Shown here: positions 1 through 64,000 of the stretch, one piece after another
Numbering within the stretch: position 1 is the stretch's first letter
Layout of the letters: each line of letters starts with the position of its first letter
NCBI GenBank assembly: GCA_022824805.1
Contig: JAJDZE010000200.1
Span: 1-64,000 of the forward strand
Direction of reading: 5' to 3'
DNA length: 64,000 bases
Origin: Acidimicrobiia bacterium
Lineage (GTDB): Bacteria; Actinomycetota; Acidimicrobiia; Acidimicrobiales; Poriferisodalaceae
Position numbers and translations under genes: made by a program
The notes under the pieces: generated by a model
Told to the model about the DNA's origin: nothing
The model's database searches: none
Seen by the model: the letters and a program-made list of their open reading frames with translations, nothing else

Positions 1-39
1 GTTGGGCGCTGCGTACACGATGTGATCGATAGCTGCCAT
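1..39 (-). CDS. N-terminus of a probable VOC/glyoxalase-like protein (runs off the window)
   Basis: Only the first 13 codons lie in the window, reading MAAIDHIVYAAPN on the minus strand. The pattern of a short basic start, then DHxVYAxP, is how many VOC/glyoxalase-like (PF13468-type) proteins begin, where the histidine is usually a metal ligand. The start is backed by a TAACGT hexamer 6 nt upstream at 46-51, the same leaderless arrangement seen at other genes here. Family assignment rests on 13 residues, so it is tentative. Confidence 0.45.
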   Translation of the reverse strand, partial: MAAIDHIVYAAPN

Positions 40-45
40 GCGGGC

Positions 46-51
46 ACGTTA
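46..51 (-). promoter_or_regulatory. -10 hexamer TAACGT, leaderless-type
   Basis: On the minus strand TAACGT is followed by a 6-nt spacer and the ATG at 39. No Shine-Dalgarno sequence is present, so transcription probably starts at or next to the start codon. Confidence 0.45.
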
Positions 52-85
52 GCCACGGGCGGCAGGCCCGTCAGCGCCCGGCGTG

Positions 86-2485
86 CTAGTCGAAGGCTTC
101 CGCTGCGGCCAGCTCGGCGACCTTGTCGGCGTCGTAGCCCAAGTGCGCGGTGAGCACCTCGTAGAGGTGCTCACCGAGTGCGGGTGCGGCTCGTTCGGGC
201 CACACACGGCTGCGGGACATGGTGAATCGGGGCGCCTCGATGATCGTGGTGCCGTGAGTGGCGTGGGGGACGTCGACCCAGTGGCTTCGGTGCGCAAGCT
301 GCGGATCGACTGCCAGCTCGGGGCTGTTCTGCACCCGGTGAGCGGCGACGCCTGCCGCTTGGCACTGTGCCTCGACGTCGGCTTCGTCGAGCTGGCTGGT
401 CCACGCCGACACTGCGGCTTCGATCTCCTCCCGGCGGGCGAGGCGGTCGGCGAGCGGCAGCGCCGCAAGATTCGGGTGCCCGATCAGCCCGGCCAGCACA
501 GCCCATGCGCTGTCGTCCTGGGCTACGACGGCCACCCAGCAATCATCTCCGGCGGCCGGGAACACGCCGTGGGGGCAGTGGTGCTCGCTCTGGTTGCCCC
601 GCCCGCCCACGACGTTGCCGTTGCGCAGGTACTCCAGCACCACCGGGGCGATGAAGTGCACCGACGCCTCTGCCTGGGAGAAGTCGAGGTAGCGGCCCTC
701 GCCGGTACGCCGCTGATGGTCGATGGCGGCGAGCAGGCTGGCCGTGGCCGGATGGGGCGAGGTGTAATCGGTGATGGCGCCGTAAGGGCCGACCGGGGCA
801 CGGTCGGGCCAGCCGGTGATGTTGTAGAAGCCGACCATGGCGCCCGACAGGTTGCCGTACCCGCCGAAGTTGGCGAGCGGGCCCGACTGGCCGTAGAGGC
901 AGCTCGACAGCATCACCACCGAGGGGTTGATCTTGCGCACGCTGTCGTAGTCGAGGCCCCAGGAGCGCATGATGCGCGGCGTGTACGACTCGCACACCAC
1001 ATCGGCCCAGCGCACGAGGTCGTGTGCGACCTCGCGGCCTGCGTCGGTGGCGGGATTCAGGGTGATTCCGAGCTTGCCGGCGTTCATGTTGTTGAAGGTG
1101 GCGCCGTTCTCGGGACCGGGGTCGTTGTCGATGAAGGGAAGGAATGTGCGGACGGCGTCGAGCTTCACCGACGACTCCACCCGGATCACGGTCGCGCCCG
1201 CATCGGCCAGCAGGCGAGACACGGTGGGCCCGGCCACTGCCCACATGAAGTCGAGCACCTTGAGCCCCTCGAGCGGCCGCTCGGGCATCGACGGCTCTGG
1301 CAGCGTGGACACTGCGGGCTGGCGCGTGCGGTCCAGGACCTCGGCGGTGTGCTCGCCGACGGTCGGCACCCGGTGGGCCGAGCCGTCGCCGGGTTCGGGT
1401 TTCATCCAGTGCCCCGGGAAGCGCTCGCCGTCGACGACGTCCCAGTAGTCACGTGAAGCGAGCTGCTCGGAGGCGACAAGGTCGGCCGTGGTCGCGACCG
1501 GTGCGAGCAGCAGGCGACGCTCGAGGGCGAGGGCGAACAGCTCGTCCTTGGTGCGCGACGCCGTGAACGCAGCCACGCAGTCCTTGACCCGCTCGAACTC
1601 GTCGAGTGTCTCGCTGCCGTCGCCGAGCGCCATCCCGTATTGCACCCAGTCTTTGTTGGCTGTGGCCTCATCGCAGAAGCCCGCTTCGTGCACCAGCGAC
1701 ATCATCCGGCCCGTTGCCGGCCCGATCGCCGCGCCGAAGACGTGCGTGAACGAGACGTACCCGTCCTTGGCTGGGTACACCACCCGCAGCCGGATGGGTC
1801 CGCTGCGGATGCCGCCGCCGCCCCGCAGGGTCAGCGGGGCGTTGACTAGCGAGCACAGCACCGACGACATAGTCGAGTTCATCGCCACGGCCTGGGCCGA
1901 CACGTCGATGTGCTGGCCGAACCCGGACCGGTTGCGCTCGAGGAGAGCAAGCACCGTCGCTGCCGCGGCTTGGCCTGCGGCGTGCAGGAATGCCTGCGGC
2001 ACGCCGACGCCCAGGGGCGCCCGGTCCTCGTCGCCGCACATGTGCATCGGGCCGCCCGATGCCCACACGGTCAGATCGGTCGCCTCCCAACCAGCCTTGG
2101 GACCGGTCTGGCCGAACGGCGAGATCGAAGCGACAACGAGTGCCGGGTTGATCTCGGCGAGCGTTTCGGGCCCGAGGCCGAGTGAGGTCATGTGGCCCGG
2201 CGGGGCAGATTCGATGAGCACATCGGCACCAGCCGCGAGCTGCCGCAGCGCATCGGCACCGCTCGCAGCGGTGATGTCGACCTCGACAGACTTCTTGCCG
2301 CGTGCGTAGGAGGCGTGAGTGAGCGAGGTGCCGCTCGCATCGAACGGCCCCAGCCGCCGAACGGGGGCGCCTCCCGGCGGCTCGACGGCAATCACCTCGG
2401 CGCCGAGCCTCGCCAGGATGAACCCGGCCAGGTGCCCGCGGTCGTCAGTCAGGTCGAGCACCCGGTACGGCGACAGCAGCGTCAT
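86..2485 (-). CDS. CoA-transferase family III, tandem double-domain (CaiB/BaiF-type)
   Basis: 799 aa, about twice the usual 400, because two complete class III CoA-transferase domains are fused: residues 1 to about 370, and about 405 to 799 (restarting at PLEGLKVLDFMWAVAGP). Family III enzymes move CoA between carboxylic acids through an aspartyl anhydride. The expected Asp is present in each half: GQHIDVS (D194) and GRYLDFS (near residue 600). The start overlaps the stop of the upstream antiporter gene by 4 nt (ATGA), so the two are probably co-translated. Nearby acyl-CoA dehydrogenase, enoyl-CoA hydratase and a second CoA-transferase suggest activation of an organic acid for beta-oxidation-like breakdown. 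The substrate cannot be read from the sequence. Confidence 0.88.
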   Translation of the reverse strand: MTLLSPYRVLDLTDDRGHLAGFILARLGAEVIAVEPPGGAPVRRLGPFDASGTSLTHASYARGKKSVEVDITAASGADALRQLAAGADVLIESAPPGHMTSLGLGPETLAEINPALVVASISPFGQTGPKAGWEATDLTVWASGGPMHMCGDEDRAPLGVGVPQAFLHAAGQAAAATVLALLERNRSGFGQHIDVSAQAVAMNSTMSSVLCSLVNAPLTLRGGGGIRSGPIRLRVVYPAKDGYVSFTHVFGAAIGPATGRMMSLVHEAGFCDEATANKDWVQYGMALGDGSETLDEFERVKDCVAAFTASRTKDELFALALERRLLLAPVATTADLVASEQLASRDYWDVVDGERFPGHWMKPEPGDGSAHRVPTVGEHTAEVLDRTRQPAVSTLPEPSMPERPLEGLKVLDFMWAVAGPTVSRLLADAGATVIRVESSVKLDAVRTFLPFIDNDPGPENGATFNNMNAGKLGITLNPATDAGREVAHDLVRWADVVCESYTPRIMRSWGLDYDSVRKINPSVVMLSSCLYGQSGPLANFGGYGNLSGAMVGFYNITGWPDRAPVGPYGAITDYTSPHPATASLLAAIDHQRRTGEGRYLDFSQAEASVHFIAPVVLEYLRNGNVVGGRGNQSEHHCPHGVFPAAGDDCWVAVVAQDDSAWAVLAGLIGHPNLAALPLADRLARREEIEAAVSAWTSQLDEADVEAQCQAAGVAAHRVQNSPELAVDPQLAHRSHWVDVPHATHGTTIIEAPRFTMSRSRVWPERAAPALGEHLYEVLTAHLGYDADKVAELAAAEAFD

Positions 2486-4236
2486 GAGTCGTCGTCGCTG
2501 GCTTTATCGGGGCGGAGCTCGGAGTGGAGCACTGCGTGGGTGACTGCTTCGGTGTCGGGCTCGGGCAGCTCGAAGTGGCCGAGCGCATGGGCGATGAGCG
2601 CGTCGTGAGCGGCTTGGCGCTCGGCAACGACGTGATCGACGAGGCCGTCGCGCTCGAGGTCGGCTGCGTCGGCCGGATCAGCGGCCCAAGCGAGCACTGC
2701 GATATCGGGGTTGTGCTCGCGGGCGATACGCGCGAACTGCTCGACCGCTGAGGGCGGGCTGTCGACCGCCAGCGCGATGCGGGCGTCGCGCAGACCGGCG
2801 CGGTCGGCGATCACGTGACGTGACACATCGCCGACGAGCACCCTGCGTCCGGTGGATGCGGCCCATCGCTGCGCCTCGGGGTCGAGTGACACGATGGTGT
2901 ACGGGATGTGTGCCAGTTCGAGCGCGGAGACGATGCGCTGTGCCCGGGGGCCGAAGCCGTTGACGACGGCATGGTCCTGCAGGGGTTCATAGCTGCCGAG
3001 GTCTTGCTGCTCGGACGGCCTGACGGCGTCGCTGTCGTGTGGCCGTCCACGCCGGTCGGCGTCGGATCGTGCTGCGAGCGACTGGCCCCAGCGGGCGCCG
3101 AACGGGCTGAATGCCATCAGCAGCACGGTGACAGCGATGAATGCGTCGGTGCCGTCGGCCAGTCCCGCCGGAACGAGCCCGACGTCTTGGCCGGCTCGCT
3201 CCAGCACGAAGGAGAACTCGCCGATCTGTGCCAGCACGATCGCCCCGGAGATCGCCACCGCTCGCCGCTGGCGCACCAGCAGCGCTGCCGTGGTGGTCGC
3301 GACCATCTTCACCACGACCACGGCTGCGGCCAGGCCGATGACGAGCGGCAGGTTGCGCACCAGGTAACCGACGTCGAGCAGCATGCCGATCGAGACGAAG
3401 AACGTCGCCGAGAAAAGGATCTGCAGCGGCATCACCTCGCCGAGTGCCCGCGCGGCCACCCGGCTCTCGCTGACCATCAGCCCGGCGAGAAACGCCCCGA
3501 GCGAGATCGACACATCGAGCAGGCTGGTGGCGTACGCCGTGCCGAAGCAGATCGCCAGCACGGTCAGCAGGAACACCTCGGCCGACTGGATCCGCGAAAC
3601 GTACCTGAGCACGGCCGGCACCAGCGTGCGGGCAACCACGATCACCGCCACCACGATGCCGGCCGCCTTGGCGAACGCGATCAGCACGTCAGTCGGACCC
3701 GTGATCTCGCCGCCGAGCAACGGCACCGCCAGCACCATGGCCACAATCGCCAAGTCCTGGAAGATGAGCAGCGCGACAGAGACGTTGCCCACCGGCGATG
3801 TGGTGGTCCGCCGTTCAGCCAGCACTTTCAGCACGATCGCCGTGCTGCTGAGCGACACGAGCAGGCCGGTGAACACCGCCGTGCGCCACTCCACGCCGAA
3901 TGCGGCCACCACCCCGGCCACGATGCCGGTGGTGAGGCCCACCTGCACCGCCCCGCCCACCAGGAACAGCGATGCCAGTCGCCGCACCCGTTCGAGGCTG
4001 AACTCGATGCCGAGGGTGAACAGCAGCAGCATCACGCCGATATCGGCCGACTGGTTGACGAGGTCGATGTCGCTGATGAGGCCGGTGCCGCTGGGCCCGA
4101 TGATCGTGCCGGCGGCGAGGAAGCCGACGATCGGCACCACACCCAGACGCGTCGACACGAAGGCGATCAGCGTCCCCGCAACCAGCAGGATCGCCAGCTC
4201 GGTGAACAACGGCGGTGCCGACGCAGCCAACAGCAC
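2482..4236 (-). CDS. CPA2/KefB-type cation:proton antiporter with TrkA-N domain
   Basis: 584 aa. Residues 1 to about 380 form a polytopic membrane domain of the Na+/H+ exchanger (CPA2) type, with FLAAGTIIGP and LLLFTLGIEF motifs. Residues about 420-540 form a Rossmann-like TrkA-N domain (HAVVNGFGPRAQRIV) that in relatives binds NAD(H) or another nucleotide and gates transport. It probably exchanges K+ or Na+ for protons at the cell membrane. The GTG start at 4236 is preceded by TAGTCT 9 nt upstream and no Shine-Dalgarno, so its leader is very short or absent. It overlaps the downstream CoA-transferase gene by 4 nt. Ion preference is unknown. Confidence 0.88.
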   Translation of the reverse strand: MLLAASAPPLFTELAILLVAGTLIAFVSTRLGVVPIVGFLAAGTIIGPSGTGLISDIDLVNQSADIGVMLLLFTLGIEFSLERVRRLASLFLVGGAVQVGLTTGIVAGVVAAFGVEWRTAVFTGLLVSLSSTAIVLKVLAERRTTTSPVGNVSVALLIFQDLAIVAMVLAVPLLGGEITGPTDVLIAFAKAAGIVVAVIVVARTLVPAVLRYVSRIQSAEVFLLTVLAICFGTAYATSLLDVSISLGAFLAGLMVSESRVAARALGEVMPLQILFSATFFVSIGMLLDVGYLVRNLPLVIGLAAAVVVVKMVATTTAALLVRQRRAVAISGAIVLAQIGEFSFVLERAGQDVGLVPAGLADGTDAFIAVTVLLMAFSPFGARWGQSLAARSDADRRGRPHDSDAVRPSEQQDLGSYEPLQDHAVVNGFGPRAQRIVSALELAHIPYTIVSLDPEAQRWAASTGRRVLVGDVSRHVIADRAGLRDARIALAVDSPPSAVEQFARIAREHNPDIAVLAWAADPADAADLERDGLVDHVVAERQAAHDALIAHALGHFELPEPDTEAVTHAVLHSELRPDKASDDDS

Positions 4237-4296
4237 TTGGGTCCGAGACTATTGGCGCGGACGCCTCACGGGACCTGCAGGTCTGCATCGCCGGCG

Positions 4297-5748
4297 TCAG
4301 CGCACCTCGAACGCATCGAGGTGAAGGTCGCGCATCTCGCGACGGAAGCGAGTCCAGCTGCCGGGGAAGAACGGCAGGATGCGACCGTTGCGGTTGCGGT
4401 ACCAGCCGGGGCAGTCGCCCGCCCAGCTCATCTGTTGCAGCTCCGCTTGGGTGGCCTCGGCCCACTCGTGGGTGGCGTCTCGGCGGGCCTCGATGGCGCT
4501 TGCGCCGCGGGCGAGCAGGTGTTGGATCCAGCGGCCGATGTAGTTGGTGGCGACCTCGGCCGTCATGAACACCGGAGCATGGCCTGGGGATCCGTTGACA
4601 CCAGCGACGGTGAACCAATTCGGGAAGCCCGGGATGGCGACGCCCCGGAATGCTTCGGGCGCCCGAGCGAAGGCTGTCCGCAGGTCGAGGCCGTCGCGCC
4701 CGTAGATCTCCAGGGCAGGCCCGCCGTCGGCCCGGCCGCCCAGCTTGTACCCGGTGCAGAAGATGACGACGTCGACATCGACCTCGGCGCCGTCGGCGCT
4801 GACCACGCCGCTCGGGGTCAGCGCGGTGACGCCGTGCGGAACGAGCGTCACGTGATCCAGCGCCAAGGCAGGGTAGTAGTCGTCGGAGACCAGGATGCGT
4901 TTGCACCCCGGGTCGAACGAGGGCGTCAGTGCGGCGATCGTGTCCGGATCGGAGATCGCAGCGCGCATCTGGTCCATGACCTCAGCGCGCAGCGCCTCGA
5001 TGGCGTCGGCCTTCTTCTCGAACGCCCGTTGCCACAGCATGGTGTCGCGGTACTGCTGGCGCCGAGCGCGGCGCCAGCCCTCGTCGGTGGCCAGCTCCGC
5101 CTTCTCCTCATCGGTGTAGAAGCGGTTGCGGCGAGGGCGAACCCAGTTGGGCGTGCGCGAGTACACGAAGACCTCGGCCGCGTCCTTCGCCACTTCGGGA
5201 ACGACCTGAACCGCGGCCGCTGCGCTGCCCACCACCGCGACCCGACGCCCGGCCAGCTCGACATCGTGGCGCCACGACCCGGCGTGCCACACCAGGCCTT
5301 CGAAGGAGTCGAAGCCGTCGAGGGTGGGGTAGTGGGGTTCGGTGAGGCCACCAGTGGCTGAGACGACGAAGCGGTGGCGGCGCCGTTCGCCCTCTGCCAG
5401 CTCGAGTTCCCAGCAGGTGTCGTCGGGCTGCCACGATGCCCGGTCGACGGTGGTGTCGAGCCGGATGTGGTCGGCGATGCCGTACTTCTCGGCGCACGAC
5501 CTGATGTAGGCCTGGATCTCGGATTGGCCGGAGAACACCATCGAGAAGTCGGGGTTGGGCTCGAAGCTGTAGCAGTAGATGTGCGACGGGATGTCGCAGT
5601 GCAGTCCGGGATACGTGTTGCGCAGCCACGTCCCGCCGACATCGGACTGCTTCTCGTAGACGACGAAGTCGTCGATGCCCAGACGCTTGAGCTGGATGCC
5701 CATCACCACGCCGCTGAGGCCTGCGCCCAAGATCCCGACCAACGCCAT
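4297..5748 (-). CDS. Flavin-containing monooxygenase, Baeyer-Villiger-like
   Basis: 483 aa. The N-terminus has the FAD-binding GxGxxG (GILGAGLSG). The type I Baeyer-Villiger fingerprint FxGxxxHxxxW is present as FEGLVWHAGSW near residue 165; the residue after W is R rather than the usual P or D. A second dinucleotide (NADPH) motif follows but is degenerate, VVGSAAAAVQV where GxGxxG is expected. Further on, IFCTGY matches the conserved FMO C-terminal ATG/CTGY element. It probably inserts oxygen into a ketone or oxidises a heteroatom. It diverges from the acyl-CoA dehydrogenase gene across 46 bp, which suggests shared control and a pathway from a cyclic or ketone substrate to acyl-CoA. Substrate unknown. 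Confidence 0.87.
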   Translation of the reverse strand: MALVGILGAGLSGVVMGIQLKRLGIDDFVVYEKQSDVGGTWLRNTYPGLHCDIPSHIYCYSFEPNPDFSMVFSGQSEIQAYIRSCAEKYGIADHIRLDTTVDRASWQPDDTCWELELAEGERRRHRFVVSATGGLTEPHYPTLDGFDSFEGLVWHAGSWRHDVELAGRRVAVVGSAAAAVQVVPEVAKDAAEVFVYSRTPNWVRPRRNRFYTDEEKAELATDEGWRRARRQQYRDTMLWQRAFEKKADAIEALRAEVMDQMRAAISDPDTIAALTPSFDPGCKRILVSDDYYPALALDHVTLVPHGVTALTPSGVVSADGAEVDVDVVIFCTGYKLGGRADGGPALEIYGRDGLDLRTAFARAPEAFRGVAIPGFPNWFTVAGVNGSPGHAPVFMTAEVATNYIGRWIQHLLARGASAIEARRDATHEWAEATQAELQQMSWAGDCPGWYRNRNGRILPFFPGSWTRFRREMRDLHLDAFEVR

Positions 5749-5794
5749 GGCACTAGTGTCTCAGCGGAGGCCGCGGGAACGGGCAGGCTCGAAC

Positions 5795-7000
5795 ATGACG
5801 GTCTACGACGAGGCGCACGAGTGGTACTCGGCTCACTGGCATGCCGAGATGCCCGTGGGGGACTGGTGGCGGCTCATCGCCGAGTCCGGATGGGGCTATC
5901 CGTTCTGGCCGGCCGATCGGTTCGGCCGCGGCCTCAGCCACATCGAAGCCGCCGAGGCCGATCGCGCCCGAGATGCCGTCGGGGCGTTCGGGCCTCCGAA
6001 CGGGGTGTCGGTGACGCTGGTGGCGCCCACACTGTTTGCACACGGTCCCGACCTGCTCCTCGATCGCTACCTGGGAAAGATCGCCACCGGTGAAGAGCTC
6101 TGGTGTCAGCTCTTCTCCGAGCCGGGCGCCGGATCGGACCTGGCAGGGCTGCGAACCACCGCCGAAAGAGACGGCGACGAGTGGATCATCAACGGCCAGA
6201 AGGTCTGGACCACTGCCGCTCACACGGCCGATCGGGCCGTCGTGATGGCGCGCACCGACCCCGGCGTGACCAAGCACCAGGGCATCTCGTTCTTCTGCAT
6301 CGACATGGGCCAGCCCAGCGTCGAGGTTCGCCCCTTGCGGGACATGACCGGCGATTGCGAGTTCAACGAGGTCTTCATGGACAACGCCCGCGTGCGTCAC
6401 GACGATGCGATCGGCGGGCTGAACAACGGCTGGCGGGCGGCCATGACGATGCTGGCCGTCGAGCGCGAGCTCGATGCGGTGGGCCACGACGGTGGCGGCG
6501 ACGTGGTCAACAACGTCGACCTCTCGGCGCCTGTGGGAGTGGTCCAGCATGAGCAGGCCACCAGCACCGGCATCTCGGGTTTCAGCTACACCACAGGCGC
6601 CACGAAAGATCAGGTCGTCCGATCGTTGCTCGATGACGAAGATCGAACCGATCCGCTGCTGCGACAGGCGCTGGCTAACGCACACATCGAACGAGCTGTC
6701 CTGGACTGGAACGGCGCTCGGCAGGTGAATCCGTCGCTCGGCAAGCTCGGCAACTCGCTGTTGTGCCGCACCCTGCGCGATCTGGGCTTCTCCGGCAAGG
6801 GCATGCCCGCACAGCTCGGCCGCGACGATCAGCCCGACGGCGGCCACTTCCTGAAGACGGCACTGTTCGCCCAGGGCATGGCCATCGCCGGCGGTACCGA
6901 CGAGATCCAGCGCAACCTCATCGGTGAGCGCGAGCTCGGTCTTCCCAAAGAGCCTGACCCGACGCGGGGTCTGGCGTTCAGCGAACTCCCCGACCCCTAG
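5795..7000 (+). CDS. Acyl-CoA dehydrogenase family protein
   Basis: 401 aa with the usual three-part acyl-CoA dehydrogenase layout: helical N-domain, beta-domain (LFSEPGAGSDLAGL, then WIINGQKVWTT), and helical C-domain ending in AIAGGTDEIQRNLIGER. These flavoenzymes form an alpha-beta double bond in acyl-CoA thioesters and pass electrons to ETF. The start is the ATG at 5795, since an upstream in-frame extension would run across the divergent FMO gene. A CAGGCT hexamer lies 5 nt upstream and there is no good Shine-Dalgarno. It is convergent with the class III CoA-transferase gene; the gap is 39 nt. Confidence 0.9.
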   Translation: MTVYDEAHEWYSAHWHAEMPVGDWWRLIAESGWGYPFWPADRFGRGLSHIEAAEADRARDAVGAFGPPNGVSVTLVAPTLFAHGPDLLLDRYLGKIATGEELWCQLFSEPGAGSDLAGLRTTAERDGDEWIINGQKVWTTAAHTADRAVVMARTDPGVTKHQGISFFCIDMGQPSVEVRPLRDMTGDCEFNEVFMDNARVRHDDAIGGLNNGWRAAMTMLAVERELDAVGHDGGGDVVNNVDLSAPVGVVQHEQATSTGISGFSYTTGATKDQVVRSLLDDEDRTDPLLRQALANAHIERAVLDWNGARQVNPSLGKLGNSLLCRTLRDLGFSGKGMPAQLGRDDQPDGGHFLKTALFAQGMAIAGGTDEIQRNLIGERELGLPKEPDPTRGLAFSELPDP

Positions 7001-7039
7001 GACGTGATCGCCACGCCGTTGGGGGCCGCCGCCTCGCCG

Positions 7040-8263
7040 TCAGCTGACGCCCGGCGGCACGCCGTCGATCATCACGCCGGTGTCGTGCAGCTTGTCGATC
7101 TGTTCGTCGGACAGCCCCAGCTCCGCCAGGACCTCGCGGTTGTGCTCGCCCTGGAACGGTGCCAAGCCTGCGGGGGGAAGCTCGCCCGCGCTGAACTTCC
7201 AGGGCGGCGATGGGACGCGAGTGGTGCCCCCGGCACGGTCGCCGACCTCGCGGATGGCGCCACGCTCGGCGGCCCACTCGGACTCGGCGATCTCCGACAC
7301 CGTGCGGATGGTGCCCACCGCTAGCCCAGCCTCACTGACCTGGGCCTCGAGCTCTTCGATGGTGCGGAACGTCAGCACCCAATCGCGGATCTCGGCATGC
7401 AGCTCGGCCCAGTTCTCGCGCCGGAATTCGGGGGTGACGAACCGGATGTCGAGCAGCAGGTCGTTGCGGCGCATCATGGCGCAATAGCGCAGGAACACGA
7501 ACGTGGCGACGGGGCTGGCCGCAATGGTGATGAGCTGACCGTCGGGGAGCTCGAACACCGGCGATTCAGGCGCGCTGAGGGCCAGCGGCTCGCCTTCGAC
7601 GTCGATGCCCGATAACTCGTAGCTCACGCGGTCATTGACAGCGAGCATCGAGTGCACCATGGCCACGTCGACGTGCTGCCCTTCGCCGGTGCGGTCGCGG
7701 TGCGCCAGCGCAGCCAGCGTGGCGATCACGCCCTGGAGGCCGGTGTAGACGTCGGCGTGGTTGTACGCGTCGTTCTCGACCGAGGTCAACGTGTCGCCAT
7801 AGTGGCGCGAGATGATCTCGGTGAACCCCGACTCGGCCTGCACCGTCGGGGCGAACGCCGGCCGGTTGCGCCACGGACCGGTCTGGCCGTATCCGCTGAT
7901 CGACACCATGATCAGCGTCGGGTTGACGGCGAGAAGATCCTGGTATCCGAGGCCGAAGCCGTCGAGCGTGCCGGGCCGGAAGTTCTCCACCACGATGTCG
8001 GCCTCGGCCACCAGCTGGCGCACGATGTCCTGGGCTTCGACGAAGTTGAGATCGAGGCTGATGGCGCGCTTGCCGCTGTTCTGCTGGGCGAAGTAGAGCG
8101 ACATCGGTCCGACGTGGGGCTGGCCGCTTCGGCCCGTGTCCGGTGCGGGGGGCTCGATCTTGACCACCGCCGCACCCAGGTCGCGCAGTTGCTTGGTGCA
8201 ATGGGGGCCGGCGAGCACCCGGGTGAAGTCGACGATCTTGACGCCGTCTAGTGGGGCGGTCAT
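7040..8263 (-). CDS. CoA-transferase family III (CaiB/BaiF-type)
   Basis: 407 aa from the ATG at 8263 (MTAPLDGVKIVDF), a normal single-domain length. The motif GEGQHVDVAM holds the expected catalytic Asp, and the N-terminal RVLAGPHCTKQLRDLGA matches family III. It likely activates or recycles a carboxylic acid as a CoA thioester. The longer upstream frame is rejected because ATG 8263 overlaps the stop of the enoyl-CoA hydratase gene by 4 nt, the coupled arrangement expected for one operon. Confidence 0.9.
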   Translation of the reverse strand: MTAPLDGVKIVDFTRVLAGPHCTKQLRDLGAAVVKIEPPAPDTGRSGQPHVGPMSLYFAQQNSGKRAISLDLNFVEAQDIVRQLVAEADIVVENFRPGTLDGFGLGYQDLLAVNPTLIMVSISGYGQTGPWRNRPAFAPTVQAESGFTEIISRHYGDTLTSVENDAYNHADVYTGLQGVIATLAALAHRDRTGEGQHVDVAMVHSMLAVNDRVSYELSGIDVEGEPLALSAPESPVFELPDGQLITIAASPVATFVFLRYCAMMRRNDLLLDIRFVTPEFRRENWAELHAEIRDWVLTFRTIEELEAQVSEAGLAVGTIRTVSEIAESEWAAERGAIREVGDRAGGTTRVPSPPWKFSAGELPPAGLAPFQGEHNREVLAELGLSDEQIDKLHDTGVMIDGVPPGVS

Positions 8264-9021
8264 CGGCCCTGGAAGATCGCGGTGCCGGGACCGGTCTCGG
8301 CGAAGGCGGTCATACCGGTCTGGAGGTCTTGCGAGGCCCACACGGGCTTCGCGGCCTCGTCCTGAACCGCATCAGCGGCTCGCACACCCTCGCTGGTGGT
8401 GACAGCAGCCAGGCGCTTGATGGCTGCGTAGGAGACGTTCGGGCCCGTCGCCAACTGGCGGGCCCACGACAGTGACGCATTCTCCAGTTCGTCGTCCTCC
8501 ACCACGACGTTCACGATGCCCCACCTCTCGAGCAGCACGGGATCGTGGCGGCGAGCGAACATTGCGATCTCTTTGCCGCGGCTCGCGCCGGCTCGATCCA
8601 CGACGCGTTGCACTCCGCCGAGCAACGGCATCAGGCCCAGGGTGGCTTCCACGAGTCCGAGCCGGGCCGAGGCCCCACAGATGATGAAATCGCAGGCCAA
8701 GGCGATCTCGAATCCGCCGCCGAGCGCGAGGCCCCCGACGGCGGCGATGGTGGGAAGCGGCACGCCCTCGAGTCGTTCGAGGACGGCGGCCGCGTCCTGG
8801 GAGCGGCCCTCTTCCGATCCGAAGCCGTCGACGTCGGCGCCGGCCGAGAAGTGCTTCATCTCGCTGCGGAGCAGGATTGCGCGGCCGCCGGCGTCTGCTG
8901 CGCTCTCGAAGGCCCCGATCAGCTGGTCGATGAAGGCGCCGTTGAGCAGGTTGTGCGGTGGCTTGGCCATCGTGACCACGGCGACGGCGCCGTCAATCTC
9001 GAGCCGGACATGTTCGGACAT
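8260..9021 (-). CDS. Enoyl-CoA hydratase/isomerase family protein
   Basis: 253 aa crotonase-fold protein. The oxyanion-hole segments are visible as FSAGADVDGF (near residue 57) and AVGGLALGGGFEIALACD (near residue 96). Such enzymes hydrate or isomerise enoyl-CoA esters. At the catalytic position the segment reads GLVEATLGLMPLLGG, as in hydratases. The start is the ATG at 9021 (MSEHVRLEI). A CAGACT hexamer lies 6 nt before it, with no Shine-Dalgarno. It is followed by the coupled CoA-transferase gene, so the pair probably acts on the same acyl chain. Confidence 0.9.
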   Translation of the reverse strand: MSEHVRLEIDGAVAVVTMAKPPHNLLNGAFIDQLIGAFESAADAGGRAILLRSEMKHFSAGADVDGFGSEEGRSQDAAAVLERLEGVPLPTIAAVGGLALGGGFEIALACDFIICGASARLGLVEATLGLMPLLGGVQRVVDRAGASRGKEIAMFARRHDPVLLERWGIVNVVVEDDELENASLSWARQLATGPNVSYAAIKRLAAVTTSEGVRAADAVQDEAAKPVWASQDLQTGMTAFAETGPGTAIFQGR

Positions 9022-9085
9022 GAGCCAAGTCTGCCCGACGCCCGGCTGTCCCCGCAGAACTTCGAAGACCATCCGGAACTGGGAG

Positions 9086-9158
9086 TGGAGCTAAGGGGAA
9101 TTGAACCCCTGACCTCTTCCATGCCATGGAAGCGCTCTACCAACTGAGCTATAGCCCC
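9086..9158 (-). tRNA. tRNA-Ala (GGC)
   Basis: 73-nt cloverleaf on the minus strand. The acceptor pairs GGGGCTA with TAGCTCC and includes the G3-U70 wobble that identifies alanine tRNAs. The D arm contains AGCTCAGTTGGTAGAGC, the anticodon stem is CTTCC/GGAAG around ATGGCAT (anticodon GGC), and the T arm is AGGGG-TTCAATT-CCCCT. The discriminator is A and CCA is not encoded. Confidence 0.97.
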
Positions 9159-9245
9159 GAGGTCCCACGACGATACCAGCGCGCTGCTCGGAACTGAGGG
9201 GGGATTGTGGGGGCGATCCGGTGCGCAAGCGGTGCGCGGCGGGCA

Positions 9246-9251
9246 TATCGT
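9246..9251 (+). promoter_or_regulatory. -10 hexamer TATCGT, leaderless-type
   Basis: TATCGT is followed by exactly 7 nt and the ATG at 9259. No Shine-Dalgarno is present, so the mRNA probably begins at the start codon. Confidence 0.5.
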
Positions 9252-9258
9252 CGGGCAC

Positions 9259-9645
9259 ATGAGCATCCCCGTGGAGCCCGGCGACATCGGCAAGCAGATG
9301 GAGCAGTTCGGCAACGCCGCCTACGTGCTGACGGTGCGCGACGACGCCACGCCGCACATCGCCCACCTGGCGATGCGGCTCGACGGCGACGTGCTGCGCT
9401 GCGGCGCCAGCCGTTCCGCTGCGGCCAACGTGGCACAGCGTCCGACGATCTCGGTGCTGTGGCCGCCATACGAGCCGGGCGGCTACTCGATGATCGTGGA
9501 TGCCGTGGCCAGCACGGTCGACGGGGCCGACGGGCTCGAACTGGAACTGCGGCCGACCAACGGCGTCCTGCACCGGCCTGCAACGCCGGCCACCCCGGCG
9601 ACCAGTCCCAACTGCAGCTCCGATTGCGCCCCGCTCAGCGCCTGA
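9259..9645 (+). CDS. Pyridoxamine 5'-phosphate oxidase-like FMN-binding split-barrel protein
   Basis: 128 aa from ATG 9259. The core YVLTVRDDATPHIAHLAMRLDGDVLRC followed by RPTISVLWPP is typical of PPOX-like split-barrel proteins, which bind FMN or F420 and often reduce or sequester small substrates. The last 25 residues (PATPATPATSP and on) are low complexity and are probably a disordered tail. The start choice is supported by the -10 hexamer 7 nt upstream. The exact cofactor and substrate are unknown. Confidence 0.72.
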   Translation: MSIPVEPGDIGKQMEQFGNAAYVLTVRDDATPHIAHLAMRLDGDVLRCGASRSAAANVAQRPTISVLWPPYEPGGYSMIVDAVASTVDGADGLELELRPTNGVLHRPATPATPATSPNCSSDCAPLSA

Positions 9646-9716
9646 GCCAGCGGGCGCTCGCTCTCCAGGTCCGTTGCTACGCCTGATGCTTCAACGACGC
9701 TTCGAGCCGGCTGGGG

Positions 9717-10730
9717 CTAGCTCTTCAGGTCGTCGAAGATGGTCTGCCAGCGCTGGCGGTCGCCCTTGTAGGGGGCGTAGAAGCTGACCCGGTCGACGAC
9801 GTCGTCGAATCGGCGCTTCAGCTCGGTGGCCACCTGCTCGGGCTCGGCCACCACCGCGAACGCATCGAGGATGTCGTCATCGACCAGGTTGGCCATCTCG
9901 ACCCAGCGGCCTTCCTTGGACATGGCGTTCAGCTCGGTCTGCATGTCGCCCCAGCCATGGCAGTCGAGCACCGGTCGGTACGCCGGCGTGGAGCCGTAGA
10001 ACGCCACTTGCTGCTTGGTGGCCTGGCGCGCCTTCTCCATGTCCTCTTCGGTGTTGCCGGTGACGATGAACGACGGCCCCGAGATCGTGATCTCGCTGGG
10101 GTCACGCCCGGCTCTGGCAGCACCCCGCTCGAGCGCCGGGATCGTCTCCTCGCGCAGGTACTTCTCGGTGGTGAAGCCGTGGCAGAGGAAGATGTCGCAG
10201 GTCTCGCCCGCCACAGCCGTCATCAGCGGGCCGACTCCCGCCAGCGCCAGTCGCGGCGTGCCGTAGGGATTCGGCCCAGGATCGAAGAACGGCGTCATCA
10301 GCGTGTGCTCGTAGAAGTCACCTCGGAAGTTCAGCTTCTCGCCGTTGTTCCAGCAGTCCCAGATGGCCTTGATCGCCATGATCATCTCGCGCATGCGGGC
10401 CGCCGGCTTGGACCACTCCATCGAGAAACGCCGAGTGATGTGCGGACGGATCTGGCTGCCCAGCCCCAGGATGAACCGCCCTTGCGACAGCGTCTGGATG
10501 TCATTGGCGCTGTAGGCCAACGTCATCGGGTTGCGGGCGAAGCCCACGGCGATGTTCGTGCCGAGGTCCACCGTCTCGGTCGCATGTGCGATGAGCGGGA
10601 GCATCGTGAACGGATCGTGGCTGGTCTCTGGCACCCACAAGCCGTCGTACCCCAACGCTTCCTGCTCTCGACTCGACTCCATCAGGTTGTCGAATCCGCT
10701 TGTGACTCCGAGGCCGCCGTCTACCTTCAT
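9717..10730 (-). CDS. LLM-class F420-dependent oxidoreductase (TIGR03617-like)
   Basis: 337 aa of the bacterial luciferase-like TIM-barrel superfamily: GYDGLWVPETSHDPF near the N-terminus, VDLGTNIAVGFARNP, then GRFILGLGSQI. Actinobacterial members of this subgroup generally use coenzyme F420 rather than FMN, and the sequence resembles TIGR03617-type proteins. The reaction is a hydride transfer on an unknown substrate. The start ATG at 10730 is supported by a TATCGT hexamer exactly 7 nt upstream. The gene immediately follows the APH-like gene but appears to have its own promoter. Confidence 0.85.
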   Translation of the reverse strand: MKVDGGLGVTSGFDNLMESSREQEALGYDGLWVPETSHDPFTMLPLIAHATETVDLGTNIAVGFARNPMTLAYSANDIQTLSQGRFILGLGSQIRPHITRRFSMEWSKPAARMREMIMAIKAIWDCWNNGEKLNFRGDFYEHTLMTPFFDPGPNPYGTPRLALAGVGPLMTAVAGETCDIFLCHGFTTEKYLREETIPALERGAARAGRDPSEITISGPSFIVTGNTEEDMEKARQATKQQVAFYGSTPAYRPVLDCHGWGDMQTELNAMSKEGRWVEMANLVDDDILDAFAVVAEPEQVATELKRRFDDVVDRVSFYAPYKGDRQRWQTIFDDLKS

Positions 10731-10737
10731 GGCCGGG

Positions 10738-10743
10738 ACGATA
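10738..10743 (-). promoter_or_regulatory. -10 hexamer TATCGT, leaderless-type
   Basis: On the minus strand TATCGT plus a 7-nt spacer leads to the ATG at 10730. It lies in the 17-nt gap after the phosphotransferase stop, so the oxidoreductase gene can be transcribed alone. Confidence 0.5.
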
Positions 10744-10747
10744 GCGG

Positions 10748-11794
10748 CTAGAGGTTTGCCAGCACCGACTCGGCCCGCTCGGCCAGCGACACGATGCTCT
10801 GCGGAAACTCGTGGACCTCAGGGGGAATCTCGGGGATCGCACCGCCCACATAGCGGGCATGCACACCCTCGAGAATGCATGCCAACCGCCAGCTCGCGAA
10901 AGCGAAGTGCCACTCGATGCTGCTGATGTCGCGGCCGGTCAGCTCCGCGTAGGCACGGGCGAGCTGGTTGCGGGTCCAGAAGCCCTCGGCCGTGGTGGCG
11001 TCGTGGCCGAGCGGGTTGAAGCCGTCGTCTGGCTCGACCCAGTAGCCGAGCAGGAATCCCAGCTCCGCGACCGGGTCGCCGAGCGTGGAGATCTCCCAAT
11101 CCAGCACGGCCGCTAGGTCTCCGCCGGTGGTGGAGAGGCAGTTGTCGAGGCGGTAGTCGCCGTGCACCAGCGTGGCCTCGGTCTGCGGCGGGATCGAGGC
11201 CACCAGCACATCGTGGACGCGTTCGATGATCGGCAGATCCCGTGACGTCATAGCCTTGAACTGGCGCCGCCAGACATGGAGCTGGCGAGCCACGTAGTCG
11301 TCCGGCCGGCCGAGCGTGGCGAGTCCCGTGGCTTCCAAGTCGGTGCTGTGGATGGCGGCGAGCACCTCGACCATCCGCCGGCTCAGCTCCCCACGGGCCT
11401 CGGGGGTCAGCGCCTCGACATCGTCGAGCAAGCGCAGCACGGTGCCGTCGACGAAGTCGGTCACGTAGAAGTCGGCGCCGTTCACCTCGTCGTCGGTGCA
11501 CAGGCCTACCACTGGCGGCGTAGGGACCTCGGTGGGCTCCAACGATGACAGCAAGCGGTGCTCGCGCACCATGTCGTGCGCCCCGGCCAGCAGGTGCGCC
11601 AGCGGCGGGCGGCGCAGCACCCACCGGCGCCCCGCTGCGTCGCTGACGCGGTAGGTGAGGTTGGAATGCCCGCCGGCGATGATCTCGAACAGCAGCGGCG
11701 GGCTGAGCTCGACTCGTTCGGCCATCCACGCCGTGACCGGCCCGATGTCAATGCCGGCGACGGCCTCGATGGCAGTGTTGGCAGAGTTCGTCAC
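10748..11794 (-). CDS. APH/ACAD10-like phosphotransferase
   Basis: 348 aa from a GTG at 11794, which has a GGAGG sequence 8 nt upstream. The protein-kinase-like fold is shown by FEIIAGGHSNLTYRV (nucleotide loop), the catalytic LVHGDYRLDNC and the metal-binding AVLDWE. Proteins of this type often sit beside acyl-CoA dehydrogenases in actinobacteria and relate to the kinase domain of human ACAD10, thought to phosphorylate hydroxyacyl substrates. That role would fit the catabolic genes upstream but is inference. The longer upstream frame lacks a ribosome site. Confidence 0.85.
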   Translation of the reverse strand: MTNSANTAIEAVAGIDIGPVTAWMAERVELSPPLLFEIIAGGHSNLTYRVSDAAGRRWVLRRPPLAHLLAGAHDMVREHRLLSSLEPTEVPTPPVVGLCTDDEVNGADFYVTDFVDGTVLRLLDDVEALTPEARGELSRRMVEVLAAIHSTDLEATGLATLGRPDDYVARQLHVWRRQFKAMTSRDLPIIERVHDVLVASIPPQTEATLVHGDYRLDNCLSTTGGDLAAVLDWEISTLGDPVAELGFLLGYWVEPDDGFNPLGHDATTAEGFWTRNQLARAYAELTGRDISSIEWHFAFASWRLACILEGVHARYVGGAIPEIPPEVHEFPQSIVSLAERAESVLANL

Positions 11795-11923
11795 CGTCGG
11801 TCCCTCCTGCGGTCGGCGCCAGCCAGCACCATCATGACCGCGCAGGCGGCGGGGTGTCTCACCGACAGCTGCATCCGGCAACGCTGCGCACGACGCCAAC
11901 GGCCCGGTACCGGCCCACACCAA

Positions 11924-11929
11924 TACGCT
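11924..11929 (+). promoter_or_regulatory. -10 hexamer TACGCT, leaderless-type
   Basis: TACGCT, then a 6-nt spacer, then the GTG at 11936. It lies in the 141-bp divergent gap with the phosphotransferase gene and decides the start of the transporter gene. Confidence 0.45.
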
Positions 11930-11935
11930 TCGCCG

Positions 11936-13093
11936 GTGCTGTTCGTGACGATCTACACCACGCAGTTCCTCGTCACGGCCTCGATGGGTGTCATCTTCGC
12001 CTACTTGGCGGACCTGCAAGATCGCTACGGCCTCTCCCACCTGGAGCTAGGCATGGTCGCCGCCGCCGGTTTCGTCGCCGGCCTATTGGCGCAGTTGCTG
12101 CTCTCGCCGCTGGTCGACCGGGGCCGCCACCGTTTCGTGGCATGGACCTCGGTGACAGCAGCAGTGTTCGGCGCTTTCGGCTTCGTATTCGCAGAGGAGA
12201 CTTGGTCGCTCGTGACGAGCCGGGCCTTGGCCGGCCTCTCCTTCGGACTGTTCGGCCTCGTGGCTCGCAAGGCGCTGATCGGCCGGGACATCAGCGGCAG
12301 CGGCGCCAAGGTGGGCGGCCTGCTGTCGTGCGCAGTGGCGGGGTTCATCAGCGGTCCAGCGATCGGGGCTGCGCTCAGCGGTGTCTCGTTCGAGGCCCCG
12401 TTCCTCCTCACCGGCACGCTGATGCTGTTGCTCGGACCGGTCTCCGCAGTGCTCATCTCGAAGTCGCCGATCGCTGCGGCTGCGGTGGACTACTCCGACC
12501 TCTCGAACCTGCTCCGCCGTCCTCGGGTCCAGGCGGCCATCTGCGTGCACGTCGGCATCTGGGGCTTGATCGGCATCTTCGACGCGACCGTCGACCGCTA
12601 CCTCACCGACGTGGGATTGTCGTCGGCAGAGCTGGCGGTCGGGCTGCTCATCATCGGCATCCCGCTGATGGCGTTGCCGCCATACACCGGCGCCCTGGCA
12701 GAACGCCTCGGCGGAGGTCGCGTCGGCGTCCCTGCTCTGCTGCTCTTCGTTCCGGCAGTGCTGCTGTATGGCTGGATTGGGGGACTGGCGAGCTTCATCG
12801 CCGTCGGCCTCGCCGAAGCGGTCACTGAGTCCTATGGCGTGATGGGTGCTCAAGTGCTCGTGCTCGAGGCCACGGGCGCTGAACAGGCGGCGATGGGGAC
12901 CGGAGTGTTGGAAGCTGTCGGCCTGCTCGTCGCGGCCGGCGCCGCATTCGGCGGCCCGCCGCTGTACGGCCATCTCGGGCCGCGTTGGCTGTTCGGTAGC
13001 TGGGCGGCGATCTGCCTGATCCTCGCGGCGCTCGCGATGCTGAGATTGAAAGCAGTGAAAATTCAACCAAAGGTAATCACACGGTCTCACTAA
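11936..13093 (+). CDS. MFS transporter
   Basis: 385 aa with about twelve hydrophobic segments. The first begins at once after the GTG (VLFVTIYTTQFLVTASMGVIF), and the MFS motif-A region appears as LSPLVDRGRHRFVAW after helix 2. Major facilitator proteins move small molecules using the proton gradient. Upstream in-frame codons would add a charged, non-conserved leader, and a TACGCT hexamer 6 nt before GTG 11936 favours that start. The stop overlaps the -10 hexamer of comEA. Substrate unknown; drug or metabolite efflux is plausible. Confidence 0.85.
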   Translation: MLFVTIYTTQFLVTASMGVIFAYLADLQDRYGLSHLELGMVAAAGFVAGLLAQLLLSPLVDRGRHRFVAWTSVTAAVFGAFGFVFAEETWSLVTSRALAGLSFGLFGLVARKALIGRDISGSGAKVGGLLSCAVAGFISGPAIGAALSGVSFEAPFLLTGTLMLLLGPVSAVLISKSPIAAAAVDYSDLSNLLRRPRVQAAICVHVGIWGLIGIFDATVDRYLTDVGLSSAELAVGLLIIGIPLMALPPYTGALAERLGGGRVGVPALLLFVPAVLLYGWIGGLASFIAVGLAEAVTESYGVMGAQVLVLEATGAEQAAMGTGVLEAVGLLVAAGAAFGGPPLYGHLGPRWLFGSWAAICLILAALAMLRLKAVKIQPKVITRSH

Positions 13094-13096
13094 GAT
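13091..13096 (+). promoter_or_regulatory. -10 hexamer TAAGAT, leaderless-type
   Basis: TAAGAT is followed by 7 nt and the comEA ATG at 13104. Its first bases are the stop codon (TAA) of the MFS gene. No Shine-Dalgarno is present. Confidence 0.5.
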
Positions 13097-13103
13097 CGCG
13101 TGT

Positions 13104-13763
13104 ATGCGGGCGTCGGGCCCAGGGCCGTCAGCACACGGGCGCGCTGCCGACTGGCGTTCCGTAGCGAGGGAGGCAGCGGGATTCGCACGGCGGGTCGGCA
13201 TGGTGCCGGTCCTGGTGCTGCTGGGTGCCGTCGGCGCAGTCGTGGCTGCGGGATTTCTGGCCGGGGTCCGCCATGGCTCGCCCGAGCCCATCGAGCTGCC
13301 GCTCGCATCGGCCGAGGCACCGCTCCCGGTGGCGACCACGCAGCCGTCGTTGCTGAAGGTGCACCTCGCCGGAGCGGTACGGCAGCCGGGGCTCTACGAC
13401 GTTCCGGCTGGCGCCCGGGTCGGCGACCTCGTCGAGGCAGCCGGCGGGCTGGCCGCCGATGCCGACGAAGCAGCAGTCAACCTGGCGGAGCGGCTGCGCG
13501 ATGAGCAGCAGATCTATGTGCCGGTCGAGGGCGAATTGCCTGCTGCGGGGGCGCTGGGATCGGATTCGGCCGGACCGATCGATGTCAACACCGCCTCGGC
13601 ATCACAGCTTGACGAGCTGCCGGGTATCGGCCCGTCCCTGGCGGCGGCGATCATCGCCTTCAGGACCGAGCACGGACCGTTCGCGACCCTGGATGCACTT
13701 GAGCAGGTGCCCGGGATCGGGCCCTCCAAGCTGTCCCGGCTGCGGTCCCATGCAACCGTTTGA
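13104..13763 (+). CDS. comEA: ComEA-like DNA-binding protein
   Basis: 219 aa. One membrane segment (about residues 33-52) anchors the protein. It is followed by a SLBB-type domain (KVHLAGAVRQPGLYDVPAGARVGD) and a C-terminal pair of helix-hairpin-helix motifs (LDELPGIGPSLAAAI and LEQVPGIGPSKLSRL). ComEA binds double-stranded DNA outside the membrane during natural transformation. It overlaps comEC by 14 nt, so the pair is one operon. With the Tad pilus genes 9 kb away it suggests DNA uptake ability. Confidence 0.9.
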   Translation: MRASGPGPSAHGRAADWRSVAREAAGFARRVGMVPVLVLLGAVGAVVAAGFLAGVRHGSPEPIELPLASAEAPLPVATTQPSLLKVHLAGAVRQPGLYDVPAGARVGDLVEAAGGLAADADEAAVNLAERLRDEQQIYVPVEGELPAAGALGSDSAGPIDVNTASASQLDELPGIGPSLAAAIIAFRTEHGPFATLDALEQVPGIGPSKLSRLRSHATV

Positions 13764-15696
13764 ATCGCCCGAGCAGGCCGAGGCGCTCCGGCCGTCGATT
13801 GCATCGATCCATGCGGGCGCACTCGACCCGGCTATCCCGCCACGGGCGGCGCCTCGCCGGTTCGGAGGTCTCAGCGCTGTTGCCGACCGGTGGCTGGTGG
13901 CGGGTGCCATCGCCACCGCGGCCGGCGCCCTGTGGGCACCCCCGGTGTCGCTGTGGCGGGGCTCGTGGTGGTGGGGCATTGCACTGGGCCTCGGGCTCGG
14001 CGCCGCCGGCCTAGCGAGCCGTGCGCGGGTGCTCATCCCGGCTGGCCTGCTGGTGCTCGCAGCGGTCGCCATGGGAACCCAGATCGCCCAGCTCAGCTCC
14101 GTGACGGGAGGCGAGTTCGAAGGCGACGTGCAACTGGTCGGCGACCCTCGATGGCGCTCTGGCGCCCTGGTCGTGCCGTTCAGCGCCGAGATCGACGGTG
14201 CCCAGCACCGGTGGGAGGGCTGGGCACGGGGCCCGGCCGCATGGCGGCTGGAAGACGCAGCCATGGGGGAGCGCTGGCGCCTGAGCGTGAGCGCAGAACC
14301 GGCCGAGCCCGCCGACCGTCCCTTCCTGTGGCCCCGGCATCTCGCGGGGACCGCAGAGATTCGAACGGCGCACCGTCTCGACGGCGGCAGCGCGCCGTTC
14401 CGCATCGCGAACTCGCTGCGCGGGCTCGTGGAGGCATCGGGCGAGTCGCTGTCGCAGCGCGATGCAGCGCTGCTGGCCGGCTTCGTGTACGGCGACGACC
14501 GGGGCCAGCTTCCCGAAGTCGTTCACGATTTCCGGGAGACGTCGCTCACCCACCTGCTTGCGGTGTCGGGTTCGAATGTGGCGTTCGTGCTGCTGCTGTT
14601 CGCACCCTTGCTGGCCGGGCTTCGACCGCGGGCCCGGCTGGTCGCCGTGGCAGCCCTGCTCATCCAGTTCGCCGTGCTCACCAGGGGCGAGCCCTCGGTG
14701 CTGCGGGCGTGCGTACTCGCCACTCTCGCCGTTGGCGCGCATGCAGTCGGCAGACGGGCATCGGCGACGCGGCTGTTGGCGCTGGCGGTCATCGTGCTGC
14801 TGCTCGTCGACCCGTTGCTTGTCCGCTCGGTGGGCTTCCAGCTCTCAGTTGCCGCGACCGCCGCCATCGTGATCGGTGCCCGCCGCATCTCCCGCCTGCT
14901 GTGGGGGCCGCAATGGCTGCGCTTGGCGCTTGCCGCCACCCTGTGCGCCCAGGCGGGAGTGCTGCCGGTTCAGCTCGCCGTCTTCGGCTCGCTGCCGCTC
15001 GTGAGCATTCCGGCCAACGTCCTGGCTGGACCGGTCGCAGGCCCCGCGATGGTCTGGGGCCTCGTCGGCGGCCTCACGGGCGGCCTCGCCGGCGATGCGG
15101 TCGCATCGGTGCTGCACCTGCCGACCAAGCTGATGATGGGGTGGGTGGCGGGGGTGGCGCATCGGGGCGCATCGCTGGGATGGCCGCAGATCGAGGCTGC
15201 TGAATTGACTGCCGCGGCCGCGGTAGCCGGATGCTGTGCTGGGTTCTTTGTGGCCGCACCGCGCCTATTCGGGAACCTGGCCGTGCTGCGCAACCTGGCG
15301 GTGGTCGCGGCTGGCGTCGGGGTCTGGGCAGCGGCCAGCACCCACCGACCTGCGCCTCCGGCAGGGCCGCATCTTGGCGTGCATCACATCGATCCGGTTG
15401 TCGTGGTGGTGGATCGCCCTGATGCCGCACGTGCACTCGGCCAGCTCGCTGCCGCGGGAATCGACCGCATCGACATCCTCGTGGCCCGCTCGGCCAGCCG
15501 CGCCGGCCGCGAGGCGGTTCGTGCCCTGCACGCCCGACACGAGGTAGGCCAAGTGCTCGCGCCGGCGGGTCTCGGCGGCCGGATCGCCTACGAGACAGTG
15601 ACCGAACCCGTCGTCATCGCCGGGCTCACCGTCGAGCCGTCTGCAGAACGCCTGCACGTCTCCGCACCTGAAACGGCCGGCCCACAGGTGCCGTAG
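13750..15696 (+). CDS. comEC: ComEC/Rec2 DNA-uptake channel with degenerate C-terminal domain
   Basis: 648 aa from ATG 13750, inside the end of comEA. The N-terminus has membrane helices and an OB-like DUF4131 region; the central Competence domain (about residues 225-490) carries the family hallmark ETSLTHLLAVSGSNVAF and many membrane segments. ComEC forms the channel for single-stranded DNA entry. Most family members end in a metallo-beta-lactamase nuclease domain with HxHxDH. Here the last 110 residues keep its outline (GIDRIDILVARSASRAG, then RHEVGQVLAPAGL), but the metal motif is replaced by ARSASRAG, so this nuclease should be inactive. Confidence 0.88.
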   Translation: MQPFESPEQAEALRPSIASIHAGALDPAIPPRAAPRRFGGLSAVADRWLVAGAIATAAGALWAPPVSLWRGSWWWGIALGLGLGAAGLASRARVLIPAGLLVLAAVAMGTQIAQLSSVTGGEFEGDVQLVGDPRWRSGALVVPFSAEIDGAQHRWEGWARGPAAWRLEDAAMGERWRLSVSAEPAEPADRPFLWPRHLAGTAEIRTAHRLDGGSAPFRIANSLRGLVEASGESLSQRDAALLAGFVYGDDRGQLPEVVHDFRETSLTHLLAVSGSNVAFVLLLFAPLLAGLRPRARLVAVAALLIQFAVLTRGEPSVLRACVLATLAVGAHAVGRRASATRLLALAVIVLLLVDPLLVRSVGFQLSVAATAAIVIGARRISRLLWGPQWLRLALAATLCAQAGVLPVQLAVFGSLPLVSIPANVLAGPVAGPAMVWGLVGGLTGGLAGDAVASVLHLPTKLMMGWVAGVAHRGASLGWPQIEAAELTAAAAVAGCCAGFFVAAPRLFGNLAVLRNLAVVAAGVGVWAAASTHRPAPPAGPHLGVHHIDPVVVVVDRPDAARALGQLAAAGIDRIDILVARSASRAGREAVRALHARHEVGQVLAPAGLGGRIAYETVTEPVVIAGLTVEPSAERLHVSAPETAGPQVP

Positions 15697-15731
15697 CGGG
15701 CCCACCTTCCCGCGTCTCGTCTCAGCAGAAC

Positions 15732-15737
15732 TAGCGT
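15732..15737 (+). promoter_or_regulatory. -10 hexamer TAGCGT, leaderless-type
   Basis: TAGCGT, 7-nt spacer, then the holA ATG at 15745. This gives holA its own promoter despite following comEC by about 50 nt. Confidence 0.5.
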
Positions 15738-15744
15738 CGACCGA

Positions 15745-16716
15745 ATGGCAGGCGGTGCCGTGAGGCTGGTCAGCGGCGCCGATGAGATTCTCACAGCCGA
15801 GGCGGTGCGAACTGCCGTCACCGAGCTCGTGGGCGATGCCGACCGGGCAGAGGTGCTCGACGAGTTCGCCGGCGATGAATACACGCTGGCAGATGTCGTC
15901 ATCTCGGCATCGACGCCGCCGATGCTGGCAACCCACCGGGTCGTCGTGGCCCGGGGGCTCAGCCGATTCGGCACGGCCGAGCTTGCCCCGTTGATCGCGT
16001 GGCTGGACGATCCCTGCCCCACCACCGATCTGGTGCTCGAGTGGGACTCCGGCCGCGTGCCGCGCCCGCTGGCCGAGGCCGTCGAGGCCGGCGGCGGCCA
16101 CCGGATCGCATCAGACGTGCCCGGCGGGGCGCGCAATCGCCGGACATGGCTCGAGGAGCGCCTCGCGCAGGCACCGGTCCAGCTCGATGGCCGAGCCCGA
16201 GCGAGCGTGGCCGACCACCTCGGCGCCGAGCTCAGCCGCCTCGGAGCGCTGCTCGACACGCTGGCAGCGGTCTTCGGCGAAGGCGCCCGCCTCGATGCCG
16301 ACGACGTGCTGCCCTACCTCGGCGCCGAGGGCGATGTGCCGCCGTGGGATCTGACCGACGCGATCGACCGGGGAAACGTGAATGCGACCCTCGCAGTGCT
16401 GCAGCGGATGTGGGGTGCAGGCCGGCACCCCCTCGCAGTCACGGCCGCCATCGCCAACCACATCACGCGGATGGCCCGCCTGGACGGCGCCGGCGCCGCC
16501 AACGAGAAGGAGGCCGCTGCTGTGCTGGGCTTGCGCGGTTCCACGTTTCCGGCCCGCAAGGCGATGGATGGATGCCGACGGCGGGGCAGCGAAGGCATTG
16601 CCCGAGCTGTCGAGCTGCTCGCAGCGGCCGACATGGACATGCGCGGACGGTCCGGACTCGACGCTCGCTGCGTAGCCGAGATCCTGTGCGCGCGGCTCGC
16701 CGCCGGCGCCCACTGA
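15745..16716 (+). CDS. holA: DNA polymerase III subunit delta
   Basis: 323 aa, usual length for the delta clamp-loader subunit, which opens the beta clamp during replication. The N-terminal part (VRLVSGADEILTAEAVRTAV) and the HolA C-terminal collar region (DLTDAIDRGNVNATLAVLQRMWGAG) match the family, and the position just before rpsT and lepA is a conserved holA neighbourhood. The start is fixed by the hexamer 7 nt upstream. It converges with rpsT, leaving 8 nt between the stops. Confidence 0.88.
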   Translation: MAGGAVRLVSGADEILTAEAVRTAVTELVGDADRAEVLDEFAGDEYTLADVVISASTPPMLATHRVVVARGLSRFGTAELAPLIAWLDDPCPTTDLVLEWDSGRVPRPLAEAVEAGGGHRIASDVPGGARNRRTWLEERLAQAPVQLDGRARASVADHLGAELSRLGALLDTLAAVFGEGARLDADDVLPYLGAEGDVPPWDLTDAIDRGNVNATLAVLQRMWGAGRHPLAVTAAIANHITRMARLDGAGAANEKEAAAVLGLRGSTFPARKAMDGCRRRGSEGIARAVELLAAADMDMRGRSGLDARCVAEILCARLAAGAH

Positions 16717-16724
16717 AGGCGGCG

Positions 16725-16988
16725 CTACGCCCCGTTGCGCGATGCCGAGCGAGTGACGAGGCGCGACTTGCGCCGGCCGGCCTCGTTCCGGTGTATGACA
16801 CCCTTGGCAGCAGCCTTGTCGAGCCGCTTCTGAGCCAGCCGGATGAGCTCGTCGGTGGGCTCGCCGGCCTCGGCGGCTGCGATCACCGCCTTCTCGCGCG
16901 TCCGCAGTTCTGAGCGCACGGCACGGTTGCGCACCCGCCGCGCCTCGTTCTGACGATTGCGCTTGATCTGGCTCTTGATGTTGGCCAC
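16725..16988 (-). CDS. rpsT: 30S ribosomal protein S20
   Basis: 87 aa from a GTG at 16988 (VANIKSQIKRNRQNEARR). The sequence is rich in Arg, Lys and Ala, as expected of the helical S20 that binds 16S rRNA early in small-subunit assembly. A GGAGA sequence about 10 nt upstream is a plausible ribosome site and decides the start; the longer open frame upstream is non-coding. It points away from lepA, with about 160 nt between them. Confidence 0.95.
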   Translation of the reverse strand: MANIKSQIKRNRQNEARRVRNRAVRSELRTREKAVIAAAEAGEPTDELIRLAQKRLDKAAAKGVIHRNEAGRRKSRLVTRSASRNGA

Positions 16989-17061
16989 GAAGGTGTGCTC
17001 TCCGTCTCGAAACCGGCCCCGCAGGGTACCGTGCGGCCTGCGATGCCCCACGTGCCCCCGA

Positions 17062-17145
17062 GGAGGCTGAGCCGAACGGCGAAGCCGTGGCCCGGGCGGC
17101 CCGTGAGCCCAATCGCATAAGCAAGGGGAACAAGAGCGGGAAACA

Positions 17146-17149
<4 letters not shown>
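17062..17149 (+). repeat. Dispersed repeat, copy A, covering the lepA start
   Basis: The first 47 nt match 34736-34782 inside nrdJ at 41 positions, and the last 22 nt (ending in CAATGG) match the end of that copy at 19 positions. Copy A carries 14 extra nt in the middle. The element includes the self-complementary GGCTGAGCC and ends on the lepA ATG, so it supplies the whole translation-initiation context of lepA. Confidence 0.7.
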
Positions 17150-18942
<1,793 letters not shown>

Positions 18943-19045
18943 GTGCGTCCGCTGCGGAGGCGGCGAACTCTGCTGGCCAGAAAGGCATCGGTAGCATCGC
19001 GAGGCAGGCTGCCAGGGTCCGCAAAGGACTGGCTGCGGAGGAGTG

Positions 19046-20122
19046 ATGGACGAGCGCAGAGCCACCGTGCTGCAGGCGGTAGTCGAGAACTTCATCGAGA
19101 GCGCGCAGCCGGTCGGATCGGCCGCAGTGCTCGAGATGACCCGCCTCGATGTGTCGCCCGCGACCGTTCGCAATGATCTCGCTGCACTGGAGGCGGGCGG
19201 CTTTTTGATGCAGCCCCATACCAGCGCCGGTCGGGTGCCGACTGAAGCGGGCTACCGGTACTTCGTGGACGGCCTCGGGCCGGGCTCGCTGGACAACACG
19301 GAGGTCCGCCAGGTGCGGGCCTTCTTCGCGCATGCCCAAGGGCAGATCGAGGAACTGCTCGCCGACACCAGCCGGCTGCTGTCGGACCTGACCGAGTACG
19401 CGGCGATGGTGGTCGCCCCCCGGCACGATCGAGACAGCATCCGGTCGGCCCAGCTGGTGGACCTCGGAGGCGGCCGGCTGCTCGTGGTGCTGGTGATGTC
19501 GTCGGGCGTCGTGGAGCGCACCTACCTCGACGTGTACAACAACCGCGAACTGGCCGACGCGGCTCAAGGGCCCGCCGCAGGGGCTGCCTCCGCGATCCTG
19601 GCCGAGGCGCTGGTGGGGCGCACCCGATCGCAGCCGCCGCCCGTTCCTGAAACCGGCGATGCGGCGACAGATGCGCTGGTGGCGGCCGCGCTGGCCGCGC
19701 TGGCCGACGATCAATCGCACCCCGACGAGCTCTACGTGGGCGGAAGATCCAAGATCACCGAGCAGTTCGAGGCCGTGTCGTCGCTTCGCTCGGTGCTGTC
19801 GGTGCTCGAGGAGCAGCTGATGGTGGTGACGCTGCTGCGCAGCCTGGTCGATCGCGGCCTCAGCGTGGCCATCGGGTCCGAGACGGGCATGAAGCCGCTG
19901 GCGGACTGCTCGGTGGTGGTCGCGCCCTACGAGGTCGACGGCCGCACCGTCGGCAGCGTGGGATTGCTGGGCCCCACCCGGATGGACTACTCCAAAGCAC
20001 TGGCGGCGGTGCACACGGTGAGCCGGCGGCTGTCAGCCTCGCTCGGCGACGGCGACGTCGCGCATGCCCTCGGCGACGTCGCGCATGCATCGTCGGGCAA
20101 CTCGGCTTCGGTCCCGCACTAG
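19046..20122 (+). CDS. hrcA: Heat-inducible transcription repressor HrcA
   Basis: 358 aa. It has the N-terminal winged-helix region (MDERRATVLQAVVENFIESAQPVGSAAV) and the HrcA C-terminal domain (GMKPLADCSVVVAPYEVDGRTVGSVG). HrcA represses chaperone genes by binding CIRCE elements and is released when GroEL is titrated. GGAGG lies 4 nt before ATG 19046; a GTG at 19043 is a second option. I found no CIRCE-like inverted repeat upstream. Near the end, a 20-bp unit is duplicated in tandem (about 20041-20090), giving the peptide repeat GDVAHALGDVAHAS. Confidence 0.93.
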   Translation: MDERRATVLQAVVENFIESAQPVGSAAVLEMTRLDVSPATVRNDLAALEAGGFLMQPHTSAGRVPTEAGYRYFVDGLGPGSLDNTEVRQVRAFFAHAQGQIEELLADTSRLLSDLTEYAAMVVAPRHDRDSIRSAQLVDLGGGRLLVVLVMSSGVVERTYLDVYNNRELADAAQGPAAGAASAILAEALVGRTRSQPPPVPETGDAATDALVAAALAALADDQSHPDELYVGGRSKITEQFEAVSSLRSVLSVLEEQLMVVTLLRSLVDRGLSVAIGSETGMKPLADCSVVVAPYEVDGRTVGSVGLLGPTRMDYSKALAAVHTVSRRLSASLGDGDVAHALGDVAHASSGNSASVPH

Positions 20123-20133
20123 ACCTGCCACAG

Positions 20134-21339
20134 ATGCCTGCCGACTACTACGAGCTGCTCGACGTGAGCCGCGACGTCAGCGAGGGCGACCTCAAGCGCG
20201 CCTACCGGCGCAAAGCCCGTGAGCACCATCCCGATGCGAACCCGGGCGACGCGCAGGCCGAGGCCCGCTTCAAGGAGATCAGCGAGGCCTATGCCGTGCT
20301 CTCCGACCCGCAAGCTCGCGCCCGCTACGACCGCTTCGGGCATGAGGGCTTGCGAGGCGGGATGGGCGGTCCCGCATTCGACTTCGATCTCAGCGACATC
20401 TTCGAGTCGTTCTTCGGGGGGAACCCATTCGGCGGCGGCCGATCCCGGCGAGCGTCAGGCCCGCCGCGCGGCGACGATCACGAGTCGGTGGTCGATCTCG
20501 ATTTTGCCGAGGCCGTCTTCGGCGTCGACCGGCCGATCGAAGTGCGGACGCTGGTGTCGTGTGACGATTGCGGCGGTTCTGGCGCCGCGCAGGGCACGTC
20601 GCCGACGGTGTGCAGCGTCTGCGGGGGCGCGGGGCAGGTTCGCCAGGTGCGCCAGAGCCTGCTGGGCCAGATGGTCACCACTGCGCCGTGCGGCCAGTGC
20701 CGCGGGACCGGCATGGAGATCATCGACCCGTGCAGATCCTGCCGGGGCGAAGGCCGCCGGGCCGAGCACGTCTCGCTCGTCGTGCGGGTGCCGCCCGGTG
20801 TCGAGGGGGGCGCCACGCTGCGCCTGAGCGGCCGCGGATCTGTGGGGCCCCGCGGCGGCCCCGCAGGCGATCTGTACGTGCACCTGCGCGTCGCCGAATC
20901 TGACGCATTCGTGCGCCAGGGCGACAGCCTCGTGGCCGAGCTGCCGGTGACCATGCTGCAAGCTGCCCTGGGAGCGACGGTGACGTTCGAGACGCTGGAC
21001 GGGCCGCAGGATCTGGCGGTCAAGGCCGGCACCCAGCCGAATGACACCATCCGGCTGAACGGGCTCGGCGTGCCGCGTGCCAACGGGCGCGGGCGCGGCG
21101 ACCTGCATGTGGTGGTGCGGGTGGACATCCCCAAGAAGCTCTCGAAGGCCGAGGCGGCCAAGCTGAGAGAAGTCGCCAGCGCGCGTGGCGAGCAGGTGGA
21201 CGGGATCGTTGTCGATCAGGCCGCGCCCGCCGAATCGCATGACCGTGATAGAGCACGCGGTGAGGCCCAGGCTGAGCGATCCAAGGCCCGGGGCAGCACG
21301 GAAGCCCGACAACGGCGCGTGCGTCGCAGCAAGAGTTGA
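20134..21339 (+). CDS. dnaJ: Chaperone protein DnaJ
   Basis: 401 aa. It has an N-terminal J domain with the HPD triad (REHHPDANPGD), a Gly/Phe-rich segment (DIFESFFGGNPFGGG), four CxxCxGxG zinc motifs (CDDCGGSG, CSVCGGAG, CGQCRGTG, CRSCRGEG) and the C-terminal substrate-binding region. It delivers clients to DnaK and stimulates its ATPase. The last 45 residues are charged and low complexity. It starts 11 nt after hrcA, the usual hrcA-dnaJ operon; grpE and dnaK are not in this window. Confidence 0.96.
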   Translation: MPADYYELLDVSRDVSEGDLKRAYRRKAREHHPDANPGDAQAEARFKEISEAYAVLSDPQARARYDRFGHEGLRGGMGGPAFDFDLSDIFESFFGGNPFGGGRSRRASGPPRGDDHESVVDLDFAEAVFGVDRPIEVRTLVSCDDCGGSGAAQGTSPTVCSVCGGAGQVRQVRQSLLGQMVTTAPCGQCRGTGMEIIDPCRSCRGEGRRAEHVSLVVRVPPGVEGGATLRLSGRGSVGPRGGPAGDLYVHLRVAESDAFVRQGDSLVAELPVTMLQAALGATVTFETLDGPQDLAVKAGTQPNDTIRLNGLGVPRANGRGRGDLHVVVRVDIPKKLSKAEAAKLREVASARGEQVDGIVVDQAAPAESHDRDRARGEAQAERSKARGSTEARQRRVRRSKS

Positions 21340-21340
21340 G

Positions 21341-21631
21341 ATGCCTGTCGACCGCCGGCACCTTGATGCGCTGGTGGGGGAGCAGCTGCGGGCCGTGCGC
21401 AAACGTCGGCGCGTGACGCTGGCGCAGGTCGAGGAGACCTCCCGCGGCGAGTTCCGAACGTCGGTGCTCGGCGCCTATGAGCGCGGCGAGCGGGGGTTGG
21501 CCGTGCATCGGCTGCTGCGCTTGGCCGAGTTCTATGGCGTGCCGGCTGCCGAGCTGCTGCCTGAGGGCGATCACGACTGCGAACGCGACCATGGCCCAGC
21601 GCAGCGCTACCCGCCCGACTCGGTGTTGTGA
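21341..21631 (+). CDS. BldD-like HTH transcriptional regulator
   Basis: 96 aa from ATG 21341, one base after the dnaJ stop. The core (GEQLRAVRKRRRVTLAQVEETSRGEFRTS, then LGAYERGERGLAV and LAEFYGVPAAELLPE) closely follows the N-terminal XRE-type DNA-binding domain of Streptomyces BldD. The C-terminal c-di-GMP-binding domain of full-length BldD (about 165 aa) is missing, and the tail here is short and polar. It probably binds DNA without that second-messenger control. Its targets are unknown, and it appears co-transcribed with dnaJ and hemW. Confidence 0.8.
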   Translation: MPVDRRHLDALVGEQLRAVRKRRRVTLAQVEETSRGEFRTSVLGAYERGERGLAVHRLLRLAEFYGVPAAELLPEGDHDCERDHGPAQRYPPDSVL

Positions 21632-21637
21632 CTGGCT

Positions 21638-22729
21638 GTGACTGACACCGGCGGCACATCGCCCCCATTCGGCGTCTATTGCCACGTCCCGTTCTGCACG
21701 CACCGCTGCGATTACTGCGCTTTCGCCACCTGGACCGATCGCAGCCACCTCATCGGCGACTACATGGCGAGCTGCCGGCAGCAGGCTCGCGAGCTTGCGG
21801 CCGGCATGCCGCCGGTGACCTCGGTGTTCTTCGGCGGCGGCACGCCGAACCTGGTGCAGCCCTCGTTGCTCGGCGACGTGCTGGCAGAGCTGCCCCTGGC
21901 ACGGGGCGCCGAGATCACGGTGGAGTGCAACCCCGACCTGGTCACGCCCGAGCAGATGCAGGCCTACCGGGCCTTGGGCGTGAACCGCATCAGCCTCGGC
22001 GTGCAGTCGGCAGTTCCTCATGTTCTCGACGCGCTGGGCCGTCGCCATGACCCGCCGATGGTGGCTGGCGCGGTCGACGCAGTCCGCCTGGCCGGCATCG
22101 GCCAGCTCAACCTCGACCTGATCTACGGCTCGCCGGCCGAGTCGTTGCCGGACTGGGAGCGCACCCTGGTCGAGGCGGTCGATCTCGGGCCCGACCACCT
22201 GAGCGCGTACGGCCTGACGCCCGAACCCGGAACACCGCTCGGCGACGACCCGTCACGACATCCCGACGAGGACGAGATGGCCGACAAGTACCTGCTCGCC
22301 GACGAGCGGCTCGCTGGGGCGGGCTATGAGACCTACGAGATCTCCAACTGGGCTCGGCCCGGTGCGCAATGCCGGCACAACCTGCTGTATTGGCAGCAGG
22401 GCGCCTATGCGGGCATCGGCTGCGCTGCGCACAGCCACCGCGACGGGCGCCGCTTCTGGAGCGTTCGCACCCCCGAGCGGTTCATTGCGGCGATCTCGGC
22501 CGACGCCTCACCTGTGGCAGGCAGCGAGGAATTGGGACCTGACGAGCGCCGTGCGGAGGCCCTGCAGCTTGCGCTGCGCACGTCGGACGGCGTCCCTGCC
22601 GACGCAGTGCCCGACGACGTGGTGCACTTGCTGGAACCTGCTGGCGGGGGGCGCCTGAAGCTGACTGCTCGCGGGCGTCTGCTCGCCAACGAGGTGGCGG
22701 TGCGGCTCGGCCTTCCCTCCGAGCAGTAG
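21638..22729 (+). CDS. hemW: Radical SAM HemW-like heme chaperone
   Basis: 363 aa from a GTG at 21638. The radical-SAM cluster motif CxxxCxxC appears as CTHRCDYC near the N-terminus, followed by VFFGGGTPNLV (SAM-binding GGTP) and the HemW C-terminal domain. These proteins resemble oxygen-independent coproporphyrinogen oxidase HemN but lack its activity and instead carry heme to client proteins. It starts 6 nt after the BldD-like gene. A ferrochelatase fusion gene lies elsewhere in the window. Confidence 0.9.
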   Translation: MTDTGGTSPPFGVYCHVPFCTHRCDYCAFATWTDRSHLIGDYMASCRQQARELAAGMPPVTSVFFGGGTPNLVQPSLLGDVLAELPLARGAEITVECNPDLVTPEQMQAYRALGVNRISLGVQSAVPHVLDALGRRHDPPMVAGAVDAVRLAGIGQLNLDLIYGSPAESLPDWERTLVEAVDLGPDHLSAYGLTPEPGTPLGDDPSRHPDEDEMADKYLLADERLAGAGYETYEISNWARPGAQCRHNLLYWQQGAYAGIGCAAHSHRDGRRFWSVRTPERFIAAISADASPVAGSEELGPDERRAEALQLALRTSDGVPADAVPDDVVHLLEPAGGGRLKLTARGRLLANEVAVRLGLPSEQ

Positions 22730-22790
22730 CAGGCACACCGGAAAGGCGGGCGCTCTGCGGTCGCGGCGCGCGGCCGGGCCCCCGATGCGC

Positions 22791-23234
22791 TCAGCCCGAC
22801 AGTCGGACACGCCCGATCGCCTCTGCGGCGACGGGCCGGCTCACTCGCCCGCTGACGTTCCCGATCAAGCCGATGACCCGCCGCGCCGAGCCTTCCACCG
22901 ACACGCGGACGGCCGCCGGGCCCGCCGGGCTGATCGCCACCGAGACGGATCCGGGCTCGAACACCGCGGACAATCGCTCCTGTGCCGTCCGCTGGCTCCA
23001 CGGACCCAGCCGCCGGAGCCGGGAAGGGGAGACCCGGTACGACCCGTGATGCCGGAGCGAGGTTTCGTCGAGGGCGAGCGAGACGAGGTCGTTCGCGAGC
23101 GACGACGCTGCTGCATGTGCCTCGCGCTGCGCCAGGAAGGCAGCCGTGCTGTCGACGGCGATGCTGCCCAGCAGTGCCACGATCAGCACCCCGGCGGGCA
23201 CCAGCAGCAGCGCCGAGCCCCGCTCACTGCGCAC
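22791..23234 (-). CDS. TadE/TadG-like pilus assembly protein
   Basis: 147 aa from a GTG at 23234, the last gene of the Tad operon. It opens with MRSERG and one hydrophobic stretch (ALLLVPAGVLIVALLGSIAVD), then an extracytoplasmic helix and beta-rich part. This prepilin-like layout matches the TadE/TadG minor pilins and the 'Rv3654c/Rv3655c-like' small proteins of actinobacterial tad loci. It overlaps the previous gene by 11 nt. Exact role in the pilus is not known. Confidence 0.7.
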   Translation of the reverse strand: MRSERGSALLLVPAGVLIVALLGSIAVDSTAAFLAQREAHAAASSLANDLVSLALDETSLRHHGSYRVSPSRLRRLGPWSQRTAQERLSAVFEPGSVSVAISPAGPAAVRVSVEGSARRVIGLIGNVSGRVSRPVAAEAIGRVRLSG

Positions 23235-23688
23235 AGGGCGCCCTCCCGCGGAGTCCGTGCCGGAAGGGATCGACGATCTCGCTGGCGCGAGCGCCCACGG
23301 TCACAGGCGACCATCGGCCGCCGAGCAGCGCCAGGCGGGGGACCTCCCGCGTGGCTTCGAACGTCACGCGGTCGCAGCGGCGCAACCGGGCCGTGCCGAT
23401 CGGGCGAACCGATGCCTCGCCGCTCAGTCGGTAGCCCGACATCGCCTGCATGCCGGCGGCAATGGCGCCCTCGGCGGCATCGCCGACGCGAGGCCCGCGA
23501 TGCTCGACGAATGTCCGCGCTGCCTCCCGGGCACCGGCGACTGCGGCGATCTTGGCGTCTAATGCCGCCCACGCCTGGGCGAACACCAACGTGCCCCCGA
23601 TGAAGACGAGCACGACGAAGGGCAGCACTTCGGCCCCCACGACGCCGGCGGCGTCATGGCGGGTGCGCTTCATGGCGTCGCGGTTCAT
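23224..23688 (-). CDS. TadE-like minor pilin
   Basis: 154 aa from ATG 23688 (MNRDAMKRTRHDAAG). A hydrophobic segment (VLPFVVLVFIGGTLVFAQAWAAL) follows a short basic leader, and the rest is a soluble ectodomain. The shape is that of TadE-family pseudopilins. Its ATG overlaps the stop of the preceding gene by 4 nt (ATGA), so translation is coupled. No recognisable prepilin cleavage glycine-glutamate pair is obvious except around VGAEVLP. Confidence 0.7.
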   Translation of the reverse strand: MNRDAMKRTRHDAAGVVGAEVLPFVVLVFIGGTLVFAQAWAALDAKIAAVAGAREAARTFVEHRGPRVGDAAEGAIAAGMQAMSGYRLSGEASVRPIGTARLRRCDRVTFEATREVPRLALLGGRWSPVTVGARASEIVDPFRHGLRGRAPCAQ

Positions 23689-24101
23689 GGTGAGCCGGCG
23701 AAGCGAGCCAGCTCGCGTCGCACCTCGAACCGGCGCTCCACCGTGTGCAGGCCGATCAGTGCAGAGGCATCGATGAGCACCGTCGGCGGTCGCGCTGCCA
23801 GCTCCAGCGCGACGGTCTCGCCGGTGGTGCTCCAGCGGAGCCGCTCGATGTCCACCGACGGACCGATGCTCGAGCGCAGCCATCGTTCAGCGTCGGCGAT
23901 TGCTGCAGAGCTGCCGCCGCCGAACGCTGCGCGGCGCGTCGCGTCGTGGCCGACCGCTGTGAGCACCGACGCGCTGTAGAAGTGCACGCCAGCCTGGACC
24001 GCGAGCGTGAGAAACGTCAGGAATGCGAGCACCGCCCACGGCAGGGCGACGAGGCCGGCGCCGCGCTCATTGCGGCACTGGTTCGATTGCGGGCGGGTCA
24101 C
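23685..24101 (-). CDS. TadE-family protein
   Basis: 138 aa from a GTG at 24101 that overlaps the previous stop (GTGA). The N-terminus NERGAGLVALPWAVLAFLTFLTLAVQAG is a classic TadE motif: Glu-Arg-Gly, one membrane helix, then TAVGHDATRRAAFGGG. TadE proteins are processed like pilins and needed for Flp pilus biogenesis. The 'ERG' pre-helix signature is shared by three neighbouring proteins. Confidence 0.78.
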   Translation of the reverse strand: MTRPQSNQCRNERGAGLVALPWAVLAFLTFLTLAVQAGVHFYSASVLTAVGHDATRRAAFGGGSSAAIADAERWLRSSIGPSVDIERLRWSTTGETVALELAARPPTVLIDASALIGLHTVERRFEVRRELARFAGSP

Positions 24102-24370
24102 CTGCCGATCTTCGCGATCTCAGAATTCGTCGTTTCCTCGGCGTTCTCCCAGAGCGCCCTGAAGCCGACCCACATGAGTGCGCCGAGTGAGGCGATGATC
24201 AGCACGGCGATGGCTGCCGATATGACCCCCTCGCCGCGCTCGTTGCGTCTCGTGCTCTGCCGTGGGTCCCTCTGGGCGGCTGCCGCAGGGGCGAGCGCGG
24301 CGGCACATGCCGTGCGGATCACAGCGATCGCAGCCGCTATCGGGACGACGTAGATGAGGCTGTCGTACAT
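24098..24370 (-). CDS. Small two-helix protein, candidate Flp-type pilin
   Basis: 90 aa with an AAAGGA ribosome site before ATG 24370. It has an N-terminal hydrophobic segment (SLIYVVPIAAAIAVIRTACAA), a polar middle, then NERGEGVISAAIAVLIIASLGALMW, which looks like the processing region and helix of a Flp/TadE pilin. No other clear major pilin is present in the operon, so this may be the pilin subunit, but the extra N-terminal helix is odd. Its place between TadC and the TadE genes supports a pilus role. Confidence 0.55.
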   Translation of the reverse strand: MYDSLIYVVPIAAAIAVIRTACAAALAPAAAAQRDPRQSTRRNERGEGVISAAIAVLIIASLGALMWVGFRALWENAEETTNSEIAKIGR

Positions 24371-24411
24371 GAGGTTGTCCTTTCATTTCATTGCGGGCTC
24401 TCGTTGCTGCC

Positions 24412-25137
24412 TCACAGCGCCGCATACCCGCTGAGGGCGTCGCTGAACGGGATCGCCAGCAACACGCATCCGGGCACCAGCGCCGCGACGGTGACGGGAA
24501 TCCACACCTGCTCGCTTCGACGCTCGATATGGGCGATGAGGCGCCGGTGCGCCTCCATACGCGCCGAACGGGCCTCGTCCGATACCAGTGCGGCCACGTC
24601 GGTCGTGTCCTCGTGCAGGGTGAGAACGCCGACGAACCTGCGGATCTCCGCCGATCCGGCCTCGTCGGCCCACTCGGCCAGCGCCACCTCGACGGCGGCG
24701 CCGCCGGCGACGCGGGCGCCCACCCGCTCCATTCCCTCGGCGCAGACGCCGTGCCCACGCCGGGCAACGGCATCGAGCGCGCTGGTCAGCGACATGCCGC
24801 TCGCGAGCAGCATGCCGATCTGTTCGGCCACAATCGGCAGTTCCTCGGTGATCTGCGTCCGCCGCAACGCCGTCGACCTGGCGAGAATGTGCTCCCAGGC
24901 GCCGTAGGCAGCGGCGGCCACGCCCAGTGCCCCGGCGAGCGCAAGCAGCGGCCTGACGCCGGCCCCAGCGAGTGCCGCGCCCGAAGCGGCGAGCCCGGCG
25001 GCTGCGCCGCCGACCTGTCGTGCACGGAACTCGAACGGGGACCGGGCGATGCCGGCTTCGCGCAACCGCGCAGCGAGCTCGGCATCGGCATCGGCCAGCG
25101 CGGCTATTCGCTGCACGAAGGCGGACGCAGCGATCAC
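24412..25137 (-). CDS. tadC: TadC-like type II secretion F-family membrane protein
   Basis: 241 aa from a GTG at 25137, which overlaps the TadB stop by 4 nt (GTGA). The T2SSF signature LPIVAEQIGMLLASGMSLTSALDAVARRG lies in the middle, with membrane helices before it and at the C-terminus (WIPVTVAALVPGCVLLAIPF). With TadB it forms the inner-membrane platform on which the TadA ATPase assembles the pilus. The longer open frame starting at 25188 would overlap tadB by 55 nt and is less likely. Confidence 0.82.
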   Translation of the reverse strand: MIAASAFVQRIAALADADAELAARLREAGIARSPFEFRARQVGGAAAGLAASGAALAGAGVRPLLALAGALGVAAAAYGAWEHILARSTALRRTQITEELPIVAEQIGMLLASGMSLTSALDAVARRGHGVCAEGMERVGARVAGGAAVEVALAEWADEAGSAEIRRFVGVLTLHEDTTDVAALVSDEARSARMEAHRRLIAHIERRSEQVWIPVTVAALVPGCVLLAIPFSDALSGYAAL

Positions 25138-25988
25138 CGCAGGAACACTCGCTTGCGCGCGGGGATCGCCATGATCCGGCCGGCCCACAGCCAGCAGCCC
25201 GCGACGGCGAGCACGCTCAACGCCACGAGCAGCTGGCCGTTGCTCGACTCGTAGGCCTGCCGCCCGCGCCCGATGCTCAGGCCGATCACGGCCATGAACG
25301 CGGGCACCGACGCGACGAAGCTGCGTGCGAACCGGGCGCCGGCCTGCTTTGCCCGGGCGTCGGAGCGAGCGGCAACCTCAGCTTGGGCCGCCTCGGCCAG
25401 CGCACGCAGGCGAGCATCGATCCGCACTCCGCCGATCTGGTGCGCTGCCAGCAGCGTCTCGCACACGGCGTCCGCGGTCGGGTCGGCGAGCGATGTCTTG
25501 AGAACACGGAGCGAGACTTCGAAGTCGGTGCTCAACGACCACGTGCGCGCCGCTTCGGAGAACGCGTGACGCATGCCATCAGGGGCGTGCATCCCCGCGG
25601 CGAACAGTGCGGCGGGGATCGACTGGCCCCGGTGAGCCACCAGGATCCGGATCTCCGCGAGCAGACGCGGCCACGCCTGCCAGGTGCCGGCCGCGCGGCG
25701 ACGGCGGCGTTGTGCCGCGGCACACGGAGGGATCGCCGCGCCGAGCACGGCCACGAGCGCCGGTGCGACGACGCCGCCGAACAGCGTCCACGCGCCGACC
25801 CACCCCACGATCGCCGCGGCAGCGCCGGCCAGCGCATCACGAAGAAGGGGCGCCGTCGCCCGGGGCGCCGTCGGTTCCGCTCGCCGCAGCGATGAGCCCA
25901 ACCACCGGGCCCCGATGCCTGCGCCGCCGGGGGTGGAAAGCAGCCACGCTCCCGCCGCGCCGGCGGCGATGAACGCCAGGGCAGTCAC
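25134..25988 (-). CDS. tadB: TadB-like type II secretion F-family membrane protein
   Basis: 284 aa. Two hydrophobic helices lie near the N-terminus, a cytoplasmic T2SSF domain (WPRLLAEIRILVAHRGQSIPAALFAAG) in the middle, and C-terminal helices (FVASVPAFMAVIGLSIGRG, LVALSVLAVAGCWLWAG). It pairs with TadC as the membrane platform of the Tad pilus. It overlaps tadA by 4 nt at its start and tadC by 4 nt at its end. Confidence 0.82.
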   Translation of the reverse strand: MTALAFIAAGAAGAWLLSTPGGAGIGARWLGSSLRRAEPTAPRATAPLLRDALAGAAAAIVGWVGAWTLFGGVVAPALVAVLGAAIPPCAAAQRRRRRAAGTWQAWPRLLAEIRILVAHRGQSIPAALFAAGMHAPDGMRHAFSEAARTWSLSTDFEVSLRVLKTSLADPTADAVCETLLAAHQIGGVRIDARLRALAEAAQAEVAARSDARAKQAGARFARSFVASVPAFMAVIGLSIGRGRQAYESSNGQLLVALSVLAVAGCWLWAGRIMAIPARKRVFLR

Positions 25989-27337
25989 GCTGGCGCTCCC
26001 GCTGCGCAGTCGGCCGCCGACACCGCGCCCCTCGACACGCCGTCGGCACCGCCGTCAGGGGTCTCACGCTCGCCGGGTGCGGGCATCTCGATTCCGGCAG
26101 CGGCGAGCAGCGAGCTCACCCGCCCCGAAACGTGCGGAGTCCTCTCGGGCGGATGGCCGTGGCGTGTGGGCGCATACAGCGGCGTCGTGTCGAACGAGAT
26201 GCTGCCGTCACCGTCGGGCTCTTCCACCGCGACGACCTCGGTGACCTCGACACCAGCGGGACCGCGCCGCAGATGCACCACGATGTCGATCGACTCGGCC
26301 ACGAGCTGGGTGATCGCCTCAACGGGCATCTCACGCACATCAGGGGAGAGCTGGCACATGAGCCGCAGCCGGCCGAGCGCCTGGCGTGCGGATCCCGCGT
26401 GGATGGTGGCGTAGCCGGTGACGCCGCTGGACAGCGTCAGCAGCAAGGGGACCGCCTCGCGGTCTCGCACCTCGCCCACGATGGCCACATCGGGCGCCAT
26501 CCTCAAGAAACCGGCCACCAGGCGCCGCAAGTCCACAGGCGCCCGCTCGGTCCGGCCCGGCCGGGTCTGCATCCCAGCGACGTTGGGCAGCGAGATGTCG
26601 AGTTCGAATACTTCCTCGGCGGTGACCACCCGCAGGCGCGGGTCGAGTTCGGCGGCGCAACATCCCAGCAGCGTCGTCTTGCCGCTGCCGGGCGCGCCTG
26701 CGAACAGGATCGACAGTTGGGCACGCACAGCACTGCGCAGGAAATCGGCGATCTCACCGGTCAGCGTCCCGACCGCCACCACGTCGCTCAGGCTCGAGAA
26801 CACGATCCCGGTGAACTTGCGGATGTTGAAGATCAGGTGGCCGTTGCGGCCGATGTCGGGATGGACGATGTGCAGGCGGGCGCCGTTGTCGAGTTGTGCG
26901 TCCTGCAGTCCCTCGCTGGGATCCAGCTTGCGATGGGATGCCGTCGCGTCATCGATGATTCTCGTCAGCGTGCGGCGGACGTGCTCGTCGTCGTGGAACG
27001 ATTCGTCGTGCCGACCGCTCGGACCGCGGTGGCGCTTGACGAATATCTCATGGGGCGCATTGACCATGATCTCCCAGACATCGGTGTCGGCCAGCGGGGC
27101 TTCGAGCGGTCCGTAGCCGAGCAGGTTGCGCACGACCCGGTCGGCCAGGGCGTCGGCGTCGTCGATCGCATGGTCGTGGATTCCGCTCTTGAAGCCGAGA
27201 TTCCAGCGCCGGATCTCCTCGTAGGCGAGTCCGGTGACTGCCAGATCCGCGCCCGCTGCACGCGGATCCAGTCCGCTGCGGCGGGCGCGCTCCGATACCG
27301 ACTGCTCGATCTCGGCGAGGGTGGCCGAATCGGTCAT
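25985..27337 (-). CDS. tadA: TadA/CpaF secretion ATPase
   Basis: 450 aa, the motor of the Tad pilus. Walker A is LFAGAPGSGKTTLLG, the Walker B region is PDVAIVGEVRDREA, and between them lie the Asp and His boxes typical of type II/IV secretion ATPases (VTAEEVFELDISLPN, YATIHAGSARQAL). It hydrolyses ATP in the cytoplasm to drive pilin insertion through TadB and TadC. It is coupled by 4-nt overlaps to the SAF gene before it and tadB after it. The C-terminal 60 residues are low complexity. Confidence 0.94.
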   Translation of the reverse strand: MTDSATLAEIEQSVSERARRSGLDPRAAGADLAVTGLAYEEIRRWNLGFKSGIHDHAIDDADALADRVVRNLLGYGPLEAPLADTDVWEIMVNAPHEIFVKRHRGPSGRHDESFHDDEHVRRTLTRIIDDATASHRKLDPSEGLQDAQLDNGARLHIVHPDIGRNGHLIFNIRKFTGIVFSSLSDVVAVGTLTGEIADFLRSAVRAQLSILFAGAPGSGKTTLLGCCAAELDPRLRVVTAEEVFELDISLPNVAGMQTRPGRTERAPVDLRRLVAGFLRMAPDVAIVGEVRDREAVPLLLTLSSGVTGYATIHAGSARQALGRLRLMCQLSPDVREMPVEAITQLVAESIDIVVHLRRGPAGVEVTEVVAVEEPDGDGSISFDTTPLYAPTRHGHPPERTPHVSGRVSSLLAAAGIEMPAPGERETPDGGADGVSRGAVSAADCAAGAPA

Positions 27338-28062
27338 GACGCCGCCCGCGGCGGGGCACCCCAGGGCCGGATCAGCGCAATGGCACCGGCATCGGCAGCC
27401 GCAGCGATCGAGACGGCAGCGGCGCGGTCGTGTACCTGCAGGGTGACGGTGACGATGTCCGACGGATGCTCTGCGACGGAGGGGTCGTCCACGTCGAGCA
27501 CCACTGCGTCGGTTGCCGCCAGTCCTGGTGCATCCGCACCGGCGCCATCGGCGAAGCTGCGATCGATGACCACGACGTCGACTCGCTCGCCGGCCGCGAT
27601 CAGCCCGTTGAGGGCCCCGGGACGATCCAGCTCGACCGCGACGGCATATCCCGCGTCCGGACCGGCCGTTGATCGGCGCGGACCGACATCGCCCCGGGCG
27701 AGCAATTCCCCGGCGTGAATGGCTTCGAGCACCACGCTGCCCACCACCTCATTGCCGTCGCCCTCGCCGAAGACGGTCGCTTCTATCTCGGCTGGCAGGC
27801 GGACGGAAACCAAGGCAACGTCGGCCGGCTCGATCACCCTGCCCGGAGCGAGCCGCGTCCGCGCGACCACGTAGCTGGTTTCGGGCGCAGCCGCTGACTG
27901 CTCGAACGCCCACCACAGTCCCAGCGCTGCAGCACCGCACAAGACCCCGCCAGCGATGACGCGTGGGCGACGCGACGACCGGGCGCCGCCGCTGGGGCGG
28001 CTTGCAGCATGTGCGGGCGGCAGAGCCCGATGATCGGTCGGCGGCAGCGGATCTGCGGACAC
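27334..28062 (-). CDS. cpaB: SAF-domain CpaB/RcpC-like pilus protein
   Basis: 242 aa, first gene of the Tad operon. A Pro-rich cytoplasmic start is followed by one membrane helix (VIAGGVLCGAAALGLWWAF) and a SAF domain (YVVARTRLAPGRVIEPADVALV). CpaB/RcpC proteins act in the cell envelope in Flp pilus assembly. The GTG start at 28062 has no Shine-Dalgarno; a TTAAGT hexamer lies 7 nt upstream. Genes for a prepilin peptidase (CpaA/TadV) and CpaE are absent from this operon. Confidence 0.78.
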   Translation of the reverse strand: MSADPLPPTDHRALPPAHAASRPSGGARSSRRPRVIAGGVLCGAAALGLWWAFEQSAAAPETSYVVARTRLAPGRVIEPADVALVSVRLPAEIEATVFGEGDGNEVVGSVVLEAIHAGELLARGDVGPRRSTAGPDAGYAVAVELDRPGALNGLIAAGERVDVVVIDRSFADGAGADAPGLAATDAVVLDVDDPSVAEHPSDIVTVTLQVHDRAAAVSIAAAADAGAIALIRPWGAPPRAAS

Positions 28063-28081
28063 GTCACAGACTTAACCATGT

Positions 28082-28094
28082 TGACTTGAAATCA
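28082..28094. promoter_or_regulatory. Imperfect 13-bp palindrome before the Tad operon
   Basis: TGACTTGAAATCA is a palindrome apart from one pair and the centre base. It lies 20 nt upstream of the Tad operon start, in a 216-bp divergent gap that is markedly richer in A and T than its surroundings. It could be an operator. Confidence 0.3.
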
Positions 28095-28162
28095 CCAAAT
28101 AATTATTGAAACATCAACAGACTGACTCAGTAGGTTGCATAGATATGGCGGTATAGCGCGTA

Positions 28163-28179
28163 ATATCAATGGTTGATAT
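28163..28179. promoter_or_regulatory. Perfect inverted repeat ATATCAA-TGG-TTGATAT, likely operator
   Basis: Two perfect 7-bp arms are separated by 3 nt, in the AT-rich gap between the Tad operon (minus) and the small HTH gene (plus). The site is about 100 nt from each start. A dimeric regulator could use it to control one or both units, and the adjacent HTH protein is a candidate. No match to a named operator family is claimed. Confidence 0.45.
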
Positions 28180-28278
28180 CGAAATGCACGTTGGCCGCCG
28201 ATTCGCGCACTAACGTTGGCCCGCAGGGACCGATCAGGTCCCCCGAGCGCCAACAGCCGACCGACTGCGAGGTGCGAG

Positions 28279-28593
28279 ATGGCTGAGGAGCCAACCGAAT
28301 CAGGCGACGCTGGTTCAGCGGGCGAAGAACAGCACCAGATTCCCTACGAAGAGATCGTCTGGCTGTCCACGCTGAAGGCCGCGGACCGCATGGGCATCAC
28401 CACCCGGACGCTCTACCGCTTCATCGACCGGGGTGACCTGCCGGCATACCGGTTCGGACGTGTCATCCGATTGCGGCTGAGCGATGTGGACATGTTCATC
28501 GAGGAATGCAGGGTCGAGCCGGGAAGCCTCGAGCACCTCTATCCCGAAGCCCGCCCAGACGATCCCGACGAGGACGACGAAGAAGCCGGGTAG
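28279..28593 (+). CDS. MerR/excisionase-type (HTH_17) DNA-binding protein
   Basis: 104 aa. The central 50 residues (WLSTLKAADRMGITTRTLYRFIDRGDLPAYRFGRVIRLRLSDVDMFI) form the short winged HTH of the excisionase/BldC group, with acidic tails at both ends (DDPDEDDEEAG). The ATG at 28279 has GAGG 7 nt upstream. Such proteins regulate transcription in actinobacteria far more often than they excise phage. It diverges from the Tad operon across a gap with two palindromes, so it may control pilus genes; this is inference. Confidence 0.8.
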   Translation: MAEEPTESGDAGSAGEEQHQIPYEEIVWLSTLKAADRMGITTRTLYRFIDRGDLPAYRFGRVIRLRLSDVDMFIEECRVEPGSLEHLYPEARPDDPDEDDEEAG

Positions 28594-28604
28594 GTCGACG
28601 GCGC

Positions 28605-29399
28605 TTGAGCAACGAGAGCACCCCACCCGCGGACGCCGACGCGCCGGCGGGCGTATGGAACACGATCAGTCCGCGCTTCGGCGCGTCGCCGGATTGGCGC
28701 ATGGCGGCGAATCGGAGGCACTGGCCCGGGGGCCTCGCCCTGTTGTTCGTCACCGGCCTCGGCGGCGCGCTCGCGTTGCTCGTGGTGTTGCTGCTCGCAG
28801 CGCGAACCGGCTACGTGAACACGATGGAGGCCGAGTTGCTGGAACTGCCCATAGTCGAGCAACTGCTGCGCGTCGTGCTGATCGCGCCCGTGATCGAGGA
28901 GCTCGTGTTCCGGCTCCCGCTGGCCGGCCGTCTGCGTCTGGGCGCGCTCGCGGCCACCGCAGCAGTGGGGGTGCTGATCTTTGCGGGAGGCGACGGTCCC
29001 GTCATCGTCGTCGCGGCCGTCTTCGCCCTGATCGTGCTGCTGTCGGGCGCCCTGTGGATCCAATCGCTCGCCGCCGGGGTGGCGCGGCCCGATGCCGGGG
29101 GGGAGATCACCTCGGCGCCTCGCACCTGGCGTGACAGCGTTGCCCGCTGGTGGGAGGCTCACCCGCGCTGGCCGGTGTGGTGCTCGGTCGCCGTGTTCGG
29201 CGTCGTGCATCTCGCCAATTTCGACGTGGGCTGGACCGTCGCCACGGTTGTCGTGGCGCCGCTGGTGGTGAGCCCGCAGATCTGGCTGGGGCTCATGTTC
29301 ACCATTGCACGCGTGCGGTACGGCTGGTGGGCGGGCTTGGTGCTGCACGCGTTCCACAACCTCGCGGTGTGGAGCGCGACCATCGCCGTCGGCTCATAA
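28605..29399 (+). CDS. CPBP-family intramembrane protease
   Basis: 264 aa from a TTG at 28605, 11 nt after the HTH gene; the start is uncertain. Seven or so hydrophobic segments carry the three CPBP (Rce1-like) motifs: EELVFR (APVIEELVFRLP), FxxxH (FGVVH) and HxxxN (HAFHN). These glutamate-dependent membrane proteases cleave prenylated or peptide substrates, and bacterial members are often linked to bacteriocin immunity or regulation. No substrate gene is apparent nearby. Confidence 0.78.
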   Translation: MSNESTPPADADAPAGVWNTISPRFGASPDWRMAANRRHWPGGLALLFVTGLGGALALLVVLLLAARTGYVNTMEAELLELPIVEQLLRVVLIAPVIEELVFRLPLAGRLRLGALAATAAVGVLIFAGGDGPVIVVAAVFALIVLLSGALWIQSLAAGVARPDAGGEITSAPRTWRDSVARWWEAHPRWPVWCSVAVFGVVHLANFDVGWTVATVVVAPLVVSPQIWLGLMFTIARVRYGWWAGLVLHAFHNLAVWSATIAVGS

Positions 29400-29461
29400 A
29401 TCCCAGGGTTCGTTCGGCGGCGCATCGGTACCCTTGCAGCCCGATCGGGACTCCGGCATCA

Positions 29462-30901
29462 GTGAGCTTGCAGATCTTCGACACGATGACGCGGCGCAAG
29501 ACCGCCTTCGTCCCGCGAACGCCGGGCGAGATCTCGATGTATGTCTGCGGGCCGACGGTCTATGACGTGCCGCACCTCGGCCACGGCCGCACAGCGCTGA
29601 CCTACGACGTCATCCGGCGCTACCTGGAGTGGTCCGGATATGAGGTGACGATGGCATCGAATGTCACCGACATCGACGACAAGATCGTGGCGCGCGCCCT
29701 GCGCGAGCAGCGCTCCGAGGCCGATGTCTCCGCGGAGTTCACCGTCGCGTATGACCAGCAGATGGACCGGCTCGGCGTGCTGCGGGCACATTCGCGGCCC
29801 CATGCCACGCACTTCATCTCGCAGATGATCGACGTGATCGCTGAACTGCTCTCGCTCGGCGCCGCGTACGACGTGCCGGGCAAGGGCGTGTACTTCGCTG
29901 TCGACGCTGCCCCCCGATACGGCGAGCTGGCGGGCCGGACCATCGAACAGCTCACAGCGGATGCCGGTGCGCGCATCGACGTCGACCCCGACAAGCGCTC
30001 GCCGCTGGACTTCGCGCTCTGGAAGGCCGCGCAACCCGGAGAGCCGCGCTGGGAGACGCCGTGGGGGCAAGGCCGGCCCGGCTGGCACACCGAGTGCGTG
30101 GCGATGTCGCTCAGCGCTCTCGGGCCCGGCTTCGACATCCACGGCGGGGGAGACGACCTGGTCTTTCCTCATCACCAGAACGAGTGCGCCCAGGTCACCG
30201 CCATGGGCGAGCCGTTCGCCCGCTATTGGGTGCACAGCGCCATGGTGAACGTCGGCAGCCAGAAAATGGCCAAGTCGCTGGGCAACTACACCCAGCTCGC
30301 CGATGCGATCGACGCTGCCGGCGCGCGCGCTGTGCGTCTGCTGGTGCTGCAGACCCACTACCGCAAGACGATGGAGATGGGGTCCGGCTCGCTCGAGGCC
30401 GCCCGCAGTGCCGTCGGCCGGCTCGATGCGTTCGCCCGCCGGGCCGCAGCCGCGGGCATCTCGCTCGAGGCCGATGCCGCAGCACGGCGGCCTGATCTCG
30501 AACGCGGGATCGTTCCCGATCTCGATGTCGAGGCCGTGACGGCATTCACAGCGTCCATGGACGACGACTTCTCCACGCCGACAGCGATCGACGTGATCTT
30601 CCGGCTCGTACGCCGCGCGAACGCTTCGCTCGACGGAGCAGCGCCTGTCGAGGCTTCCCGATCAGCTCGCACCGCACTGCACCTGCTCGGCGTGGTGGGA
30701 CTCAGCTGCGGTGGCGATGAGGGCGAAGATCACCTCGACGGCGGGCTCTCCGATGCCGAGGTGGATGCACTGCTGGCACAGCGGGCAGCGGCGCGATCCG
30801 CCCGCGACTTCGACACCGCCGACCGCATCCGGGACGATCTGGCGGCTGGGGGCATCGTCGTGTCCGACGGACCCGCGGGCGCCGCCTGGCATCGGGGCTG
30901 A
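29462..30901 (+). CDS. cysS: Cysteinyl-tRNA synthetase
   Basis: 479 aa, normal length, from a GTG at 29462 (VSLQIFDTMTRRK). The HIGH motif is PHLGHGRT and KMSKS is KMAKSLG. The zinc ligands include MYVCGP, HTECVAM and HHQNECAQ. It charges tRNA-Cys in the cytoplasm. The C-terminal DALR-like helical domain is complete (VDALLAQRAAARSARDFDTADRIRDDL). A TACCCT hexamer at 29429 is a candidate -10, with a leader of about 20 nt. Its stop directly abuts the convergent nudC stop. Confidence 0.95.
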   Translation: MSLQIFDTMTRRKTAFVPRTPGEISMYVCGPTVYDVPHLGHGRTALTYDVIRRYLEWSGYEVTMASNVTDIDDKIVARALREQRSEADVSAEFTVAYDQQMDRLGVLRAHSRPHATHFISQMIDVIAELLSLGAAYDVPGKGVYFAVDAAPRYGELAGRTIEQLTADAGARIDVDPDKRSPLDFALWKAAQPGEPRWETPWGQGRPGWHTECVAMSLSALGPGFDIHGGGDDLVFPHHQNECAQVTAMGEPFARYWVHSAMVNVGSQKMAKSLGNYTQLADAIDAAGARAVRLLVLQTHYRKTMEMGSGSLEAARSAVGRLDAFARRAAAAGISLEADAAARRPDLERGIVPDLDVEAVTAFTASMDDDFSTPTAIDVIFRLVRRANASLDGAAPVEASRSARTALHLLGVVGLSCGGDEGEDHLDGGLSDAEVDALLAQRAAARSARDFDTADRIRDDLAAGGIVVSDGPAGAAWHRG

Positions 30902-31723
30902 TCAGCCGGCGCCGGTTCGCTTCAGCCAGTCGTCGATGAGCCAGCCGGCGATCGACATCCCGCCACGCGGGCACGGGGGCAGGCTGTCCGCGGTGTACCA
31001 GCCGGCTTCGACGATCTCTTCGGGGTCGATCTCGATCTCGCCGGCCCGCCACTCGCAGGTAAAGCCGCACATCAGCGAGTGCGGGAAGGGCCACGGCTGG
31101 CTTCCGAAGTAGCGGACGTTGCCCACCGTGACCTGGACTTCCTCGTACACCTCACGGGCAACGGCGTCCTCGAGGCTCTCGCCGGGCTCGACGAAGCCGG
31201 CGAGAGCGCTGTAGAAGCGGCCGGGGAACTGCCGTCCCCATGCGAGCAGCACCTCGGGGCCGCGCTCGACGAGAACGATCATGGCGGGGCTGAGCCTCGG
31301 GAACGCCATGTGCCCGCATTCGCTGCAGACCCGGGCCCGATCGGATGCGTTGGTGTGCGTCGGGCGCCCGCAACGTCCGCAGTAGCGATGGGTTCGCTCG
31401 AACTCCACGATCTGTGCGGCCCGCCCCGCGACCTGCCAGTGCTCGTCGGGAATGCGGCCGTAGAGCTTGCGCAGCGGCACGGGTTCCAGATCGCCCGCCT
31501 CCAGCGGCGGCCCCTCGGCGGGGTCCATGTCGACGGCCCAGACGCCGAGGCCATCGAGCACGCCGAGGAATGAGGCGGGGGGCGAGCCGTCCCCGACGGG
31601 GGCGGCGCGGCCGGCGCACAGGCCGCCGCCGGGCTCGGCGAAGACCGTGCCAGAACGGATGGGAATCCACACCCGCGAGGTGTCGTCGAGGCCTTCAGGC
31701 GGCTGGGTCAGAACCGTGAACAC
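30902..31723 (-). CDS. nudC: NADH pyrophosphatase, NudC-type Nudix hydrolase
   Basis: 273 aa. A four-cysteine zinc ribbon (CGRCGRPTHT and CSECG) precedes the Nudix box GFVEPGESLEDAVAREVYEEVQV, and SQPWPFPHSLM after the box is the NudC-subfamily signature. These enzymes hydrolyse NAD(H) to NMN and AMP, and some remove NAD caps from RNA 5' ends. The stop is immediately next to that of cysS with no intergenic base, so transcription termination there must occur within or beyond the opposite gene. Confidence 0.9.
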   Translation of the reverse strand: MFTVLTQPPEGLDDTSRVWIPIRSGTVFAEPGGGLCAGRAAPVGDGSPPASFLGVLDGLGVWAVDMDPAEGPPLEAGDLEPVPLRKLYGRIPDEHWQVAGRAAQIVEFERTHRYCGRCGRPTHTNASDRARVCSECGHMAFPRLSPAMIVLVERGPEVLLAWGRQFPGRFYSALAGFVEPGESLEDAVAREVYEEVQVTVGNVRYFGSQPWPFPHSLMCGFTCEWRAGEIEIDPEEIVEAGWYTADSLPPCPRGGMSIAGWLIDDWLKRTGAG

Positions 31724-31772
31724 CGCTCAAGTTGACCACATGGCGCCTGCAACCGGCGATGCATCTGATGCA

Positions 31773-31789
31773 GCGCCGCCTAGCGGCGC
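31773..31789. terminator. GC-rich hairpin, 7-bp stem with 3-nt loop
   Basis: GCGCCGC-CTA-GCGGCGC lies in the 88-nt gap between the lexA stop and the nudC start on the minus strand. A second small inverted repeat (TGCATC-T-GATGCA) is just beyond it. There is no U-tract, so it would be a U-less actinobacterial-type terminator for lexA, if it works as one. Confidence 0.4.
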
Positions 31790-31811
31790 CGCAGTGTCGA
31801 ATTGTCCGCCG

Positions 31812-32468
31812 CTACAGGCGGCGGATCACCGTCACGACCTTGCCGTAGATGGTGACTTCGTCGGCGGGGCGGACGATCGGCCTGTGGTCTTGATTTGCCG
31901 GTTCGAGGACGACATTGTCGCCTTCGCGCCGGTAGCGCTTGACGGTGCCCTCTTCGCCGTCGATGCCGGCGACGACGATGTCGCCGACCTCCGCGTCGGG
32001 CTGGTGGCGCGCCACCACGTAGTCGCGATCCCAGATGCCGACATCGGTCATCGAGTCGCCCCGCACTCGCAGCATGAAGAGCTCGCCGCTGCCGGTGAAG
32101 TCGGCAGGCAGCGGCAGCAGCTCCTCGACGTTTTGTTGAGCGAGCACGTCGGTGCCTGCCGCGACCTCTCCGACGAGCGCCACGTGACGGGCCGGCCGCC
32201 GCTCACCCTTCACCCCTGTCTGCCAGTCGCAGTTGATGATGAGCGCCCTGGGACGTGACGGATCGCGGCGGATCCATCCGTCGGCCTCGAGTGCTCGCAG
32301 GTGCCGGTGCACGGTTGCAGGCGAGTTGAGATTGACCTGGTCGCCGATCTCGCGCACGGACGGGGGATAACCGCGCTCGCGCTGCATCACGTCGATGAAT
32401 TCGAGCATGGCGCGCTGGCGCTCGTTGAGATGTGCGACCCGCTGGTCGGCGGCGCTGACTGCTTTCAT
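31812..32468 (-). CDS. lexA: SOS repressor LexA
   Basis: 218 aa. The N-terminal winged helix (MLEFIDVMQRERGYPPSVREIGDQV) is followed by the Ala-Gly self-cleavage site in GEVAAGTDVLA. The catalytic Ser lies in RGDSMTDVGIWDRDYV and the Lys in EGTVKRY. LexA represses DNA-damage genes until RecA-ssDNA triggers its cleavage. A GAGAGG ribosome site precedes ATG 32468. A perfect GAAC-N4-GTTC operator is 77 nt upstream, so autoregulation is expected. Confidence 0.95.
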   Translation of the reverse strand: MKAVSAADQRVAHLNERQRAMLEFIDVMQRERGYPPSVREIGDQVNLNSPATVHRHLRALEADGWIRRDPSRPRALIINCDWQTGVKGERRPARHVALVGEVAAGTDVLAQQNVEELLPLPADFTGSGELFMLRVRGDSMTDVGIWDRDYVVARHQPDAEVGDIVVAGIDGEEGTVKRYRREGDNVVLEPANQDHRPIVRPADEVTIYGKVVTVIRRL

Positions 32469-32544
32469 GGTGAACCTCTCAAGCCGGGCACTGCATGCCT
32501 GGCGTCAGTCGCCCGGCCTGCTGCGGTGACCCTGTCGTCGGGAA

Positions 32545-32558
32545 GGAACTCTCGTTCC
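32545..32558. promoter_or_regulatory. LexA operator (SOS box) GGAAC-TCTC-GTTCC
   Basis: A perfect inverted repeat matching the Gram-positive/actinobacterial SOS-box core GAAC-N4-GTTC, in the lexA upstream region. A second, one-sided match (TCGAACATATG on the minus strand, near 32600) resembles the mycobacterial box but lacks the other half. Confidence 0.75.
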
Positions 32559-32610
32559 GACGAGTACACTAGCAACGAATGTTCCAAACAGCGCGCATAT
32601 GTTCGAAGCT

Positions 32611-33339
32611 TCAGTGCCCCGAGCGCACCCAACGCACGAAGAGCACGTCGCGCTGGGCGATCACCTGCTCCAGCGCGAATGCACGGGGCGCAGCAGCCGG
32701 CGAACCGCTGCTGGGCGCGGAGGCGATGCGTGGGGCGTCAGTCCCCACAGCCAGCGGTGCGTGTGTCACGTTCACCTCGTCGACGAGGTCGGCCCCCAGC
32801 AGGCCGGCGTTGAGTGCCGGCCCTCCCTCGCAGAGCACGACGCGAGCGCCCAGCGAACCCAGGTGCCTCAAGAGCGCAGGCAGATCCACTGATTGGGTGC
32901 CGACGCGGACGAGTTCCGCGCGATCCGCCAACCGTTCTGCGGCGTCGCAGTCCGCGCCGAAGGTGGTCACCACCAGCGGCAACGGGGCTGAGGGCGGATC
33001 GGGCGGCTGGCTGAACAGCGGCAAGTCCGGGTCGACGCTGAGCGATCCGCTGACCACGGCAATGCGGGCCCCGGATCGCCGCGCCGGGCGGTATCGCTCC
33101 GCATTTGCCGTGCGCGCACCCACCAAGATCGTGTCGGCCTGCGCGCGCAGCGCCCCGAACATCGTCTTGTCGGGCTCGCTCGAGAGTCCTCCCGACACGC
33201 CGTCGATCGCTGCGGCGCCGTCAATGCTCGCAACCATGTTGAGCATCACCCAGGGACGGTCGGCGCGCGGTGCGCGCGGCGGGCCGGCAGCGTGCGCGGC
33301 GTCGACGGACTCGGGGGGCAGCGGGTACAGCCGGTGCAC
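32611..33339 (-). CDS. RibD C-terminal-type (pyrimidine reductase/DHFR-like) protein
   Basis: 242 aa from a GTG at 33339 (VHRLYPLPPE). The RibD_C fold is shown by WVMLNMVASIDGAAA, then ADTILVGARTANAERY and VVLCEGGPALNAGLL. Such stand-alone domains reduce the riboflavin precursor or other pterin-like substrates with NADPH; no deaminase domain is present. Other riboflavin genes are absent, so the pathway is not certain. A CAGACT hexamer lies 6 nt upstream without a Shine-Dalgarno. It precedes lexA on the same strand but is separated by the lexA promoter. Confidence 0.8.
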   Translation of the reverse strand: MHRLYPLPPESVDAAHAAGPPRAPRADRPWVMLNMVASIDGAAAIDGVSGGLSSEPDKTMFGALRAQADTILVGARTANAERYRPARRSGARIAVVSGSLSVDPDLPLFSQPPDPPSAPLPLVVTTFGADCDAAERLADRAELVRVGTQSVDLPALLRHLGSLGARVVLCEGGPALNAGLLGADLVDEVNVTHAPLAVGTDAPRIASAPSSGSPAAAPRAFALEQVIAQRDVLFVRWVRSGH

Positions 33340-33386
33340 GCGGCGAGTCTGCCACCCGGTGCCGCCGGCGGGGGCTGTCGTGGCGG

Positions 33387-33415
33387 TTGTCCACAGCACC
33401 ATGCAGTTGTGCACA
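33387..33415 (+). promoter_or_regulatory. Two DnaA-box-like 9-mers upstream of nrdJ
   Basis: TTGTCCACA at 33387-33395 is an exact match to the actinobacterial DnaA-box consensus. TTGTGCACA at 33407-33415 has one mismatch and lies in the same orientation exactly 20 bp (two helical turns) further on. They lie in the 230-bp gap between the divergent RibD-C gene and nrdJ. Confidence 0.5.
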
Positions 33416-33569
33416 GGAAAGTCCCCATGAAGGCCCGTTCATTGCCCACTTTCGTTCCACAAGGGAGCAGTCGTAGCGTGCGCCTGTCGCTGGCGACCGC
33501 AGGGCGCCGCAGGCGCGTCCCAGCGCGCCCACTTCGGTTTGCGACACTGGTGCAGGAGGTCAGCGGTAC

Positions 33570-36482
33570 ATGGCGATGACCGAGGAGCAGCGGGTGCGAG
33601 GCGATGAACCCAGGCGCCGGCCTGCTGGCGCGCCGCTGCGCCTGCAACGGCATTTCACGGCTGCCGGCACCCATCCCTATGACACCGTGCGGTGGGAGCG
33701 CTTCGATGCGTCCATCACGAACGCAGTCGACGGGACAGTTGCGTTCGCGCAGTCCGACGTCGAATTCCCCGCCGACTGGAGCCCCACGGCGGTCAACATC
33801 GTTGCCCAGAAGTACTTCCGCGGCACCCTCGGCACGCCCGAGCGGGAGCAGTCGCTGCGCCAGGTCATCGACCGCGTTGCGGGCACCATCACCCGGTGGG
33901 CGGCCGGCGACGGCTATTTCGCATCGCCGGACGAGGAGGCGACATTCGAGGCCGAACTGGCGTGGCTGCTGGTTCACCAGCGGGTGGCGTTCAACAGCCC
34001 GGTCTGGTTCAACATCGGCGTGAAGGGTGTGCCCCAGCAGGCGTCGGCGTGCTTCATCCTCGCTGTCGACGACGAGATGGAATCGATCCTCGACTGGTAC
34101 GTCACCGAGGGCCGGATCTTCAAGGGCGGCTCGGGCGCCGGAGTGAACCTGTCGGCGCTGCGGGCGTCGTGCGAGCTGCTGTCGGGCGGCGGCACGGCGA
34201 GCGGCCCGGTCAGCTTCATGCGCGGCGCCGACGCGTCGGCGGGCACGATCCGCAGCGGCGGCAAGACCCGGCGCGCCGCCAAGATGGTGCTGCTCGACGC
34301 CGATCATCCCGATGTCGAGGCCTTCGTGTGGTGCAAGGCACGCGAAGAGCGCAAGGCACGCGCCTTGGCCGCCGCCGGTTTCGACATGGATGTCGACGGC
34401 GCCGACTCGTTCTCGGTGCAGTACCAGAATGCGAACAACTCTGTCCGGCTGTCCGACGAGTTCATGGAGGCAGTCGCGGCCGACGGCACGTGGGTGCTGC
34501 GGGCTCGCACGACCGGCGAGGTCACTGCCGTCATGCGTGCGAGAGACCTGCTCGGCCAGATCGCTCAGGCGGCCTGGGAATGCGCCGACCCTGGCGTGCA
34601 GTTCTCCACCACGATCAACAGCTGGCATACGGCGCCGGCCCACGGCGCGATCAGCGCCAGCAACCCATGCAGCGAGTACGTCCACCTCGACAACTCGGCC
34701 TGCAACCTGGCGAGCGTGAACCTGCTGCCTTTTCTGGAGGCTGAGCCGGCAGGCGAAGCCGCGGCCCGAGCGGCCGGTGAGCGCAGCGAACAAGAACGCG
34801 AAGCAATGGGAGGCGTCACTCGTCGCGACTTCGACATCGAGGGCTTCCGTCAGGCGGTGCGCATCACGTTCATCGCCCAGGACGTGCTGGTGAGCCACGC
34901 CGACTACCCGACGGAGCTGATCGGCGAGACCTCCCGGCGCTTCCGTCAGCTCGGGCTGGGCTTCACGAATCTGGGGGCGCTGCTGATGGCAGCGGGCGTT
35001 CCCTACGACGCTCCGCAGGCGAGAGCGCTCGCGGCATCGCTCACGGCGCTCATGTGCGGGGAGGCGTACGCCACCTCAGCCGACTTGGCCGAGCGGCTCG
35101 GGGCCTTCGACGGCTTCGGCGCGAATGCCGACGCGATGCGCGGCGTTCTGGGCCGCCATTGCGACTCGCTCGACAGCATCGAGGTGTGCCCAGACCCGCC
35201 AGGCGCCGGTGCGGGAATGGCGGCGCTCACCGACGATCTGCGTGCCGCCGCGCGTGATCGCTGGCGCCATGCCGTCTCGGGCTGCGAGTCGCGTGGGGTT
35301 CGCAACTCTCAGGCCACGGTGATCGCCCCCACCGGGACGATCTCGTTCATGATGGACTGCGACACCACCGGGATCGAACCCGATCTGGGCTTGGTGAAGC
35401 ACAAGAAGCTGGTGGGCGGCGGCGATCTGCGCATCGTGAACTCGACGGTGCCTGTCGCCCTCAACCGGCTCGGCTACTCGCTCTCGCAGATCGCCGACAT
35501 CGAGGCACACATCCTCGCGACGGGCCACATCGCCGGCGCGCCGCACCTGGCGGATGCTCACCTGGCGGTGTTCGCCTGCTCGATCGGCAGCGATGCCATC
35601 TCGCCGCAGGGCCACGTGGCCATGATGGCTGCCTGCCAGCCCTTCGTCTCGGGTGCAATCTCCAAGACCGTCAACCTGCCCGAGTCGGCATCCGTGGGCG
35701 ACATTGCCGACCTCATCGTCGAATCGTGGCGGCTGGGGCTCAAGGCGGTGGCGATCTATCGCGACAACTGCAAGGTGAGCCAGCCCTTGTCGGTCGGGCC
35801 GGCGTCCCCCTCCGCAGCGACATCGCCCGCGGGTGCATCGGCCCAGGGGGCCGCGGCATCCGCTGCCGCCGCGCTGGCGGGAGCGGTGGTGCCGCCGCGC
35901 AACCGGCTGCCGCGCAGCCGCCGATCGCGCACGTTCTCCTTCCGGGTCACCGACTGCCACGGCTACATGACCGTCGGCGAGTACGACGACGGCCGGCCCG
36001 GCGAGATCTTCCTCACTGTGGCGAAGCAGGGTTCCACGCTGGCCGGGATCATGGACGCATTCGCCATCTCGGTCAGCCACGGCTTGCAGTACGGGGTGCC
36101 GCTGCGCTCCTACGTGGAAGCCTTCACCAACATGCGGTTCGAGCCTGCGGGGCTCACCGACGACCCCGAGCTGCGGATCGCCACCAGCATCGTCGACTAC
36201 ATCTTCCGCCGCCTGGCGCTCGAGTACCTGTCGTTCGAAGAGCGCTCCGAGCTGGGCGTGCTGAGCGTCAACGAACGCACCGATCCGCCGCTGCCCGGGC
36301 TCGAGAGCGCAACGGTCGAGAGCGCGATCGGCGCCGAGCCTGCGCCAGACCCGCCGTCGCACCGCACTGCGGTCTACGGGTACGCCGATGCGCCGCTGTG
36401 CATGACCTGCGGCGACCGGATGGTGCGCGCCGGCTCGTGCTTCGCCTGCCGCTCCTGCGGCGCAACCAGCGGCTGCGGCTGA
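33570..36482 (+). CDS. nrdJ: Vitamin B12-dependent (class II) ribonucleotide reductase
   Basis: 970 aa. It reduces ribonucleotides to deoxyribonucleotides with adenosylcobalamin as radical source. Seen: the finger-loop motif NPCSEYVHLDNSACNLASVN, IAPTGTISFMMDCDTTGIEPD, and a cysteine-rich C-terminus (LCMTCGDRM, then CFACRSCG) for re-reduction of the active site. AGGAGG lies 9 nt before ATG 33570. Residues about 389-414 (after SVNLLPFL) are encoded by a dispersed repeat inserted in frame. An Ala-rich linker (SAATSPAGASAQGAAASAAA) precedes the C-terminal domain. No B12 riboswitch was seen; two DnaA-box-like sites lie upstream. Confidence 0.95.
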   Translation: MAMTEEQRVRGDEPRRRPAGAPLRLQRHFTAAGTHPYDTVRWERFDASITNAVDGTVAFAQSDVEFPADWSPTAVNIVAQKYFRGTLGTPEREQSLRQVIDRVAGTITRWAAGDGYFASPDEEATFEAELAWLLVHQRVAFNSPVWFNIGVKGVPQQASACFILAVDDEMESILDWYVTEGRIFKGGSGAGVNLSALRASCELLSGGGTASGPVSFMRGADASAGTIRSGGKTRRAAKMVLLDADHPDVEAFVWCKAREERKARALAAAGFDMDVDGADSFSVQYQNANNSVRLSDEFMEAVAADGTWVLRARTTGEVTAVMRARDLLGQIAQAAWECADPGVQFSTTINSWHTAPAHGAISASNPCSEYVHLDNSACNLASVNLLPFLEAEPAGEAAARAAGERSEQEREAMGGVTRRDFDIEGFRQAVRITFIAQDVLVSHADYPTELIGETSRRFRQLGLGFTNLGALLMAAGVPYDAPQARALAASLTALMCGEAYATSADLAERLGAFDGFGANADAMRGVLGRHCDSLDSIEVCPDPPGAGAGMAALTDDLRAAARDRWRHAVSGCESRGVRNSQATVIAPTGTISFMMDCDTTGIEPDLGLVKHKKLVGGGDLRIVNSTVPVALNRLGYSLSQIADIEAHILATGHIAGAPHLADAHLAVFACSIGSDAISPQGHVAMMAACQPFVSGAISKTVNLPESASVGDIADLIVESWRLGLKAVAIYRDNCKVSQPLSVGPASPSAATSPAGASAQGAAASAAAALAGAVVPPRNRLPRSRRSRTFSFRVTDCHGYMTVGEYDDGRPGEIFLTVAKQGSTLAGIMDAFAISVSHGLQYGVPLRSYVEAFTNMRFEPAGLTDDPELRIATSIVDYIFRRLALEYLSFEERSELGVLSVNERTDPPLPGLESATVESAIGAEPAPDPPSHRTAVYGYADAPLCMTCGDRMVRAGSCFACRSCGATSGCG
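34736..34810 (+). repeat. Dispersed repeat, copy B, in frame inside nrdJ
   Basis: This copy matches 17062-17149 at the lepA start (41 of 47 nt, then 19 of 22 nt at the far end), with a 14-nt shorter middle. In nrdJ it is read as EAEPAGEAAARAAGERSEQE and a few residues more, a low-complexity stretch where relatives normally go directly from SVNLLxF to the next helix. The reading frame is kept. Confidence 0.7.
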
Positions 36483-36498
36483 GAGGCTGAGTCGGCCC

Positions 36499-38823
36499 TC
36501 AGGCGCCTCGCCCGAGCGGGCAGCATCCCGGAGCGCAGCTGTCCGGATGCGGCCCGAGACGTCCGACCGCGGGCCGCTCGGCTCGCAGTCCTGCTGACTC
36601 TCCAACGAGATCCACCAGCGCCTCGACGAACAACCGATGCGTGCCGACCGACGGGGCTCGCACCATGGTGATGCCGGCGCGGGCGGCAGTGGCGCGTGCT
36701 GTGGTGTCGAGGTCGACCAGCACTTCCATGTGGTCGGAGACGAAGCCGAGCGGCACGACGAGGGCGGCACGGCAGCCCTCCTTGCCGAGTTGGGCGAGCC
36801 GGTCGTTGATGTCGGGTTCCAGCCACGGCACGTGCGGCGGCCCGCTGCGCGACTGGTAGACCACCTCGATCTCGCCGGTCAGTCCTGCCATGCCGGCAAC
36901 GGTCTCGGCGGCATCGCGAAGCTGTGCCTCGTAGTCGCACGATGCGGCCATCGGGCTCGGCAGGCTGTGCGCGGTGAACAGGGTGCGCACATCGCTGCGC
37001 AGGCGAGCGCCGTGGAGTGCCTCGCGGATGCATTCGGCCATGGCGCCGGCGAAGCCCGGGTGATTGCCATAGACGCGCACGCGTGACATACGCGGCGCAC
37101 CCCGCACCCCCTCGGCAGCTCGTGCAAGGTCTTCGTGGTACTGGCGACAGCCCGAATACGAGCTGAACGCGGAGGTCACGATCACCGCAGCGTGGCGGCG
37201 GCCTTCATCGGCCATCTGGCTGACGGTGTCACCCAGGTAGGGATGCCAGTTGCGATTGCCCCAGTAGCACGGCAATGGCGTGCCACGGCGAGCCAGCTCG
37301 CCCGAGAGGGCCGCCAGCAATGAGCGATTCTGCTCATTGATCGGGCTCACGCCGCCATGACGCAGGTACTGCTGGGAAACTCGAGCCAGTCGCTCGGCCG
37401 GCACATCGCGTCCCCGGGTGACGTTCTGCAAGAACGGCATCACGTCGTCAGGACCTTCGGGCCCCCCGAACGACAGCAGCAGCACCGAGTCGATCGACGC
37501 GGGCCCGAGTGCGGCTTGGGCCGGTGCAGCCCGGAAGGACTGCACCGTCACCGGCCGGCGGTGTTCGACCGCAGCGATTGAGGTCGTCTCGCCGGTGTCG
37601 GCGCCGGCGCCGACGGTGGCGAGGGGTACGGCGCGGGCTCGACCGGAGGCGACCAGCAGCGGTACAGACGTGAGCGCGACGATCATCGCCGCCACGATGG
37701 CCACGCGGTAGCCGGCGCCGTCGATCAGCAGCCCGGCCAGCGGCGGCCCGGCCAGCCCGCCGATGCCTGCAGCGGTGTACAGCGCGCCCAGAATGCCGCC
37801 GAGGCCGGCAAGCCCGAAGAGCTCGGCGGCAACCGCGGGGGACAGGGCGATGAACCCGCCGTAGCTGCAGCCCATCACCAGCGCGTAGATCACGAGGACC
37901 GTGTAGTTGTCGCCGGCGCAGAGCCAGATCAGGTAGCTCAGCCCCATGATCGTGAAGGCGAGCTGGTACAGGCGCATCAGCGGCAGCACGGTGCCGAGTG
38001 CCCCGAGCACCAGCCGTCCGAGCAGCGATGCAAGGCCGATGATGCTGATCAGCCACTGACCGCCCGGCTTGCCGAGGTCGTCGAGGTAGTCCTTGATGTA
38101 GATGATCGGGACGAACAGGCTGGCGCTCAGCAGCATCATCGAGAAATAGAGCAGCGTGAACCGCCGGTTGTGCATGAGCCCGCGCAGCGACGGCATCTCG
38201 CTCGGCGGCGCCACATGGGGCGGCCGCCGAGCGGCGACCGCGGCCAGCAGGAGCAGTCCCGTCGACACGACGGCCAGCACCCGGTAGGTGTCCCGCCAGC
38301 CGTAGAGCTCGATGAGCCATTCCGCTCCCCAGGCGCCGGCGAATTGACCCAGTCCGATCCCGGCCACAGCGACGCCCAGCGCTGCGGTGCGGTGGCGCTC
38401 GAACCAGCCGCCGACCACCGAGACCATCGGGACGTACGCACATGCCACGCTGATCCCCACGCCGAGCACGTAGGACGTCATCGCCACCCACAGGCTCTGA
38501 GCCAGGCTGGTCGCCCACAGGCCGAGCCCGAGGGCGACGGCGCCGGCGACGAGCACACGTCGGGGTCCGTAGCGGTCGCCGAGGCGGCCGGTGAACACGC
38601 CGATGACGAAGTAGAGGAATGTCGGAATCGCGAACAGCAGCGAGGCGAGGCCGGTGCCGATGCCGAACTCGCCGCGGATGGAGTCGAGCACGACCCCGAA
38701 GCTGTAGGCCACGCCGAACACGGCGAAGGTGGCGAGCGAGGCCGACAGCGCGACCGTCCAGCCGGCAGCCGAGTCCAGCTGGGAGCTTCGGGCGGTGACG
38801 CCCTCGTCGGCGGTTGTGCTCAA
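36499..38823 (-). CDS. Fusion of MFS transporter and coproporphyrin/protoporphyrin ferrochelatase
   Basis: 774 aa, one uninterrupted frame. Residues about 20-395 form a twelve-helix MFS transporter of the monocarboxylate/oxalate-formate type, with motif A as GRLGDRYGPRRV. A linker of about 50 residues follows. Residues about 445-774 are a complete actinobacterial ferrochelatase: LLLSFGGPEGPDDVMPFL, GGVSPINEQNR, YWGNRNWHPYL, catalytic His in FTAHSLP (H619) and Glu in SDHMEVL (E700). C558, C763, C767 and C768 fit the [2Fe-2S] ligands of actinobacterial enzymes. It would insert iron into a porphyrin at the membrane. The linker contains GTG codons but no ribosome site, so a separate ferrochelatase start is not supported. 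Confidence 0.9.
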   Translation of the reverse strand: MSTTADEGVTARSSQLDSAAGWTVALSASLATFAVFGVAYSFGVVLDSIRGEFGIGTGLASLLFAIPTFLYFVIGVFTGRLGDRYGPRRVLVAGAVALGLGLWATSLAQSLWVAMTSYVLGVGISVACAYVPMVSVVGGWFERHRTAALGVAVAGIGLGQFAGAWGAEWLIELYGWRDTYRVLAVVSTGLLLLAAVAARRPPHVAPPSEMPSLRGLMHNRRFTLLYFSMMLLSASLFVPIIYIKDYLDDLGKPGGQWLISIIGLASLLGRLVLGALGTVLPLMRLYQLAFTIMGLSYLIWLCAGDNYTVLVIYALVMGCSYGGFIALSPAVAAELFGLAGLGGILGALYTAAGIGGLAGPPLAGLLIDGAGYRVAIVAAMIVALTSVPLLVASGRARAVPLATVGAGADTGETTSIAAVEHRRPVTVQSFRAAPAQAALGPASIDSVLLLSFGGPEGPDDVMPFLQNVTRGRDVPAERLARVSQQYLRHGGVSPINEQNRSLLAALSGELARRGTPLPCYWGNRNWHPYLGDTVSQMADEGRRHAAVIVTSAFSSYSGCRQYHEDLARAAEGVRGAPRMSRVRVYGNHPGFAGAMAECIREALHGARLRSDVRTLFTAHSLPSPMAASCDYEAQLRDAAETVAGMAGLTGEIEVVYQSRSGPPHVPWLEPDINDRLAQLGKEGCRAALVVPLGFVSDHMEVLVDLDTTARATAARAGITMVRAPSVGTHRLFVEALVDLVGESAGLRAERPAVGRLGPHPDSCAPGCCPLGRGA

Positions 38824-38966
38824 GGTCGTACGCCCGGTGCCGTGCAGTCAGCGCCACCGCTGTCAACTCACCAGCGGCGCGAACGGGCACATTACTGCCG
38901 TACCGTTGGCGGAGACTGAGACCAGACACCGCCGTCGCACAGAGCACGACCATCGGGAGCAGCGCA

Positions 38967-39218
38967 GTGGCCACCCAGACCGTCCCCAGCACCAGCGCGG
39001 GCAGTCCCGACGTCATCGAGCGCCCCGACACCCGCACGACAGACGGCGATCACGACCGCTTCTCTCACTACGTCAACAAGACGGCGCTGACCCGCTCGGC
39101 CGTCAGCGGCGAGGCGGTTGTGGCGCTGTGCGGCAAGAAGTGGGTGCCGACGCGAGACGGCGAGCGCTACCCGGTGTGCCCGGCCTGCAAAGAGATCTAT
39201 GCCGGCCTTCATTCGTGA
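38967..39218 (+). CDS. DUF3039 family protein
   Basis: 83 aa from a GTG at 38967, with GGGAGC 6 nt upstream. The second half (DGDHDRFSHYVNKTALTRSAVSGEAVVALCGKKWVPTRDGERYPVCPACKEIY) matches the DUF3039 family, small actinobacterial proteins with conserved HDRFxHYV and CGKxWVP...CPxCKEI segments. The three cysteines suggest metal binding. Function is unknown. It precedes phoH. Confidence 0.82.
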   Translation: MATQTVPSTSAGSPDVIERPDTRTTDGDHDRFSHYVNKTALTRSAVSGEAVVALCGKKWVPTRDGERYPVCPACKEIYAGLHS

Positions 39219-39272
39219 CCCAAGAAATTGGACAATGGCAGATCGCGGGACGCGACTAGCCTTCCGCGCACA

Positions 39273-40235
39273 GTGACAGACACACAGGTCCGGGTACACG
39301 TGCCGGGCAATCACCTCATGGTCGGGGTGCTGGGACAGCGCGACGAGCACCTGCGCCTCGTCGCGGATCACTTCGCCGATGCCGACATCCACGTGCGCGG
39401 CAACGAGATCACCGTGGCAGGGCCGAGTGCGGCGCTCGTCGGGCAGGTCTTCGAGGAGATGGTGCACGTGCTCGAAGCCGGCCAGCGCATCGAACCCGAG
39501 GTGCTCGACCGCGTCATCGACATGGTCGAGGCCGACGAGAGCCCGAGCGACGTGCTGTCTGCTGCGATCTTGCGCGCCCCCAACGGCAGGGTGGTGCGGG
39601 CCAAGAGCGCCGGCCAGAAGCGCTACGTGGAGATGATCCGCTCCAACATCGTGACGTTCGCCGTCGGGCCGGCCGGCACCGGCAAGACGTGGCTGGCGGT
39701 GGCGCTGGCCGTCGATGCGCTGATGTCGAAGTCGGTGCGGCGCATCGTGCTCACCCGCCCGGCAGTGGAAGCGGGCGAGCGGCTCGGCTTCCTGCCCGGG
39801 GACCTCATGGCCAAGATCGACCCGTACCTGGCCCCGCTGTACGACTCGCTGTACGACATGCTCGACGTGGAGACCGCCGCCAAGCTGCTCGAGCGCAAGA
39901 CCATCGACGTGGCGCCGCTGGCGTTCATGCGGGGCCGCACGCTCAACGACAGCTTCATCATCCTCGACGAGGCCCAGAACACCACGCCCGAGCAGATGAA
40001 GATGTTCCTGACCCGCATCGGATTCGGCTCCAAGGTGGTGGTGACCGGCGACCGCACGCAGATCGACGTGCCCGGCGGCAAGAGCGGGCTGATCGATGTG
40101 GAGCAGGCGCTGGACGGCATCGGCGGGCTTGCGTTCGCTCGCCTCGGCAGACGAGACATCACCCGGCATCGCATCGTCGGCGACATCGTGGCGGCATATG
40201 ACCGGCGTGACGCGAAACGCAACGGCAGCGAGTGA
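39273..40235 (+). CDS. phoH: PhoH-like P-loop ATPase
   Basis: 320 aa from a GTG at 39273. It has an N-terminal small RNA-binding-like domain (VHVPGNHLMVGVLGQ), then Walker A GPAGTGKTWLAV and Walker B SFIILDEAQNTTPEQMKMFL. PhoH-like ATPases are linked to RNA metabolism, and phoH-ybeY-era is a conserved ribosome-maturation neighbourhood. TAGCCT lies 10 nt before the start and no Shine-Dalgarno is seen, so the leader is very short. Confidence 0.92.
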   Translation: MTDTQVRVHVPGNHLMVGVLGQRDEHLRLVADHFADADIHVRGNEITVAGPSAALVGQVFEEMVHVLEAGQRIEPEVLDRVIDMVEADESPSDVLSAAILRAPNGRVVRAKSAGQKRYVEMIRSNIVTFAVGPAGTGKTWLAVALAVDALMSKSVRRIVLTRPAVEAGERLGFLPGDLMAKIDPYLAPLYDSLYDMLDVETAAKLLERKTIDVAPLAFMRGRTLNDSFIILDEAQNTTPEQMKMFLTRIGFGSKVVVTGDRTQIDVPGGKSGLIDVEQALDGIGGLAFARLGRRDITRHRIVGDIVAAYDRRDAKRNGSE

Positions 40236-40239
40236 ACGA

Positions 40240-40746
40240 GTGGCTGGTGGCTGCGCCGGCGCCGACGGCGTGCTGATCGCAGATCGTCAGAGCGACGTGC
40301 AGATCGATCCCCGGCGCTACCGCGTGCTGGTGCGGCAGGTGCTCGAGGCCGAGGGTGCGCCGACGGGCGCCGAGACCGCGGTGACGTTCGTGGGCCGTGC
40401 CGAGATGGCCGAGCTGAACGAAACCCACATGGGTCACGCCGGGCCGACTGACGTGCTCGCCTTCCCGCTGGATCTCGTGCCCGGCGACCCGGCGATCGGC
40501 TCGGATCCGGCCGGTCCGGCGCTGGCCGGCGACATCGTCGTGTGCCCGGCCGTCGCTGCTGGGAACGCAGCGGCAGGCAAGGATTCTCGCCCGGGCCACG
40601 ACGGCAGCGTCACCGCGGAAATCGATGTGCTCGTCGTGCACGGCGTGCTGCACTTGCTCGGCATGGATCACGCGGCGCCCGCCGAAGCCGCTGCCATGCG
40701 CGCCCGCGAGGCTGAGCACTTGCGCAGCTTGTGGAGCCGTTCGTGA
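40240..40746 (+). CDS. ybeY: Endoribonuclease YbeY (16S rRNA maturation)
   Basis: 168 aa from a GTG at 40240, 4 nt after phoH; a GTG at 40270 is an alternative. The zinc-binding motif H-x3-H-x5-H is complete as HGVLHLLGMDH near the C-terminus, and the TDVLAFPLD segment is conserved. A Gly/Ala-rich loop (ACPAVAAGNAAAGKDSRPGHDG-like region near residue 105) is longer than usual. YbeY takes part in 3'-end processing of 16S rRNA. It overlaps the next gene by 4 nt. Confidence 0.9.
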   Translation: MAGGCAGADGVLIADRQSDVQIDPRRYRVLVRQVLEAEGAPTGAETAVTFVGRAEMAELNETHMGHAGPTDVLAFPLDLVPGDPAIGSDPAGPALAGDIVVCPAVAAGNAAAGKDSRPGHDGSVTAEIDVLVVHGVLHLLGMDHAAPAEAAAMRAREAEHLRSLWSRS

Positions 40747-42062
40747 ACTGGGTGCTGGGCGCTGTGGCGGCGGCGATCCTGCTCGCGGCGGCCATGTTCC
40801 TGCGACTGGTCGAGGCGACGTTCGTGCGCCTCGGCCGTGCCCGTGCCTCAGGCCTCGACGAGTCCAATGGCAGCGGCGAGCGCCACAACGGCGATCGCGA
40901 CAACGGGCACCTGAGCGCCCCGCCGAAAGCCTCCCTGGAGCAGCTCGTGGAAGACCGCGAGGTGGTGCTGGGCCCCGTCTCGCTTCTGCGAGTGCTGGCC
41001 CAGGTGACGCTGGTGGGCGGTGTCACCTGGGCAGCCGCGAGCCGAACGGGCGCAGCGGGCATCGTGGCCGCGATGGCCGTGACCGCCATCGTGCTGTTCT
41101 GCGTGACCGAGGCGATGCCCCGGCGCTGGGGAGTCGAGGCCAACGACCGCATGGCACGAGCGCTCGCGCCGGTTGCCCGGGTGCTGAGTCGCACCGGGCC
41201 GCTTGCCTGGGTGGCGCGGCTGCTGGCGTTCCCGGCGAGGGCGGTGGGGCCTGCTGCGACACAGGGCGACAGCGGCGAGATCACCGAGGACGAGCTGGTG
41301 GCACTGGCATCGGCTGCGGCCCAGGCCAGCCTCATCGAGGACAGCGAGGCGGCGCTGATCGGCCAGATCATGGAGCTCGGCGACACCATCGTGCGGGAGG
41401 TGATGGTGCCACGCCCCGACATGGTCACCGTGAGTCTCGATGACAGCGTCGCCGAAGCGCTCGAAACGATCATCGCATCCGGATTCACACGATTGCCGGT
41501 GACGGCCGCCAGCGTCGACGACCTCCAAGGAATCGTGCTGGCGAAGGATCTTGTCGCGGCCTACCTGCACGGCGCCCCGGCGGAGGAGTCGGGCCCCCAC
41601 GGCGTGGCCACCTGCGCACAGGTTCTGCGGCCGGCCACGTTTGTGCCCGAGACCAAGCGGGTCAGCGATCTCATGCGCGAGATGCAGGAGTCCAAGTCTC
41701 ACCTGGCCATAGCCGTCGACGAGTACGGCGGCGTGGCGGGGCTGGTCACGCTCGAGGACATCATCGAGGAACTGGTAGGCGAGATCGCCGACGAGTACGA
41801 CGCCGACGAGGCGCTCGTCGAGGAAGTGGGCGACGGTGCGTTCATGTTCTCCGGCCGCCTGCCGGCGTCGCGGCTGGCCGAGGTGCTGGAGCTTCGACTG
41901 CCCGAAGGCGACTGGGACACGGTCGGCGGCCTGGTGCTCGACCGCATGGGCCACGTGCCCGAGACGGGCGAGACCACCGAACTCGACGGCTGGTGCTTGT
42001 CGGCGCTTGAAGTCGAGGGCCGGCGCATCAACCTCGTCGGCGCCCGCCGCGGCGTCAGCTAG
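40743..42062 (+). CDS. Hemolysin/CorC-family membrane protein with two CBS domains
   Basis: 439 aa from a GTG at 40743 that overlaps the ybeY stop (GTGA); a GTG at 40731 is possible. An N-terminal membrane region (DUF21/CNNM-like, about residues 1-160) precedes a CBS pair (EVMVPRPDMVTV, then FVPETKRVSDLMREMQ and HLAIAVDEYGGVAGLVTLEDIIEELVGEI). The C-terminal CorC_HlyC domain ends in INLVGARRG. Relatives affect magnesium or cobalt efflux; substrate here is unproven. It lies between ybeY and era, the usual position. Confidence 0.9.
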   Translation: MNWVLGAVAAAILLAAAMFLRLVEATFVRLGRARASGLDESNGSGERHNGDRDNGHLSAPPKASLEQLVEDREVVLGPVSLLRVLAQVTLVGGVTWAAASRTGAAGIVAAMAVTAIVLFCVTEAMPRRWGVEANDRMARALAPVARVLSRTGPLAWVARLLAFPARAVGPAATQGDSGEITEDELVALASAAAQASLIEDSEAALIGQIMELGDTIVREVMVPRPDMVTVSLDDSVAEALETIIASGFTRLPVTAASVDDLQGIVLAKDLVAAYLHGAPAEESGPHGVATCAQVLRPATFVPETKRVSDLMREMQESKSHLAIAVDEYGGVAGLVTLEDIIEELVGEIADEYDADEALVEEVGDGAFMFSGRLPASRLAEVLELRLPEGDWDTVGGLVLDRMGHVPETGETTELDGWCLSALEVEGRRINLVGARRGVS

Positions 42063-42076
42063 CCGCCCCTGCTGCG

Positions 42077-42958
42077 ATGCGCTCGGGATTCGTGACGTTG
42101 GTCGGCAGGCCGAATGCAGGCAAGTCGACGTTGCTGAACTGCCTCGTGCGCAGCAAGGTCAGCATCACATCTGACAAGCCCCAGACCACACGCCTGCGCG
42201 TCATGGGCGTGCGACACCTGCACGACGCGCAGATCGTCTTCGTCGACACGCCCGGCATCGCCAAGCCGGTTACCCCGCTGGGGGAGCAGCTCAACGAGAG
42301 TGCCCGCACGGCCATGGCCGAGCTGGAGCCGGTGGATGTGATCTGCATGGTGCTCGACGCGACGGCGCCGCTGGGCCGCGGCGACCGCTTGATCTGGGAA
42401 TCGGTGCCGTCGGGCGTCTCCACCGTCGTCGCAGTCACGAAGTGCGACCGGGCGTCGAGAGCCCGAGTGCTGGCACAGCTCGCCGCCGCGGCGGAGTTCG
42501 ACGCCGACGCGTACTTCCCCGTGTCGGGAGTGACCGGTGAGGGCACCGATGCCCTGCTCGATCACCTTGCGGCCGGCCTGGGCGAGGGCCCTGCCTACTT
42601 TCCTCCCGAGAGCATCACCGATCTGCCCGATGCCTGGCGCATCTCCGAGGCCGTGCGCGAGCAGTTGCTGGCCCGGCTGGCCGATGAGCTGCCCTACAGC
42701 ATCGCGGTCCGCGTCACCGAGTGGGAACCCGACCGCATCCGTTGCGACATCGCCGTGGAGCGGCCCTCGCAGAAGGGCATCGTGATCGGCAAGGGCGGGC
42801 GGATGCTGCGTGAGGTGGGCACGGCGGCACGCGGAGAACTCGGCCTCGACGGCGTCTACCTGGAACTGCGGGTGCGGGTGGCGCCGGACTGGCAGCGCAC
42901 CCCCGACGCGGTCGCCCGCATGCTCGCTCCGAACGCCCCCTCCGCGCCCCCCGATTGA
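42077..42958 (+). CDS. era: GTPase Era
   Basis: 293 aa. The GTPase domain has VGRPNAGKSTLLN (G1), VDTPG (G3) and TKCD (G4, in place of NKxD). The C-terminal KH domain has KGIVIGKGGRMLREVG. Era binds the 3' end of 16S rRNA and checks small-subunit assembly. It follows the CBS-protein gene by 14 nt in the phoH-ybeY-era operon. It converges with dinG. Confidence 0.95.
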   Translation: MRSGFVTLVGRPNAGKSTLLNCLVRSKVSITSDKPQTTRLRVMGVRHLHDAQIVFVDTPGIAKPVTPLGEQLNESARTAMAELEPVDVICMVLDATAPLGRGDRLIWESVPSGVSTVVAVTKCDRASRARVLAQLAAAAEFDADAYFPVSGVTGEGTDALLDHLAAGLGEGPAYFPPESITDLPDAWRISEAVREQLLARLADELPYSIAVRVTEWEPDRIRCDIAVERPSQKGIVIGKGGRMLREVGTAARGELGLDGVYLELRVRVAPDWQRTPDAVARMLAPNAPSAPPD

Positions 42959-42975
42959 CGACCTCCGCAGCGGGC

Positions 42976-44979
42976 TCAGGCGTGCCGGCTGCGGATGGCG
43001 CCGAGGAACTCGACTGCTTCGGCCTGATCGACGCTGCGGCGCATGGGCGGCAGCGGATCGAGCAGGCGCCCCCGGTAGCGGGCAGTGGCAAGCCGCGAGT
43101 CGAGCACCGCCACTACTCCCCGGTCAGCGGTCGTGCGAATCAGCCGGCCCGCTCCCTGGGCCAGCATGTCTGCCGCGTTCGGCACGTCGACGGTCATGAA
43201 TGCATCGCTGCCGGCCGCCTCGCGCCGGGCTGCCGCGAGCGGCTCGTTGGGCCGGGTGAACGGGAGACGGTCGATCACCAACAGCGACAGGGCCGGCCCG
43301 GCCACGTCCACGCCCTGCCAGAAGCTCATCGTGCCGCACACCACCGTGGCGGGGTCGTCGCCGAGCGCGTCGAGCAGAGCGGTGTTCGACAGATCGCCTC
43401 CCTGGCGCAACACCCGGATGCCGCTGAGACGTTCAGCGAGCGCATCAGCGGTGTCGTTGAGTGCGCGCCAGCTCGTGAACAGCGCCAGCGTGCGCCCGCC
43501 CACTGCGGCGACGAGTTCCGCCAGCTCGTCGATGGCTGCTGCCCGGTACGCATCGCTGGTGGGAGCGGGCAGGTGCCGGGCGCAGTACAGCAGCGCATTG
43601 GCCCGGTAGTCGAACGGGCTGTCCACTGCGAGATAGCTGTGGTCGGCGGAGGGAACGCCGAGTCGCCCGACGAAGTGCGGGCCGAGTGTCGCACTGGTGA
43701 GCACGCTTGCTTGACGGCCCCACAGCCGGCCGGCGAGCAGGTCTCCCACGTCGAGCGGCGCGAGGCGCAGCCGGCCTCGGCCTTCCACCAGGATCACCGT
43801 TCCCTGCGGGGGATCGAGCGCTGCACGCAGCGCAGTGAGCGACTCGGCTGCCAGCCGGCCCACGCGCAGGCGCTCCAACTCACTCCTGCCGTCGCCGTTT
43901 CCGCCGGCCACATCGTGTGCCGTCGGGCTGTCCGCTCCGAGCGCGCTCGGTGCTGGGTTGCCAGACGGCCGCAGCTCGGCGGCGAGCTGGGTGACGCGGC
44001 CGTCGATGAGTTCCAGCAGGCTCTCGAGGTCGCCGGTGATCGCGCCCAGGCGGGTGTCGCGCAGGGGCGCAAGCTCGTTGGCGAGTCGTTCGGCCACCTC
44101 TGCCACGGCATCTGCCGCAGCACCTCCTGCGCCCACCGCACGCGCTTCGGTGGCCAGCCGCGTGAAACCGGCGGGCGTGATCTCCAGTCCGGCCACTTGG
44201 GTGACAACCGGCTCGAGCTGATGTGCCTCGTCGAACACGACAGCATCGTGGGGACCGAACAGGTAGCCGTCGCCGAACAGGTCGATGCAGTACAGGTGCT
44301 GGTTGGTCACCACGATTCCGGCCCTCGCGGAGCGGGCCCGGGCTTCCTCGGCGAAGCAGCGGTGGCCCTCGGGGCAGCGCTCGGCGCCTACGCACTCGGT
44401 GCTGGTCACCGACACCGACGACCACACGCGCCCGTCGGGCGCAGGCGCCAGCTCCGAACGGTCGCCGGTGCGCGTTCGGGGCACCCACTGCTCGATCTCG
44501 GCGAGCTGCCGCTGTCGGGCCAGTTCTGCCGGCGTGGCCGGCCCTCCGGCCAGATCCATCTGCTGCTGTGCGTGCTCGCCGAAACGGTGGCGGCAGAGGT
44601 AGTTGTTGCGCCCCTTGAGCACTTCCCAGCGCACGGGGCGCCCGAGCCGCTGGGCCATCCCCGCAGCCACCAGCGGGAGGTCCTTGCCGACGAGCTGGTC
44701 CTGCAGCGCCAGTGTCGCGGTGGCGATCACCACTCGCTTGCCCGCAGCCGCAGCGAGTGCGGCAGGCACGAGGTAGGCGAGCGACTTGCCCACGCCGGTG
44801 CCCGCCTGGCACAGCAGCGTGCCGCCGTCGGCGATGGCCTCGGCGACAGCAGCCGCCATCTCGGCCTGGCCGTCGCGCCGCTCGCCGTGGTGGCCCAGCG
44901 CCGCGATCACCTCGTCGAGTGCAGCAGCGACATCGAGCTCATCGGTCGGCGGGGCAAGATCCCAAGGTTCGTCGGACAT
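42976..44979 (-). CDS. dinG: DinG/XPD-type ATP-dependent helicase
   Basis: 667 aa superfamily 2 helicase. Walker A is AGTGVGKSLAYLVPA, the DEAH box is VVFDEAHQLEP, and motif VI is QGAGRLIRTTADRG. Four cysteines between motifs I and II (NNYLC, and ECVGAERCPEGHRC) fit the [4Fe-4S] cluster of XPD-like helicases. It unwinds DNA 5' to 3', probably at R-loops or damaged forks. No SOS box was seen upstream. It is transcribed against the surrounding genes. Confidence 0.9.
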   Translation of the reverse strand: MSDEPWDLAPPTDELDVAAALDEVIAALGHHGERRDGQAEMAAAVAEAIADGGTLLCQAGTGVGKSLAYLVPAALAAAAGKRVVIATATLALQDQLVGKDLPLVAAGMAQRLGRPVRWEVLKGRNNYLCRHRFGEHAQQQMDLAGGPATPAELARQRQLAEIEQWVPRTRTGDRSELAPAPDGRVWSSVSVTSTECVGAERCPEGHRCFAEEARARSARAGIVVTNQHLYCIDLFGDGYLFGPHDAVVFDEAHQLEPVVTQVAGLEITPAGFTRLATEARAVGAGGAAADAVAEVAERLANELAPLRDTRLGAITGDLESLLELIDGRVTQLAAELRPSGNPAPSALGADSPTAHDVAGGNGDGRSELERLRVGRLAAESLTALRAALDPPQGTVILVEGRGRLRLAPLDVGDLLAGRLWGRQASVLTSATLGPHFVGRLGVPSADHSYLAVDSPFDYRANALLYCARHLPAPTSDAYRAAAIDELAELVAAVGGRTLALFTSWRALNDTADALAERLSGIRVLRQGGDLSNTALLDALGDDPATVVCGTMSFWQGVDVAGPALSLLVIDRLPFTRPNEPLAAARREAAGSDAFMTVDVPNAADMLAQGAGRLIRTTADRGVVAVLDSRLATARYRGRLLDPLPPMRRSVDQAEAVEFLGAIRSRHA

Positions 44980-45086
44980 CGGCCCTCACGTCGGTCTGCT
45001 GCTGGGGAGGTTCGCTGCGAACCGCAACGGTACGACAGCGGCATCGCTGTCATGGGGGGCGCAACGATCTGCGGCAGTGAGGGTTC

Positions 45087-45092
45087 TACCCT
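45087..45092 (+). promoter_or_regulatory. -10 hexamer TACCCT, leaderless-type
   Basis: TACCCT, 7-nt spacer, then GTG 45100. It fixes the start of the prenyl transferase gene inside a very long spurious open frame. Confidence 0.5.
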
Positions 45093-45099
45093 GCGCAGT

Positions 45100-45822
45100 G
45101 TGAACCGAGGTGCGGGAGTCGACGTGTCGCGCCTGCCGACTCACGTGGCCTGTGTGATGGACGGCAACGGCCGCTGGGCCCAGGCGCGCGGGCTGCCGCG
45201 TACCGAAGGTCACGCAGCCGGCGAAGAGGCCCTCATTGACACCGTCGAGGGCGCGGCCGAGATCGGCCTGCGGTGGCTCACCGTGTATGCGTTCAGCACG
45301 GAGAACTGGCGCCGCCCGCCGGCGGAGGTGCGCTTCCTCATGGGCTTCAATGAGTCGCTGCTGGTGCGGCGCAGCCATGAGCTGCACGAGCAGAACGTGC
45401 GGATCCGCTTTGTGGGGCGGCCCGATGCCCGCATCCCGCGACGGGTCCGGGCCCGCATCGACGAGGCCGTCGAGCTGACAGCGGCCAACACGGGCCTCAC
45501 GTTCACGGTGGCGTTCAACTACGGCGGCAGGGCCGAGATCGTCGACGCTGCCGCCGGTCTGGTGCGCTCGGGCGTGCCCGCAGACGAAGTCGACGAGGCG
45601 GCGCTCGCCAAGCATCTCTACGACGCCGAGATGCCCGAGGTCGACCTCATGATCCGGACCTCAGGAGAGAACCGGCTGTCGAACTTCCTGCTGTGGCAGA
45701 TGGCCTACAGCGAGCTGGTGTTCACCGACACGCTCTGGCCCGACTTCCGCCGGAGCGACCTGTTCGACGCCATCTGCATCTACCAGGCCCGTGACCGGCG
45801 CTTCGGCGGCCTGAACCGCTGA
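45100..45822 (+). CDS. uppS: Isoprenyl (undecaprenyl/decaprenyl) diphosphate synthase
   Basis: 240 aa from GTG 45100. The cis-prenyltransferase signature is complete: CVMDGNGRWAQARGLPRTEGHAAG, FSTENWRRP, and RTSGENRLSNFLLWQMAYSELVF. It chain-extends a farnesyl-type primer with isopentenyl diphosphate to make the lipid carrier for cell-wall synthesis. The open frame continues upstream for over 2 kb opposite dinG, but this is only a GC-rich antisense shadow. Confidence 0.94.
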   Translation: MNRGAGVDVSRLPTHVACVMDGNGRWAQARGLPRTEGHAAGEEALIDTVEGAAEIGLRWLTVYAFSTENWRRPPAEVRFLMGFNESLLVRRSHELHEQNVRIRFVGRPDARIPRRVRARIDEAVELTAANTGLTFTVAFNYGGRAEIVDAAAGLVRSGVPADEVDEAALAKHLYDAEMPEVDLMIRTSGENRLSNFLLWQMAYSELVFTDTLWPDFRRSDLFDAICIYQARDRRFGGLNR

Positions 45823-45923
45823 GGCCGCACGCCACCGCGCTGCGCAGGAGTCGCCGCAGCGCCCGCCGGCTCGAACGAATCTGGCACAGCGAATCCGACA
45901 CAGCGAAGGGGAAGCCCCGGCAG

Positions 45924-46640
45924 ATGCAGTACCGGGACCGGGGAGTGGTGCTGCGCACCACCAAGCTCGGCGAGGCCGACCGGATCATCACGATCATCAC
46001 CTCCGGGCACGGCAAGGTGCGCGCGGTGGCGAAGGGCGCGAGGCGCACTCGCAGCAAGCTGGCCGGTCACGTCGAGCCGCTCCGGCATGTCGATCTGCAG
46101 CTCTACCGGGGACGCGGCGAGCTCGACATCGTGACCGGCGCAGTGACGCTCGACCGTTGGCCGGCGCTGCGCTCCGACCTCGACCGGCTGGGCACGGCCA
46201 TGACGCTCGCGGAGGCGGTGGATCAGTCGGTGCACGACCGGGGCGACGACCCTGTGCCCTACCAGATGCTCATCGGTGCGCTGGGCCGCCTGGACAGGGC
46301 CCATTCCGGGATGCTGCTGCCCGCGTTCTTGCTGCGATTGCTGGCACATGAAGGCACTGCGCCGATGCTCGATGCGTGCGTGGTGGGCAGCGGCTGCGAC
46401 GATGCGCCCATCGTGGCGTTCGACCCCGCCGGCGGCGGTGTGACCTGCGCCACCCACCGTCGAGGCCGTTCCCTGTCTGGCGGGGCGCTCGAGATGCTGC
46501 GCTCGATCATCGACGGGCGGGTGAATGCCGTGCTCGACGTCGAGTCGTCCTCCGACACGCACGAGGCAGCCGCGGCCGTCACTCGCATGTGGGAGTACCA
46601 CATGGACCGGCGCCTCCGAAGCGCCGACTTGCTCGGCTGA
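45924..46640 (+). CDS. recO: DNA repair protein RecO
   Basis: 238 aa. The N-terminal OB domain (YRDRGVVLRTTKLGEADRIITIITSGHGKVRAVAKGARRTRSK) is typical. The helical C-terminal domain keeps only part of the zinc site (LDACVVGSGCDD, later VTCATH). RecO anneals strands and loads RecA with RecR. A run AAGGGGA about 12 nt before ATG 45924 may serve as ribosome site, within a short tandem repeat of ACAGCGAA. The stop codon lies inside a perfect hairpin. Confidence 0.9.
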   Translation: MQYRDRGVVLRTTKLGEADRIITIITSGHGKVRAVAKGARRTRSKLAGHVEPLRHVDLQLYRGRGELDIVTGAVTLDRWPALRSDLDRLGTAMTLAEAVDQSVHDRGDDPVPYQMLIGALGRLDRAHSGMLLPAFLLRLLAHEGTAPMLDACVVGSGCDDAPIVAFDPAGGGVTCATHRRGRSLSGGALEMLRSIIDGRVNAVLDVESSSDTHEAAAAVTRMWEYHMDRRLRSADLLG

Positions 46641-46717
46641 GCAACCGGTCAGCGCCGGTCCCGGATGGCACCGCCGGCGTCCCCGAAGCGCCGATCTGCT
46701 CAGTTGAGCGACCTGCT
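46616..46717. terminator. Duplicated terminator-like hairpin between recO and the convergent gene
   Basis: A 31-nt unit at 46616-46646 recurs at 46683-46713 (26 of 31 identical, 67-bp period). The first copy contains the perfect stem TTGCTC-GGCT-GAGCAA (46629-46644) across the recO stop; the second has a 5-of-6 stem. A third fragment (TGCTCGGCTAGC) follows at once. The position between convergent stops suggests a bidirectional terminator. Confidence 0.5.
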
Positions 46718-46720
46718 CGG

Positions 46721-47155
46721 CTAGCGGAAGATGCGGCTGCGGCTGTTGGGGTTCTCGACGCTCTCGTGGAGCCGCTTGAAGCGCTTTTCCGCCCGTACGT
46801 CTGCGGTTGAGCGCCACCACCTGCGGCCGCGCCAGAAGGCGCCGGCGAATGCCAGCAGTGCCAGCACTACCTGGGTGCGGGCCAAGCCGCCGCACAGCGG
46901 ATGCCGGCTCTCGGGCCGCACATAGTCCTGCCCGGTGGTCCGCATCTCGGCAATTGCGTCGTCGACTGCGTTGCGCACCTCGTCAAGGTCGACGTCGGGC
47001 GGGGCCAGACCCAGCAGCGGCATCGAGCAGGTCCAGTCGACCTGACCCTCTTGAATGTCCTCGTAGGGGCCGCCGAAGACCGGCAGCGGCAACAACAGCA
47101 CCATGATGCCGAGGAATGCACACAGGAAGACCACGGTGGTGTCACGCAGGCGCAC
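46721..47155 (-). CDS. Hypothetical protein with two membrane segments
   Basis: 144 aa. The GTG at 47155 is chosen over an upstream start at 47212 because TAGGCT sits exactly 7 nt before it. Two hydrophobic helices (TVVFLCAFLGIMVLLLPLPVF and VVLALLAFAGAFW) flank an external loop of about 60 residues with two cysteines (DWTCSMP and HPLCGG) that could pair. The C-terminal tail is strongly basic and probably cytoplasmic. No family recognised. Confidence 0.65.
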   Translation of the reverse strand: MRLRDTTVVFLCAFLGIMVLLLPLPVFGGPYEDIQEGQVDWTCSMPLLGLAPPDVDLDEVRNAVDDAIAEMRTTGQDYVRPESRHPLCGGLARTQVVLALLAFAGAFWRGRRWWRSTADVRAEKRFKRLHESVENPNSRSRIFR

Positions 47156-47162
47156 GGCCGCG

Positions 47163-47168
47163 AGCCTA
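47163..47168 (-). promoter_or_regulatory. -10 hexamer TAGGCT, leaderless-type
   Basis: On the minus strand TAGGCT plus 7 nt leads to the GTG at 47155. It diverges from the glyS promoter 70 nt away. Confidence 0.45.
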
Positions 47169-47236
47169 ATGACCGGCGCCCGGCGGGTGAGGCGCCGCCT
47201 GCCGAAAATCACCCCGACGCCTCCGCAGGCCCTCAG

Positions 47237-47242
47237 TACCCT
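47237..47242 (+). promoter_or_regulatory. -10 hexamer TACCCT, leaderless-type
   Basis: TACCCT, 8-nt spacer, then the glyS GTG at 47251. No Shine-Dalgarno. It favours GTG 47251 over the TTG at 47242, which overlaps the hexamer. Confidence 0.45.
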
Positions 47243-47250
47243 TGCCGCCC

Positions 47251-48600
47251 GTGACGAGTACCGCTGGCGCCGAATCCGAACAGCCAGGCCCCGATCCCGC
47301 GCTGTTCGACAAGATCGTCAATCTCTGCAAGCGCCGCGGCATCGTGTTCGGCTCGGCCGAGATCTACGGCGGATTCCGCAGCGCGTACGACTATGGCCCG
47401 ATCGGGGCCCAGTTGCTGCGCAACGTCAAGGACGCCTGGTGGCGCTCGATGGTGCAGATGCGCAGCGACGTGGTGGGTCTCGACGCATCCATCCTGGGCC
47501 CGCCCCAGATCTGGGAGGCCTCGGGGCACCTCAAGAACTTCACCGACCCGCTGGTCGATTGCACCTATTGCAAGACCCGCCACCGCCAGGACCAGCTCGA
47601 CGACCCCGACGTGTGCCCGAACTGCGGCCGGCGTGGCACCTTCACCGAGGCCCGGGCGTTCAACCTCATGTTCCGCACCCAGGCGGGCCCCGTCCAGGGC
47701 GCGGGCGCCGAGGTGTACCTGCGGCCCGAGACGGCCCAGGGCATGTTCGTCAACTTCAAGAACATCCTCGAGACGAGCCGCAAGCGCCCGCCGTTCGGCA
47801 TCGCCCAGGTGGGCAAGTCGTTCCGCAATGAGATCACGCCGGGCAACTTCGTGTTCCGCACCCGCGAGTTCGAGCAGATGGAGCTCGAGTTCTTCGTGCC
47901 CCCCGGCGAGGCCCAACGGTGGTACGAGTACTGGCTTGCCGAGCGGTTCCAGTGGTATGCCGACCTGGGCATCCCGGCGGGTCAGCTTCGCCTGCGAGCC
48001 CATGACGCCGACGAGCTCAGCCATTACTCAAGCGGCACCAGCGACGTCGAGTTCCTGTTCCCTTGGGGCTGGGGCGAGCTCGAAGGCATCGCCAACCGCG
48101 GCGATTACGACCTGCGCCAGCACGCCGAGCACTCGGGCCAGAAGCTGGAGTACTTCGACCAGGCCAGCGGCGAGCGGTACGTGCCGCACGTGATCGAGCC
48201 CGCAGCCGGGGCGACGCGTGCGCTGATGGCGTTCCTGCTGGCTGCGTACCGAACCGAGACCGTCAACGACGAACTGCGCACGGTGCTGGCGCTGCACCCG
48301 CGGCTGGCGCCGTACAAGGTGGCGGTGCTGCCGCTGTCACGCAAGGCGCCGCTGCCCGCGTTGGCCGGCGAGGTGCTCGGGCTGTGCCAGCCGCACTGGA
48401 TGTGCGACTACGACGAGACCCAGGCCATCGGGCGCCGCTACCGCCGCCAGGACGAGATCGGCACGCCGCTGTGCGTGACGGTCGACTTCGAGTCGGTCGA
48501 CGACCGCAGCGTGACCGTGCGCGACCGCGACACGATGGCCCAGGACCGGGTGCCGATCGACGCGCTGGTAGACCATCTGCGCCGTCGGCTGGGTCTCTGA
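47251..48600 (+). CDS. glyS: Glycyl-tRNA synthetase (dimeric, alpha2 type)
   Basis: 449 aa. It has class II synthetase motifs: KRRGIVFGSAEIYGGFRSAYDYGP at the start, motif 2 in FRNEITPGNFVFRTREFEQMELEFF, and motif 3 in PAAGATRALMAFLL. A zinc-ribbon insertion (CTYCKTRHR...CPNCGRRG) lies near residue 105. It charges tRNA-Gly. The anticodon domain (YKVAVLPLSRKAPL to the end) is complete. The start is fixed by the hexamer upstream. Confidence 0.95.
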   Translation: MTSTAGAESEQPGPDPALFDKIVNLCKRRGIVFGSAEIYGGFRSAYDYGPIGAQLLRNVKDAWWRSMVQMRSDVVGLDASILGPPQIWEASGHLKNFTDPLVDCTYCKTRHRQDQLDDPDVCPNCGRRGTFTEARAFNLMFRTQAGPVQGAGAEVYLRPETAQGMFVNFKNILETSRKRPPFGIAQVGKSFRNEITPGNFVFRTREFEQMELEFFVPPGEAQRWYEYWLAERFQWYADLGIPAGQLRLRAHDADELSHYSSGTSDVEFLFPWGWGELEGIANRGDYDLRQHAEHSGQKLEYFDQASGERYVPHVIEPAAGATRALMAFLLAAYRTETVNDELRTVLALHPRLAPYKVAVLPLSRKAPLPALAGEVLGLCQPHWMCDYDETQAIGRRYRRQDEIGTPLCVTVDFESVDDRSVTVRDRDTMAQDRVPIDALVDHLRRRLGL

Positions 48601-48662
48601 GGGCACCGCCTTGGCGGGGACGGCCGGCGCCGGCACCATGCCGAATGGCACAGGGGGACCGC

Positions 48663-48692
48663 ATGGGCCAGCACCGCCGGGTGCCGCGATGA
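48663..48692 (+). CDS. Mini-ORF 0 (9 aa), first of a coupled leader series
   Basis: MGQHRRVPR, with an AGGGGGA ribosome-like site 5-6 nt before the ATG. Its TGA overlaps the ATG of the next mini-ORF (ATGA at 48689). It shares the ending RVPR with mini-ORF 1. Translation is not demonstrated; the case rests on the regular overlap series. Confidence 0.4.
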   Translation: MGQHRRVPR

Positions 48693-48766
48693 GCGATTCG
48701 AACGCTGCGGCTGGCCTGAGCGACCGGCAGCGCCGAGCAATCGCCGACCTGCGGGTGCCGCGATGA
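48689..48766 (+). CDS. Mini-ORF 1 (25 aa), copy of the downstream gene's N-terminus
   Basis: Begins MSDSNAAAGLSDRQRRAIAD and ends LRVPR. Its first 20 residues are almost the same as those of the ppdK-like protein. The stop overlaps the next ATG (ATGA at 48763). Possibly a translated leader peptide; equally it could be a by-product of the tandem repeat. Confidence 0.45.
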   Translation: MSDSNAAAGLSDRQRRAIADLRVPR

Positions 48767-48840
48767 GCGATTCGAACGCTGCGTCCGAGTTGAGGGACCG
48801 CCGACGCCGAGCAGTTGCCGACCTGCGGGTGCTGCGATGA
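48763..48840 (+). CDS. Mini-ORF 2 (25 aa), second copy
   Basis: Begins MSDSNAASELRDRRRRAVAD and ends LRVLR. It is more diverged than mini-ORF 1. Its TGA overlaps the main gene's ATG at 48837, so ribosomes ending here could restart on the main frame. Confidence 0.45.
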   Translation: MSDSNAASELRDRRRRAVADLRVLR

Positions 48841-50390
48841 GCGATTCGAATGCTGCGGCTAGTCTGAGCGACCGGCAGCGCCGGGCAGTTGCCGAGTTGA
48901 GCATCGACGAGCTGGTAGAGGTGTTGCACCCCACGTTCGAACCCGCGTCGGGCGCTGATGATGTGACCGTGCTGACGACCGGACTGGCGGCGTCACCGGG
49001 TGCGGCGTCGGGGCTGGTGGCAGTGGGCTCCGACGCGGCGCTGGATCTGGCGTCCGCGGGCAGCACGGTGATCCTGGTAGCCACCGAGACCACTCCCGCC
49101 GACGTGGCGGCGATGGGCCTGTCGGCGGGAATCCTGACCGCACGGGGCGGGCTGGCGAGCCATGCAGCGGTGGTGGCCCGGGGCTGGGGCATTCCCGCCG
49201 TGTGCGACGCCCGCGAGATCACGGTGGAGGCTGACAGCTTCACGGTCGGCGACCGGCGCATTTCCAACGGCACGCTGGTCTCGATCGACGGGTCGACCGG
49301 CGAGGTGACGCTCGGCGGCCGTGAGATTGCCGGGTCGAACGTCGGCGGTGATGGTGCGGGTGCGGCGCCGGGTTCGGCGCTGCCGGCGGAGATTGCTGAG
49401 GTGCTCGACTGGGCAGATCGGTTCGCGACAGGGCGGTTCGCAGTGCTCGCCAATGCGGACACCGCGGCCGACGCAGCGACGGCCCGCGAGCTCGGGGCGC
49501 AGGGCATCGGATTGTGCCGCACCGAGCACATGTTCTTGGCGCCCGACCGGCTGGAGATCGTGCAGCACGTCGTGCTGCGTGGCCACGACGAGCACATCGA
49601 CGATCTCGCAGCAGCCCAGCTAACAGATTTTCGTGAGCTGCTCGCAGCCATGGACGGGCTGCCAGTCACCGTCCGGCTGCTCGATGCGCCCATGCACGAG
49701 TTCCTTGCCGACGCAGATCCGGACGTAGCCGCCCAATGGCACGAGCACAACCCGATGCTCGGTCTGCGCGGAGTGCGGCTCGGCCTGCTGCGCCCCGAGC
49801 TCTATGCCGCGCAGACCGAAGCGCTCGCAGGCGCCGTGGCAGACCGTCGTGCGGCAGGCGGCAACCCTCGTGTGGAGATCATGGTGCCCCTCGTGTCCAC
49901 CGCCGGCGAGCTGGCCGCCGCCATGGGTGCCGTGCGTTCGGCGTGGGAGAGCGCAGATGCCGGTGCTGCGCCGCCGATCGGAACCATGATCGAGACGCCC
50001 CGCGCCTGCCTCGTCGCCGGTGAGCTGGCGAGCGGCGTGGAGTTCGCGAGCTTCGGCACCAACGACCTCACCCAGATGGTGTTCGGCTTCAGCCGCGACG
50101 ACACCGCGGCACAGGTCATCGCGCCCTATGTCGCCGACGGACTGCTGGAGACCGATCCGTTCGCCACGCTCGACCGAGCCGGCGTCGGCGAGCTCGTGAG
50201 CACCGCACTGGAGCGCGGGCGCGCCGCCAATCCCAGGCTGCGCGCCGGCATCTGCGGCGAGCACGGCGGCGACCCAACCAGCATCGAATTCGCCGTGCAC
50301 GCAGGGCTCGACTACGTCTCATGCTCGCCCTACCGCGTCCCGATAGCCCGCCTAGCCGCCGCCCAAGCCCTCCTCACTACGTCCCGTTAG
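48837..50390 (+). CDS. PEP-utilising enzyme: pyruvate phosphate dikinase without its ATP-grasp domain
   Basis: 517 aa, against about 880 for PPDK. The first 30 residues are the helical linker that normally joins the two halves (LSIDELVEVLHPTF). Next is the swivelling phosphohistidine domain with the catalytic His in GGLASHAAVVARGWG. The PEP-binding TIM barrel follows: GLCRTEHMF, TVRLLDAP, GTMIETPRA, SFGTNDLTQM, and catalytic Cys in GICGEHGGD. Without the N-terminal ATP-grasp half it cannot make PEP from pyruvate and ATP alone; it may work with a partner or be a decaying relic. PPDK genes often sit between glyS and dnaG, so this looks like local loss. The start is preceded by two copies of its own 5' end. 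Confidence 0.85.
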   Translation: MSDSNAAASLSDRQRRAVAELSIDELVEVLHPTFEPASGADDVTVLTTGLAASPGAASGLVAVGSDAALDLASAGSTVILVATETTPADVAAMGLSAGILTARGGLASHAAVVARGWGIPAVCDAREITVEADSFTVGDRRISNGTLVSIDGSTGEVTLGGREIAGSNVGGDGAGAAPGSALPAEIAEVLDWADRFATGRFAVLANADTAADAATARELGAQGIGLCRTEHMFLAPDRLEIVQHVVLRGHDEHIDDLAAAQLTDFRELLAAMDGLPVTVRLLDAPMHEFLADADPDVAAQWHEHNPMLGLRGVRLGLLRPELYAAQTEALAGAVADRRAAGGNPRVEIMVPLVSTAGELAAAMGAVRSAWESADAGAAPPIGTMIETPRACLVAGELASGVEFASFGTNDLTQMVFGFSRDDTAAQVIAPYVADGLLETDPFATLDRAGVGELVSTALERGRAANPRLRAGICGEHGGDPTSIEFAVHAGLDYVSCSPYRVPIARLAAAQALLTTSR

Positions 50391-50447
50391 GCAACCGGCA
50401 GGCTTGCAGTCGACGAGCTGCTCTCCCGGTCGACGAATAGCTGGTGC

Positions 50448-50462
50448 TGGTACCATATATGG
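50448..50462 (+). promoter_or_regulatory. Overlapping palindromes and -10 region of the vapBC operon
   Basis: TGGTACCA (50448-50455) and CCATATATGG (50453-50462) are perfect overlapping palindromes ending one base before ATG 50464. TACCAT at 50451-50456 forms a -10 hexamer 7 nt from the ATG. An antitoxin bound here would block transcription, the usual vapBC autoregulation. Confidence 0.55.
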
Positions 50463-50463
50463 C

Positions 50464-50670
50464 ATGCACAAGACCACCGTCTACCTGCCCGAGAAGATCA
50501 AGGCAGGCGTGGAGCGCGAGGCCCGGCTGCGGTCGTGCTCCGAGGCCGAGGTGATCCGCCAAGCCATCGCCGACGCCGTGTCGAGGCCCGCCCCCAGGTC
50601 AGCCATCATCCCCGGCGACAGCGCATGGGCGCTCGATGCTGACGAACTGCTAGCGGGCTTCGGCGAGTGA
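50464..50670 (+). CDS. Ribbon-helix-helix antitoxin (VapB-like)
   Basis: 68 aa. MHKTTVYLPEKIKAGVEREARLRSCSEAEVIRQAI is a ribbon-helix-helix DNA-binding domain, and the C-terminal 30 residues (GDSAWALDADELLAGFGE) would neutralise the toxin. The stop overlaps the toxin start (GTGA). The start is probably leaderless and sits on a palindromic operator. Confidence 0.85.
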   Translation: MHKTTVYLPEKIKAGVEREARLRSCSEAEVIRQAIADAVSRPAPRSAIIPGDSAWALDADELLAGFGE

Positions 50671-51083
50671 CTGTCGTGGCCGACACGAGCGCGCTGATCG
50701 CGTTCTACAGCGAGTCGGGAACCGAGCATGACGATGTGAGTGCATGGCTAGCAGCCCATGATGAGCCGATCGTCGTCTCCCCCTTTGTTGTCGCCGAGCT
50801 CGATTACCTCGTCGCCACCCGCAAAGGCGTTGATGCCGAGCTGGCTGTGCTGGCCGAACTGGCCGGGGGTGCGTACGAGCTCGCTGCGATGACCGCTGCC
50901 GACATGACGCAGGCTTCGGAAGTCATTGCGCGCTACCGGGATCTCGGCATCGGCATCACGGATGCCTCGTTGGTCGTGCTCGCTGCGCGATATGAAACCG
51001 ACACGATCCTCACACTCGACCGTCGGCACTTCGGCGTACTGCGCTCCCTCGCTGGCGAAGCGCTGCACATCGTCCCGCACTAG
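50667..51083 (+). CDS. vapC: PIN-domain ribonuclease toxin (VapC-like)
   Basis: 138 aa. The PIN acidic residues are in VVADTSALIAFY (D6), VVAELDYL (E near residue 44) and GITDASLVVLA (D near residue 98). VapC toxins cleave tRNA or rRNA with a Mg2+-dependent active site. The gene is co-translated with its antitoxin by a 4-nt overlap. The pair is lodged between the ppdK-like gene and dnaG, which looks like an insertion in an otherwise conserved housekeeping order. The RNA target is unknown. Confidence 0.87.
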   Translation: MTVVADTSALIAFYSESGTEHDDVSAWLAAHDEPIVVSPFVVAELDYLVATRKGVDAELAVLAELAGGAYELAAMTAADMTQASEVIARYRDLGIGITDASLVVLAARYETDTILTLDRRHFGVLRSLAGEALHIVPH

Positions 51084-51162
51084 CCCTGACGGGCCACCCG
51101 GCTGGGCAGTGAGGTTGTCTGGGCGGAGGTGTGTTGCAGCCAGTTACTAGCGTCATCGGCAG

Positions 51163-53337
51163 ATGAGCATTCGGGATTCCGACGTGCAGCGTGTGCGCGA
51201 GGCGACCGATCTTGTCGCGCTCATCGGTCGCAGGGTGAGCCTGAAGCGTGTCGGCAGCCGTCACGTGGGGCTGTGCCCGTTCCACACAGAGAAGACACCG
51301 TCGTTCAGCGTCAACGGCGCGGAAGGCTTCTATCACTGCTTCGGCTGCAAGGCCTCGGGCGATGCCATCACGTTCCTGCGTGAGACCGAGCATCTCGACT
51401 TCACCGACGCCGTGGAGCAGCTCGCGGCAGCGGCGAACATCGAGCTCATCTACGGCGCGCCCGGCGCACAGCGCGCCAACCGGCACCGCAAAGAGCTGAT
51501 GGACCTGCTCGAGCGCGCCGCCCGCTATTACCACGAGCGCCTGATGAGCAGCCCCGACGCGGGCGAGGCGCGGAAGTATGTGCGACGGCGTGGTTACGAC
51601 CGCGCCACGGTCATGAAGTGGCGTCTTGGCTACGCACCACCGCTGTGGGATGCGCTGCGCCAGCACCTCGACGCTCCGGTGGACCTGCTCAGGAAGGCCG
51701 GCCTGGCGTCCCAGGTTTCCCGACGTGCAAACAGCACGGGCGTCGAAGCCGAGTCGCCAAACAGCAGTCGAGCGGAACAGGCACCTGATTTCTTTCGCGA
51801 CCGTGTCATGTTCCCGATCTGTGATGCCAGCGGTCGGGTGGTCAGCTTCGCCGGGCGCGTTCTGCCCCGATCTGGTGAGCCCCCGCCGAAGGGCCCCAAG
51901 TACAAGAACACCGCTGGCACGGCGGTCTACGACAAGAGCAAGGTGCTCTACGGGCTGCATCTGGCCAAGCAGGCGGCACGCAGCACGGAGCGAATCGTTG
52001 TCTGCGAAGGCCATACCGACGTCATCGGCTGCGATCTCGCCGGCATCTCCGAGGCAGTCGCGACGTGCGGTACGGCGCTGACCAAGCAACACGCAGAGCT
52101 GCTGTCGCGCTCGGCCAAGCGCGTCGTGCTCGCGTTCGACGCGGACGCCGCAGGCCAATCCGCTGCCGAGCGGGTACACCAGTGGGAGCGGGAGTTCGGC
52201 CTCGACATCTTCGTGGCAGCGTTCCCGCCCGGGACCGATCCAGGCGATCTTGCAGCGACCGACCCGCCGGCACTGCGCAGGGCGCTCGACGAAGCCCAAC
52301 CGCTGCACACCTTCCGGGCCGAGCAGATCCTGCAGCGCGCCGACCTCGACAGTCCCTCAGGCCGCGACCGCGCTGCAGATGAGGCGGCCGGGGTGTTCGC
52401 GGTCTACCCGCCAGAGATCCTGCTCGACCGCGACCTGGCGCCGATCGCCGACCGCATTCCCATGGATGTCGAGCAGTTCCGCAAACGAGTCGACGCAGCC
52501 CGTCAGCGTCTCGACGACCGCCCAGCCCCCTCAGCGCCCGACCCATACGACGAAGCGCCGCCCCCGCCCGATCCCGGCGAGGACTACTTGGACAACTTCG
52601 GCGATGGGTACCCAGACGGCGACTTCGGCGACGCTGGCTATCCAGATGATGATCCGCTCCTTGGCGGGGATTGGAGGGCTCCGGGCGCCGGCGGCGACTC
52701 GAGCGCCGCTCTCGCGCAGCGCTCACGGCGGCGTACTGCAGGCCGACGCGCACCAGATGCTCGCAAGCAAGCCGACGTTGACTTGGCACTGCTAGCGGCG
52801 GCGGCCTCTCCCCACAGCGATGTACTTGGCCTGATGGTGCCAGAGATCCTCGCAACACCCGCGGGGCGCGAGGCATTCGCACAGATGACGAGCGACGAGG
52901 GCTGGCGCGACCATGCATCTCCGGCAAGCCGTTCATCCCATGGCGACTCATCAGGAGATGATCTGGAACATGACGACCGGCCGACTGCCGATGGCGATCC
53001 CGTGGCCGAGATGCTGCTCGCTGCTGATGCCGCTGGGCCGCACGTGAGCGAAGAGGACGCCAAAGACCGCGTGGCGATGGCCATGCGGCACTTCGTCCGT
53101 GCAACGATCAACAGCGTCAGCGCCGGCGGCGACATCCCGAGGACCCAGCTTGACCCGAACCTCTCTGCACACGCGCAAATGGAATTTCGCGACCAATGCC
53201 TGAGGTGGTTGCGCGAGCGCGAGCCGGAATTGCTGGATCTCGACAAGCGCATCGGTGCGGTCCAGAACGTGCGGGACTGGCTGTGCTCACTCGGCGGAGC
53301 AGAGCAGGTTGCTTCAGAGCGCCAAGGTGCCGAGTAG
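51163..53337 (+). CDS. dnaG: DNA primase DnaG
   Basis: 724 aa. The N-terminal zinc finger (LCPFHTEKTPSFSV, then YHCFGCKASGD) is complete. The catalytic TOPRIM region has VCEGHTDVIG (EGYTDV in most relatives) and VVLAFDADAAG. An acidic Pro/Asp/Gly-rich linker (about residues 445-505) precedes the helicase-binding C-terminal part. It makes RNA primers for replication. TAGCGT lies 9 nt before the ATG. Confidence 0.95.
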   Translation: MSIRDSDVQRVREATDLVALIGRRVSLKRVGSRHVGLCPFHTEKTPSFSVNGAEGFYHCFGCKASGDAITFLRETEHLDFTDAVEQLAAAANIELIYGAPGAQRANRHRKELMDLLERAARYYHERLMSSPDAGEARKYVRRRGYDRATVMKWRLGYAPPLWDALRQHLDAPVDLLRKAGLASQVSRRANSTGVEAESPNSSRAEQAPDFFRDRVMFPICDASGRVVSFAGRVLPRSGEPPPKGPKYKNTAGTAVYDKSKVLYGLHLAKQAARSTERIVVCEGHTDVIGCDLAGISEAVATCGTALTKQHAELLSRSAKRVVLAFDADAAGQSAAERVHQWEREFGLDIFVAAFPPGTDPGDLAATDPPALRRALDEAQPLHTFRAEQILQRADLDSPSGRDRAADEAAGVFAVYPPEILLDRDLAPIADRIPMDVEQFRKRVDAARQRLDDRPAPSAPDPYDEAPPPPDPGEDYLDNFGDGYPDGDFGDAGYPDDDPLLGGDWRAPGAGGDSSAALAQRSRRRTAGRRAPDARKQADVDLALLAAAASPHSDVLGLMVPEILATPAGREAFAQMTSDEGWRDHASPASRSSHGDSSGDDLEHDDRPTADGDPVAEMLLAADAAGPHVSEEDAKDRVAMAMRHFVRATINSVSAGGDIPRTQLDPNLSAHAQMEFRDQCLRWLREREPELLDLDKRIGAVQNVRDWLCSLGGAEQVASERQGAE

Positions 53338-53351
53338 TCGGTAGCCGAGTG

Positions 53352-53424
53352 CTCCGGGGGTGGGGCTCGAACCCACGACAAACGGATTAACAGTCCGCTG
53401 CTCTGCCAACTGAGCTACCCCGGA
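53352..53424 (-). tRNA. tRNA-Asn (GTT)
   Basis: 73 nt. The acceptor pairs TCCGGGG with CCCCGGA, discriminator G. The D arm contains AGCTCAGTTGGCAGAGC. The anticodon loop is CTGTTAA (anticodon GTT) and the T arm is GTGGG-TTCGAGC-CCCAC. CCA is not encoded. It lies just after dnaG on the other strand. Confidence 0.97.
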
Positions 53425-53521
53425 CCGAACGGGCCGCGTCGCGCCCCGAACGTGCGGAGCAACGATACTGAATTGCTGCGCGCCGCCGACGGAGCGGTCA
53501 TTGTTCACGTCGCACAGTGGG

Positions 53522-53594
53522 TGGGCCGGGTGGGGATCGAACCCACGACCCAGCGATTATGAGTCGCCTGCTCTGACCACTGAGCTACCGGCCC
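53522..53594 (-). tRNA. tRNA with CAT anticodon, probably tRNA-Ile2 (k2C-modified)
   Basis: 73 nt. The acceptor pairs GGGCCGG with CCGGCCC, discriminator A. The anticodon loop is CTCATAA and the T arm is GTGGG-TTCGATC-CCCAC. The D arm, anticodon arm and variable loop (AGCTCAGTGG, AGGCGACTCATAATCGCT) follow bacterial tRNA-Ile2 much more than elongator or initiator Met, so the C34 is probably turned to lysidine by TilS. CCA is not encoded. Confidence 0.85.
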
Positions 53595-53708
53595 AGCTGA
53601 ACCGTACCGGCCCTGAGCATCCGTGCGGGATAGGTCAATGGTGTGCTCGGGGGCTAGTAGGTTTCGCGCAAAGCGCCGCGGCGGCGCAGTGGGGGAGGAG
53701 TATCCACG

Positions 53709-55757
53709 ATGCACACAGGTCAATCGCGGCGCCATGCCGACCAACTCACGAGCAGGCGTCGCCGAAGGTCGCGGCGCTCGTTCGGCATTCGGCTGGGCGT
53801 GGTGCTCGCCGCCTTCGCCCTGATCGCGGTCGCCTGCGGCGGCGGCGATGACGGCGGCGACACCGGAGACGGTGCCGCACCGGCCGAGCCCGACACCACC
53901 GAGGCTGCCGTCGAAGCGCCGTCCACCACCATGTCCGAGCAGGAAGAAGAGGTGGTCGAGGCCCGCGAGGCCGGCGAAGCCACCGGCGAGGACGTCCGCG
54001 AGACCGAGACCGGCCCGGTCCACGGCGGCAAGCTCGTCTACGGCATCGAGGCCGATTCGGCCAACCCGTTCGTGCACTACGCCACGTCGTGCGCGATCAG
54101 CTGCCGCATGATCTTCCGCGCCATCACCGACTCGCTGTACATCACCGACAGCGACGGCGAGATCGTTCCCTATCTGGTGGAGTCCGAGGAGCCCAGCGAC
54201 GACTACATGACCTGGACGCTGACGATCCGCGACGGCATCAAGTTCCACGATGGCACGCCGCTGGACGGCGAGGCAGTGGCGTACAACATCAATCTGTGCC
54301 GACTCAGCCAACTCACCGGTCCGGCATGGCTCGGCGTCGACAGCGTCACCGGCGAAGGCCAGACCGTCACCGTCACCGCAAGCCCAGGCCAGCCGCTGGC
54401 GGTCGGCGTCGGCCCAGCAGGCCGCGCAGAGGTGTGCGGTCAGATGTTCTCGCCCGCGTGGATGCAGACGCTGCCCAACAACCCGCTGTATGTCTCGCCG
54501 GCATCTCCGCTGCCTGAGGCCGCTCGCGAGCAGGCCCTCGCGAACGCCACCGGCGATCCATCGGCGCCGGTCGGGCTGGGCGCCTTCAGGTACGTGAGCT
54601 ACACGCCGGGCAACGGCAACAGCTTCATCGCCGAGCGCAACCCCGACTACTGGCGTGGCGAAAACGGCATCACGGGCGAGAACCTGCCGTATCTCGACGA
54701 GATCGAATTCGTTGTGGCCGTGGACATCCAGGGCCGCTCGAACGGTCTGAAGGCCGGCCAGTTCGACATCATCCACACTGCGAATGCCGATGAGATCTCC
54801 AAGTACGAGGGCGACCCCGACTTCGTGCTGCTGCAAGCCAATGACTACGGCGAGACCAGCCACAACCTCATCAACGTGGCGTCGGGAGTGAACCCGGTGC
54901 TCACGTTCGTGCGCGGCGGCGATCCCACCGATGCGTCCCAGCTCATCCAGATGGACCCGCTTGGGCTCAACGCAACCAACCCGCTGGTGCATCTGAGCTG
55001 CCGCAAGGCGATGGCGCACGCATTCGACGGCGAGCGCTTCGCCAACGAACGCCACCAAGGCTTGGTGCAGGTGGCGAACGGTCCGTTCCCGCCGGGCAGC
55101 GTGGGCTACCTGGATGACACCGGCTTCCCGACCTATGACGTCGATGCTGCACAGGCAGAGTTCGAGCAGTGCAAGGCCGACAGCGGCCAGAACCCGGTGA
55201 CGTTCTCGTTCAACACCACCAACGACGCGTTCAACGTGGAGTCCAACGAGCTCATCGCCTCGATGTGGACTGAGGCCTTCGGCGACGAGCTGGCAGTGAC
55301 GATCGCGCCGATCGAGCAGGGCCAGTACATCGGGCTTGCACTGGCAGGCGTGTTCCAGATGCAGGGCTGGCGCAACCACGGCGGCGTGGACCCGGCCGAG
55401 CAGTGGTACTGGTGGAACTCGGCAACGGCGAGCCCGGTGAACCCCGGAGTGCCTGAGCTGGCGCTGAACTTCGGGCGCTTCCAGGATCCCGAGATCGACG
55501 CTGCCTTCCAGGTCATCCGTCACAATCCCGACCCCGAGGCCCGGCGAGAGGCGGCTGAGGCCGTCAACCGGGCGTTCGGCAAGAACGTCTGGAACCTGTG
55601 GACCTACTGGACGCTGTGGGGCGTCATCGCCAGCCCGCGGGTGCAGAACATCACCGACCTGCCGATTCCCGACAACGCTGAGGGCGCCTTCCCGGTGATC
55701 TCGGGCAAGCACCACTTGGCGCAGGTCTGGTGCACAGACGGGAACTGCCAAGGCTGA
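53709..55757 (+). CDS. ABC transporter substrate-binding lipoprotein, family 5 (paralog 1)
   Basis: 682 aa. An Arg-rich start (RRRRRSRR) leads into a signal helix with lipobox LIAVAC, then an acidic, Thr/Glu-rich linker (DTTEAAVEAPSTT) and a family 5 (OppA/DppA) binding domain: LVYGIEADSANPF, WTLTIRDGIKFHDGTPL, NPDYWRGENGITGENLPYLDEIEF. GGAGGAG lies 9 nt before ATG 53709. It should be a lipoprotein on the outer face of the membrane that captures peptides or similar solutes for the permeases downstream. The next gene is a close paralog. Confidence 0.92.
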   Translation: MHTGQSRRHADQLTSRRRRRSRRSFGIRLGVVLAAFALIAVACGGGDDGGDTGDGAAPAEPDTTEAAVEAPSTTMSEQEEEVVEAREAGEATGEDVRETETGPVHGGKLVYGIEADSANPFVHYATSCAISCRMIFRAITDSLYITDSDGEIVPYLVESEEPSDDYMTWTLTIRDGIKFHDGTPLDGEAVAYNINLCRLSQLTGPAWLGVDSVTGEGQTVTVTASPGQPLAVGVGPAGRAEVCGQMFSPAWMQTLPNNPLYVSPASPLPEAAREQALANATGDPSAPVGLGAFRYVSYTPGNGNSFIAERNPDYWRGENGITGENLPYLDEIEFVVAVDIQGRSNGLKAGQFDIIHTANADEISKYEGDPDFVLLQANDYGETSHNLINVASGVNPVLTFVRGGDPTDASQLIQMDPLGLNATNPLVHLSCRKAMAHAFDGERFANERHQGLVQVANGPFPPGSVGYLDDTGFPTYDVDAAQAEFEQCKADSGQNPVTFSFNTTNDAFNVESNELIASMWTEAFGDELAVTIAPIEQGQYIGLALAGVFQMQGWRNHGGVDPAEQWYWWNSATASPVNPGVPELALNFGRFQDPEIDAAFQVIRHNPDPEARREAAEAVNRAFGKNVWNLWTYWTLWGVIASPRVQNITDLPIPDNAEGAFPVISGKHHLAQVWCTDGNCQG

Positions 55758-55787
55758 GCCCCACCAGAACGAACGAGGAGACGGCAA

Positions 55788-57755
55788 TTGGCGCGAGCGC
55801 GCTCGCTGGCAGCAGCGGCAGCGTTCGCGCTGATTGCCGTCGCCTGTTCGGCTGGAGACGGCGGCGGGGTCTCGGGTGCCTCACCCGACCCAGTCGGCGC
55901 CGCGGCCGATGACGCGGCGAGCGACACAGCCGTCGAAGACGCGACCACGCCCCAGGAGTCGCAGGCGGAGGTCGTCGAGGCACGCGAGGCCGGCGAGGCC
56001 GCGGGCGAGGACACCCGGGAGGTCTCGGGCGGCCCCACCCACGGCGGCCGGCTGGTGTACGGCATCGAGGCCGACACGGCCAACCCGTTCGCGCCCTACG
56101 CAGCGCTGTGCGCGATCAGCTGCCGCATGATCATGCGTGCGGTCACCGAGTCGATGTATGTCACCGACGCGAACGGCGACATCGTGCCGTACCTGGTGGA
56201 GACCGAGACGGCCAGCGACGACTTCCTGACGTGGACGCTGCGGATCCGCGACGGCATCACGTTCCACGACGGCACGCCGCTGACCGGCGAGGCCGTGGCC
56301 TACAACATCAACCTGTGCCGCTTCAGCCAGCAGACCGGGCCCGGCTATCTGGGCATCGAGAACGTCTGGGGCGAAGGCCAGTACGTCTATTACGAGACGT
56401 CCATCCCGTTCGCGACGGGGCCCGGTCCCGCTTCGAGGGAGCAGGGCTGCGGCTTCATGTTCTCCCCGGCATGGCTCCGGACGCTGCCCAACAACCCGAT
56501 GTACACGTCGCCGTTCTCGCCCCTGTCGTCTGAGGAGCGGGCGGCAGGGCTCGCCGACGCCACCGGCGACCCTTCGGCGCCGGTGGGCCTGGGGGCGTTC
56601 AAGCACGTGGAGTACACGCCGGGCAACGGCAACAGCTTCATCGCCGAGCGCAACCCCGACTACTGGCGCGGCCCCGACGGCATCACCGGCGAGAACCTGC
56701 CGTACCTCGACGAGATCGAGTTCGTGGTGGCCGTGGACATCGTGGGCCGCTCCAACGGCCTGAGAGCGGGCCAGTTCGACGTCATCCACACCTCGAACGC
56801 CGACGAGATCGCCAAGTACGAAGGCGACCCCGACTTCGTGCTGCTGCAAGCCAACGACTTCGGCGAGACCAACTTCAGCCTCATGAACGTGGCCTCCGGC
56901 GTGAACCCGGTGCTCGCCGAGCTGCGCGGCGCCGAGGGGCCGATCCCGATGGACCCGCACGGGCTCAACGCGGCCAACCCGCTGGTACACCTGAGCTGCC
57001 GCACGGCACTGGCGCACGCGTTCGACAGCGAGCGGTTCGTCAGCGAACGGTTCCAGGGCTTGGTGCGGGCGGCCAATGGGCCGTTCCCGCCCGGCAGCAT
57101 GGGCTATCTGGACGACTCGGGCTACCCGGCCTTCGATCTCGACGCCGCGCGGGCCTCCTTCGAGCAGTGCAAGGCCGACAGCGGCCAGAACCCGGTGACG
57201 TTCGGGTTCAACTCCACCAACGACCCGTTCAACGTCGAGTCGAACGAGCTCATCGTGTCGATGTGGCGGGCTGCCTTCGGCGACGAGATCGCGGCGACGA
57301 TCCAGCCCATCGAGCAGGGCCAGTACTTCGGCCTGGCGCTGGCCGGGCTGTACGAGATGATGGGGCTGCGCGCCCACGGCGGGGTCGACCCCATCGAGCA
57401 GTGGCTCTGGTGGAATTCGTCTACCTCGCTCCCGATCGACCCGACGGTGCCCGAGCTGGCCTCCAACCTCGGGCGCTTCCAGGACCCCGCCATCGATGCC
57501 GCGTACGACGTCATCCGCCACAATCCCGACCCCGCGGCTCGCCGTGAGGCAGCAGAGGAGGTGAACCGGGCCTTCGGGCGCAACGTCTGGAACCTGTGGA
57601 CCCACTGGACGCTGTGGGGCGTCATCGCCAACCCACGGGTGCAGAACATCACCGATCTGCCGATCCCGGGCAGCGACGTCGGCGCGTTCGCCGTGAACGC
57701 CGGAGCACACCATGTCGCCCAGATCTGGTGCGATAACGGCGATTGTCAGGGTTGA
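55788..57755 (+). CDS. ABC transporter substrate-binding lipoprotein, family 5 (paralog 2)
   Basis: 655 aa from a TTG at 55788, with GAGGAG about 10 nt upstream. The lipobox LIAVACS and the whole domain order match paralog 1 closely (LVYGIEADTANPF, WTLRIRDGITFHDGTPL, VQNITDLPIPG, and the same C-terminal Cys-containing end CDNGDCQG). It lacks the N-terminal Arg stretch. Tandem duplication has given one transporter two receptors, which could differ in ligand. It lies about 50 nt before the permease gene. Confidence 0.92.
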   Translation: MARARSLAAAAAFALIAVACSAGDGGGVSGASPDPVGAAADDAASDTAVEDATTPQESQAEVVEAREAGEAAGEDTREVSGGPTHGGRLVYGIEADTANPFAPYAALCAISCRMIMRAVTESMYVTDANGDIVPYLVETETASDDFLTWTLRIRDGITFHDGTPLTGEAVAYNINLCRFSQQTGPGYLGIENVWGEGQYVYYETSIPFATGPGPASREQGCGFMFSPAWLRTLPNNPMYTSPFSPLSSEERAAGLADATGDPSAPVGLGAFKHVEYTPGNGNSFIAERNPDYWRGPDGITGENLPYLDEIEFVVAVDIVGRSNGLRAGQFDVIHTSNADEIAKYEGDPDFVLLQANDFGETNFSLMNVASGVNPVLAELRGAEGPIPMDPHGLNAANPLVHLSCRTALAHAFDSERFVSERFQGLVRAANGPFPPGSMGYLDDSGYPAFDLDAARASFEQCKADSGQNPVTFGFNSTNDPFNVESNELIVSMWRAAFGDEIAATIQPIEQGQYFGLALAGLYEMMGLRAHGGVDPIEQWLWWNSSTSLPIDPTVPELASNLGRFQDPAIDAAYDVIRHNPDPAARREAAEEVNRAFGRNVWNLWTHWTLWGVIANPRVQNITDLPIPGSDVGAFAVNAGAHHVAQIWCDNGDCQG

Positions 57756-57803
57756 AGCAGTGAATTGGTGTATCAACGGCAGTCGGGGGGAGGCGCGTCA
57801 GGC

Positions 57804-58943
57804 ATGAAGCAGGCTGTTCGCGATCAGCTCGGGCCCATCGTCGCCGCGGCGCTGCTGGCCACGATCGTGTGGGCGTGGTTCTGGCGGCCTCCGTTCAGCT
57901 GGACCTTCGGCGTGCTCGTCGTCATCGGCACCGTCGGGGCCGGCATCGCAGACGGCCGCTACGCATTGCGTCGCCTCGCCGGCGTGATCCCGGTGCTGGT
58001 AGGGGTGTCGTTCGTGGTGTTCGCGCTGATGGCGAGCCTGCCGGGCGACCCCGCGATCAACATCTTGGGGCCCGCCGCCACTGCCGACCAGATCGCGATC
58101 GTCCGCACCGAGCTGGGCCTCGACGAGCCGTTCTTCAACCGCTACGGCAACTGGCTGGGCGGCGTGCTGACCGGTGACCTCGGAACGTCGATCGTTCTGC
58201 GCGAAGACGTCGCCGACGGCATCTCGCGCTCGATGACCCCGACGCTGCAGATCATGGCCTACTCGGTCGTGATCGCCCTGGGCTTCGCCATCCCGCTGGG
58301 CATCTGGGCCGGCTACCGGCAGGGAACCAAGACCGACGGCACGATCAACAACGTGATGCTGGGGTTTCTGGCCACGCCGAACTTCGTGCTCGCCGTGATG
58401 CTCGTGCTCTTCTTGTCGATCGGCGGGCTCAGCGTGGCAGGCAACGAGATCGGATTCCGCGTGCTGCCGGCCGCGCGCTATGTGCCGCTCGGCGAGGATG
58501 TCGTTCTGCACTTCAAGCACATGCTGCTGCCGTCGCTGGCTCTGGCGATGGGCCAAGCGGCCGTGTTCATGCGCTTGCTGCGGTCGGACATGATCGCCAC
58601 GCTGCGCCTGCCGTTCATCGATCTGGCGCGCAGCAAAGGGCTGCCGACGCGACGGATCCTGTGGCGGCACGCGCTGCGGCCATCGAGCTTCACGCTGCTG
58701 ACCGTGGTGGGGCTGACAGTCGGCCTGCTCATCGGTGGCGCGCTGATCGTCGAGTTCATCTTCACGATCCCGGGCGTGGGGGCGTACATCTTCCTGGGCG
58801 TGACCCAACGCGACTTCATCGCCGTGCAGGGCGGCGTGCTGGTGATCTCGACGCTCTACATCGTGGTGCTCACCATGTCCGACTTCTTGTACCTGGCCTT
58901 GGATCCGAGGCTGCGCGGCCGGGAGGTGGGCGCTCGTGCGTAA
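57804..58943 (+). CDS. Oligopeptide-type ABC permease, DppB/OppB-like
   Basis: 379 aa from ATG 57804, with GGAGG 10 nt upstream; an in-frame start at 57765 is less likely. The N-terminus has two additional hydrophobic segments (LGPIVAAALLATIVWAWFW, FGVLVVIGTVGAGIA) before the typical first helix (LAGVIPVLVGVSFVVFALM). The permease loop EAA-like region is DLARSKGLPTRRILWRHALRPSSF. It forms half of the membrane channel and overlaps the next permease gene by 8 nt. Confidence 0.92.
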   Translation: MKQAVRDQLGPIVAAALLATIVWAWFWRPPFSWTFGVLVVIGTVGAGIADGRYALRRLAGVIPVLVGVSFVVFALMASLPGDPAINILGPAATADQIAIVRTELGLDEPFFNRYGNWLGGVLTGDLGTSIVLREDVADGISRSMTPTLQIMAYSVVIALGFAIPLGIWAGYRQGTKTDGTINNVMLGFLATPNFVLAVMLVLFLSIGGLSVAGNEIGFRVLPAARYVPLGEDVVLHFKHMLLPSLALAMGQAAVFMRLLRSDMIATLRLPFIDLARSKGLPTRRILWRHALRPSSFTLLTVVGLTVGLLIGGALIVEFIFTIPGVGAYIFLGVTQRDFIAVQGGVLVISTLYIVVLTMSDFLYLALDPRLRGREVGARA

Positions 58944-59766
58944 GCGGCTGGGAATCCTCTTCTGGCTGGCGGTGGCATACCTCGTCGTGCTCGCCGTAGC
59001 GGCCGTGTTCGCCGACGTGCTGCCCATCAAAGACCCTGCCGAGACCTTCGCGGGCACCTCGAAACAGGGGCCCAGCCTGACGCACTGGTTCGGCAACGAC
59101 GGCGTGGGCCGCGACGTCTTCAGCCGCGTCATCTACGGGGCGCAGGTGAGCCTGGTGATCTCGACCGTGGGCACCGTGCTGGCGCTGGTGATCGGCGGCC
59201 TGCTGGGCATGGTGTCGGGCTATTACGGCGGCCGGGTCGACCGATGGCTCACGGCTGCGATGAACGCCTCGCTGGTGATCCCGTCGCTGATCCTGTTCCT
59301 GGCGCTGGTGCTGTTCCTCGACTCGGAGGCCAAGCGCCGCATCTTCATCCTGGTGTTCACCTTCGTGCTGCTGTCGATCGCGCCGATAGCGCGCGTGGTG
59401 CGTGCCGCCACTCTGAGCTGGGCCGGGCAAGACTTCGTGCTCGCCGCCCGCACGCTCGGGGCCCGAGACGGCAGGGTGCTGTTCCGTGAGATCCTGCCGA
59501 ACGTGGCGCCCTCATTCGTCAGCTACTCGCTCATCATCATGGCGGGTCTGATCGTGGTGGAGGGCTCGGTGGCGTTCCTGGGCCTGAGCGTCCCGCCGCC
59601 GACGCCCACCTGGGGCGACATGATCAACAAGGGGCGCACCAATCTCGATGTGGCCGCGCACATCAGCCTGATGCCCGCAATCGTCATGTTCGTGACGGTG
59701 CTGGCGCTCAACTTCGTGGGCGACAAGCTGCAGCAGTACTTCGAGCCGAGGGAATCGGTCTTGTGA
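58936..59766 (+). CDS. Oligopeptide-type ABC permease, DppC/OppC-like
   Basis: 276 aa from a GTG at 58936. It starts with a membrane helix (LGILFWLAVAYLVVLAVAAVFA), followed by HWFGNDGVGRDVFSRVIYGAQ, the conserved DppC segment, and the EAA-like loop AARTLGARDGRVLFREILPN. With the DppB-like protein it makes the pore. The ATPase gene begins 13 nt later. Confidence 0.93.
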   Translation: MRKRLGILFWLAVAYLVVLAVAAVFADVLPIKDPAETFAGTSKQGPSLTHWFGNDGVGRDVFSRVIYGAQVSLVISTVGTVLALVIGGLLGMVSGYYGGRVDRWLTAAMNASLVIPSLILFLALVLFLDSEAKRRIFILVFTFVLLSIAPIARVVRAATLSWAGQDFVLAARTLGARDGRVLFREILPNVAPSFVSYSLIIMAGLIVVEGSVAFLGLSVPPPTPTWGDMINKGRTNLDVAAHISLMPAIVMFVTVLALNFVGDKLQQYFEPRESVL

Positions 59767-59779
59767 GGGCGGGTCTCTG

Positions 59780-61488
59780 ATGGCAGGCAGCGGAAGCGCC
59801 CATCTGCGCCCCGATGCGCTCCTGAGCGCGCAGGATCTGGTGGTCGAGTTCCCCGCGGCGGGCGGCCGGACGGTGCACGCGGTCTCGGGTGTGTCGCTGG
59901 ACTTGGTGGAGGGCGAGACCCTCGGGCTGGTCGGCGAGTCGGGCTGCGGCAAGAGCACGACGGGGCGGGCGATCCTGCAGCTGCCACGGCCCACCTCGGG
60001 CAACGTGCAGCTCGCCGGCCAAGAGCTGACCGAACTCGACGAGGACGCCATACGCGAGGTGCGGCCGCGGCTGCAGATGATCTACCAGGATCCGATCTCG
60101 TCGCTGAACCCGCGTCGCCGCGTGCGCGACATCGTGGCCGAGCCGCTGTTCATCGCCTTGGAGAACCTGTCGCGGCGCACCGCCATGGCGGTGTGGCAGG
60201 ACCGCATCGGCGAGCTGTTGCAGAACCTGTTGCGGCGCGGCGCAACCCCGCTGCGCATCGTGGGCCGGCTGGCCTCGGTGGCGTTCGTGCTGTGGATCCT
60301 CTCCGAGACCGTCGAGGAGCGCGCGGCGGAGGGGTGGCTGGGCTGGACGCAGGTGCCCGCAGCGATCATCGGCTTCCCGACGCTCGCGCTGTTGCTGCTG
60401 GCCGGCGCGATTGCCCTGGTGCTCGGCTTGACCTGGGTGCTGCTCGCAGTGATGCTGCCCTTTGGCCTGATGTCGCGCCAGTTCGGAGAGGTGCCCAGTG
60501 CTGTGGGGCTCGCGGGCGTGGTCGTCACCACGGCCGCCAGCGCCTTCATGCTGTGGCGCACCTGGTCGAGTTTCGGGGGCTGGGCGAAATGGCTGAATTC
60601 CGGCGGGCTGATCCTGCTCACCGCGGTCCTGGCGGTGTGGCTCGCGCTGTCGATTGCGAAGCCCGAGCGAGCGGGCGCCAGCGGAGTCGCAACAACGTTG
60701 AGCGCCATGGTGGTCTTTCAGGTCTTCTACGTCGCCGGTCTGGACGGAGGCATCAAGCTGGCCGTGCTGGTGGCCTCGGCGGTCGTCGACACCCTCCTGT
60801 TCCGCTGGGTGCTGCGGTATTACCGGGCGAACCGCGATGCCGAGCGCGAGCAGGCTGAGCCGCGCGTCCGCGAGGTGCTCGACTACGTCGGCATCAACCC
60901 CGACGACGCCATGGACCGCCGGCCGTGGGAGTTCTCGGGCGGGCAGGCGCAGCGGCTCTCGATCGCCCGTGCGCTGGTGAGCGTGCCCCAGGTGATCATC
61001 TGCGACGAGCCGGTGTCGTCGCTGGACGTCTCGGTGCAGGCGCAGATTCTCAACCTGCTCGAAGACCTCAAGAACCTCATGGGCCTGACGCTGGTGTTCA
61101 TCGCGCACGACTTGGCGGTGGTCAAGAACGTGAGCGACCGGGTGGCGGTCATGTACCTGGGCAAGCTCTGCGAGGTCAGCGAGCCCGACGCGATGTTCGA
61201 TGAGCCCGCCCATCCCTACACGCAGTTGCTGCTTGGGGCGATCCCGCAGCCTGATCCGGAGGCGGAGCTGGGGTCGGGGCGCATCACCGGCGAGCTGCCT
61301 TCGCCGATGGCGCCTCCCTCGGGCTGCCGGTTCCGCACCCGCTGCCCGCACGCTGCGCAGCGCTGCATCGACGAAGAGCCCGAGATGCGACAGATCGCAC
61401 CCGGGCGGTTCGTGGCCTGCCACACGCCGCTCGTCGGCGACTCGGCGCCTGAGCGCGTCGAGATGGCATCGGCCTCGCGGGGCGAGTC

Positions 61489-61492
<4 letters not shown>
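59780..61492 (+). CDS. Oligopeptide ABC ATPase (DppF/OppF-like) with a multi-spanning membrane insertion
   Basis: 570 aa against about 330 for the family. Walker A GESGCGKST (52-60) and the Q-loop (IYQDP, Q103) are normal. FSGGQAQRLS (385-394), Walker B VIICDEP with E410, and the switch His (IAHDL, H443) are also intact. The Q-loop to signature distance is about 283 residues where relatives have about 60. The extra part, roughly residues 123-355, holds some seven hydrophobic segments (near 157-176, 191-231 as two, 240-260, 273-293, 302-321, 325-346). The frame is open throughout. The C-terminal oligopeptide-binding cysteines (CRFRTRCPHAAQRC) are present. All catalytic motifs suggest a working ATPase that also spans the membrane. 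Confidence 0.88.
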
Positions 61493-62640
<1,148 letters not shown>

Positions 62641-62643
<3 letters not shown>

Positions 62644-62663
62644 CCGCAGCGCCGAAGCGGTCA
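62641..62663. terminator. Hairpin joining two convergent stop codons
   Basis: TGACCGC (62641-62647) and GCGGTCA (62657-62663) form a perfect 7-bp stem with a 9-nt loop. The left arm begins with the ABC gene's TGA, and the right arm ends with the TGA of the minus-strand gene. It probably terminates both transcripts; no U-tract follows. Confidence 0.45.
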
Positions 62664-63230
62664 GGAGGGGAGATCTTCGTACCAGTCGTGCGCGTGGTGC
62701 AGCAGGTAGTCGCAGATCTTGGTGCAGCGGTCGAAGGGCTCGCACATGTCGTCCTCGCCGCGCAGCAGTGCCTGCAGCGACAGGTCCTTGCGCGCCACGA
62801 TCATCAGCGTCCGCTTGGCTGCGTCGGTCACCGATGTCAGCGAATCGATGGCGGATACCTCCACCGGCAAGGCGGTGCCGCCGAGGCCGGCGAGGTCGGT
62901 CGCCAGCACGAGCATGTCGGGGCTGCGGTCCAGCGGCGGCAGCGCCCAGGTGAACATCAGGGGCAGCCAGAACTCGTCGGGAGGCAGTTCGTCTTCGGGG
63001 GTCGCCCACAGCACCTCCTCGAACGACAGCATCGTGCGCGGGTCGGCTTCCAGCGTGAGATGCAGGTCGAGCGGCCCGCCGCACGCCTCAGCGGGGTGCA
63101 GGTCGACCTCCCAGGTCTGGCGCAGGCTGTAGGTCTCGATGAACTGCCGCTCGTCGTGAATGTGAAAGCCGTGCGCGTGCGCATGGTCTTTCAGGCTCGC
63201 CATGTAGCCGGAGATGTCGATCGCTGCCAT
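62661..63230 (-). CDS. Hypothetical protein
   Basis: 189 aa from ATG 63230, with GGGGGGAAT about 5 nt upstream; a GTG at 63245 is possible but adds only 5 residues. The N-terminal part is His-rich (DHAHAHGFHIHDE) and the rest is acidic, without membrane segments or a signal. The C-terminus has CEPFDRCTKICDYLLHHAHDWYED, with three cysteines and several histidines. No family recognised. It is convergent with the transporter operon and divergent from the phosphatase gene. Confidence 0.75.
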   Translation of the reverse strand: MAAIDISGYMASLKDHAHAHGFHIHDERQFIETYSLRQTWEVDLHPAEACGGPLDLHLTLEADPRTMLSFEEVLWATPEDELPPDEFWLPLMFTWALPPLDRSPDMLVLATDLAGLGGTALPVEVSAIDSLTSVTDAAKRTLMIVARKDLSLQALLRGEDDMCEPFDRCTKICDYLLHHAHDWYEDLPS

Positions 63231-63299
63231 CGGGATTCCCCCCACGCGGCGCTGTGCTGATGCGCGGAGGTTATAGCGCCGGGTGGCAGCATTCGACGA

Positions 63300-64000
63300 A
63301 TGAATTCTGAGAACGACGACTGGCTGGGCCTGCTTCGGTGCACTGCCGATGCGGTGGAGGCGGCGCTGGCCGGCTTCGACCGTTGGCAGGACGGCGGGGA
63401 GCGGCCCGACCAGTACGCGCTCGATCAGGTGGCCGACGCTGCGGCGCTCGGTGTGCTCGATGCAGCAGGCGTGGGCGTGCTGAGCGAGGAGTCCGGGCTG
63501 CGGGCCGGATCAGGCAGCGAGACCGTCATCGTCGACCCGGTGGACGGCTCCACCAATGCGTCACGCCGCATCCCGCACTTCTGCATCAGCCTGTGCGTCG
63601 TGCACCACGGCACTGCCGACGCTGATGCGGCCGGCCCCGGCGCCACCGATGTCACGCCGGTCGCCGGGCTGGTCCGCCACCTCGTCTCGGGTGAGGAATT
63701 CACGGCCGCAGCCGGAGGGGGCGCCCATCTCGACGGTCAGCCGATAGCGCCGAGCGGGTGCGAGCATGGCGCCCGCGCGGTGATCGGCGTGTCGGGCCGG
63801 CCCGGCGCTGACCTGCCGGTCTGGCAGGTGCGGGTGCTCGGCTCTGCCGCGCTCGACCTCTGCGCGGTTGCCTGCGGGCGTCTCGACGCGTACCTCGACC
63901 TCAATTCGAATCACGGCGTCTGGGACTACGCCGCAGGCATCCTGATCTGCAGCGAGGCAGGCGCATGGACCGGCGAGGCGGGCGGCAGCGCGCTCTTTCA
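63300..64000 (+). CDS. Inositol monophosphatase family protein (3' end beyond the window)
   Basis: The first 233 codons are present, starting MNSENDDWLGLLRC. Metal-binding motifs are VLSEESG, DPVDGSTNASR (the family's DPxDGT/S) and the later WDYAAGILICSEAG. Members dephosphorylate inositol phosphates, bisphosphate nucleotides or histidinol phosphate. A CAGCAT hexamer lies 7 nt before the ATG and no Shine-Dalgarno is present, so it may be leaderless. The frame is still open at the window edge. Confidence 0.88.
   Translation, partial: MNSENDDWLGLLRCTADAVEAALAGFDRWQDGGERPDQYALDQVADAAALGVLDAAGVGVLSEESGLRAGSGSETVIVDPVDGSTNASRRIPHFCISLCVVHHGTADADAAGPGATDVTPVAGLVRHLVSGEEFTAAAGGGAHLDGQPIAPSGCEHGARAVIGVSGRPGADLPVWQVRVLGSAALDLCAVACGRLDAYLDLNSNHGVWDYAAGILICSEAGAWTGEAGGSALF

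Follow-up and report, generated by a model that had tools for sequence, protein, structure and literature searches.

A TANNNT hexamer placed 6–8 nt before the start codon recurs throughout the genome of an uncultured Acidimicrobiia bacterium (Poriferisodalaceae), far above chance. From its sequence and position it is very probably a sigma-70 −10 box of leaderless genes, whose mRNA would begin at the start codon or 1–3 nt before it.

TANNNT before ATG and GTG starts

We analysed a window of 64,000 nucleotides (positions 1–64,000 of contig JAJDZE010000200.1, assembly GCA_022824805.1; the whole genome is 3.69 Mb in 211 contigs) and a genome sample consisting of this window plus stretches from 61 other contigs, 1,167,182 bases or about one third of the genome. 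Spacing is given throughout as the number of bases between hexamer and start codon. Gene calls came from a home-made finder, a three-periodic fifth-order Markov model trained on the same 1,167,182 bases. The start scan took every in-frame ATG, GTG and TTG from −30 to +15 codons around the onset of coding potential, with a lower ORF limit of 90 aa; it was thus free of start choice, and the TANNNT motif was not used in picking candidates. The chance level was obtained from dinucleotide shuffles, 200 for the genome sample and 500 for the window.

A count of TANNNT by distance against shuffled sequence had been proposed in the sequence-only reading of this DNA, and, applied to about a third of the genome, it gave a peak at 6–8 nt. 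TANNNT stood at these spacings before in-frame ATG or GTG candidates 120 times, relative to a mean of 10.0 and a maximum of 21 in 200 shuffles of the 1,167,182 bases. The peak was sharp, with 3, 48, 48, 24, 12, 7 and 2 matches at spacings 5, 6, 7, 8, 9, 10 and 11; outside spacings 6–10 the counts for ATG and GTG candidates in the genome sample were between 0 and 7. The window alone gave 1, 6 and 1 matches at spacings 6, 7 and 8, a total of 8 versus 0.58 expected and a maximum of 4 in 500 shuffles. Of 772 genes in the genome sample, 118 (15%, about one in seven) had TANNNT at 6–8, as did 83 of 391 genes that looked first in their operon (21%) and 8 of 156 operon-internal genes; these percentages are approximate because the genes were called with the home-made finder. 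The same procedure found no TANNNT peak in the genome sample before TTG candidates or before eight control codons at the corresponding positions, and none in 200 kb from E. coli K-12. Two genomes from other families of the same order showed a clear peak, involving 24% of genes in G024 and 14% in G029.

Ten hexamers in the window had been listed beforehand, and by direct reading all ten were present at the positions, on the strands and with the spacings given below. Eight were recovered by the motif-independent scan; those missed were at 39, at the contig end, and at 50464, where the ORF of 68 aa lies under the limit of 90 aa. Five of the ten fall within 9246–15745, the range to which the feature had been assigned, but the feature itself extends genome-wide. 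The last two lines give weaker candidates absent from the earlier list.

46–51, minus strand: TAACGT, predicted −10 box of the gene starting at 39, spacing 6; the contig end cuts the gene after 13 codons
9246–9251, plus strand: TATCGT, predicted −10 box of a 128-aa ORF, ATG at 9259, spacing 7
10738–10743, minus strand: TATCGT, predicted −10 box of a luciferase-like monooxygenase gene, ATG at 10730, spacing 7
11924–11929, plus strand: TACGCT, predicted −10 box of an MFS transporter gene, GTG at 11936, spacing 6
13091–13096, plus strand: TAAGAT, predicted −10 box of a ComEA-like gene, ATG at 13104, spacing 7
15732–15737, plus strand: TAGCGT, predicted −10 box of a holA-like gene (DNA polymerase III delta), ATG at 15745, spacing 7
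45087–45092, plus strand: TACCCT, predicted −10 box of uppS, GTG at 45100, spacing 7
47163–47168, minus strand: TAGGCT, predicted −10 box of a small ORF divergent from glyRS, GTG at 47155, spacing 7
47237–47242, plus strand: TACCCT, predicted −10 box of the glycyl-tRNA synthetase gene (glyRS), GTG at 47251, spacing 8
50451–50456, plus strand: TACCAT, predicted −10 box of a ribbon-helix-helix antitoxin ORF, ATG at 50464, spacing 7
4246–4251, minus strand: TAGTCT, weaker candidate −10 box, GTG at 4236, spacing 9
51148–51153, plus strand: TAGCGT, weaker candidate −10 box, ATG at 51163, spacing 9

The monooxygenase gene is separated by 17 nt from the co-directional gene upstream, and the Pfam match of the holA-like gene was slightly under the cut-off. 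At 13091–13093, TAA serves both as the stop codon of the MFS gene and as bases 1–3 of the predicted −10 box of the ComEA-like gene; as this was the only one of 132 sites at which a −10 TAA or TAG doubled as the stop of the upstream gene, such sharing is not a general feature. Between the small ORF at 47155 and glyRS at 47251 lies an intergenic region of 95 bp, shared by two divergent leaderless-type promoters (47163–47242). The antitoxin ORF at 50464 is followed by a PIN-domain toxin ORF at 50667–51083, and a perfect 10-bp palindrome, CCATATATGG (50453–50462), overlaps the antitoxin −10 box just before the start; it may be the operator of the ribbon-helix-helix antitoxin in this PIN-toxin pair.

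CANNNT at 5–7 nt had been put forward as a variant of the motif, and this found no clear support. Its 27 matches at spacing 6 were not clearly above background and are mostly attributable to codon phase, since CANNNT occurred 22, 22 and 23 times at spacings 1, 4 and 16 in the genome sample and GANNNT 26 times at spacing 6. We therefore dropped CANNNT as a variant −10 box.

Site anatomy and the leaderless reading

To describe the sites we used a set of 124 non-operon sites at spacings 6–9 from the genome sample. A 4-nt Shine-Dalgarno core was present at 3 of these 124 starts (2–3%) compared with 87 of 289 (about 30%) other first genes, each taken at the nearest candidate start. No conserved −35 element was seen at the 124 sites: none of the positions ahead of the hexamer, from −32 to −1, had a base above 50%. 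The third position of the hexamer preferred G, and C stood at −1 in 60% of sites versus 48% at Shine-Dalgarno starts. The primary sigma factor of the genome (L310) has a canonical region 2.3–2.4, the part that reads the −10 element, although its match to TIGR02393 was below the curated cut-off. For about half of the genes in the genome sample, no candidate start had either TANNNT at 6–8 or a 4-nt Shine-Dalgarno core, which may in part reflect limits of the gene finder. The sole 16S rRNA match (C143, 87–967) ended near model position 902, so that the assembly lacks the anti-Shine-Dalgarno end.

The usual gap between a sigma-70 −10 box and the transcription start point is 6 nt, and the distance varies by a few bases. 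With this usual gap, transcription would begin on the start codon itself at a spacing of 6, and there or 1–2 nt before it at spacings of 7–8. We propose that the principal sigma-70-type factor would recognise the hexamer as a −10 element, that RNA polymerase would start transcribing on the first base of ATG or GTG, or 1–3 nt ahead of it, and that the resulting mRNA, having neither leader nor Shine-Dalgarno sequence, would be used by ribosomes initiating on a 5′-terminal AUG or GUG. We infer where transcription starts and how the mRNA is translated; the motif, its spacing, its restriction to ATG and GTG, the near absence of a Shine-Dalgarno sequence, the conservation described below and the canonical sigma region were observed directly. 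Leaderless mRNA fits because starts are confined to ATG and GTG, because Shine-Dalgarno cores are nearly excluded, and because T1, A2, T6 and the spacing are conserved across the genus. The earlier proposal that TANNNT starts mark leaderless genes thus gains support from the peak and its controls, the ATG/GTG-only rule, Shine-Dalgarno exclusion and conservation.

We considered three other explanations. The hexamer could be a real −10 box serving a leader of 1–5 nt, making the genes near-leaderless rather than strictly leaderless. Spacings of 7, 8, 9 and 10 (48, 24, 12 and 7 matches) exceed the 6-nt minimum, the 19 matches at 9–10 may mean short leaders and not zero, and a variation of a few bases between −10 box and start point is known; this same variability, however, explains those spacings with a zero leader, and the ATG/GTG-only rule matches the strict 5′-terminal start codons of mycobacteria. 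We regard such short leaders as unlikely, although well within consideration. It is far less probable, indeed very improbable, that the hexamer is a translation signal other than Shine-Dalgarno on a leadered mRNA whose true promoter lies farther upstream. Bacteroides is among the bacteria with non-canonical ribosome-binding sites (PMC9581028), but a TA...T whose middle bases are free has the pattern of a −10 box, the motif clusters at operon-first genes and is seldom seen inside operons, it stays 6–8 nt from the start, and it is excluded before TTG even though TTG is a usable leadered start. An artefact of in-frame TAG or TAA stops bounding ORFs just upstream of the start, suggested by the in-frame position of the hexamer at spacing 6, where 34 of 48 begin with TAG or TAA, has practically no probability left and is refuted by the counts at spacings 7 and 8, in that spacing 7, which is out of frame, gave the same count of 48 with a TAG/TAA share of 29/48, removal of candidates with in-frame stops left 14, 48 and 21 matches at spacings 6, 7 and 8, and TTG and the control codons gave no peak.

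Known leaderless systems and start prediction

The leaderless −10 design is a well-known actinobacterial trait, and just the lineage is newly documented here, within the open-access literature searched, in which we found no account of leaderless genes in Acidimicrobiia. In nearly all the Actinobacteria that they examined, Zheng et al. (2011; PMC3160421) found about 20% of genes to carry TANNNT, its first T lying about 12 bp ahead of the start, and read these TA-led genes as leaderless with a −10 box whose middle bases are free in high-GC genomes. The present sites do not differ in design from theirs; a search of that paper's text did not show Acidimicrobiia to be named there. Leaderless genes were mapped in M. 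tuberculosis by Cortes (2013; PMC3898074), and in mycobacteria about a quarter of genes have start points on the start codon, with a TANNNT −10 and no conserved −35 (PMC3898074, PMC4633059). Mycobacterial leaderless starts were found experimentally to be ATG or GTG only (Shell 2015, PMC4633059), the −10 box and Shine-Dalgarno sequence are mutually exclusive, and toxin-antitoxin pairs are often leaderless (PMC3898074, PMC4633059). The present genome has the same TANNNT, lack of −35, ATG/GTG restriction, near exclusion of Shine-Dalgarno cores and a predicted toxin-antitoxin case, and its C at −1 with RT at +1/+2 matches the initiation preference reported for M. tuberculosis; in mycobacteria, however, start points and ribosome occupancy were measured, whereas here they are deduced from the DNA. 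A similar −10/ORF design occurs in a different phylum, Deinococcus-Thermus, where TANNNT a few bases upstream of an ORF drives leaderless transcription in reporter tests (PMC12340547).

These sites extend a trait known from actinobacteria to an uncultured lineage of Acidimicrobiia. In such genomes, TANNNT 6–8 nt before an in-frame ATG or GTG near the onset of coding can be expected to mark a real start. The suggestion that so tight a spacing makes a start-prediction rule is borne out here: with 120 matches found and 10 expected by chance, the precision should be about 92%, and start annotation is correctable for about one gene in seven. As a rule it is not new, given Zheng et al. (2011) and the gene finders that already model similar signals: GeneMarkS-2 and StartLink+ consider leaderless transcription when placing gene starts (PMC9581028), but do so with statistical models in place of a simple TANNNT spacing.

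Conservation in relatives

For seven window genes, orthologues were compared in as many as ten further genomes of the genus; for holA and glyRS the comparison also went beyond the genus. The nearest relatives that bear a name are metagenome assemblies. Averaged over the seven promoters, conservation was 98% at T1, A2 and T6, 91% at N3–5, 88% in the discriminator and 72% in upstream sequence; as N3–5 and the discriminator were also fairly well kept, proximity to the gene explains part of this conservation. In two of the seven promoters the middle bases varied among species while T1, A2, T6 and their position relative to the start were kept. Orthologues of the monooxygenase gene (10730) carried TATCGT, TACTCT, TATGGT or TAGCGT, always 7 nt from the ATG and with T1, A2 and T6 invariant, and those of the ORF at 47155 in 11 genus genomes carried TAGGCT, TAAGAT, TAGGAT or TAGCAT, at spacing 7 throughout. 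T1, A2, T6 and the spacing were identical for the MFS gene (11936) in 5 genus genomes, and the uppS −10 box was invariant in 11 genomes, with divergence beginning upstream of about −18. For the ORF at 9259, TA...T and spacing were kept in 10 genus genomes; this set and that of glyRS tell us less, since conservation extends to their flanks.

TA...T stood 6–8 nt before an in-frame ATG or GTG in nearly all Acidimicrobiia orthologues of glyRS that we read, and among these orthologues the exact start lay up to ten codons away from that of the query. TAGCGT preceded holA at 7 nt in 9 of 11 genus genomes, and beyond the genus TA...T was found at 7–9 nt in all seven other genera of the family with an orthologue; in more distant families of the order it was not seen at the extrapolated holA start. 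Leaderless initiation might be an old, vertically inherited trait of individual Acidimicrobiia genes, a view that we hold tentatively and at somewhat less than even confidence. Retention of the glyRS and holA geometry across genera while its surroundings were replaced would point to selection on particular genes to be expressed without a leader, as opposed to a neutral arrangement of the promoter. In two genomes of the same genus, G007 (L169) and G005 (L171), holA has lost TAGCGT and has GGGAGCAGGGCGCTG and GGGGGCACGGCGCTG, respectively, before the ATG instead, which may reflect a change from leaderless to leadered expression.

Follow-up and report, generated by a model that had tools for sequence, protein, structure and literature searches.

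The iron source of bacterial ferrochelatases and the place in the cell where these enzymes work are not settled. The actinobacterial coproporphyrin-type enzyme CpfC is regarded as soluble and has been described as a monomer that is most likely cytosolic; there is uncertainty about its iron donor (PMC10427985). In the stretch of 64,000 nucleotides analysed here (the window), from the genome of an uncultured member of the Acidimicrobiia, CpfC is encoded in one frame with a membrane carrier that precedes it, and this fusion raises two questions: how did the ferrochelatase become the tail of a transporter, and what might the cell gain from it? The answer that we favor, with a probability of about two in three, is that the gene encodes one membrane protein in which an MCT/OFA-type carrier runs through a linker into the only ferrochelatase of the cell, that this protein arose once, by a deletion, and that its meaning lies in a membrane tether and in shared expression.

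The gene is a single open frame of 774 codons (Table 1), and the TTG at its beginning is the only start codon upstream of the first transmembrane helix. In Pfam searches, the protein matched MFS_1 at residues 29-240 (133.7 bits in two stretches; cut-off 33.4) and Ferrochelatase (PF00762) at residues 446-742 (267.7 bits; curated cut-off 27), the latter match covering positions 3-315 of the 317 of the profile. An AlphaFold2 model built from 28 aligned sequences (mean pLDDT 83.7) has 12 membrane-length helices between residues 19 and 395, disorder at residues 403-441 (pLDDT below 50) and a confident ferrochelatase (CpfC) fold in the C-terminal half. Since the pTM of the model is 0.57, it does not fix the placement of the two domains relative to each other.

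Table 1. Features of the fused gene and its upstream region (positions in the window; residues of the 774-aa protein)
Feature	Position	Strand	Remarks
Fused gene, MFS carrier and coproporphyrin-type ferrochelatase, 774 aa	36499..38823	-	TTG start at 38823, stop at 36499-36501
MFS domain, MCT/OFA type, residues 16-395	37639..38778	-	12 helices; TM8 motif with Ser266 and Arg270
Linker, residues 396-443	37495..37638	-	Ala/Pro-rich, of differing length within the genus, modelled as disordered
Conserved segment preceding the ferrochelatase, residues 424-443	37495..37554	-	PVTVQSFRAAPAQAALGPAS; substitution pattern of purifying selection
Ferrochelatase domain, residues 444-745	36589..37494	-	Phe452, Cys559, His619, Glu700
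C-terminal tail, residues 746-774	36502..36588	-	Cys763, Cys767, Cys768, candidate [2Fe-2S] ligands with Cys559
Conserved upstream element, candidate promoter of the fused gene	38885..38904	-	GGTACGGCAGTAATGTGCCC; TAATGT box at 38889-38894

A frame of this kind may be suspected of being an artefact of assembly or binning, or of owing its length to a recently lost stop codon, all the more as the named source records are Acidimicrobiia and Microthrixaceae MAGs. However, all 11 genomes analysed from the genus have this frame open; they were assembled separately and show the same junction, although identity to the window protein goes down to 59% in the MFS half (59-95%; ferrochelatase half 79-92%), and the synteny is intact on both sides of the fused gene. 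The 11 assemblies exclude a sequencing error that removed a stop codon, and an artefact of any of these kinds has a negligible probability. Moreover, every ferrochelatase match in the 11 genomes sits in a fused frame, and our check for a stand-alone hemH in these genomes found none. The Nei-Gojobori estimates indicate purifying selection on both halves, with omega at 0.06-0.32 in the MFS part, which evolves faster, and at 0.10-0.18 in the ferrochelatase part; one near-identical pair, which has too few changes to tell, is the exception. The initial annotation, which had described a single 774-aa polypeptide of two domains, neither of them degraded, is supported: there is one open frame, read from the minus strand in the window, and omega values lie far under 1 on either side of the linker. 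The fused MFS halves form one clade (support 0.987), as do the fused ferrochelatase halves (support 1.0), and this fits a single fusion event. One genome, G005, contains a second MFS-ferrochelatase copy that is cut by a contig end (L117, G005:C67:61017-62667) and is either a real duplicate or the sign of a mixed bin. The locus of G007 (L119) looks recombinant, with a ferrochelatase half near that of the window (third-position difference 0.08-0.28), an MFS half near that of G003 and the switch near residue 420, within the linker.

The ferrochelatase half scores 139.8 with TIGR00109 (cut-off 124.6) and 401.1 with NF000689, slightly under the cut-off of 408. The catalytic residues His619 (AHSLP) and Glu700 (HMEV), the proximal Phe452 as well as Cys559 and Cys763/767/768 are kept in every fused sequence that covers these positions, which bears out the earlier assignment to the actinobacterial ferrochelatases with catalytic and Fe-S cysteine residues. 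The full domain, the catalytic His and Glu, the proximal Phe and the four candidate cluster cysteines are those of the actinobacterial CpfC/HemH proteins (PF00762), and the proximal Phe is an actinobacterial marker of CpfC (PMC10427985). Foldseek searches paired the C-terminal part with CpfC from Bacillus and Listeria (target-based TM-score 0.86-0.89); the best solved relative by sequence is 28wn. With this set of residues, the half is presumably an active actinobacterial CpfC. The genome of the window also encodes ChdC (PF06778, 151.6 bits, G000:C209), which follows CpfC in the coproporphyrin route, and this route is therefore the likely heme pathway; searches with the CgoX profile gave only partial, sub-threshold matches on contig pieces. 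The chdC gene (L191, G000:C209:1161-2738) lies directly behind a gene that reads as fdhD-like, and we recognised no other heme genes on that contig.

The MFS half contains the MFS loop motif GRLGDRYGPRRV, which we identified by reading. It scores 139.3 with the profile of the SfMCT L-lactate transporter (NF049980, cut-off 320) and 84.8 with the OFA profile (TIGR00890, cut-off 374.85); by these scores it is a relative of SfMCT and OFA that is not filed as a member of either family. Foldseek matched the N-terminal part to MCT8, MCT1, MCT2, SfMCT and OxlT (TM-score 0.82-0.89). Thus, the MCT/OFA carriers, among them SfMCT, OxlT and human MCT1/2/8, are relatives by sequence and fold, but identity is only about 20-25% and an enzyme at the C-terminus is present only here. 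The TM8 residue Arg270 aligns across the fused and sister sequences and also with SfMCT and MCT8; in MCT-type carriers, the TM8 arginine binds carboxylate. MFS proteins are carriers, so that the membrane "channel" of the initial annotation has to be replaced by a carrier. The termini of MFS proteins lie in the cytoplasm, and the ferrochelatase half should therefore sit there as well, in agreement with the arginine-rich central loop and C-terminal end.

How the two genes came together is suggested by the sister genera. Written with hemH on the plus strand, the gene order in g2, g4, g6 and g7 is DUF3039(-), MFS(+), cupin(-), a small gene for about 105 aa(-), hemH(+) and nrdJ(-), where the synteny marker at the left is presumably a DUF3039 gene. 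The genus g5 has this order without the cupin gene, and in the deeper genera g3, g8 and g9 the small gene(-) lies beside hemH(+) with no MFS gene near. The genus of the window has only DUF3039(-), MFS-hemH(+) and nrdJ(-): the small gene is missing there, and neither it nor the cupin gene had a match in the genome of the window in searches run without a positive control. The small acidic protein whose gene adjoins hemH in the sister and the deeper genera (L123-L131, L141-L147) had no Pfam match. As the fused genus keeps only the outer genes and the fusion, the block between MFS and hemH most probably disappeared on the branch leading to this genus. Long frames had at first suggested a three-part fusion in the sister genera; this was rejected as the genes are separate. 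On the other side of the locus, nrdJ (B12-dependent ribonucleotide reductase, plus strand in the window) is convergent with the fused gene, and only 16 bp separate the two stop codons (36482-36499); the corresponding gap between hemH and nrdJ is about 650-700 bp in most sister genera.

The block seems to have contained the hemH promoter. In all 12 sister loci, a TANNNT box (TAGCCT, TAGTCT or TAACCT) begins 12 or 13 nt upstream of the hemH ATG; for comparison, 0.4% of all ATGs of these loci have TANNNT at -12. Its position is the one expected for the -10 box of a putative leaderless transcript. In M. tuberculosis, TANNNT has been mapped experimentally as the -10 motif of promoters, many of them leaderless (PMC3898074), and it would act in the same way here. 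In a gap-free alignment anchored on the ferrochelatase core, the box was absent from 12 of 12 fused loci (GCCCAA, ACCCAG or GCTTCG, for example, stand at its positions), and the old ATG was replaced by CTC, CTT, CTG, TTG or AGC in ten. The place of box and ATG is taken by the 3' part of the conserved segment, with Leu439 in the window. Upstream of the window's fused start, TAATGT within GGTACGGCAGTAATGTGCCC is the only TANNNT box in 230 nt, and all 12 fused loci have an equivalent element with small changes and such a box. Since the hemH box and mostly also its ATG are gone and the candidate promoter box lies upstream of the MFS part, the ferrochelatase appears to depend on read-through from there; most likely, its expression has followed that of the MFS transporter since the deletion in the genus ancestor. 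We propose that this ancestor lost, in one event, what lay between MFS and hemH, two neighbours of the same orientation, and that the deletion took one or two opposite-strand genes, the leaderless hemH promoter and the MFS stop codon. From then on, the cell would have had ferrochelatase solely as an extension of the transporter: the tether would keep the insertion of iron into coproporphyrin III at the inner membrane face, and the amount of ferrochelatase would be tied to the expression of the transporter. With the intermediates in the sister genera, the locus is a clear case of a fusion by loss of intervening opposite-strand genes and a leaderless promoter.

Is the fusion also the final product? 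The linkers of the fused loci span 54-113 codons, and 12 of 12 are in frame and without a stop; by base composition alone, and with relatedness ignored, twelve stop-free linkers would be expected with a probability of about 1.5e-6. Two ways to a free ferrochelatase have to be weighed. (i) A start within the linker, the GTG of a VTV motif, could also or exclusively yield free ferrochelatase. This GTG occurs in 12 of 12 loci, and two genomes have kept an ATG at the old start. Shine-Dalgarno strength was dropped as a test of internal initiation: hemH of the sister genera looks leaderless and has no Shine-Dalgarno sequence either, so its absence is no argument. However, GTG often encodes Val in these GC-rich genes anyway, the ferrochelatase-proximal linker has no TANNNT box in any fused locus, the old ATG is gone in most of them, and the preservation of the linker frame despite varying lengths needs translation through the linker. 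An independent start, which would contradict a single polypeptide, is thus made unlikely by the loss of the hemH promoter and ATG, and we give this possibility little weight. (ii) The whole fusion might be translated and a protease then cut the disordered linker to release the ferrochelatase. The long disordered Ala/Pro-rich linker and the conserved segment that adjoins the ferrochelatase would suit such a precursor, but we recognised no cleavage motif in the linker, and we regard processing as even a little less probable than an internal start. From these sequence data, we infer one stable polypeptide in the cell. Within the linker, residues 424-443 stand apart: they are conserved across the genus (omega 0.09-0.56, compared to about 0.2-1.3 for the variable linker) yet mostly disordered in the model, and they are absent from the unfused ferrochelatases that we aligned. 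A docking or regulatory role of this segment is possible.

A different meaning of the fusion, in line with the transport of porphyrin, heme or an iron chelate that the initial annotation considered, would be that the carrier imports or exports what the ferrochelatase needs or makes, such as an iron-carboxylate chelate, coproporphyrin III or coproheme, and that the two halves hand their substrate over directly. The TM8 arginine and the MCT8-like fold would fit an anionic, possibly bulky substrate, but the characterised MCT/OFA relatives carry carboxylates (lactate, oxalate, aromatic acids) or thyroid hormone, and we know of no heme link among these substrates. Moreover, one or two opposite-strand genes lie between MFS and hemH in the sister genera, so that there is no prior operon that would argue for a functional link, and hemH has its own promoter box there. 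Two known systems speak for such a coupling. First, in mitochondria, ferrochelatase is found in a complex with ABCB10 and with mitoferrin, an iron carrier (PMC9133952). There, too, a ferrochelatase is held to a membrane transporter, but the contact is non-covalent, the carrier family is unrelated to our MFS half, and iron as the substrate is supported. Second, the MFS transporter LplT works as a complex with Aas, the enzyme that uses its substrate, and both are apparently encoded by one ORF in some bacteria (PMC11416262); as here, an MFS transporter is then extended by an enzyme acting at the cytoplasmic membrane surface, but the families are different and that enzyme acts on the transported substrate. 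By analogy, the fused protein might be a single-chain bacterial counterpart of mitoferrin-ferrochelatase in which the carrier supplies iron as a carboxylate chelate or porphyrin, or removes coproheme. We consider such a transporter-ferrochelatase machine, and direct hand-over in general, rather unlikely, and rank above it the membrane tether with shared expression as the most likely meaning. That a whole genus has no ferrochelatase other than the one attached to a membrane carrier indicates that membrane placement is at least tolerated. Should the substrate of the carrier be related to iron or porphyrin, the protein would offer a single-chain system for testing direct substrate hand-over.

Fusions of ferrochelatase as such are not without precedent: in Cutibacterium acnes, CpfC is joined to ChdC, presumably by a flexible linker (PMC10427985). 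The fusion partner is the enzyme of the following pathway step in that case and a membrane carrier in ours; we found no description of a ferrochelatase-transporter fusion in the open-access literature. Our PF00762 scans covered about 300 genomes of the class and 400 of the phylum, and a scan of genome contigs kept the 80 nearest ferrochelatase relatives; no other MFS fusion occurred among the roughly 290 distinct ferrochelatases of the matches listed for class and phylum or among these 80 relatives, and fusions of independent origin may exist in other phyla. About 40 ferrochelatase frames of more than 560 aa from the three scans were considered as candidates. They have no MFS match and at most one hydrophobic N-terminal segment, and the ten that were scanned with Pfam contained only ferrochelatase (one with a weak CbiX overlap in addition); these long frames are thus GC-rich open extensions rather than fusions.
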